Virus record (IMG/VR): IMGVR_UViG_3300037502_000798
Coordinates: 1 to 27,397 of that record
DNA length: 27,397 bases
Direction: 5' to 3' (one strand)
DNA from: a virus
The notes beneath the pieces were generated by a model. It saw only the letters and a list, made by a program, of their open reading frames with translations. It was not told the DNA's origin and ran no database searches. The position numbers and the translations under genes were made by a program. Of this stretch, positions 1-27,397 are shown piece after piece. The first letter of the stretch is position 1. Each line of letters begins with the position of its first letter.

Positions 1-46
1 CGGCAAACTTCAGGCTAGCTAGTAAAGCGACGATTGACTTAATCAT
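1..46 (-). CDS. 5' end of a - strand gene with signal-peptide-like N-terminus (partial)
   Basis: Only the first 15 codons lie in the window; the rest is beyond the left edge. On the - strand an ATG at 46 is preceded by AGAGGAG (54-60) at a 7-base spacing, a strong ribosome binding site. The readable start is MIKSIVALLASLKFA: a short positive N-terminus (Lys3) followed by a hydrophobic stretch, as in an exported or lipid-anchored protein. It is divergent from the gene at 151. The function cannot be named from this fragment; a small secreted or membrane phage protein is the plain reading. Confidence 0.6.
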   Translation of the reverse strand, partial: MIKSIVALLASLKFA

Positions 47-101
47 GGTATTGCTCCTCTAGGTCACAGCGAAGTTGCTGTAGAAATGATCTTACACGAC
101 T

Positions 102-128
102 TTTATAAGACAGCAAGCACTTTGTAAA
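102..128 (-). promoter_or_regulatory. candidate sigma70 promoter for the leftward gene
   Basis: Read on the - strand, TTTACA (128-123) is followed after 15 bases by TATAAA (107-102). Both boxes differ from consensus at one position, although the spacer is shorter than the ideal 17. Transcription would start near 95, about 50 bases before the ATG at 46. It lies in the divergent intergenic region. No equally good promoter is seen for the + strand gene at 151, where a TATAAG at 104-109 lacks a convincing -35. Confidence 0.35.
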
Positions 129-150
129 AAAACTTGCTAGGGCTTACCCT

Positions 151-477
151 ATGTTGTATAAACGCGACATGAGTCCTACCCAGCGATCCCTAAAACTACT
201 ACGCGAGCAGGGTTATTCCGTGTGGATAGTTGAGCATTGGAATCACTTTGCCCGCATCAGGCAGGATTTATTCGGTTGTATCGACCTGCTAGCCATAGGG
301 CATGGGGAAACATTGGCCGTCCAGACCACCAGCCGCAGTAATGTTGCGGCGCGGCAGAAGAAGATAGTTGAGAATGACTACTATCCAGAGATGGTGCGGT
401 CAGGCTGGAAAGTCCAGGTTCACGGCTGGGGCAAGCTGAAAGACGGCTGGACAGTAAAAATTATTGAACTTAACTAA
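151..477 (+). CDS. small PD-(D/E)XK / Holliday-resolvase-like phage protein
   Basis: This 108-residue protein resembles short phage proteins with a nuclease-like core. It has an N-terminal helix, then DLFGCIDLLAI (about residues 39-49), a strand LAVQTTS (55-61), and a basic helix with RQKK. The layout matches the PD-(D/E)XK fold as in VRR-NUC and Holliday-junction resolvases: Asp on the first strand, then an acidic or polar residue with Lys on the next. Here Gln replaces the usual Glu and no Lys follows directly, so catalytic activity is doubtful. No good Shine-Dalgarno precedes 151; a second ATG at 169 gives the same frame and may be the true start. It is the first gene of the rightward cluster, followed by a long gene-free region. 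Confidence 0.55.
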   Translation: MLYKRDMSPTQRSLKLLREQGYSVWIVEHWNHFARIRQDLFGCIDLLAIGHGETLAVQTTSRSNVAARQKKIVENDYYPEMVRSGWKVQVHGWGKLKDGWTVKIIELN

Positions 478-491
478 ATCCGTGGTATCCT
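464..491 (+). promoter_or_regulatory. candidate sigma70 promoter upstream of the structured RNA
   Basis: TTGAAC (464-469) and TATCCT (486-491) are separated by 16 bases; each box matches consensus at four of six positions. It overlaps the last codons of the upstream gene, and transcription would begin near 498, directly before the structured region. This is a pattern call only. Confidence 0.4.
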
Positions 492-497
492 AGCGGT

Positions 498-658
498 GTC
501 AGCGGTGTGGCAGCCGTTGGAACGAACCGTCACAAACACAAGCCCATATAAGTCTAGGGCGTGTGTAGAGTAGTAACCGATGAGGTTGGCTTGACGGCTC
601 ATTCGTTCCTATTCTGCTCATGCCAAGAGCCACGCTCTAGTCTTATGTGGGCTTTTTT
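498..658 (+). ncRNA. putative pseudoknotted non-coding RNA with terminator-like 3' end
   Basis: All + frames here are interrupted and no credible protein is encoded. Bases 540-563 pair with 631-654 to give a 24-bp helix: 21 Watson-Crick pairs, two G-U pairs (547/647, 558/636) and one U-U mismatch (553/641). A run of six T (653-658) ends it, as in an intrinsic terminator. Bases 519-531, outside this helix, are complementary at all 13 positions to 593-597 plus 602-609 (4-base bulge 598-601), inside its loop; together they form a pseudoknot. A further 5-bp pair, 586-590 with 622-626, lies inside the loop. A repeat AGCGGTGT occurs at 492-499 and 501-508. I do not recognise the family; it does not look like tmRNA, RNase P, 6S or a tRNA. 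The minimal alternative is a long-loop terminator for the gene ending at 477. Confidence 0.55.
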
Positions 659-803
659 GCGTCTGCTGACCGCTTATTTGTCGTCGGCGAAAGACGGCAG
701 GGCAGGTAGGCGATAGGGATACTGTGGGCAGCGTTGGAATATCCCAGACCGGCGGCGAAGTCAGCACCGGAACGCGAAAAGGCTGGCGAGTCCTGTGGCT
801 CCG

Positions 804-815
804 AAAGTGCAGGTA
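804..815 (+). repeat. direct repeat copy 1 (AAAGTGCAGGTA)
   Basis: An exact 12-base match to 851-862, 47 bases away centre to centre, with a perfect 7-bp hairpin between the two copies. Flanking bases also agree (CC-G/A before the repeat). It may be a pair of protein-binding sites upstream of the replication-type gene at 904. Confidence 0.5.
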
Positions 816-850
816 AAGGACGGATAGGCTAAGGCTAAGTCCGTCCACCA

Positions 851-862
851 AAAGTGCAGGTA
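851..862 (+). repeat. direct repeat copy 2 (AAAGTGCAGGTA)
   Basis: The second exact copy of the repeat at 804-815, about 40 bases before the ATG at 904. See that entry for the arrangement. Confidence 0.5.
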
Positions 863-903
863 TTATCTTAGTATTACTTAGTAATCTTCTTGAGGAGGAA
901 GAG

Positions 904-1284
904 ATGGAAGAGTTTGAAGAGTTCTGGAAGCACTACCCTAGAAAAGTAGCTAAGGCTGATGCTCGCAAAGCATGGCTACAAACAAAAGATCACCGACCCG
1001 ATTTACAAACCCTGATCGCCGCAGTTATGGCCCATTGCAAAACAGAACAATGGATGCGTAACTCTGGTGCGTTTATTCCCTACCCAGCTACCTGGTTGCG
1101 CGGAGAGCGTTGGGAAGATGAGCTAACCATCGTCTTGCCTGATGTCGTAAACGAGAAGCCTTGGCACGAAACCGCAAGCGGGATCGAAGCCAAAGGAAAA
1201 GAACTTGGTTTAGACCCATCTCAGTTTGACTCCTTCCCAGCCTTTAAGGTTGCAGTCATGCGCCAGGCAATGAAAGCTGCATGA
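904..1284 (+). CDS. phage replication protein O-like C-terminal domain protein
   Basis: The 126-residue protein has the hallmark of a widespread phage/primosome module: FEEFWKHYPRKVAKADARKAW near the N-terminus, then FIPYPATWLRGERWEDE in the middle. In known proteins this domain sits at the C-terminus of O-type initiators or helicase loaders; here it stands alone, without the usual N-terminal winged-helix DNA-binding part. It is likely a helper of replication initiation or helicase loading. The start is secure: ATG 904 with GAGGAGG 6 bases upstream. The gene ends in a 4-base ATGA overlap with the PP-loop gene, so the two are probably translationally coupled. The structured leader upstream may control it. 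Confidence 0.65.
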   Translation: MEEFEEFWKHYPRKVAKADARKAWLQTKDHRPDLQTLIAAVMAHCKTEQWMRNSGAFIPYPATWLRGERWEDELTIVLPDVVNEKPWHETASGIEAKGKELGLDPSQFDSFPAFKVAVMRQAMKAA

Positions 1285-2009
1285 GAACGATTGCTTGGTT
1301 TTCTTGTGGAGCTGCATCTGCTGTGGCTACAAAACTAGCTTTGCAAGAAACGCCGCTAGAAATTGTGTATTGCCATGTCCAAGAAGAGCACCAAGATAAT
1401 CTTAGGTTCAAGAACGACTGCGAAAAATGGTTTGGTCAAGAAATTAAGGTTATTAAAAATGAAAAATACAACGGCAGCATTTACGAGGTTTTTGAAAAGA
1501 CTCGTTACATAGTGGGTGTAGCTGGTGCTCCATGCACACGGTTGCTCAAAAAAGAAATGCGTAAGGAGTTTGAGCGGCCTGGCGACAGGCAAGTGTTTGG
1601 ATACACCGTTGAAGAGCAAGACCGAGTTGATCGCTTTATAGACGCTAATAACGATGTAAACCTATGGTCTATTCTGATAGACAAAGGTCTTACAAAACAA
1701 GATTGTTTAGCTATTCTACAAAGGGCCGGAATTGAACTGCCTGTAATGTATAAACTTGGATACCAAAACAATAACTGTATCGGGTGCGTAAAAGGTGGCC
1801 TTGGTTACTGGAACAAGATCAGAGTTGACTTTCCAGACCAATTCAACCGAATGGCAGAGATGGAAAAAAAGATTAACGCCAAAATTTTAAAACACAATGG
1901 CGAACGAATCTGGCTCACAGACCTGCCGAAAGACGCTGGTGATTACCCGACAGAGCAAGCGATCGAGTGCGGTATTTTTTGCCAGATGGCAGAGGATGAC
2001 ATTAAGTGA
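1281..2009 (+). CDS. PP-loop ATPase, PAPS-reductase/DndC-like
   Basis: The 242-residue protein starts with the PP-loop of the adenine-nucleotide alpha-hydrolase fold (SCGAASA, residues 8-14, on a first strand TIAWF). Family members activate a substrate with ATP or reduce adenylyl sulphate. Cysteines at 85 (APCT), 166 and 169 (CIGC), and 230 and 234 (CGIFC) could bind a metal or Fe-S cluster. The same overall scheme occurs in DndC, the sulphur-inserting enzyme of phosphorothioate DNA modification, and in many phage proteins annotated as PAPS reductases. No other dnd gene is in the window, so the substrate is open: DNA, tRNA or sulphur metabolism. The gene overlaps its upstream neighbour by four bases and the GTG start of ninB at its 3' end. 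Confidence 0.7.
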   Translation: MRTIAWFSCGAASAVATKLALQETPLEIVYCHVQEEHQDNLRFKNDCEKWFGQEIKVIKNEKYNGSIYEVFEKTRYIVGVAGAPCTRLLKKEMRKEFERPGDRQVFGYTVEEQDRVDRFIDANNDVNLWSILIDKGLTKQDCLAILQRAGIELPVMYKLGYQNNNCIGCVKGGLGYWNKIRVDFPDQFNRMAEMEKKINAKILKHNGERIWLTDLPKDAGDYPTEQAIECGIFCQMAEDDIK

Positions 2010-2386
2010 TCCTTACATCCAACAACCGAGACATTGCCAAGCAGCTCGTGGAGACTGCTGATGACGGCATGGTTATGGAGATCAGAAAACCAAAAAGAAG
2101 CCTAGACTCCAATCGGTATCTTTGGGCCGTGTTGGGTGATATATCGGAACAGGTTGTAATCGGGAAACCTTACGAACCTAGCATCTGGCACGTTTACTTC
2201 AAGCAGTTATTTTTGCCTGACCTGGTGCAAGAACTCCCAGACGGAAGTTTGAACGTGGCTCCGCCAAGCTCTGCAAAACTAACGCAAAAAGAGTTTTCAG
2301 ATTATGTTGAGAAGGTTGTGCAATGGGCATTGGAACACGATGTAAAGTTCTCAGAAGATACCAGGAGGCTAGGTGACGAAAGATGA
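2006..2386 (+). CDS. ninB: NinB-family recombination mediator
   Basis: This 126-residue protein carries the NinB signature: a strand-rich start, KPKRSLDSNRYLWAVLGDI (about 28-46), then WHVYFKQLFLP, a segment of ELPDGS type, and KLTQKEFSDYVEKV near the C-terminus. Lambda NinB (Orf, about 146 residues) binds ssDNA and replaces RecFOR in phage recombination. The protein is a little shorter than lambda's at the C-terminus. The start is GTG at 2006, overlapping the previous stop. Its last codons overlap what looks like the original start and Shine-Dalgarno of the ref-like gene (2363-2375), which an HNH insertion has since separated. Together with the Ref-like and exonuclease genes it forms a recombination set. 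Confidence 0.85.
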   Translation: MILTSNNRDIAKQLVETADDGMVMEIRKPKRSLDSNRYLWAVLGDISEQVVIGKPYEPSIWHVYFKQLFLPDLVQELPDGSLNVAPPSSAKLTQKEFSDYVEKVVQWALEHDVKFSEDTRRLGDER

Positions 2387-2387
2387 G
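2379..2387 (+). repeat. left flank repeat of HNH insertion (AAAGATGAG)
   Basis: AAAGATGAG here and AAAAATGAG at 2976-2984 agree at eight of nine bases, with the last five (ATGAG) identical. They sit exactly at the edges of the segment holding the HNH gene and occupy the same codon positions (4-5) of the ref-like frame. Confidence 0.5.
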
Positions 2388-2393
2388 ATTTTA

Positions 2394-2422
2394 TTGACAG
2401 ATAACATAAAATCTTTTATGTT
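2394..2422 (+). promoter_or_regulatory. promoter of the HNH gene with overlapping palindrome
   Basis: A consensus TTGACA (2394-2399) is followed after 17 bases by TATGTT (2417-2422). A perfect 9-bp inverted repeat, 2403-2411 with 2414-2422 (2-base centre), covers the spacer and the -10 box, as an operator would. The predicted transcript start falls at about 2429, the A of the HNH start codon, and no Shine-Dalgarno precedes that ATG, so the mRNA may be leaderless. Confidence 0.55.
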
Positions 2423-2428
2423 GTAGAT

Positions 2429-2983
2429 ATGAAACCTTACAACTTATTAAATCAAAAATTTGGCCGTTTATTTGTTACAGAAAAAGTTGGTCTTGATAAA
2501 AGAAGCTATGTTCGTTGGAAATGTCAATGTGATTGCGGGAAAGTAATTGTTACAACATCTCCCTGTCTTGTTTCTGGAAAATCAAAATCGTGTGGATGTC
2601 TAGGTGCTGAAAATAGACTTAAGTCTGTAACTAAACACGGGGCCACAAAAAACAAACAACAAACAAATGAATATGTAATTTGGAACGGGATAAAAAATCG
2701 TTGTTACAACACAAAAAACATAAGTTATAAAAACTATGGTGGAAGAGGAATAAAACTTTGTGAAGAATGGCATGACTTTTCAAAATTCTTAAAAGATGTT
2801 GGATTTAGGCCAAGCAAAGATCATTCATTAGATCGAATTAATCCAAATGGAGATTACGAACCTGGGAATTGCAGGTGGGCAACAAAAAAAGAACAGGCTG
2901 CAAATAGAAGATTAAAAGTATTTGCAGGGCCGATATGCTGCCCAAATTGTAAAACTGTATTTAACCCGTATGAAAAAAAATGA
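2429..2983 (+). CDS. HNH-type homing endonuclease-like protein with zinc-finger N-terminus
   Basis: The 184-residue protein belongs to a common phage family of free-standing endonuclease-like proteins. Residues 1-60 form a treble-clef-like cysteine domain (CQCDCGK at 32-38, SCGC at 54-57). Then come YGGRGI (103-108), CEEW, SLDR (133-136) and EPGNCRWAT (144-152), the conserved nuclease/DNA-binding block. A short C-terminal extension carries CCPNC (170-174). Base composition is much more AT-rich than its neighbours, a sign of separate origin. The ATG at 2429 has no Shine-Dalgarno but lies at the predicted transcript start of its own promoter. The 3' end overlaps the ref-like gene by 14 bases and supplies its ATG. 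Cleavage specificity is unknown; the junction 2387/2985 is a natural guess for its target. Confidence 0.75.
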   Translation: MKPYNLLNQKFGRLFVTEKVGLDKRSYVRWKCQCDCGKVIVTTSPCLVSGKSKSCGCLGAENRLKSVTKHGATKNKQQTNEYVIWNGIKNRCYNTKNISYKNYGGRGIKLCEEWHDFSKFLKDVGFRPSKDHSLDRINPNGDYEPGNCRWATKKEQAANRRLKVFAGPICCPNCKTVFNPYEKK

Positions 2984-3248
2984 GCGAGATTGGCTTAACT
3001 CCGTCGCAGAACTCGGTTGTATTGTCTGCCGCAGATTGGGATACGATGGAACACCTGCTGAAATCCACCATATCAGAGCGGGGCAGGGATGGGGACGCAG
3101 TTCTCATTACGACACACTTCCACTCTGCCCAGAGCACCATAGAGGTAAAACTGGAGTTCATGGACTAGGAAGCAAGGGTTTCCCAAAACACTACGGATTT
3201 ACAGAACAAGAACTACTAGAGGAAGTGCGTTGTTTACTATCTCGCTGA
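2970..3248 (+). CDS. Ref-like HNH recombination nuclease
   Basis: The 92-residue protein contains CIVC (17-20), EIHHIRAG (31-38), RSSHYDTLPLCPEHH (43-57), then GVHG and a basic C-terminus. This CxxC...HH...CxxHH pattern is that of the phage P1 Ref / DUF968-type HNH nucleases. P1 Ref cuts DNA in a RecA-dependent way; the present protein matches only the catalytic half in length. ATG 2970 is chosen because upstream residues in the frame (from 2922) are merely the HNH gene read in another frame. There is no good Shine-Dalgarno at 2970, consistent with a start provided by the inserted HNH gene. Translation may depend on coupling to that gene. Confidence 0.65.
   Translation: MKKNERDWLNSVAELGCIVCRRLGYDGTPAEIHHIRAGQGWGRSSHYDTLPLCPEHHRGKTGVHGLGSKGFPKHYGFTEQELLEEVRCLLSR
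2976..2984 (+). repeat. right flank repeat of HNH insertion (AAAAATGAG)
   Basis: Partner of the repeat at 2379-2387 (eight of nine bases equal). It encodes codons 3-5 of the present ref-like gene. Confidence 0.5.
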
Positions 3249-3835
3249 CTTTTTATAACGACCACGAGCACTTAGGCAGGCATATAGATGCGTGGCGTAC
3301 ATACCCAGAAATCTATAAGCAGATCATTGATGACGGCTCTGAAGTCCCTCCAAAAGCAGATGTTCCGATCTACCGGATAGAAAAAGACATTCCGTGGAAC
3401 ATTCCCGGGGCAAGAAACCTTGGAGCTGCGGTCTGCCCGACAGAATGGATACTGTTCTGCGACACGGATCAGACGTTCTCCAAAGAGTCGATTGATGCCA
3501 TTATTGACACCAAACTAGAGCGCGGGAAATTCTACTCGTTCATGCGGCACAATCGCCCTAGAACTGCCGGAACCATGCTGGTCAACCGACAGGACTATTG
3601 GAGTGTCGGCGGGTACGACGAGGACTTTGCCGGACACTACGGTTATAACGATCCATTCCTGAGAGCATTGTTTTACTCCGCTGGGATTCAAGAGATTACA
3701 CTTCCGATACTCTGCACCCAGCATAGTGCCGACTGCCAGCTCATCAGGACTCCGAATAACGAAGGTCTCTACCAGAAGAAGCTGAGATCAGAGCGCAGCA
3801 AGACTTACCTTAGATTTCCGTGGAAAAGAATATGA
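3230..3835 (+). CDS. family-2-like (GT-A) glycosyltransferase
   Basis: The 201-residue protein has a GT-A glycosyltransferase layout: first strand TISLTFYND, IDDGS (33-37), PGARNLGAA (59-67), and a metal-binding DTD at 78-80 within ILFCDTDQ. A later block, GGYDEDFAGHYGYND, is like the acceptor/ED region of GT2 enzymes. The enzyme should transfer a sugar from a nucleotide-sugar donor; the acceptor (phage DNA, virion protein or host surface glycan) is not shown. The start is TTG at 3230 with AGAGGA 6-7 bases upstream, inside the end of the ref-like gene (19-base overlap). It begins a run of three glycosyltransferase genes. Confidence 0.75.
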   Translation: MFTISLTFYNDHEHLGRHIDAWRTYPEIYKQIIDDGSEVPPKADVPIYRIEKDIPWNIPGARNLGAAVCPTEWILFCDTDQTFSKESIDAIIDTKLERGKFYSFMRHNRPRTAGTMLVNRQDYWSVGGYDEDFAGHYGYNDPFLRALFYSAGIQEITLPILCTQHSADCQLIRTPNNEGLYQKKLRSERSKTYLRFPWKRI

Positions 3836-4482
3836 AGGTATTGATCTATACCTCGATCTTCGGGGACTACGACAGCCTGAAAAACCATCCCAAGCAGTCC
3901 GTAGATTGCACGTTCCTGCATTTCCGACAGCCGCACGAAGATCTAGGAGACAACCCTAGATTGCAAGCCAAGTATTACAAGATGCTCTTACATAGGATTT
4001 GCGGGGTCGAGAATGACTACGACTACACGATCTGGATAGACGGGTCGGTGCAGATCAGGAGCGAACACTTTGCCGAATACCTATGTTCCCAGGCTAAAGA
4101 CTCGTGGGCGATGTTTGACCACCCTTGGCGGCAATGTATCTACGACGAAGCCGAAGAGGCTCACGACATGAGGAAATATAGGTCTGAGCCTATCATGGAG
4201 CAGATGCGGGAATACGAACAGAATGGGATGCCCAGAAACTTCGGCATGACCTCCGCAGGAATTATTTGTAGAAACACTAAAAATCTGTCCGTGGTGGGGT
4301 TAGATGAGATGTGGTGGCGCGAAATATTGAAGTGGGGGATAAAGGATCAGATTCCCCTGCAATACGTTCTTTGGAAAACAGGGTTTAGTGTGAACAAGTG
4401 CGACAAGCCGCTATTCGGAAACGGGCTGCTATCCATACACGCAGGCCACAGAGCAGAGGAGTATCAAAAATTAAAGCCATAG
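3832..4482 (+). CDS. TOD1/MUCI70 (DUF616)-like glycosyltransferase
   Basis: This 216-residue protein shows the pattern of the DUF616/TOD1-MUCI70 glycosyltransferase-like domain: KVLIYTSIFGDYD at the N-terminus, a KYYKMLLHRI helix, YDYTIWIDGSVQI (the GT-A metal-site region), HPWRQCIYDEAEE, and WWREI...KDQIPLQYVLW near the C-terminus. The family is found in plant pectin-type transferases and in bacterial and phage proteins of unknown acceptor. I choose ATG 3832 because it overlaps the preceding stop as ATGA and begins directly before the first conserved strand; an in-frame GTG at 3820 is the alternative. It sits second in a three-gene glycosyltransferase run. Confidence 0.75.
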   Translation: MKVLIYTSIFGDYDSLKNHPKQSVDCTFLHFRQPHEDLGDNPRLQAKYYKMLLHRICGVENDYDYTIWIDGSVQIRSEHFAEYLCSQAKDSWAMFDHPWRQCIYDEAEEAHDMRKYRSEPIMEQMREYEQNGMPRNFGMTSAGIICRNTKNLSVVGLDEMWWREILKWGIKDQIPLQYVLWKTGFSVNKCDKPLFGNGLLSIHAGHRAEEYQKLKP

Positions 4483-5150
4483 CCATTGCAACCGTTAAGG
4501 GAGACTGCCTTGTAACCTTGGCGGCTTCCGTTACTTCTTACGTCCCGCAGGATGTTGTCGTGTTCCTGTCTGGGTCTAGCATGATCTTTCCCAGACACCG
4601 GACGGTAACCCTTACAAACGAGGCCACGAACTTTGGGGATGCCTACAACTTTGTAATGAAACGGGCTTTTCAGGAGTTTGATGAGGTCGTGTGTTGCAAC
4701 GACGATATTGTGTTCACCCCTACGACTTGGCAGACGCTAAGTGAGAATGTTTCTCAGTTAAAAGGTAAAAGCATCCCCCTCGGCTGGGTCGCCTGCCGTA
4801 GCGATTACGCGAGAGGATACCAAAATATCCGGCTCGGGCAAGGCAGGATGGATTTCTTTAAGTTCGAGACCGAAAAGGCGATGATTGAGACCGACATCAT
4901 TGCCCCCATCTGTGCGTACATTCACAAGGACGCCTGGATAGACTTTCCGCCGATCAACTGGTATTCGGATGACATCCAATGCCTTGACATGAACGCAAAA
5001 GGTTTGCGACACTTTATAAGTACCGCCTACGTTCACCACGTTGGGAGTGCTACGGTTGGTAGAGATGGAAAGAAATGTATCGAGGATGCAAAACCTTGGA
5101 TCGTAGAAAATAGGCCAGAACTCGCAGAGCAATGGTTTCCGAAGAACTAA
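4470..5150 (+). CDS. glycosyltransferase-like protein with probable ATT start
   Basis: About 226 residues. An N-terminal strand AIAIATVKGD, then FGDAYNFVMKRAF, and EVVCCNDDIVF (the NDD metal-site equivalent of a GT-A fold) identify a family-2-like glycosyltransferase. A C-terminal block with WYSDDIQCLDMNAKG and YVHHVGSAT matches the second half of such enzymes. The reading frame is open back to 4398, but residues before AIAIA look like shadow sequence of the upstream gene. AGAGGAG at 4455-4461 points to the ATT at 4470 (8-base spacing); no ATG, GTG or TTG is suitably placed. The gene overlaps its upstream neighbour by 13 bases and the HNH gene downstream by 19. Confidence 0.65.
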   Translation: MKAIAIATVKGDCLVTLAASVTSYVPQDVVVFLSGSSMIFPRHRTVTLTNEATNFGDAYNFVMKRAFQEFDEVVCCNDDIVFTPTTWQTLSENVSQLKGKSIPLGWVACRSDYARGYQNIRLGQGRMDFFKFETEKAMIETDIIAPICAYIHKDAWIDFPPINWYSDDIQCLDMNAKGLRHFISTAYVHHVGSATVGRDGKKCIEDAKPWIVENRPELAEQWFPKN

Positions 5151-5602
5151 CACAAGAACGGCTCAAACAGGTTTTGGACTACGATCCAGAAACAGGTATT
5201 TTTTGCCGCAAAAGCCGTAACGGCCTGAAAAAGCCGAGAGTTATTTCTGGCTCAAACATAAATGGTTATAAAGTTACAAAAATAGACAATAAGCCGTATT
5301 ACCTACATCGTTTGGCGTGGCTATATGTTTATGGGAAATTTCCAGAAAAAGAGATAGACCATAAAAACAAAATTAAGTCCGACAACAGAATCTGCAATTT
5401 AAGGGACATTTCTAGGCAACAAAACATCCAAAACAGAGGCAACCCGCTAGGTGTTTTCCCTACATCAAACAATAGGCGTTGGCGGGCAAGAATAGTGTTT
5501 TCTGGGAATCACATAAACCTAGGAACATTTGCAACAAAAGAAGAAGCAATACAAAAATACAAAGAAGCAAAAAAGATTTATCACCCATATTTTTATGAGT
5601 GA
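5132..5602 (+). CDS. HNH homing endonuclease with AP2-like domain
   Basis: The 156-residue protein starts with the family's usual ELTQERLKQVLDYDPETGIF (residues 5-24). It continues with HRLAWLYVYG (59-68), EIDHKNKIKSDNR (74-86) of the HNH_3 nuclease, and CNLRDISRQQN. Residues 107-150 form an AP2-like DNA-binding region (GVF, WRARI, LGTFATKEEA). Such genes are free-standing homing endonucleases in phages. The start codon ATG 5132 lies inside the preceding glycosyltransferase gene; four or five residues (MVSEE) precede the usual family start and may derive from the gene it displaced. It is AT-richer than its neighbours. The 3' end overlaps the Q-like gene by eight bases. Confidence 0.85.
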   Translation: MVSEELTQERLKQVLDYDPETGIFCRKSRNGLKKPRVISGSNINGYKVTKIDNKPYYLHRLAWLYVYGKFPEKEIDHKNKIKSDNRICNLRDISRQQNIQNRGNPLGVFPTSNNRRWRARIVFSGNHINLGTFATKEEAIQKYKEAKKIYHPYFYE

Positions 5603-6008
5603 AATGGAAGATAGGCTAATTAACTGGTCGTGGTATGTGAACTATGGACTGATTGGCCCAGAGGTTCGCACCCAAGCTGCTTCTGCCGAGGGTAACTACG
5701 AATCTGACGACGTTTGGGAAGGCCAAGAACCAAAATACACCCCCGATTTGCTAGACGGAGAGCTAGTGGAAAACGCCATCCGCAGATTACCTGAGTTAAG
5801 TCGTCGGGTATTAAAAGCAAAGTATGTAAGTTTCCCGTATCATCGTTTACACACCGTGGCTCAGAGGCTGAGAATATCGGTGGACAGGCTTGAATCAGAG
5901 TTACAAATGGCAAAGAGGAGATTATCAAGTGAACTCGAAAGAGATCGAACAAGGCACGCCGGAGTGGCTACAGGCCAGGCTCGGATGTGCGACAGCATCC
6001 AAAGCTAA
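5595..6008 (+). CDS. Q-like antiterminator / sigma-region-4-like protein
   Basis: About 137 residues. It opens with a NWSWYV motif as in small phage antiterminator Q proteins, has a variable middle with TPDLLDGELVENAI, and continues with RRLPELSRRVLKAKYV plus a helix-turn-helix-like segment (VAQRLRISVDRLESEL). This LP..R..L...Y plus HTH block is shared by Q antiterminators and sigma-70 region 4. The likely role is switching on late transcription, here presumably the leftward virion operon. ATG 5595 (or 5604) is chosen because earlier residues in the frame are HNH shadow. The tail (last about 27 residues) overlaps the exonuclease gene by 80 bases, unusually long for this genome. Confidence 0.6.
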   Translation: MSEMEDRLINWSWYVNYGLIGPEVRTQAASAEGNYESDDVWEGQEPKYTPDLLDGELVENAIRRLPELSRRVLKAKYVSFPYHRLHTVAQRLRISVDRLESELQMAKRRLSSELERDRTRHAGVATGQARMCDSIQS

Positions 6009-6525
6009 CGACTTCTGCGCTGCTGAAACCACGGCGGCTTACCAGAACTATCTGTGGCAGCTCGTAGCTGAACGGGAAACCGGCCAGCGCGAGGACGGAT
6101 ACACAAACGCAGATATGCAACGAGGAACCGAAATGGAACCCGTTGCCAGAGCTGCTTATGAAGCCCACACAGGGACTTTCGTCACCCAAACAGGCTTCTG
6201 GCTACACCCGACGATTCCGTACTTCGGAGCATCCCCAGACGGATTGGTTGGGGAAGATGGTCTTATAGAGATCAAGTGTCCTAGAACCTCAACTCACCTC
6301 CGCTACAGAAGTGATAACAAAGTTCCAACAACCTACAAAAAGCAGATGATTTGCCAGCTACTTTGCACCGGCAGGAAGTGGGTGGACTTTATCAGTTTTG
6401 ATAATAGAGTCAGGGATTCCAAGCAGCTCTTTATCGTGCGGTTTGAGCCAACCCAAAAAGAACTAGACGATATGCTGAAAAGCGTCCAGAGTTTCTTGGC
6501 CGCAGTAGCGAAGGAGTGCGAATGA
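5929..6525 (+). CDS. lambda exonuclease / YqaJ-type recombinase nuclease
   Basis: The 198-residue protein has the YqaJ/lambda-Exo arrangement: QGTPEWLQARLG near the N-terminus, RGTEMEP (65-71), and the catalytic core FGASPDGLVGEDGLIEIKC with Asp104, Glu114 and Lys116. It should resect dsDNA ends 5'-3' for single-strand annealing or RecA-type recombination, working with NinB and the Ref-like protein. No Bet/RecT annealing protein is visible in the window. The start is GTG 5929, supported by AAGAGGAG at 5913-5920; the frame is open to 5890 but those residues lie in the Q-like gene. It overlaps the next gene as ATGA. Confidence 0.9.
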   Translation: MNSKEIEQGTPEWLQARLGCATASKANDFCAAETTAAYQNYLWQLVAERETGQREDGYTNADMQRGTEMEPVARAAYEAHTGTFVTQTGFWLHPTIPYFGASPDGLVGEDGLIEIKCPRTSTHLRYRSDNKVPTTYKKQMICQLLCTGRKWVDFISFDNRVRDSKQLFIVRFEPTQKELDDMLKSVQSFLAAVAKECE

Positions 6526-6746
6526 AAAATATGCCTGCGTTCCCAACAGAAAACAAAACCATGTTTTTTCATGGTATGACCCTGCGAGATTACTTCGCGG
6601 CAAAGGCGATGCAGGCCATGCTTGCCAGCCCAGAGCTTATGGTTGTTGTCACGGCTGATCAGGCTCTTGGTGAAAATGCCCGTGAGAGGATCGCTACGCT
6701 TTCCTATCGTTATGCAGACGCTATGCTAAAAGCGAGGGAAGATTGA
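6522..6746 (+). CDS. small phage protein of the GMTLRDYFAAKAM type
   Basis: This 74-residue protein has a pattern seen in many phages: a short polar start with PAFP, then GMTLRDYFAAKAMQA, and a C-terminal helix ending YADAMLKARE. Its function is unknown. ATG 6522 is chosen because AAGGAG (6511-6516) lies five bases upstream and the ATG overlaps the exonuclease stop as ATGA; an in-frame GTG at 6516 lies within that Shine-Dalgarno. The next small gene starts at its stop codon. Confidence 0.75.
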   Translation: MKNMPAFPTENKTMFFHGMTLRDYFAAKAMQAMLASPELMVVVTADQALGENARERIATLSYRYADAMLKARED

Positions 6747-6892
6747 ACACAGTTCTGGTAGAGGCTTTGGCGCAGGAAATCTATGAGGTTATAGATACCT
6801 ACGGCGAGCAGATGCCGGTGGCGGCTGTGGTGGGTGTTTTAGAGGCTGTGAAGTATCAATTGATGCGGCGAGCATCTGGGGACGAGGAATGA
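6743..6892 (+). CDS. small phage protein, 49 residues, TTG start
   Basis: A TTG at 6743 overlaps the previous stop (TTGA) and is preceded by GAGGGA (6734-6739). The frame encodes a 49-residue acidic helical protein with LAQEIYEVID, PVAAVVGVLEAVKYQL and a basic RR near the end. Short phage proteins with a p.a.vvGvLE..K pattern are common, with no assigned role. It fills the gap between its neighbours exactly and overlaps the epimerase ATG by four bases, good support that it is real. Confidence 0.65.
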   Translation: MNTVLVEALAQEIYEVIDTYGEQMPVAAVVGVLEAVKYQLMRRASGDEE

Positions 6893-7893
6893 GGATTTTA
6901 GTGACCGGCGGGGCAGGGTTTATCGGCCACCACCTGATAGACGAGCTTTTGGATAACACGGACGCAGAGATTGTCAGCCTTGACCGGCTAGACTACTCCG
7001 GGAACCTGAATCGTCTGCATAACGTCTTGCAGAACCGTAGCGACAAGCACAGGGTCAAGATCGTTTACCACGACCTGAAGGCTGAGATAAACCCGCACGT
7101 TGCCTCCCATATTGGGAGAGTGGATGTGATCTTCCATCTTGCGGCTGGGAGCCATGTAGACCGTTCCATAGATTTCCCGATGGAGTTTGCGCTCGATAAC
7201 ACGATTGGGACGATCAACCTTCTACAGTTTGCCCGCACCCAGGATATACAAAGATTTGTATATTTTTCCACGGACGAGGTATTTGGCCCAGCTCCTCGCG
7301 GCGTTTCGTACAAGGAGCACGACCGCTACAACTCGACCAATCCATATTCAGCGAGCAAAGCTGCCGGAGAAGAGTTCTGCGTGGCGTTTGAGAACACATA
7401 CGGGCTTCCCATATATATCACGCACACGATGAACGTATTTGGGGAAAGGCAGTCGCCAGAGAAGTTTATTCCACTTTGCATCAGAAGGGTTCGCAACGAT
7501 CAGACAATCACGATCCACGCCGATCCCACTAAAACCAAGGCAGGAAGCAGGCATTACATCCACGCACGAGATGTCGCCTCTGCGATGATATTTCTGCTAA
7601 ACCGCCCGACAATAAAAGTCTTGGATTACGGCGGGGCCAAGTGCCCCAAGTTCAACATCGTTGGCAAGGAGGAACTCGACAACCTAAAACTAGCGTACAC
7701 AATTGCTGAGATTCAAAAAAAGAAACTAAATTATGAGATGGTAGATTTTCACTCATCCAGACCTGGGCATGACTTGAGATATGCTTTAGACGGGACGTTT
7801 ATGAAGTCCCTAGGATGGGTTCCGCAGATGGATGTCTACGACAGGCTTGAGCAAACCGTCAACTGGAGTTTGGCTAACGAGGAGTGGTTATGA
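6889..7893 (+). CDS. NAD-dependent nucleotide-sugar epimerase/dehydratase (RmlB-like)
   Basis: The 334-residue protein is an extended short-chain dehydrogenase. It has a Rossmann NAD site TGGAGFIG (6-13), HLAAGSHVDRSI (83-94), STDEVFG (127-133) and catalytic YSASK with Tyr153 and Lys157. The HVDRSI and STDEVFG motifs are those of dTDP-glucose 4,6-dehydratase; a short RPGHDLRY block near residue 290 also fits RmlB. The enzyme would make a modified nucleotide-sugar, a plausible donor for the three upstream glycosyltransferases. Length is normal. It is the largest gene of the + strand set and is tightly coupled to small genes on both sides. Confidence 0.85.
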   Translation: MRILVTGGAGFIGHHLIDELLDNTDAEIVSLDRLDYSGNLNRLHNVLQNRSDKHRVKIVYHDLKAEINPHVASHIGRVDVIFHLAAGSHVDRSIDFPMEFALDNTIGTINLLQFARTQDIQRFVYFSTDEVFGPAPRGVSYKEHDRYNSTNPYSASKAAGEEFCVAFENTYGLPIYITHTMNVFGERQSPEKFIPLCIRRVRNDQTITIHADPTKTKAGSRHYIHARDVASAMIFLLNRPTIKVLDYGGAKCPKFNIVGKEELDNLKLAYTIAEIQKKKLNYEMVDFHSSRPGHDLRYALDGTFMKSLGWVPQMDVYDRLEQTVNWSLANEEWL

Positions 7894-8003
7894 ACTGGAC
7901 TGTATTTGTGGTGGATTGGAATTCTTTAGGGCCGCTGAAATTTTGGCTGTTCCTGATGGGCGTAATGTTTTTATCAGGGTGGCTAGAATGGCGTCGTGGC
8001 TGA
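7890..8003 (+). CDS. tiny single-pass membrane protein, 37 residues
   Basis: ATG 7890 overlaps the epimerase stop as ATGA and has GAGGAG (7879-7884) at a five-base spacing, the best ribosome binding site nearby. The product has one hydrophobic segment (about residues 17-31, FWLFLMGVMFLSGW) and a basic end (EWRRG). The function is unknown. A second small membrane protein starts inside its 3' end. Confidence 0.65.
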   Translation: MNWTVFVVDWNSLGPLKFWLFLMGVMFLSGWLEWRRG

Positions 8004-8140
8004 TCCTTGTTGTTATGTTTATCTACGGCGCGATAGCTGTAGATTTTGCAATCAAGGGAAACTGGGCCATGACGATTGTGTGGGGTGGTTACTGTGCAAG
8101 TAACTGGGGCTTGTATTTACTAAGCAAGGAGGCTTTATGA
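7988..8140 (+). CDS. small membrane protein, 50 residues, two hydrophobic segments
   Basis: The frame from ATG 7988 encodes WLILVVMFIYGAIAVDF (about residues 4-20) and a second apolar segment around residues 27-46 ending LYLLSKEAL. It overlaps the 37-residue gene by 16 bases and the next gene by four. The Shine-Dalgarno is weak (AGGGTGG just upstream), so coupling to the previous gene is likely. The frame is open further upstream, but those residues are epimerase shadow. Two consecutive small membrane proteins could be a pair; their role (superinfection, membrane remodelling) is unknown. Confidence 0.6.
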   Translation: MASWLILVVMFIYGAIAVDFAIKGNWAMTIVWGGYCASNWGLYLLSKEAL

Positions 8141-8325
8141 GTCAGAATGAGTGGGTGTTGGAAAACGCCAAACAAAGGTGGGTCACCGCAGTAGATGCTT
8201 TGCAAGGCTGCGGGTGTTTCAGGCTTGCGGCTAGGGTGAAGGAACTACGGGATAGTGGGCATAACATCTCCACGATGATCGTAGAGAAAGACGGAAAACG
8301 ATTTGCAGCTTATAAGGTGATCTAA
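8137..8325 (+). CDS. small helix-turn-helix (HTH_39-like) protein
   Basis: This 62-residue protein has WVTAVDALQGCGCFRLAARV, then KELRDSGHNI and a C-terminal strand GKRFAAY. The L..G..RL.ARI.eLR..G..I arrangement is that of small phage winged-helix/HTH proteins in the HTH_39 family. It may bind DNA, but the target is unknown. AAGGAGG about seven bases upstream supports ATG 8137. It overlaps neighbours by four bases and one base. Confidence 0.65.
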   Translation: MSQNEWVLENAKQRWVTAVDALQGCGCFRLAARVKELRDSGHNISTMIVEKDGKRFAAYKVI

Positions 8326-8555
8326 TGGACTATACAAATTCTGGAGTGCTGTTTAAGAACGAATCCCCCAACGAGAAGGCTCCGGCCTACAAGGGGAAGA
8401 TCAATGTGGATGGCAAGGAGTACGAGCTTGCGGCGTGGGTAAAGGAAGGAAAGTCAGGAAAGTTTCTAAGCCTGAAGGTGCAAGAGCCGCGAGAGAAAAA
8501 GCCTAAACTTACGACTCCGGATTTCAACGAGGTTCCAGATGACCTGCCGTTCTGA
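8325..8555 (+). CDS. small OB-like protein with SSB-type acidic tip
   Basis: The 76-residue protein has a beta-rich core (SGVLFKNE, APAYKGKINVDGKEYELAAWVKEG, GKFLSLKV) resembling short DUF736-like phage/plasmid proteins. Its last residues, PDDLPF, closely resemble the C-terminal acidic-plus-Phe tip by which SSB proteins recruit partners (DDDIPF in E. coli SSB). It may be a minimal ssDNA-binding protein or a mimic of the SSB tail. It stands after the recombination genes and before the MazG-like gene. ATG 8325 overlaps the previous stop by one base. Confidence 0.55.
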   Translation: MDYTNSGVLFKNESPNEKAPAYKGKINVDGKEYELAAWVKEGKSGKFLSLKVQEPREKKPKLTTPDFNEVPDDLPF

Positions 8556-8628
8556 ACCTGTTCATGCCAGCGACATATCGCAAGAACGTGTCGATGAAAC
8601 GGCAAAACATAAACATGAGGAGAAACAC

Positions 8629-8844
8629 ATGACATCACTAGACAAATTAGGAATTGCAATAACTGATGCTGGATACATATGGACACCTGAAATGCGGAAA
8701 GCGTATGAGAAAGGTGTGCGGCAAGAAAAGCGTGAATGGGTTGGGCTGACGGAATATCAAAAGATCAGACTTGCCGATCAATTTCATATTGCTATGGATG
8801 CGGTTGAGGCCATCGAAGCCAAACTAAAGGAGAAGAATTCGTGA
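8629..8844 (+). CDS. unknown phage protein, 71 residues
   Basis: GAGGAG (8617-8622) six bases before ATG 8629 fixes the start; the frame is open upstream but without a signal. The product is charged and helical: TSLDKLGIAITDAGYIW, a basic middle (KGVRQEKREW) and a long helix EAIEAKLKEKN. I see no known domain. It follows a 73-base gap after the SSB-tipped gene, in which I see no other gene, and overlaps the MazG-like gene's GTG. Confidence 0.6.
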   Translation: MTSLDKLGIAITDAGYIWTPEMRKAYEKGVRQEKREWVGLTEYQKIRLADQFHIAMDAVEAIEAKLKEKNS

Positions 8845-9245
8845 GTATCTTCTACGATGTAGATGCCTTTATGAAGGCGGCGGGACACGGGCCAGACCCT
8901 AAGAAGGTCTCGCTTTACTTAGACTTGGTGCGGGAAGAGATCGCAGAGTTAGAGCAGGCGATGTCGGACTACCACGCCGCCGAGAACTTACAAGACGAGC
9001 AGCTTGCAAAAGCTGATGCCTTGGACGCGATCTGCGACTCGATCTGGGTGCTTATAGGGCTAGCAAGGGTGATGGATTTGCCCGTCGATCAGGGCTGGGA
9101 TGCAGTCACGATCACAAACTTAAGAAAAGTCGATCCTGAGCTGGGGACTGTGTTGCGGGACGACCACGGGAAAATTAAGAAGCCTCCAGGGTGGCGACCG
9201 CCGGATATGTTGAGGATCATCCAGAACTACGATAAGCGTGGATAA
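8841..9245 (+). CDS. MazG-like / phosphoribosyl-ATP pyrophosphohydrolase-like protein
   Basis: The 134-residue protein matches the all-alpha NTP pyrophosphatase fold: LYLDLVREEIAELEQAM (EExxE, about 26-42), then ADALDAICDSIWVLIGLA (ExxD-equivalent DxxCD, about 57-75), and a C-terminal VTITNLRKVDPE with GKIKKPPGW. The substrate in phages is uncertain: nucleotide pools or (p)ppGpp have been proposed for MazG relatives. The start is GTG 8841 with AAGGAGAAG upstream. An HNH gene starts within its last codons. Confidence 0.75.
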   Translation: MSIFYDVDAFMKAAGHGPDPKKVSLYLDLVREEIAELEQAMSDYHAAENLQDEQLAKADALDAICDSIWVLIGLARVMDLPVDQGWDAVTITNLRKVDPELGTVLRDDHGKIKKPPGWRPPDMLRIIQNYDKRG

Positions 9246-9750
9246 GGACTTTGTAAGGCGGCTGTTTATTTACAAGCGCGGAGTGTTGTTTTGGCGCAAC
9301 AGACCGCCGGAGGACTTTAAGCGTGTCAATGCTTACAAGATGTGGAATAAGCGGTATGCAGGCAAGCCGGCAGGGTCTCCAACCGCCAAGGGATACATAC
9401 GGATAGCGATTTATAAGAAGTATTACCTAGCCCACAGACTTATCTGGCTCTACCATCACGGAGTTTTACCCGAGATGCTGGATCACAAGAACGGGAAAAA
9501 GGACGATAATCGACTATCCAATCTAAGGGCTGTAATTTGCTCTCAGAACCTCTGGAACGCTCGCCGCTACTCCCATACTAAGACGAACATAAAAGGCGTC
9601 TACGAGCGAAAAAAAGGGGTTTACGAGGCACATATCTGCACGAATGGCAAAAGAACTTATATCGGCCGGTTTACTTCTAAGAAAGCTGCGGCAGGAGCGG
9701 TCAGAGCAGCAAGAGAGCTTCTTCATGGCGAGTACGCCAGACACAGGTGA
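9238..9750 (+). CDS. HNH homing endonuclease with AP2-like domain (third copy type)
   Basis: The 170-residue protein has a divergent N-terminus (FVRRLFIYKRGVLFWR), AHRLIWLYHHG (65-75), the HNH_3 core LDHKNGKKDDNR (81-92), NLRAVICSQNLWN, and an AP2-like domain from about 119 (KGVYERKKGVYEAHI, YIGRFTSKKAAA). It ends HGEYAR, the usual end of the family. The start is GTG 9238 inside the MazG-like gene. It differs strongly from the HNH gene at 5132 in sequence and composition, so they are separate arrivals rather than a recent duplication. Its conserved last codons, read in another frame, provide the start of the next gene. Confidence 0.85.
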   Translation: MDKDFVRRLFIYKRGVLFWRNRPPEDFKRVNAYKMWNKRYAGKPAGSPTAKGYIRIAIYKKYYLAHRLIWLYHHGVLPEMLDHKNGKKDDNRLSNLRAVICSQNLWNARRYSHTKTNIKGVYERKKGVYEAHICTNGKRTYIGRFTSKKAAAGAVRAARELLHGEYARHR

Positions 9751-9970
9751 GTTTTCTGCGACCAGAGAGGAAATCTTACAGATTATGATGAGCCAGCACG
9801 AAGCGAAGATAGAGGGCTTGGCTCGCCATGTGCTGAAGATGAGGACGAAAGCGGAGAGGAGGAAGTGGCTGGATCAGTTTGAGGAGAAGAACGGGGTTAC
9901 TCTGACTGATGAGCTGAAGGATCGGATTCTTGAGATGAGTAAAGAGAAACTTCGTCCTTCCGACGCTTAA
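9725..9970 (+). CDS. unknown helical phage protein, 81 residues
   Basis: From ATG 9725 the product reads MASTPDTGEF, then a charged helical region (REEILQIMMSQHEAKIEGLARHV, RTKAERRKWLDQFEEKNG) and a C-terminal TDELKDRILEMSKEKL. There is no known domain. The frame is open back to 9644, but earlier residues are HNH shadow. It overlaps the HNH gene by 26 bases. Its last 74 bases (9897-9970) lie antisense to the lysozyme gene. It is the last + strand gene; no intrinsic terminator is evident between the converging units. Confidence 0.6.
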   Translation: MASTPDTGEFSATREEILQIMMSQHEAKIEGLARHVLKMRTKAERRKWLDQFEEKNGVTLTDELKDRILEMSKEKLRPSDA

Positions 9971-10406
9971 CTAGACCCGGCAATTCCTTACCCCCAGCTT
10001 TAGTCCACGCCATAAAGGCTTCGGCAGCTTCCTTAAACTCCCCCCGATTGTGTTTCATACGGATGGTGCTTCGCTGGAGGTTTCCGAGTCCGACATTGAA
10101 TGAAAAGCTAACAAGGGCATCGAAGCGGCCTTGAGTGAGGCCAGTAGGGCAAAGTCGTAGCACTCCTCGTTCAAATGTAGCCAGGTCTTTTGCAAGGATG
10201 TCATCCACCTCTGCCATTGATAAAACTCTGTCCCAGCCGTCGGGAATTGGTAGATTTTTGCGGTCATTGAACGGAACCTTTATGTGGCTTTGGTCGATAA
10301 CGTGACCCACCCCGACAGTCCACAAGAGGGCCGGGCAGCGGTAAGGCTTAACCCGAACCCCCTCGTGGTGCTTAATCATCTCTAAGCACTTGTGGCTGAT
10401 TTTCAC
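9897..10406 (-). CDS. endolysin, T4-type lysozyme (GH24)
   Basis: The 169-residue protein cleaves the peptidoglycan glycan strand at lysis. Glu15 in HHEGVR, Cys24 and Thr30 in WTVGVGH have the spacing of the T4 lysozyme triad (Glu-x8-Asp-x5-Thr), with Cys in place of Asp as in P1 Lyz. A later ALVSFSFNVG and LVKRRKDE are typical of the family. There is no signal or SAR segment at the N-terminus, so release should depend on a holin. The start is GTG 10406, overlapping the holin stop as GTGA. About 16 residues extend beyond the usual C-terminal motif and lie antisense to the 3' end of the + strand gene ending at 9970. Confidence 0.9.
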   Translation of the reverse strand: MKISHKCLEMIKHHEGVRVKPYRCPALLWTVGVGHVIDQSHIKVPFNDRKNLPIPDGWDRVLSMAEVDDILAKDLATFERGVLRLCPTGLTQGRFDALVSFSFNVGLGNLQRSTIRMKHNRGEFKEAAEAFMAWTKAGGKELPGLVKRRKDEVSLYSSQESDPSAHQSE

Positions 10407-10906
10407 TTCTTAGCCCAGCCCCGCGATCCGAACCAGTAACCTACGATCCCGCCTAGCATAGCCATCTCGTCCTGCGAGAACACGACATCGGCAAACTTGA
10501 GAACGTCGTCGATATTATTGATAACACCTGGCAGGGAGAAGATATGCCACATGATCCACATATTGATTGCAACCAGCTCTAGGATCAGGATATATGTGAC
10601 GGTAGGACGGACGGTTCCGACATAGTTCACTACCCACTTGCTAGACTTATCTAGAATCTTCGCATCGTGCGCCAGAGCTGCCTCAGTCATCTTGACTTCG
10701 GATTGCATGGCGATCTGGTCTGTCCTGATCTCCTCGATCTTCTGCTGGGCGATAAACCCACGCTCCGCAAGAGCTAGTTCTCGTTCGGTCTGGACACGAG
10801 CCAGCTCCATTTCGTGCTTTTTGTCTGCCTTGTCTTGGAAGAAGTCTAGGACTTTAGGTAGACCGGAGATAAGTAGACCGCCGAGTGTAGATAACAGACT
10901 TAACAT
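10403..10906 (-). CDS. holin-like protein (3-TM GTA-holin type)
   Basis: About 167 residues. It has a hydrophobic start (MLSLLSTLGGLLISGL), a long charged coiled coil (about 20-85), then a membrane region VRPTVTYILILELVAINMW (about 100-118) with following apolar residues, and an ending EMAMLGGIVGYWFGSRGW. The RP.tY helix followed by YWFG.R is the signature of the GTA-type 3-TM holin family. It would permeabilise the inner membrane for the lysozyme encoded just downstream. ATG 10906 is chosen, overlapping the upstream stop by one base (TGATG); the open frame before it is shadow sequence. Confidence 0.75.
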   Translation of the reverse strand: MLSLLSTLGGLLISGLPKVLDFFQDKADKKHEMELARVQTERELALAERGFIAQQKIEEIRTDQIAMQSEVKMTEAALAHDAKILDKSSKWVVNYVGTVRPTVTYILILELVAINMWIMWHIFSLPGVINNIDDVLKFADVVFSQDEMAMLGGIVGYWFGSRGWAKK

Positions 10907-11346
10907 CAGAGTGCTCCCGTTGCTTTTAGTATTCCGTAGACCACCGCGCTGAGAATGAGAATCCCACCCCATTCCCGTCTTGCCTGCACACGGTTGCGGT
11001 AGAACTCATCGTTTAACTCACGATGGTCTTTTCTGAGTTGGTTTATAAGAGATTTAACTTCGGAGACCGCTGCCCTTCCGAACTCGCGCTCCACATCCCG
11101 ATACATGGCCTGTTCGGCATCCCTGATCTGACGGATGATTCTGTATTCGTCTACGGCCTCGACCCATACCATGTCGCCGCGCCGCATTACTTGTTGTTGT
11201 TTACGTTTCCAGGCGACTCTAGCTTTTGCTTCCTCGTCTAAAAAAGTGTTGACTTCCTTAGCAGTTTCTTTTATTTCGCGCCCGACCTTGACTGCTTCTT
11301 TGATACTGCCTAGTGCCGCCCGTGTCGTTTCTATCGGGTCGCTCAT
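10906..11346 (-). CDS. coiled-coil protein with C-terminal membrane anchor
   Basis: The 146-residue protein is mostly charged helix (KEAVKVGREIKETAKEVN, EFGRAAVSEVKSLINQL), with one hydrophobic segment at the extreme C-terminus (GGILILSAVVYGILKATG). Such a tail-anchored topology next to holin and lysozyme suggests a lysis-associated or inner-membrane role, but it is not a standard spanin, whose anchor is N-terminal. I do not recognise a family. AGGGAGAGT just upstream supports the ATG at 11346. Confidence 0.65.
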   Translation of the reverse strand: MSDPIETTRAALGSIKEAVKVGREIKETAKEVNTFLDEEAKARVAWKRKQQQVMRRGDMVWVEAVDEYRIIRQIRDAEQAMYRDVEREFGRAAVSEVKSLINQLRKDHRELNDEFYRNRVQARREWGGILILSAVVYGILKATGAL

Positions 11347-11353
11347 ACTCTCC

Positions 11354-12295
11354 CTATACTTTCTCTCCTCTAAAGTAAGCCTCGCCGTCTATAACCTCGC
11401 ATAGTTCTGGTGGCAGTAGTTTGCCATCTCTAAATGTCAGGATTGCAAAGCCGGAGCACCAGTTCACAGGGTTACTTTCTGTATATACAAATTGCTCGCC
11501 GTATGGCTCTGCAAGCGTCCCGGTATCGACCCCCCAGCGACGGCCGTTATAATCCGAGTAGCCAACTGATTGCAGTTTATGTAAATGCCCGGTAACGATG
11601 CTTCTGCCGGACTTCAGGGTGTTGTTATAAGTAGCGTGTAATCCGTTGTGCCACCTGTGCTTGACCACCACGTTGTCGTTTATGTCTACTCGCCAGCCTG
11701 TGTGCCAACCTGGGAAGTAGTCGAAGAGTCCTTGGAAGTCGGAGAGTTCAGGAGCGTTGATAGCAATATAGCGGTGCAACCTGACATCGTGATTACCAAA
11801 AGTCCACAAGCACCTAGCATTTTTACTAGCGTTGCGTATCTCATCTAATCGGTCCTGGCAGGCTTCGATTTCTTGCTTTGGGGTGGGGGGATTGGTTCCC
11901 ATGAGTGGCTCATGCCGCGATATTCGAGAGCCGTCGAACACGTCCCCGTTGAGGATGGCCGTGGTGGGTTTGAATTCTTTGAGCAGAGTGACAAACGCCC
12001 TATGCGCTGTAGTGATTTCCCCAGGCCAATAATGGCAATCAGAGGCAATAAATACCATTCCATCTTTGACCTCGTGCTGGAGGATTCTTCGGTTCTCAGG
12101 GATGATGGTCTTTACAACCGAGTTCTGGCTTGCGTTGAAACTTGGAAGGCTTATGCCTAGACGCTTTTGGATGGTATCGCGTCGTTTATAGACATTCGTG
12201 ACATCCATCCCTAACTCTTTAGCTGCCTGAGTTGGACTGCCAAGTCGTTTCAGAGCCTCGATTATTGCTTCATCCGATACTTTTTTTCCTGCCAC
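11354..12295 (-). CDS. metallophosphoesterase with N-terminal HTH
   Basis: The 313-residue protein has an N-terminal helix-turn-helix (about 6-48; SPTQAAKELGMDVTNVYKRR) joined to a calcineurin-like phosphoesterase. Metal ligands are visible in order: Asp86 and His88 (SDCHYW), Asp118 in NGDVFDG, GNHD (167-170), His213/216 and GHLH (236-239). The set is complete, so it should be an active di-metal phosphoesterase. The HTH suggests action at specific DNA, but the substrate is unknown. The start is GTG 12295 with GGGAGGGG upstream, overlapping the Ntn-hydrolase gene by 26 bases. It lies in the late operon between virion and lysis genes. Confidence 0.8.
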   Translation of the reverse strand: MAGKKVSDEAIIEALKRLGSPTQAAKELGMDVTNVYKRRDTIQKRLGISLPSFNASQNSVVKTIIPENRRILQHEVKDGMVFIASDCHYWPGEITTAHRAFVTLLKEFKPTTAILNGDVFDGSRISRHEPLMGTNPPTPKQEIEACQDRLDEIRNASKNARCLWTFGNHDVRLHRYIAINAPELSDFQGLFDYFPGWHTGWRVDINDNVVVKHRWHNGLHATYNNTLKSGRSIVTGHLHKLQSVGYSDYNGRRWGVDTGTLAEPYGEQFVYTESNPVNWCSGFAILTFRDGKLLPPELCEVIDGEAYFRGEKV

Positions 12296-12713
12296 GAACC
12301 CCTCCCAATTTCATATAGTCAATAGGGCCACGAGATGATGTATCGTAATTGCAAGCAATTTCCATTGCTTTCATTAAACTAGCACCAGCGGCTAATGCCC
12401 CCATGCACCAGTTTGCTCCGGTTCCCACGGCCCAAAAATCGTTCTTAATCCGCGCAGGAATGATCGTACCCTCATAAATCCAGATGCCATCATTTCTAAG
12501 CTCAAGAACGGTCACATCGGTGTCGGAGTCTAGGTCGCCCCCAGACTCCAACACCTGATAGAACTTTAGAATCTTGTCCCAATCTCCGCAAGCCCCGTAG
12601 ATCGAGGCTTTTCCCTTACGGAGCTTTTCAACAAGGTAGAAAGAATCATCGCCGCTGACCATGCTATCTGCGGCAATTTCTCCCGTAGATGCCCTCGCGG
12701 CGATTGTTGTCAT
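12270..12713 (-). CDS. proteasome/HslV-like Ntn hydrolase
   Basis: The 147-residue protein begins MTTIAARASTGEIAADSM, the pattern of proteasome beta and HslV subunits; Thr2 would become the nucleophile after Met removal. Later features fit: GACGDWDKI, WIYEGTI, AVGTGANWCMGALAAGAS, followed by a helix with MKAMEIACNYD. It is a little shorter than HslV (about 175 residues). Phage relatives occur in podovirus-like genomes and their role is unresolved: protease in head or host takeover, or self-processing enzyme. No HslU-like ATPase is seen here. ATG 12713 overlaps the preceding stop as ATGA. Confidence 0.75.
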   Translation of the reverse strand: MTTIAARASTGEIAADSMVSGDDSFYLVEKLRKGKASIYGACGDWDKILKFYQVLESGGDLDSDTDVTVLELRNDGIWIYEGTIIPARIKNDFWAVGTGANWCMGALAAGASLMKAMEIACNYDTSSRGPIDYMKLGGVRGRKKSIG

Positions 12714-12889
12714 TTGCGTCGGTTAATCCAGTTTTGAACGGTCTGGGTCTCCCATATACGGATAAGTGACCAGACCAAGGAAAAAAGGGCTGCAAGGGCC
12801 GGAAGGATGTCGGCTAGGGTTCCAATCACCGTGACGATCGAAAGCCCGTCTGTAACGTGTTTAATGGTTTCTGGACTATGCTGCGACAT
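12710..12889 (-). CDS. small membrane protein, 59 residues, holin-like
   Basis: The frame from ATG 12889 has GGAGAAGG a few bases upstream. The product starts MSQHSPETIKHVTDGLSI, has one long hydrophobic stretch (about 18-42, VTVIGTLADILPALAALF) and ends with charged IRIWETQTVQNWINRRK. A helical single-pass protein with a basic end between tail fibre and lysis genes fits a class II holin-like or T7 gp17.5-like role, but no family signature proves it. It overlaps the upstream small gene by 14 bases and the Ntn hydrolase ATG by four. Confidence 0.65.
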   Translation of the reverse strand: MSQHSPETIKHVTDGLSIVTVIGTLADILPALAALFSLVWSLIRIWETQTVQNWINRRK

Positions 12890-13028
12890 CTTCCTTCTCC
12901 GGCATTTGTGGTTGAACCTGTCCTGCTATCTTCTGAATCAGAAACATTGCGTTTGTTTTTGTAGGCAATTCGCCTAGGGCAGCGATGATGCCGTTGACTT
13001 CTTCTAGGGTGAGTTCAAGTTTAATCAT
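12876..13028 (-). CDS. small phage protein, 50 residues
   Basis: The frame from ATG 13028 encodes MIKLELTLEEVNGIIAALGE, then LPTKTNAMFLIQKIAGQV and an acidic end. Short proteins with LtleEvn..l.aLgelP....m.li.KI..Q are frequent next to tail-fibre and lysis genes of podovirus-like phages and have no assigned role. It follows the tail fibre by three bases and overlaps the next gene. Confidence 0.65.
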   Translation of the reverse strand: MIKLELTLEEVNGIIAALGELPTKTNAMFLIQKIAGQVQPQMPEKEDVAA

Positions 13029-13031
13029 GGA

Positions 13032-14816
13032 TTATCCGCAGTAGAGAACACACGGAACGGTGTAAGAACCGTCAGGGTAGGTAGCCGTGGCAACAGTAGA
13101 TGTGACCTTTCCGATGGTCTTGCTACGAATTACATCGTCATCCTGAACCTTGGCACATCCGTCACCGTTGGATTCCAACAGGTCACCAATCTGCACCGTT
13201 ACACCTGAAGCGATACGCACCACAAACGCACCCAAAGATGAGACCAGCATATCTTGTGCTTCGTCCCATGTCTGGAACACACCATAAACTGCTTTGTCTC
13301 CGACCACATCAGAAATCTTGACCTTTGGTAGACGCTCGTTACCGTCATCCACAACGGTTTTGGTAAAGCCGTCTTCTTCAAACGTAGCACCGATAGGCAA
13401 ATTGCCTAGATAGTTTTCACGGTGCGAAATTAATTCTGTCCATGCGTCCTTGCCTTCGACTGCTTCAACGGCAGGCTCAACGACATTGCCTTCCTCGTCC
13501 AACACAGCTTCTTTGGCCTCAACAGCAAGAACAGCAGGGTGTTCAATCGTTTCCGTCCATGTTACAGACTTCCACTCTGCCATCTCACCGATGGATGACA
13601 TAACGGTTCCACGGGGAATCTCCGGGTTGTAGCCACGGCCTTCCTGAAGTTGTGACCAGTGACCACCACAGAAAGATCCGTAAGTAACGGTGTTGCCGGA
13701 TACGGAAATTGCTCCTTCTAATGTTGTGGCTTGGTAAAACTCAACAAGATTTCCGTCATTTGTTAATCTATTTACTGCAAGAACTTCATTTCCAGAAGTA
13801 ACAAATTGTCCTCGACCATCAGGAAAAAGTGCTGAACCTGCGGTTGCAAAAGAAGTTGTTGTCTTGCCAACCAACAAGTAACCATCGCTGGTGATGCGGG
13901 CACGTTCGGTTCCAGCAGTGCTCATTCTTATTGTTCCGCCGGTTCCCGGTGATGTAAGAATTACCGGATCACTATTTGTTGTATCAGATTCAAGAATTGT
14001 TCCATTGCCATCTGTGTAAACAAAGCCAGTATTTGTAGCAGAAGCCCTGACAAGTGCAATTTTTCCACCGTTACCAATTGTTAGTGCTTGAGAAGGTGAA
14101 GTAGTCCCGATTCCAACTTTACCGCTGGAGTCAATACGCATACGTTCGGTAACAGTTGCGGAGCCAGAGGCTGTAGTAGCAAAAGTTAAATCTGTTGGGT
14201 TGCTTCCAGCAGAATGGTCACCTGACGCAACTCCAAGAATATATGCAACTCTTGTTGGAGTATTACTTGTCGTATCGTTTACATACCAATCAATGTTTCC
14301 AATTCTATTGCCGTTTACAATGCTGGTATCGTTTCTAAACAACGCAAAATATGGGTCGTCATTAGTTCTTTGAACTGTCAAACAACCATTGGCAGCGTTA
14401 ATTGATGTAGAACCACCAACTAAAACCTCTCCAGCGTCATTAATCCTCATCGCCTCTGCACCACCTTCTGCAAAGGCAATAGTATCCGCAGCAGGGAAGA
14501 AGATTCCAGTGTTGGTGTCGCCGTTAGCGTACAGACTTGGAGTGCCAACTGCTCCTGCGGCCAGAGCAATGTTGTTGGCTCCGGTCATAATCATCGCCCC
14601 GGTAGCGGTGTTTAGCGAACCAGAGATCAACACCCCGCCAGCAAAGGTAAACGCATCCCCAGAAGCTCCTGTCTGGAACTCCTTAAGGTGAACCATAAGC
14701 TCACGGATAGCGTTGTTGATACCGGAGGGAGCGCAGCCCTCTGCGATGTTGATGCTTTCAATATCCGAGTTATCGGTGTTGGTCGTTGAATACTCGGAAA
14801 TGCGGGTCTTGGGCAT
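13032..14816 (-). CDS. tail fibre / receptor-binding protein with G2-like C-terminus
   Basis: The 594-residue protein starts with a conserved particle-binding region (PKTRISEYSTT, GINNAIRELMVHLKEFQ). It then carries a long beta-rich, Gly/Thr/Ser-rich shaft with recurring AMRINDAGEVLVG, RMRIDSSGKVGIGTTSP and RARITSDGYLLVGKTT blocks. The C-terminal 200 residues (GGHWSQLQEGRGYNPEIPRGTVM..., KVKISDVVGDKAVYGVF) resemble the peptidase-G2/intramolecular-chaperone type domain that trims or trimerises fibres; this last part is by pattern only. A charged EA/VE-rich loop (about 430-460) interrupts the domain. It is the adsorption protein, encoded after the ejection proteins. Confidence 0.8.
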   Translation of the reverse strand: MPKTRISEYSTTNTDNSDIESINIAEGCAPSGINNAIRELMVHLKEFQTGASGDAFTFAGGVLISGSLNTATGAMIMTGANNIALAAGAVGTPSLYANGDTNTGIFFPAADTIAFAEGGAEAMRINDAGEVLVGGSTSINAANGCLTVQRTNDDPYFALFRNDTSIVNGNRIGNIDWYVNDTTSNTPTRVAYILGVASGDHSAGSNPTDLTFATTASGSATVTERMRIDSSGKVGIGTTSPSQALTIGNGGKIALVRASATNTGFVYTDGNGTILESDTTNSDPVILTSPGTGGTIRMSTAGTERARITSDGYLLVGKTTTSFATAGSALFPDGRGQFVTSGNEVLAVNRLTNDGNLVEFYQATTLEGAISVSGNTVTYGSFCGGHWSQLQEGRGYNPEIPRGTVMSSIGEMAEWKSVTWTETIEHPAVLAVEAKEAVLDEEGNVVEPAVEAVEGKDAWTELISHRENYLGNLPIGATFEEDGFTKTVVDDGNERLPKVKISDVVGDKAVYGVFQTWDEAQDMLVSSLGAFVVRIASGVTVQIGDLLESNGDGCAKVQDDDVIRSKTIGKVTSTVATATYPDGSYTVPCVLYCG

Positions 14817-14819
14817 TTG

Positions 14820-16352
14820 TTACTCCATTCCATATTGAGAAGATAACAACCCACGAGTTGCTGTCGCGGGCAGTAATTCAAAGGCGCGGCCCTCTGGCGT
14901 TCTGCCTAGGCTGATTTGCTCCATAAGCCGCTGAACATTTTGCTGACGTAATGCTTCTGCACCGCGGCGAGATACTTCTGCGCCAATTGCAAATGGTACG
15001 CCAACCAAAGGCTCCATTGCCGCGGCCCCGCCTGTCACAAGACCTGTGACCGGGCCACGAACCGAGAACTTACCTAAGAACCGAAGCATTTGCTCTCCGG
15101 TTCCACCACCTTTGGCAATGTTTTGTATCTGTGTGCGCTCTTCTGGTGTAAATGCGGCCATGCGCTTGTTGTTCTTGGCTAAAGCGGCAAACTGCACCCG
15201 CAGAGCGTTATCCATGCCGGACTGACTGTATTGGCCGGAACTGATGTCTGCTTTGTTTACCAAGTCCTCAATGATCCCAAGACGTCTGCTTTGTCCGTAA
15301 ACCTTGCGGGCTTCCTTGAGCGCGGAAATGGCAAGCTTGTCGTCACCGGCAAGAATGTTCGGCTTGCCAATGTTTTCCACAAGATCGTCAAACCTATCAA
15401 CCATTGTTGCAGCAATGCGCTGTTGGTCTGGGTTTGTAAAGTCGCCTTCAGGAGAGCGAACAATCCGGCGCAGAGTTTCTAGTTCTTTCAGGGTTTTAGG
15501 TGTAGTTCCCTCTGCCTCTAACCGGCTGATTACAGATGCGACCTTGGGATGCAAGCCAGGATCAAAGCCAAGATCTGCGGCTTCCTTGCGAAGCGTGGAG
15601 GCTATGTTTTGGACATAAGTGTCTTTAACTACCAGCCCTGCTCGATCTGCCAAGCGATAGGAACTTGCGGCTTGTGCGGCTAGTTCTGCGCGACCAGCAC
15701 CCGGCTCTACTCGTCCGGGACGAACACCGGGAGCTGCGCCAACCGCGGTTCCTGCAACCAATCCGGCAATAGGACTTCCCGTTGCTTCTCCTACCATCTG
15801 TGCGGTAGCGGCGGCAGGTGCGGAGGTAGCAATCTGGGCTGTCGGTGCTTGAGCGGCTTGCTGTGCCACGGCGCGAACCGCTGGCTGTGTAGCGGTGGTT
15901 GCTAGTCTTGCTAGAGCGGGAACTTGAGCACCTGCTCCGGTAACGGCTCCAGCACCGGCTTCTAGCATCCGCTCACCGCGGCTTTCTGGGCGGGCAAGAC
16001 CAAGGCTGTCTAGCATCTCGGAAATGGCTGTGGAAGGCAGTTTTACGCCTTCTTTTTGGGTGAGGTTATACAGGCTTACCAAGAAGTCAGAAACAGGGAT
16101 TGCCAACCCTCCAGCTAAAGCACCGATAGCGGCTCCTGGTGGCCCTGCAACCGATCCTAGAGCTGCGCCTGTAGCGGCCATAGTAGCGGGAGGTAAAGCC
16201 CCCCTAGTGGCTATTTCTGCAACCCTTTGGACACCACCTTTTTGTGGGGCATTTGCCTCGTCATACAGACGTTTTGCCGCGGCATTAACTTCAGCTTCCG
16301 ACATAGTGTCAGGAAACTCGACTTGCCCGACCTTCGGAATGTCAATAATCAT
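14820..16352 (-). CDS. internal virion / DNA-ejection protein
   Basis: The 510-residue protein starts MIIDIPKVGQVEFPDTMSEA, a beginning shared by phage virion proteins that often reads as a short beta motif followed by an amphipathic helix (EVNAAAKRLYDEA). Residues about 48-97 are Gly/Ala-rich and apolar, able to insert in a membrane. Further Ala-rich helices and a charged central helical domain (TLKELETLRRIVR) follow, then a second apolar Gly/Ala region around 440-475. With the three similar neighbours upstream it forms the set that would make a channel during DNA entry. It overlaps the next gene by one base. Confidence 0.65.
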   Translation of the reverse strand: MIIDIPKVGQVEFPDTMSEAEVNAAAKRLYDEANAPQKGGVQRVAEIATRGALPPATMAATGAALGSVAGPPGAAIGALAGGLAIPVSDFLVSLYNLTQKEGVKLPSTAISEMLDSLGLARPESRGERMLEAGAGAVTGAGAQVPALARLATTATQPAVRAVAQQAAQAPTAQIATSAPAAATAQMVGEATGSPIAGLVAGTAVGAAPGVRPGRVEPGAGRAELAAQAASSYRLADRAGLVVKDTYVQNIASTLRKEAADLGFDPGLHPKVASVISRLEAEGTTPKTLKELETLRRIVRSPEGDFTNPDQQRIAATMVDRFDDLVENIGKPNILAGDDKLAISALKEARKVYGQSRRLGIIEDLVNKADISSGQYSQSGMDNALRVQFAALAKNNKRMAAFTPEERTQIQNIAKGGGTGEQMLRFLGKFSVRGPVTGLVTGGAAAMEPLVGVPFAIGAEVSRRGAEALRQQNVQRLMEQISLGRTPEGRAFELLPATATRGLLSSQYGME

Positions 16353-17620
16353 TACTCAACCCTTCCTGTGGCTGGGTTAAATTTACGAACACCGCTTCGT
16401 GCCGGTGCTGGTGAAACATTTAGCGGAGAAAGTTCGTAAAACGGAATCAAGTCCCTGACTTCGGCACTAGGGCTTTTACGAAGAACATCTAATTGTCGAT
16501 TATGAGAGGCAATCTTGAAGTTTGCGGTCTTTTCCATTGCGCTTAACAGGGCTTGAACCTCTGGTGCGGTGAACTGATCTAGGCGCCCAGCCGCGGCACG
16601 TTGAATCAGCATCCGCTCGTTCTCTGTAATTGCACCCTGACCGCGCATTGCGGCGGCGGCAGACAGCTCAAACTTGGCTAAACCCTGCATTGCAACCGCG
16701 GTACGCTCTAGCAACTCTTTTGTGTCCTTGCCTGTAACACCTAGCTGGCTCGCAATCTGAGCCACAGCCCGCGGAGCACTACTAAGTGGGCCAGCAAACA
16801 CACCTTGTTCAATAATTGGGCGAAGTTCTGCAATGTTTTGCAGAGTGCTTTGTGCTTCTTGGGCTTGTGTAAGCGAATTATCAAGCCTCTCGCCAGCACC
16901 TTTTCCAAGAATTTCAGCCATTTTCTTATCGCCTGGCATGACAATTTGAGTTGCACCAGCTTTTTTCTGCTCGTTTACAAACTCTTGGAATGTGCCTTTA
17001 TAACCTTGACTAACAGCAAAGTTATATTCCTGAATAGATGTTGGTGCTGCCTTTGGCTCTCTGACGAGAAGTTTTGCGTATTCTGTCGGTGCGGCTACAC
17101 GAAGGTAGTTTAGAACCGCCTGATCTGCCGCAGCTTGGTCTGTAACCTGTTGAGTTGGCAATCCAGCCTGAATTGCCTGCTGGGCTACTTGCTGGGCAGA
17201 CATTCCCTCTAATTGCTCTGGGGCGATGTTGCTCTGCTGTGCTGTAAAAGCACCGGCTGTTGGAAGTGTTCTTGTAGCACCGGCAAGTTGTTGCTCAAAT
17301 GTAGTCCTAGCCTGTCTTGCTCGCTCTTCTTCTGCTTGCTTGCGGCGTAGCTCTCCGATCTGCATACCTTTCAGAGCGTTGGCAAGCGTCTGGTCAAAAG
17401 ACTGCTGATAGGCTTGAACACCAACTGGGCCTGCCTGACCGATGATCTGACCTAGACCTGGGCGACCTTGGCCTGGCTGTCCACGCGAGGCTTGTAGTGC
17501 TCCGAAGGCAAAGTTAAGCAGGGCTGCGTTTTGTGCGCGACGCTCTGCCGCTGCCTCTTGCTCTGGGCTGAGAAGTCCGGCAGGAAGTCCACCACCGAGA
17601 AGTTCTTGTAATGTTGCCAT
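16352..17620 (-). CDS. Gln/Ala-rich internal virion protein
   Basis: The 422-residue protein is dominated by Ala, Gln and Leu. It starts MATLQELLGGGLPAGLL, contains long predicted helices (QSFDQTLANALKGMQIGELR; QAEEERARQARTTFEQQ) and a middle section with SVGYKG-like IQEYNFAVSQGYKGTFQEF. A helical C-terminal domain resembles that of other phage ejection proteins (GQGAITENERMLIQRAA). No enzyme motif is visible. Context, between two other ejection-type genes, supports an internal capsid or ejection role. Confidence 0.6.
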   Translation of the reverse strand: MATLQELLGGGLPAGLLSPEQEAAAERRAQNAALLNFAFGALQASRGQPGQGRPGLGQIIGQAGPVGVQAYQQSFDQTLANALKGMQIGELRRKQAEEERARQARTTFEQQLAGATRTLPTAGAFTAQQSNIAPEQLEGMSAQQVAQQAIQAGLPTQQVTDQAAADQAVLNYLRVAAPTEYAKLLVREPKAAPTSIQEYNFAVSQGYKGTFQEFVNEQKKAGATQIVMPGDKKMAEILGKGAGERLDNSLTQAQEAQSTLQNIAELRPIIEQGVFAGPLSSAPRAVAQIASQLGVTGKDTKELLERTAVAMQGLAKFELSAAAAMRGQGAITENERMLIQRAAAGRLDQFTAPEVQALLSAMEKTANFKIASHNRQLDVLRKSPSAEVRDLIPFYELSPLNVSPAPARSGVRKFNPATGRVE

Positions 17621-17624
17621 GTGT

Positions 17625-18500
17625 TTATCCTAAGAGACTTGCGAGATTTATAGACTGAGGCTGGAATCGAGTTCCGAGTAGTCCTGCTGCGGATGCTCGC
17701 TGGTTTAGCAAGCCGAGCAATGAGCTGTAATCTACTGCTCCCTGAGTTGCTAGTGCTTCTTGAGCGCGGCCAAGCATATTTGGTGTCTGTTGCTGTTGTG
17801 GGGTAAGTAAACTATTTATAAGTCTAGCCCCCTGCAATGCTTGTTGCACAGAGATTGTTTTTGGTAGTGCTAAAGGGGTTGCGGCAGTTGCACCGCCAAG
17901 TAAGTTAGTAGCACCGACTCCAGCGGCAGTTTCTCCGGCTAGATTTGCAGCGGTTCCAGGAGAGAATCCTGCACCAATTAAGCCTGCTGTTACTTCTGAT
18001 GCGGGTGGCAAGGCTGTTCCAAATCCAGCGGTTCCAACAGGGCCAAACGATCCAAGTTCGGTGGTTGGCCCAAGAGATACAGTTGGAGCAGAAGTTGGTG
18101 CTGTATTGATAGCTGTTTCAAATGCGCTTGGCACGACAGCGGCTGCGGCAGGGGCGGCACTTCCAAAGATTGCGCCTGGGGCAGTAGCAGCACCAGTACC
18201 GCCAAACCATTCTGCTGCGGTTACTGCGTCTGCTCCTCCAAGACCTGCGGCTGTTCCACCTGCCACTCCAGAACCACCACCGCCTCCTAAACCAGCAAAG
18301 CCACCACCAGCATATATCGCAGCACCAGCAGCAACAGTTCCCCATCCACCTGGTATGACATCATTTACAAAATCATCTACATCTCTACCAACTTCTTTTA
18401 CCACCTCAACAGCGGGGCGAATTACTTCTTTTTCAACAACTTTTGCAACTGTTTCAATTGGTTTTGTAATCTCTCTAACAAGACTCTTAAAAAATCCCAT
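17625..18500 (-). CDS. Gly/Ala-rich virion protein with amphipathic N-terminus
   Basis: The 291-residue protein begins with a helix of KPIETVAKVVEKEVIRPAVE type (about 13-45). A long low-complexity Gly/Ala/Thr/Pro region follows (GGGFAGLGGGGGSGVAGG and similar), ending with a short helical tail (QQQTPNMLGRAQEALATQ). Such architecture is common for minor internal virion proteins and makes the opposite strand look coding. No catalytic motif is seen. It is separated from the next gene by four bases. Confidence 0.6.
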   Translation of the reverse strand: MGFFKSLVREITKPIETVAKVVEKEVIRPAVEVVKEVGRDVDDFVNDVIPGGWGTVAAGAAIYAGGGFAGLGGGGGSGVAGGTAAGLGGADAVTAAEWFGGTGAATAPGAIFGSAAPAAAAVVPSAFETAINTAPTSAPTVSLGPTTELGSFGPVGTAGFGTALPPASEVTAGLIGAGFSPGTAANLAGETAAGVGATNLLGGATAATPLALPKTISVQQALQGARLINSLLTPQQQQTPNMLGRAQEALATQGAVDYSSLLGLLNQRASAAGLLGTRFQPQSINLASLLG

Positions 18501-18501
18501 A

Positions 18502-18870
18502 TCAGCCCCCTAGCATCGCCATCCAGTCGTAATCTGGGCGGTCTGATTGATAAATTTGAATACCATTTGCATCCATAGCTCTTAAAACTCGATCATTTGC
18601 TGCGTCGCCATAGATAGTATAAGCATCGGTTTTCATGGTTTCGTTTATAAAAAACCCAACGCTTGCCTCTAATGCTGCGTCATCGTCTTGTGTAAATACT
18701 GCCCACTCGGCCACATTTTCTTGAATTGGGATCAGCAACAAAATAGAGTTGTTTTTGCGTACAAGAACCGCGCCTTTGTTTTGCACCGCATCTTGAACAG
18801 ACGACAAAACCTCTTCTGGGTTTAATCCTAGGCGTTGTGTATCTGCAACAATAATTTCAGATGGTTTCAT
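18502..18870 (-). CDS. small protein in the ejection-gene cluster
   Basis: The 122-residue protein has a mixed alpha/beta pattern: helix (PSEIIVADTQRLGLNPEEVL), strands GAVLVRKNNSILLLI and WAVFTQDD, a helix ALEASVGFFIN, and a C-terminal YTIYGDAANDRVLRAM. The strand-helix order is slightly like T7 gp13 and GNAT-fold proteins that assist ejection-protein assembly, but no acetyl-CoA motif is visible. It overlaps the next upstream gene's stop by one base. Confidence 0.6.
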   Translation of the reverse strand: MKPSEIIVADTQRLGLNPEEVLSSVQDAVQNKGAVLVRKNNSILLLIPIQENVAEWAVFTQDDDAALEASVGFFINETMKTDAYTIYGDAANDRVLRAMDANGIQIYQSDRPDYDWMAMLGG

Positions 18871-19760
18871 TAGAGCAATCCACCAAGAACAGCACCAATT
18901 CCAGCACCATATAAAGGCGCGTTAGCACCAAACTGGTTAGTCAAGAACTGACCACCTAGATAACCTAATCCTGCGCCACCGATTGCTTGGCCTAGCGGAT
19001 TGGTTTGTGCTTGCGGGATTGTCTGAGAACCGTAGGCGCGAAGCGGGCTTCCGTAAACAGATGACAGGAAGCTCATCAGAGACTCGCGTGGAACCTGCTG
19101 CTCAAAGTTAAAACGAGTAATTTCTTCTTGTAGCGGTCGTGCAGCAATTGCTTCTCTTGCGGCTCCGACAGTTGCAAGGCTTTGTGCTGGCAGGAATCCC
19201 ATCTGGAAGAAACTAGGAGCGGCCTGTGCCAAAGCGGCCTGTTGAACTTGTGCCTGCTGTTGTAAACCGCGCTCTCTTGCATAGTCTTGAGCTGCCAAAC
19301 TTGCTGACACATCGCCAAGTGCTCGGCCATAAGACTCGGTTGCCCGACCCAAAGCCTGTTCCATTGCGCCAGAACCGTACCGGCCAGCTCTACTAAACAG
19401 CGAGGAGATGCCAGGAATGACCTGAGACTCAAACTGCTGGGTTAGCGGTCTGGTAGCGGCGGCAATCAATTGGTCACGATAAGGAGAACCTCCCAAAAAC
19501 CCGCCAGCAGCGGTAGTTCCAATCTGACCGAGAGAAGATGTATAAGCCTGTTGCGCGGCCTGCAACGCCGGAGATGCGGCTCTAGCAATTTCTTCTTGTT
19601 GGGTAAGCGCGGCTAGAGTCTGTTCGCTCGGAGACACAAACGTCTGGCGAGGGAAGAATGTTGGCTGCGCCCCGGTCAAGAATAGTTCTTGCGCCCGCTG
19701 CAATCCTGTTTCAAGGTATGGTCGTAATACTGGGTCAATTTGGGAGGTGGTTTCTGCCAT
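18870..19760 (-). CDS. internal virion protein, Ala/Gln-rich helical
   Basis: The 296-residue protein starts AETTSQIDPVLRPYLETGL, then has FFPRQTFVSPSEQT, long Ala/Gln helices (EIARAASPALQAAQQAYTSS; QQQAQVQQAALAQAA) and a Gly-rich apolar end (GAGLGYLGGQFLTNQFG, GAGIGAVLGGLL) able to insert in a membrane. The P.l.pyl..Gl..a..l opening occurs in other phage structural proteins of the ejection cluster. The Gly-rich tail could be the membrane-active part. Confidence 0.65.
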   Translation of the reverse strand: MAETTSQIDPVLRPYLETGLQRAQELFLTGAQPTFFPRQTFVSPSEQTLAALTQQEEIARAASPALQAAQQAYTSSLGQIGTTAAGGFLGGSPYRDQLIAAATRPLTQQFESQVIPGISSLFSRAGRYGSGAMEQALGRATESYGRALGDVSASLAAQDYARERGLQQQAQVQQAALAQAAPSFFQMGFLPAQSLATVGAAREAIAARPLQEEITRFNFEQQVPRESLMSFLSSVYGSPLRAYGSQTIPQAQTNPLGQAIGGAGLGYLGGQFLTNQFGANAPLYGAGIGAVLGGLL

Positions 19761-19764
19761 GGTT

Positions 19765-20568
19765 TTACCCTATCAAAATATAAGCATAAGTCTTATTTGC
19801 CGTTGAGTTGGCAAAGTGACTTATCGTGGCTTGTCCGGCCTGTTGGCTAGACACATAAACGTTTGAGTACGCAGCAGGGGCTACATAGCTCACGGTAATG
19901 ATTACGGACGGTGTTGACGGTCTTGTCGGGCTTGTTTGTGCTGCAAGGTGCTCGATTCCGCAGTCAAGGTCTGTTGTTGCCCAGGCGATCTGAAAGTAGT
20001 CATCTGCCTGCAACTCTAGGAAAAAGTTAAGCGCGGCGATCAAGTGCCCGTCTGTACCGCCATGACTCTCTGGAACCGAAAACTTGCTGTTGCTTCCAGC
20101 GATGTTTGAGGCAGCACCAGCTCCGCTACCCTTTTTGAACCAAATGTCTACGTCCTGAATCTGTACGTCTGCGTTTGCAATCTGGATGCTGAACTGGATG
20201 TTATAAATCCCGTAAGAGCGAACCCGAAACTTGTTGTTGTTCTCTAAAACTACGCCGTTACTGTAATCAGTCGTGTTGCAACTGACGATGTATTCGTTTG
20301 TGACCGTGGTTGCGTTTTGGTCTGTCGTGTCCTGAAACGCTCCGTAGGGTGCGGAGTCTGCTTCTGCCGCATCCGAGAACGGGATCAGGATGATTTTTGT
20401 ATCCACAGAGATACGCTCGTCAACTAAACTTGTGGTCGTTGCGTTACCTGTGTTCAGGGTGATGGTTCCGGTGTTATTTGACTTGCCGTTCATTAAGCCA
20501 TTGACCACTTCGGAGATCTCTCGTGGAGTAGCCCCGGAGTAGTTCAGCACCCGAAACATTACGCTCAT
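19765..20568 (-). CDS. virion protein with C1q/TNF-like jelly-roll pattern
   Basis: The 267-residue protein begins with a helix for particle binding (SGATPREISEVVNGLMNGK) and a beta-rich Asn/Thr region. It ends with a domain whose strands read YGIYNIQFSIQIAN, VDIWFKKG, LNFFLELQADDYFQIAW, VIITVSYV. The NiQfS.Q..n and LqadDYfqi blocks are those of jelly-roll C1q/TNF-like tail or capsid decoration domains. A role as spike or decoration is likely. ATG 20568 overlaps the previous stop as ATGA. Confidence 0.55.
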   Translation of the reverse strand: MSVMFRVLNYSGATPREISEVVNGLMNGKSNNTGTITLNTGNATTTSLVDERISVDTKIILIPFSDAAEADSAPYGAFQDTTDQNATTVTNEYIVSCNTTDYSNGVVLENNNKFRVRSYGIYNIQFSIQIANADVQIQDVDIWFKKGSGAGAASNIAGSNSKFSVPESHGGTDGHLIAALNFFLELQADDYFQIAWATTDLDCGIEHLAAQTSPTRPSTPSVIITVSYVAPAAYSNVYVSSQQAGQATISHFANSTANKTYAYILIG

Positions 20569-21995
20569 CGCGTACCGGCTCCATGAATCTCAATATCCAC
20601 ACCGATTGCAGACGACCAGTTATCCCCAGAAGGCTGAAGTCTTACCCGGTGATAACGCCCGTAAGAACGTACCCCGACACGGTTCTCGCTACTTGCCGCT
20701 GTAACGGCAGGGAAACTCACTTGCTCGCTCAGAACAAGTCTTGAGTCCACGGCTACTGAACCCGATCCGTTGTCCACCAGAGGTTTGACAAGCGTAATCA
20801 TGGACTGATTCTGGTCGGCAGCGATATCCGAGGTGTCTATAGTCGCGGTCTTGGGTGGCCCGGTAAAGGTGATTATTTTGGCTCCAGAGACCCCTGATAG
20901 CTGTAGCTTGCCTCCTACCCATAGGCGGGAGTCAAGAGGCGTTTGTAGGTCGTCTATCGAGGCGCTGAAGTTATCCAATCCCTCCAAGGTAACACCTGGA
21001 GTCGAGCTAGACGCAATCCGGTCAACCGTCGTGTCCACATACGACCAGCGTTTCGTTTGGGTGTGATATATCAAAACTCGATAACTTAGGTCTGTGCAGG
21101 GATAGCCCCACATTATAAGATTCTTGCTGGGATCTACAGCCGCGCTCATCTCGTCTATAACCGCATCCCGCAAAGTGGAGAAGAAGAATCGGTTGACCTT
21201 CTCAGCTCCGATGTTCTCGATCTGCTGGCCGTTGCAGGCATAGAACCCATCGTCAGACAGGAAGTAGGTGATGCCCTGCCATTGGATGACAGAATTTGCC
21301 TCGTAACACCCTAGATTCCTAGAAATGTTGTCGAACTGAAATATCAGCGGCGTTCCAGCGTAGGACATCCGGTAAATGCTGCGGTCTAGCAGGATGAGTC
21401 CAAATTCACCCCCTGTAACCCCTTGAACGCGGCCACCGTCAGGGATGTCCTGAAAGTCTGCCTGCGTGGTTCCAGAAGCGGCCCAAGTGGTTTCGTTGTT
21501 GATACCTGACCATTGCACACGGTTTTGGTACAAAGATTGATACCCGGAGACCACGAAGTCTCTGACAACGGTCACAAACTTAGCTTTTGGCGCGTCTGAG
21601 GACAGGTTCGTAAAGTTTCCCGTAGTCGTCAGGTCGTAAGCCTGCAAGGTGTGTGCTTCACTAGCGGCGATGACTTTGTTTCCGAACTGGGTGAACTTCC
21701 ACATGGTCGCGCTTGTGTAAGTCGTACCAGATACGTCGTCTAGCGAGAAGTCCGAAGAATCCAGCCGGAAGAGCTTGGTGGTTCCGCTAGCAAAGATTCG
21801 CGTGTCGCCATTAGTATCGCGAGCCGCTACTACGTTCGTTAGGTCTTGGCTTGCGGCGTCAGAGTAGTCCTCTTCCTGCGGAAACGGCCCATAGCCAACA
21901 GCTCTCGGATAGCAGTTCTTGGCCGTTGTTAAGGCTCCAATGACGCCAGGCTGGTCTGGTAGCCACTCTCCAAATGTCACCCTTGTCGAAGCCAT
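20565..21995 (-). CDS. beta-propeller-like tail nozzle/hub protein
   Basis: The 476-residue protein has repeated beta strands with GxxIYRMSY, YFLSDDGFYACNGQQIENIG, LIMWGYPC and RVLIYHTQTKRWS blocks, the appearance of a beta-propeller. It starts STRVTFGEWLPDQPGV, as in phage tail tubular/nozzle proteins (P22 gp10- and T7 gp12-like proteins). It should form the lower part of the short tail. The C-terminal third (RLVLSEQVSFPAVTA, RYHRVRLQP) is an added beta domain. It overlaps the next downstream gene by four bases. Confidence 0.65.
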   Translation of the reverse strand: MASTRVTFGEWLPDQPGVIGALTTAKNCYPRAVGYGPFPQEEDYSDAASQDLTNVVAARDTNGDTRIFASGTTKLFRLDSSDFSLDDVSGTTYTSATMWKFTQFGNKVIAASEAHTLQAYDLTTTGNFTNLSSDAPKAKFVTVVRDFVVSGYQSLYQNRVQWSGINNETTWAASGTTQADFQDIPDGGRVQGVTGGEFGLILLDRSIYRMSYAGTPLIFQFDNISRNLGCYEANSVIQWQGITYFLSDDGFYACNGQQIENIGAEKVNRFFFSTLRDAVIDEMSAAVDPSKNLIMWGYPCTDLSYRVLIYHTQTKRWSYVDTTVDRIASSSTPGVTLEGLDNFSASIDDLQTPLDSRLWVGGKLQLSGVSGAKIITFTGPPKTATIDTSDIAADQNQSMITLVKPLVDNGSGSVAVDSRLVLSEQVSFPAVTAASSENRVGVRSYGRYHRVRLQPSGDNWSSAIGVDIEIHGAGTR

Positions 21996-22861
21996 GTATC
22001 CGTTCCTGAAGTCTGTGTTGTCCAGTTGTCAGAGATGATGGAGGCATCCGTCCAAGTCGTGCCACCAGCAGAGACAACCGTCCATGTGTCTGATTGAGTA
22101 GAGGATGCAGTCCAGGTCGTTGCCTCGTCCGGCACGATGACCCATTCCTCGCCATACTTGTAAAGTGTTGCAATGACCGTACCGCTTGCGGTTATAGCCG
22201 CGACACCGCTTGCAGTAATGTTCGCGGCGGCAGTCATATCGCCGGTCGATATTACGAAGGCAACTGAATCCTGTACGGTTCCTGCTATTGCCGAGACAAA
22301 TCCCGATGCTGTGATCGCACCGGATACGACTCTAAGCCTGTCGGCGGCGGTTACAACTGTTCCAGATGCGGTTACAAAACCCTGAACATCAAGAATCCGA
22401 AACGCTTCTGCGGTTACCGTTGCCGCACTATTGATCGCACCATTAACAGTACGTTCCCGCAAGCCTTCTGCCGTAACAGAGGAAGCTGCGGTTACAGTCC
22501 CGTCTGCTAGACGGACACGAATCCCATCTGCTACGACAACCCCGAACCCAGAAATATCCCCGGAGGCGAAGGTTGTCTTGGTTCCGTCTGCAAGGATCGT
22601 CCCTGCGGCGGTGACGGTTCCGTCTACGGTGCGCTCTCTTGTGCCTGCCGTGACTACTGTGGCAAGCGCAGAGACACTACCCGTTACGGAGAAGGTTGCG
22701 TTGATGCTGCTGGTAACTGTTCCTGCTCCGCTGACTGCTCCGTTACCGTAACGGAAGCAGGCGGTATTCCATACGTCTGAGTCTAAACTAAACGGTAATG
22801 CATCAATGGACGAAGAGAACAGGTCTAGCTGTTCTAGTGTCCACGGCCCGCATTGATCCAT
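21977..22861 (-). CDS. tail/virion protein built of about 20-residue repeats
   Basis: The 294-residue protein has a distinct N-terminus (DQCGPWTLEQLDLFSSSID, about 1-45), then eight to ten imperfect repeats of about 20 residues with the core G-x-V-T-A-A-x-T-V-x-A-D-G-x-R-x-R. It ends with three or four Trp-based blocks (TTWTAS, DTWTVV, TTWTDA, DNWTTQ, about 240-290). The repeats suggest a beta-solenoid or a stacked fibrous segment. The position between adaptor-type and nozzle proteins indicates a tail component. It overlaps both neighbours. Confidence 0.6.
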   Translation of the reverse strand: MDQCGPWTLEQLDLFSSSIDALPFSLDSDVWNTACFRYGNGAVSGAGTVTSSINATFSVTGSVSALATVVTAGTRERTVDGTVTAAGTILADGTKTTFASGDISGFGVVVADGIRVRLADGTVTAASSVTAEGLRERTVNGAINSAATVTAEAFRILDVQGFVTASGTVVTAADRLRVVSGAITASGFVSAIAGTVQDSVAFVISTGDMTAAANITASGVAAITASGTVIATLYKYGEEWVIVPDEATTWTASSTQSDTWTVVSAGGTTWTDASIISDNWTTQTSGTDTWLRQG

Positions 22862-23247
22862 TAATCCAGAGTAACGGTGAGGTTACCAGAGGAGACCTTG
22901 AGAATGTCGCCGGTCTCGATAACTTTGGAAGTGGTGAGCGCGGTGTGCATCAGCAGGTTACCGGAGGTCAGCGCATCCAAAATTCCAATGTGCGAGATCG
23001 TTCCCCATGTCGCTGTTGCCTGGGGGAAGGTGACATCTCCAGAAGAAGTCACGATGCCGCCCGAAGCCGTGGTCACGGACAGGACTTGGCGGGCATACGA
23101 CCCACCAGAGACTTCCGTCCCGGTTCCAGCGTCCGTTGGATCGCTCGTAAAAAGCCCGACATAGGCGGTCGTCGGAGATGTGTAGGAAATGTTCTTGAGA
23201 ACGTGATCCAGAATCTTGTTCTCTAGGTAGTTGGAAAATTCGGCCAT
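22861..23247 (-). CDS. small tail-associated structural protein
   Basis: The 128-residue protein shows a pattern common in podovirus- and siphovirus-like genomes: FSNYLENKILDHVLK, PTTAYVGLFTSDPTDAGTG, EVSGGSYARQVL, VTFPQATATWGTISHIGI. The family appears next to tail and adaptor genes; its place in the particle is not established, but a ring or fibre-connecting protein is likely. It is beta-rich with an N-terminal helix. Confidence 0.65.
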   Translation of the reverse strand: MAEFSNYLENKILDHVLKNISYTSPTTAYVGLFTSDPTDAGTGTEVSGGSYARQVLSVTTASGGIVTSSGDVTFPQATATWGTISHIGILDALTSGNLLMHTALTTSKVIETGDILKVSSGNLTVTLD

Positions 23248-23249
23248 GC

Positions 23250-23870
23250 TTACCTCGCAGTAACGGTCATAACTAAGGGAACGCCAGCAAACTCAGACTC
23301 TTCGTCCGAAGTGTTGATGCGGGCAATGGATTGGTTATACAAACTCGACCAAGTTTGCGTTCTTGCATCGTTCATCAGGTACGGCTCTGCTTCTAATAGA
23401 GCTGCGTACAGGAGAGCGTCAGGGTAGTTTGCCAAGAACTCGTTACTTGTGTTTGAGCCAGACAGCGCGGTTGGTTTGTAGTAGTAGAGAATCTGCAATG
23501 TGTAGGCAGAATCAGGCTTTGGCGCAAACTCAAACTCAGCACCGCGCAATGTGTAGAAAACTGGTAATCCCGACTCGTCTGCCCTGCTGTTGGAGGAAAA
23601 GTTAGACGGGGATAGGTAAGAAACTGTGGTTCTCGGCGTCCCTTGAATGTAGAGATCGCGGATTGCTAGGAAGTCGGGTGGGAGACCTACTGTTGCATCT
23701 CCGGTTGTCATGGTCGCCGTAGCGGTCTTGAGAATCTTGCGGGTACGGATGTCCCGCGACAGACGGAGTTCAGCGAAGGTAATGAAGTCGGGAATCTGAC
23801 TCGTTAGGTCAGAGCGTCCGAGATAATTACCGACGCTGGTCTGCAAGTCGGAGTAGGTACTAAGGGCCAT
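23250..23870 (-). CDS. head-tail adaptor (P22 gp4 / T7 gp11-like)
   Basis: The 206-residue protein begins with YSDLQTSVGNYLGR and PDFITFAELRLSRDIRTR, the helical start of phage adaptor proteins. Next are beta blocks with LPPDFLAIRDLYI and YTLQILYYYKPTALS, and finally the helix PDALLYAALLEAEPYL. This sequence order is that of head-tail adaptors which sit under the portal. It overlaps the glycosyltransferase gene by 11 bases. Confidence 0.75.
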   Translation of the reverse strand: MALSTYSDLQTSVGNYLGRSDLTSQIPDFITFAELRLSRDIRTRKILKTATATMTTGDATVGLPPDFLAIRDLYIQGTPRTTVSYLSPSNFSSNSRADESGLPVFYTLRGAEFEFAPKPDSAYTLQILYYYKPTALSGSNTSNEFLANYPDALLYAALLEAEPYLMNDARTQTWSSLYNQSIARINTSDEESEFAGVPLVMTVTAR

Positions 23871-24561
23871 TATTCTTCTCTATGTAATCTATCCAGGAAA
23901 AGGTGTAGCTCCCAACGTGACCGATCTGCTGGGAGAGGTCGTGATCCACATACGTTTCATAACCTGCGTCAAACGCTTTCACGCAGAAGTAAACATCCTC
24001 GCCCAAGAGTTTATCGCCTGGGATTTGGTGGAACCAGAACCACGGTTTCGGCGTGTTCTCAAATACCTCGCGCTTTACCATCATCACCCCGCAACCGACT
24101 GCGGTGACTTGTTCTAATCCCGTCTTTCCCTTGGAAACCAATGTCTCCCAGGTGTTCTCTTTCTTCTCTTCGTCTATGTGCAGCATCTTGGCCGTTCCCT
24201 TTACGGGAGCCAGCCGTGTCGTTGCATTTACCCCGACGATGGGTTTGTCGTGTTTTAACAATGTTTCAATCGTTGTCTTGGGGAACCTCATGTCAGCATC
24301 AATCCAGAGGATGTAGTCAGCACCCTCTTTGAGTGCTTCTCTTGCCATCTTCTCGCGCTGATCGAATATCAGGGTTCCTGAGACCGTGTAAATCGCTTGG
24401 TGACCAGTCCTAAATCGACTGTCGTAGGCGCACATTACAGCCAAGTCAAACGCCGTTCCTATCTCCATCTCTCCGCGAGAAGGGATACAAATGGCGACTT
24501 TCTTATCGTCCCACGGTGCTTTTTGTTGCTTTTGCTTAATCTTGTCGTGAATCTTGCCCAC
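23860..24561 (-). CDS. GT-A glycosyltransferase inside the head-tail module
   Basis: The 233-residue protein has a GT2-type core: VAICIPSRGE as first strand, MAREALKEGADYILWIDADMRF with the DAD metal site (about 83-85 of the protein), VGVNATTR, CGVMMVKREVFE, and GEDVYFCVKAFDAGY as the ED acceptor block. It differs from the three + strand enzymes. The start is GTG 24561, overlapping the previous stop by one base (TAGTG). Its place between capsid and adaptor genes implies late expression and perhaps sugar addition to virion proteins, but such genes also drift into structural modules. Confidence 0.75.
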   Translation of the reverse strand: MGKIHDKIKQKQQKAPWDDKKVAICIPSRGEMEIGTAFDLAVMCAYDSRFRTGHQAIYTVSGTLIFDQREKMAREALKEGADYILWIDADMRFPKTTIETLLKHDKPIVGVNATTRLAPVKGTAKMLHIDEEKKENTWETLVSKGKTGLEQVTAVGCGVMMVKREVFENTPKPWFWFHQIPGDKLLGEDVYFCVKAFDAGYETYVDHDLSQQIGHVGSYTFSWIDYIEKNNGP

Positions 24562-24878
24562 TAAACTCTCCCCGGTCGTGTCCGTAGATAACGGTTCGCC
24601 GGGTCATTCAGAAAGGCTTTCATGCGTTTCTGGTCTAGCACCACGAACCCCCTCATAATTCCTTGATCGTTCAAGTGTGCAATGATCGAGTTAGGAATCT
24701 CTGCCACAAGCGCACCGTCGCCCCAACGAGCGCGCTCATCAATCTGGTTATACATCGCTTTGTTTACCTCAAGGATCGGTGCAATGTTCTGCTCGTCCCT
24801 GAATATCAGCCCACCCTCGCCATCTGCGTACCAGGTGCGCTTTCCCTCAATTGTTATTTCTTCGCCTAGTTTTTGCAT
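24561..24878 (-). CDS. small protein downstream of the capsid gene
   Basis: The 105-residue protein starts MQKLGEEITIEGKRTWYADG, has a central acidic helix (NKAMYNQIDERARW), and a C-terminal basic end (DPANRYLRTRPG). I do not recognise a domain; similar short proteins occur after capsid genes. It follows the capsid terminator hairpin. Confidence 0.6.
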   Translation of the reverse strand: MQKLGEEITIEGKRTWYADGEGGLIFRDEQNIAPILEVNKAMYNQIDERARWGDGALVAEIPNSIIAHLNDQGIMRGFVVLDQKRMKAFLNDPANRYLRTRPGRV

Positions 24879-24886
24879 AAGTAAGA

Positions 24887-24917
24887 AATCGGAGGTGACA
24901 CTATGCCACCCCCGATT
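24887..24917 (-). terminator. hairpin terminator after the major capsid gene
   Basis: On the - strand bases 24917-24907 pair with 24897-24887 to make an 11-bp stem (one G-U pair) around a nine-base loop, followed by a weak T-rich tract (TTCTT). It lies ten bases past the capsid stop, where phages often reduce read-through to downstream genes. The weak T run suggests partial termination. Confidence 0.55.
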
Positions 24918-24926
24918 CTACATCAA

Positions 24927-25880
24927 TTAAGCTGCTTTGATGTCAAAAATACCGCCGTGGGCCTTCTCGTTCCGAACTTCCAGGGTCAGCTCTGCAAGAA
25001 TCTGAGTTTTCTCAGAGTCGCCGGTCTTAGCCAGGTCGTTGGTCTGGAAGGGACGGAGGTAAGCCAGAGATGCGTACTCAGGATCGAGCATCAGCGCATC
25101 GCGTGAGCGCATAAAGCGATCCGGCACGATGGAGATGAGACCGAAGTCCGACAGGTAAGCACCGGCGGCGGCCACGATAGTCGTGGGCTCTGCGCCAGTA
25201 ACATAACGCTGCTGTGCAACACCGGCAAAAGCCGACACCGTAGCCTTCAGGCCCGGGGGGACAACCAGCAACTTCGGAGTACCGCCTTCGGTGAAGATTT
25301 CCTGTGCAACTTCTTTGAGCATGGACTCTTCGAAAGTACGGGTAGTCGTGTCGCCACGGGCGTCCGAACCATCGCCCACGGGGTTCGTACCAGCCGAGCC
25401 CTTAGAAACGTTGGTCGTGATGTACGACAGGAGAGCACCCATCTTACGAGCCGAGGTATTGATCGTACCGTTGCTCTTGGCTTGGTTAGCCGTGATGATG
25501 TTCTCGATGTCGCGCTTGATCTCAGCCGAAGCCTTGGCAAGCTGGTAAGCCTTCTCAGACTTACGGCCAGCCTTATCTACAGCTTCGAGTGTTCCGCTGA
25601 CCTGCACCGTTTTTCCGACAATTTGTGTAAAATTACCCACACGAACTGTAGGGGATAACGATGCAGAAGTAGCGTCATCACCTTCAACCAGGGCGTTGCC
25701 AAAGGTGGCAGCGGCCAGGACGTCAGTCTGCCACTCGTGCAGGGTTTGGGTGGCCCGTGACTTGCCGATCGAGGACATGATCGGGGTGTCGGTGGGGCTG
25801 ATGTCATAAATAACGTCTGCGAGATCTTCACGGACGCCGATCGCGCCATAGCGCGAATAGGTATTGGTAGGAACTGTCAC
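24927..25880 (-). CDS. major capsid protein, DUF5309/SU10-like
   Basis: The 317-residue protein opens with YSRYGAIGVREDLADVIYDI and SPTDTPIMSSIGK, the N-terminal arm of the DUF5309/SU10-type HK97-fold capsid family. Then come HEWQTDVLA, VGKTVQVSGTLEAVDKAGR, the long spine helix, and a C-terminal YLSDFGLISIVPDRFM...DALMLDPEYASLAYLRPFQT. The start is GTG 25880 with AAAGGAT upstream, ten bases after the scaffold stop. A terminator-like hairpin follows it. Confidence 0.9.
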   Translation of the reverse strand: MTVPTNTYSRYGAIGVREDLADVIYDISPTDTPIMSSIGKSRATQTLHEWQTDVLAAATFGNALVEGDDATSASLSPTVRVGNFTQIVGKTVQVSGTLEAVDKAGRKSEKAYQLAKASAEIKRDIENIITANQAKSNGTINTSARKMGALLSYITTNVSKGSAGTNPVGDGSDARGDTTTRTFEESMLKEVAQEIFTEGGTPKLLVVPPGLKATVSAFAGVAQQRYVTGAEPTTIVAAAGAYLSDFGLISIVPDRFMRSRDALMLDPEYASLAYLRPFQTNDLAKTGDSEKTQILAELTLEVRNEKAHGGIFDIKAA

Positions 25881-25891
25881 TTTATTATCCT

Positions 25892-26821
25892 TTATAAGAA
25901 TCGTTCAAAAAGTTTCGCAGCATCTCGCGTCCTTCCGGTCTGCTTGAGCTGCTTGTGGAGTTTCTTTTCTGCCTCGGAGTCACGGTCAACCCTCTGGCTG
26001 CCGACCCCAGGCTTGAGTGCTTTCGGGGCTTCTGCGACCTTTTTCTGGGCCACAGGCTTACCCTTCATTAGCTTCTCGAACTGCATCGCTCGGTAGAGAG
26101 TTAGGACGGCGCGGTGGTCGTACACCTGCGACAACTCTTGGTCTGACCAGCCGACAGACTTAGCGTAATCCCTGATTTCCTTGCGGATGACCTCACCCTT
26201 TACATCGTCGGCCATCTCAGGGATTGCGGCGCGTAGCCGTTCCGCTTCTTGGGCCAGATGTGACTTCAGGCGTTCTTGTTGCTCTGCAACCTGACGGGCT
26301 TGGACGGATTCGCGCTCTGCCTTGACGGCGGCGAGTTGCTTTTCTCGTTCCATCTTCTCCGCTACCTTGATTGCGTACCCCACGGGGTCGCTATCCTTTA
26401 GAGCGGTTAGATCTTCCTCGGGTTGTGTGGAGAGCATCTGCTCAATCACTTGCAACCGTTGGGCATAGGTGTCACGCAGTTTGGCGGCTTCTTCTATCTT
26501 CGTGCGCTCGGCTTCGACTTGCTTGCGCTGTTCGGCTAGAGTTTGCGTCTTTTTTGTGTAATCCGATGTGCGGGAATAGCCCTTAATGAGTTCATCAAGA
26601 TCGACCTCCAGTTCTTCGTTGTCAACTTTGACACGATAGCGGGGTGTTTCTTGGACTTCCTCTTGAGGCTCTTCTAATACTTCTTCCGCTGCTTCCTCTT
26701 GCGGCTCTTCGGCTGCGAGTTCCTCGGCTTGGCCTTCCGGCTGCTCTGGTTCTAGCATCCCAAAGATTCTGGATGCGGCATCGTTTACTGTCTGACTCCC
26801 TTGCGGGTTGGTCTCTTCCAT
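25892..26821 (-). CDS. scaffold protein
   Basis: The 309-residue protein is acidic at the N-terminus (Glu/Pro-rich, about 20-60), has a short folded segment YRVKVDNEELEVDLDELIKGYSR (about 61-83), then long coiled coils (KQVEAERTKIEEAAK, REKQLAAVKAERESVQA) and a basic C-terminal helix (KKLHKQLKQTGRTRDA). This layout, immediately before the capsid gene, is that of a phage scaffold. The V.V.geE.eV.ldELi.GY.R.sDYT motif is widespread in scaffolds. AGGAG eight bases upstream supports the ATG. Confidence 0.85.
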   Translation of the reverse strand: MEETNPQGSQTVNDAASRIFGMLEPEQPEGQAEELAAEEPQEEAAEEVLEEPQEEVQETPRYRVKVDNEELEVDLDELIKGYSRTSDYTKKTQTLAEQRKQVEAERTKIEEAAKLRDTYAQRLQVIEQMLSTQPEEDLTALKDSDPVGYAIKVAEKMEREKQLAAVKAERESVQARQVAEQQERLKSHLAQEAERLRAAIPEMADDVKGEVIRKEIRDYAKSVGWSDQELSQVYDHRAVLTLYRAMQFEKLMKGKPVAQKKVAEAPKALKPGVGSQRVDRDSEAEKKLHKQLKQTGRTRDAAKLFERFL

Positions 26822-26830
26822 TTGTGACTC

Positions 26831-27076
26831 CTAAAGGTTAAAAAACCCTTTGCGTTTCTTGTCTATCTCGTTGTTGGCAGAGATGGACTTGAGTGACGCT
26901 ATAAATTCTTCCAGTCCTTTGAGCTTCAGACGCTCCCTCTCGCGGAGGTCTACGTCCTCGTCCCGACTGTCTAATATGTTGGAAATATACAACAGGCGTT
27001 GTTTTTCTACAACACCCATGAAAAATTCGTCTTGCAGGTAGGCAGAAGCCTTCTCTGCCTCGCGGTTTACGTTCAT
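26831..27076 (-). CDS. small helical protein between portal and scaffold
   Basis: The 81-residue protein is charged and helical: NREAEKASAYLQDEFFMGVV, then DSRDEDVDLRERERLKLKGL and a basic end. I see no known domain. ATG 27076 overlaps the portal stop as ATGA and the gene lies nine bases before the scaffold, so it belongs to the same packaging/assembly unit. Confidence 0.65.
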   Translation of the reverse strand: MNVNREAEKASAYLQDEFFMGVVEKQRLLYISNILDSRDEDVDLRERERLKLKGLEEFIASLKSISANNEIDKKRKGFFNL

Positions 27077-27397
27077 CCAGGTATCCTGATGTCTCCGGTC
27101 AGTTCAGCCCCGACCTTGGCGGCTTTCAGTTGTGCCTCTGCTTGGAACTCGGCAGTCTTAAGCTGTAGCTGGGCGGCGGCTTTCTCCCGCTCAAGCTGGA
27201 TCTGAGCCTGTGCCTTGCCTTTGGCAATCTCGATGTCGTTCAGAGCTTTGGCACGATCAATCTCGATTTGAGCTTGGGCCTGCTGCATGATCGCTGCCGT
27301 CGCCGGATCGGGCTGAGGCTGTTGCGGCGCAAGAATCTGTTGTTCGATTTCGGGAGTGATTTCGCGGAAGAATTCGTTTGTGTCTTTGAACCCAGCA
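27073..27397 (-). CDS. portal protein, C-terminal part (cut by window edge)
   Basis: The frame enters at the right edge with AGFKDTNEFFREITPEIEQQ and a Pro/Gln linker, then a long Ala/Gln/Lys helix (AQIEIDRAKALNDIEIAKGK, QLEREKAAAQLQLKTAE) and ends DIRIPG. GFKDTNEFF...I.PE followed by a helical barrel-like tail is the usual C-terminus of podovirus portal proteins, and it lies two genes before the scaffold. About 107 residues are visible; the main part is outside. Confidence 0.65.
   Translation of the reverse strand, partial: AGFKDTNEFFREITPEIEQQILAPQQPQPDPATAAIMQQAQAQIEIDRAKALNDIEIAKGKAQAQIQLEREKAAAQLQLKTAEFQAEAQLKAAKVGAELTGDIRIPG

Follow-up and report, generated by a model that had tools for sequence, protein, structure and literature searches.

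Architecture of the ninB-HNH-ref locus

The window, that is the whole stretch of DNA analysed, is a 27.4-kb virus record in which a ninB-HNH-ref segment lies near the left end, with all its features on the + strand. The first gene, ninB (2006..2386), encodes an Orf-type recombination mediator (Pfam NinB, E 7.7e-16; PHROG 72), and its TGA stop falls within the native translation start of ref (2363..2387), which is stranded there as an orphan composed of AGGAGG at 2363-2368, GTG at 2373-2375 and the codons MTKDE. The fifth codon ends at 2387 and foreign sequence follows; the frame opened by the GTG runs on as a mini-ORF of 17 codons (2373..2426; MTKDEILLTDNIKSFML) to a TAG stop at 2424-2426, a leftover of the insertion whose left junction is the same in a second carrier, L080. 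The incoming tract (2388..3002) comprises a promoter-like region, an HNH gene and, in recoded form, ref codons 1-11. Its left edge, resolvable only to about 1 base around codon 5, is common to L080 and was set by the empty relatives of that locus, L123-L125; its right edge was set by L001, an uninterrupted relative of the window. The HNH-type endonuclease gene (2429..2983) encodes 184 aa with a Cys-rich C-terminal tail, and the present ref ORF, whose first 14 nt lie within it, starts with the ATG at 2970, reads MKKNE and then RDWLN, and ends at 3248. The AGGAGG and GTG, the MTKDE frame broken after 2387 and the MKKNE at 2970 had been pointed out in a sequence-only reading and were all verified, as was the AT-richness of the segment between the two ref start copies (GC of 0.33 in the insert versus 0.47 for ninB and 0.49 for the body of ref). 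The boundary copies, GTGACGAAAGATGAG and ATGAAAAAAAATGAG, have 11 of 15 bases in common, and agreement of at least 11/15 is reached by about 0.1% of random 15-mer pairs drawn from 2000-3300. The native starts of relatives are on average 2.2 bases from the 5' copy and 4.1 from the 3' copy, indicating that the 5' copy is the native one.

The rebuilt ref gene (2970..3248; 92 aa) belongs to the Ref-like RecA-dependent nuclease family (PHROG 1588), with a RecA_dep_nuc domain (PF16786) at E 1.2e-11 and 45.1 bits against a cut-off of 26.9. Its 5' end (2970..3002), supplied by the insert, reads MKKNERDWLNS in place of VTKDEKQHLSR, so that the gene is rebuilt as an open frame rather than destroyed. P1 Ref cuts RecA-bound DNA only and has a separate N-terminal DNA-binding domain (PMC4713147); the 92-aa product is shorter than P1 Ref and corresponds approximately to its nuclease part, with a predicted activity. 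We see no Shine-Dalgarno sequence ahead of the ATG at 2970, which makes translational coupling of ref to the HNH gene probable, and the rebuilt gene would presumably be translated and active.

The HNH protein matches PHROG 374 ('HNH endonuclease', E 5.6e-61) and other HNH PHROGs, and a Pfam search with its 184 residues gave no match. It is 78% identical to the HNH protein of L080; relatives below 60% identity occur in 1091 phage records, and bacterial genomes hold distant relatives only. Among the motif residues Asp135 and Asn147 are kept, and the position of the first His is taken by Arg136, which is invariant across an 11-sequence alignment of relatives. No relative of solved structure was found by sequence or by fold, the latter with a predicted model of pTM only 0.47. 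Because Arg replaces the first His and no solved relative was found, the endonuclease activity of this protein is taken from the naming of its family. The distant relatives align across residues 1 to about 165, without the Cys-rich tail GPICCPNCKTVFNPYEKK (window 2930-2983), which is kept in L080 and in place of which the distant relatives have other tails; possibly this tail is part of target recognition. A related PHROG 374-type HNH gene with a different tail lies at 2285-2929 of L092, where it shares an ATGA overlap with the start of the next gene.

At the left edge of the insert there is a promoter-like sequence, TTGACA-N17-TATGTT (2394..2422), with 10/12 consensus matches and kept in L080; the number of promoter-like sites in the region is not above that in shuffled sequence. 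Its spacer and -10 are covered by a palindrome, AACATAAAATCTTTTATGTT (2403..2422), the L080 counterpart of which, AACATACAATCTTGTATGTT, is changed on both sides: the 9-bp arms have changed in step (AACATAaAATCTTtTATGTT versus AACATAcAATCTTgTATGTT), one paired change in two sequences only. The corresponding RNA hairpin stands 6 nt ahead of the HNH start and is found in the minimum-energy fold of both carriers (shuffle z -1.9 to -2.8), and a transcription start 7 nt past the -10 would coincide with the HNH ATG. A promoter belonging to the insert itself and overlapping the palindrome is probable, and in read-through mRNA the palindrome would fold into a hairpin ahead of the HNH start, an arrangement that recalls the hairpin/late-promoter control of T4-type homing endonucleases (PMC2988022). 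The L080 contig was the only further carrier of the promoter and palindrome found; the NPYEKK-stop pattern occurs in ten stretches, that contig among them.

Uninterrupted sites and the extent of the replaced tract

Scanning IMG/VR with the ref protein yielded 80 loci, to which later scans added others; start types were counted where sufficient sequence upstream of ref was present, which was the case at 77 distinct loci, 75 of them without the window-type HNH gene. The predicted native start, [A/G]TGA-N5-[G/A]ATGA[A/G], is present at 61 of these 75 loci, coding mostly for M/V-T-K-[D/N]-E, and uninterrupted relatives continue after MTKDE with K-x-[H/Y]-[L/M]-[N/S/R]. At 14 distinct HNH-less loci the gene immediately upstream is ninB and its end overlaps the start of ref, which is the joined arrangement with the GTG start that the sequence-only reading had foreseen; an uninterrupted ref that starts elsewhere or with an unrelated N-terminus was not found among the examined ref loci. 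The 14 empty loci, together with the filled and empty pair of L080 described below, support the insertion of an HNH gene into a ref gene that regained its start from the insert.

A self-splicing intron or an intein encoding the HNH protein, through which MTKDE would be joined to the rest of ref in RNA or protein, would account for a frame-compatible gene interruption carrying an endonuclease, as in phage introns. But ref possesses its own start, and a spliced MTKDE-RDWLN would be unlike any relative, since relatives have K-x-H-L after MTKDE. An Rfam search of window 2000-3300 with E up to 1 gave no match and no conserved catalytic RNA core, which speaks against an intron and agrees with the earlier claim that none is needed, and in-frame stops after MTKDE speak against an intein or read-through; we give almost no credence to a spliced arrangement.

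The extent of the replaced tract was determined by two comparisons of filled with empty alleles, both of them at one site in close relatives. The window and the uninterrupted L001 are 94% identical overall (across 2143 bp) and agree at 242 of 246 bases over the rest of ref, starting at base 3003, compared with only 15 of 33 in the first 11 ref codons (Fisher p 6e-16). The incoming piece ends at about 3002 and not at 2984, because identity to L001 starts at 3003. In L080, the second carrier (on the contig of L082 and L179), the HNH gene has entered ref at the same codon as in the window, with another gene upstream, and L122-L125, which lack it, are its empty relatives. The left 176 bp of L080 are 98-99% identical in L123-L125 up to ATGACCAAAGATGAA; past ref codon 13 it agrees with L122-L125 at 238-239 of 240 bases (239 for L122, L123 and L125), and over the first 39 ref bases at 25 of 39, with MKKNEKAWLNKVS in place of MTKDEKKHLNRVA. 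In the pair formed by L080 and L123/L125 the junction likewise falls after codon 5. These two comparisons correct one element of the earlier proposal, in which the rebuilt part was five codons: the insert carries 11 recoded ref codons in the window (L001 comparison) and 13 in L080 (L122-L125 comparison), so that 33-39 bp of ref were replaced by flanking conversion together with the HNH gene. Joining 2387 to 2985, as that proposal had done, does restore one frame but does not recreate the natural sequence, since 2985-3002 (RDWLNS) belongs to the incoming tract.

Only two carriers of the window-type HNH gene were found, and none among the other ref loci examined. Their HNH genes agree at 411 of 541 bases, whereas each ref is near-identical to that of its own empty relative, a pattern expected if both HNH genes arrived recently and separately, from donors that had diverged. 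If the HNH arrangement were instead ancestral and the uninterrupted relatives the products of precise deletion, two diverged copies at the same codon would be compatible with its age. Such a history is very improbable: all other examined ref loci are without the window-type HNH gene, every loss would have to restore a native start matching the local lineage, and for either carrier there is an empty relative that hardly differs from it outside the tract. As to the source of the recoded codons under separate arrivals, the WLN stretch is confined to the two HNH carriers among the ref loci examined, and IMG/VR yielded no HNH-less ref with WLN as a possible donor. The recoded tract would fit selection that prevents re-cutting as well as co-conversion from a ref lineage outside those sampled.

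The conserved ref start ATGACCAAAGATGA (window 2373-2386; about 60 relatives) contains TGA stops in both other frames, and an upstream gene in either frame therefore ends within 14 nt. This may explain why so many different genes are joined there, because arriving genes terminate. The genes joined to the ref start in relatives are many and different, and several of them are methylase-like.

That the ref start is kept while many different genes join there would make it a general exchange point, and this bears on a passive origin of the locus, by which the HNH gene and a diverged ref 5' end arrived through ordinary phage recombination not driven by the enzyme. The ATGA-rich ref start would then have served as micro-homology, a role that the boundary repeat with its 11 shared bases of 15 could also play. 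Against such passive mosaicism stand the shortness of the replaced tract, the near-identical local sequence on either side of it and the two separate carriers, as well as the further HNH alleles at the same gene end to which we now turn.

Other HNH genes at the ref start and elsewhere in the window

Three further HNH alleles, all with NUMOD4 and HNH_3, are present at the ref 5' end, and the 3' end of each overlaps a ref start that has been rebuilt. In the L031/L219/L220 group (L031 and L219 being one contig) ref starts as MAKRKSKTLDE with an overlap of 28 nt, and the HNH gene lies at 3459-4282 of L031; in the L164/L222/L223 group the start is MVKRKSKT[A/S]DE with an overlap of 46 nt, and the gene occupies 1579-2405 of L164. 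In the L067/L240/L249/L251 group (HNH at 931-1864 of L067) ref starts as MAKRGSTYKTSDE, overlapping by 35 nt. Loci of the L067 type have a native ref interrupted about 33 codons in, and its displaced first third persists as an orphan upstream of the HNH gene, preceded by one of several different genes; the ref downstream is complete and mostly of another lineage (L190-like), and its 3' end is also close to the local lineage. At L279 and L280 another HNH gene, with a 4-nt overlap, precedes a ref from another clade.

By their sequences, at least three other HNH genes in related phages appear to have done to ref what the HNH gene of the window did. Four distinct HNH alleles at one gene end, all with a rebuilt start, exceed what random neighbours would be expected to give, and taken with the tract and carrier evidence this leaves passive mosaicism unlikely. 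Insertion with a rebuilt ref is a recurrent pattern, and the interpretation of the window holds once the tract is lengthened to codon 11.

A second HNH gene of the window (5132..5602, +) matches Pfam HNH_3 (E 8.5e-16) with a weak AP2 match, and its frame opens with MVSEE, the native start codons of the gene that follows. In relatives without it that gene reads MVSEERLKNW; in the window it (5595..6008, +) restarts as MSEMEDRLINW within the HNH 3' end. L001 is also without the second HNH gene, and diverged HNH genes are placed and arranged in the same way in five relatives (L002, L020, L028, L055, L073). Identity between the window and L001 is 94% to the left of the second HNH gene and 75% over about 0.9 kb to its right (5607-6526), which suggests a long co-converted or exchanged tract on that side.

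We lean, on balance, towards the view that at least four separate HNH alleles (one of PHROG 374, three of NUMOD4/HNH_3) land at the ref 5' end in this group of phages, each bringing its own recoded start, and that these would form a natural home-and-rescue class with a cut-resistant repaired start, to which the second HNH gene of the window offers much the same elsewhere.

A proposed homing route and its parallels

We consider it quite likely that the insert is a free-standing, intronless homing element consisting of an HNH-type endonuclease gene and the recoded first 11-13 codons of its target, ref. The HNH enzyme would most likely cut or nick uninterrupted ref just past codon 5 (codons 5-13), and the break would be repaired from an HNH-bearing phage genome during mixed infection, so that the recipient would acquire the HNH gene and the donor ref 5' end, as far as codon 11 in the window and codon 13 in L080. 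The former start, with MTKDE, would be left stranded upstream, ref would restart inside the HNH 3' end through the 14-nt overlap, and with the left half of the target split and its right half changed the occupied allele would be shielded from re-cutting. Cutting may also take place away from the junction, because the free-standing phage homing enzymes reviewed for T4 act at a distance of hundreds of bases or more from the gene that encodes them (PMC2988022).

A close parallel is in fungal mitochondria, where mORFs with duplicated gene ends are described for Allomyces atp6 and for Glomus atp6, atp9, cox2 and nad3 (PMC3630166). As in the window, an intronless endonuclease gene enters a gene whose full frame is restored by a foreign, diverged gene end, and the displaced native end may persist as an orphan (PMC3630166), for which the L067-type loci may be compared. 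The mORFs differ in replacing the C-terminal 3' end, in encoding LAGLIDADG or GIY-YIG enzymes and in being mitochondrial (PMC3630166), whereas in the window the exchange affects the 5' end with its start codon, the enzyme is of the HNH type and encoded upstream of the carried end, and the setting is a phage operon. In its working the window element resembles an mORF hybrid, yet we do not class it as one, because the 5' and not the 3' end is carried; by analogy it is best read as the 5' counterpart, or mirror image, of the fungal mORF gene hybrids, in phages.

Among phages, mobA in gene 60 and mobE in nrdA of phage Aeh1 are T4-type free-standing HNH homing endonucleases (PMC2988022). They too are intronless HNH genes within phage genes, with hairpin or promoter control upstream and an overlap with the neighbouring gene that suggests translational coupling, but they split the host gene into two polypeptides (PMC2988022), whereas ref is rebuilt in one piece. 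The out-of-frame HNH of the ShiLan type, inserted in a phage methylase (PMC11855218), is likewise intronless and leaves its host coding gene open; there the HNH lies open in frame with the methylase as a protein insert (PMC11855218), unlike ref, which restarts with a new 5' end. Tremella mitochondrial introns with duplicated host-gene fragments are also mobile and swap part of the host gene for a foreign copy, but they are spliced introns of fungal mitochondria (PMC7315562). In Skunavirus, distinct HNH genes occur at one insertion place (PMC12724721). The HomeR home-and-rescue drives (PMC7968924) similarly combine a nuclease gene placed in its target with a re-coded piece restoring that target, in a synthetic CRISPR construct for insects that has no common parts or ancestry with the window element, so that the likeness is one of analogy only. 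In the open-licence literature we found no phage case of an HNH gene rebuilding the 5' end of its target, which is weak evidence of absence.

The arrangement proposed here offers a route by which a homing endonuclease may enter a coding gene without an intron, an intein or splitting of the gene, namely by carrying a replacement gene start, and would be a natural parallel of the engineered home-and-rescue drives. It also explains odd ref N-termini such as MKKNE, MAKRKSKT, MVKRKSKT and MAKRGSTYKT, which gene callers would call ordinary starts. The natural filled and empty pairs point to an exact candidate target, ref codons 5-13, and the several HNH genes at one small recombination gene constitute a natural series for target recoding, immunity to re-cutting and the exchange of markers between phages.
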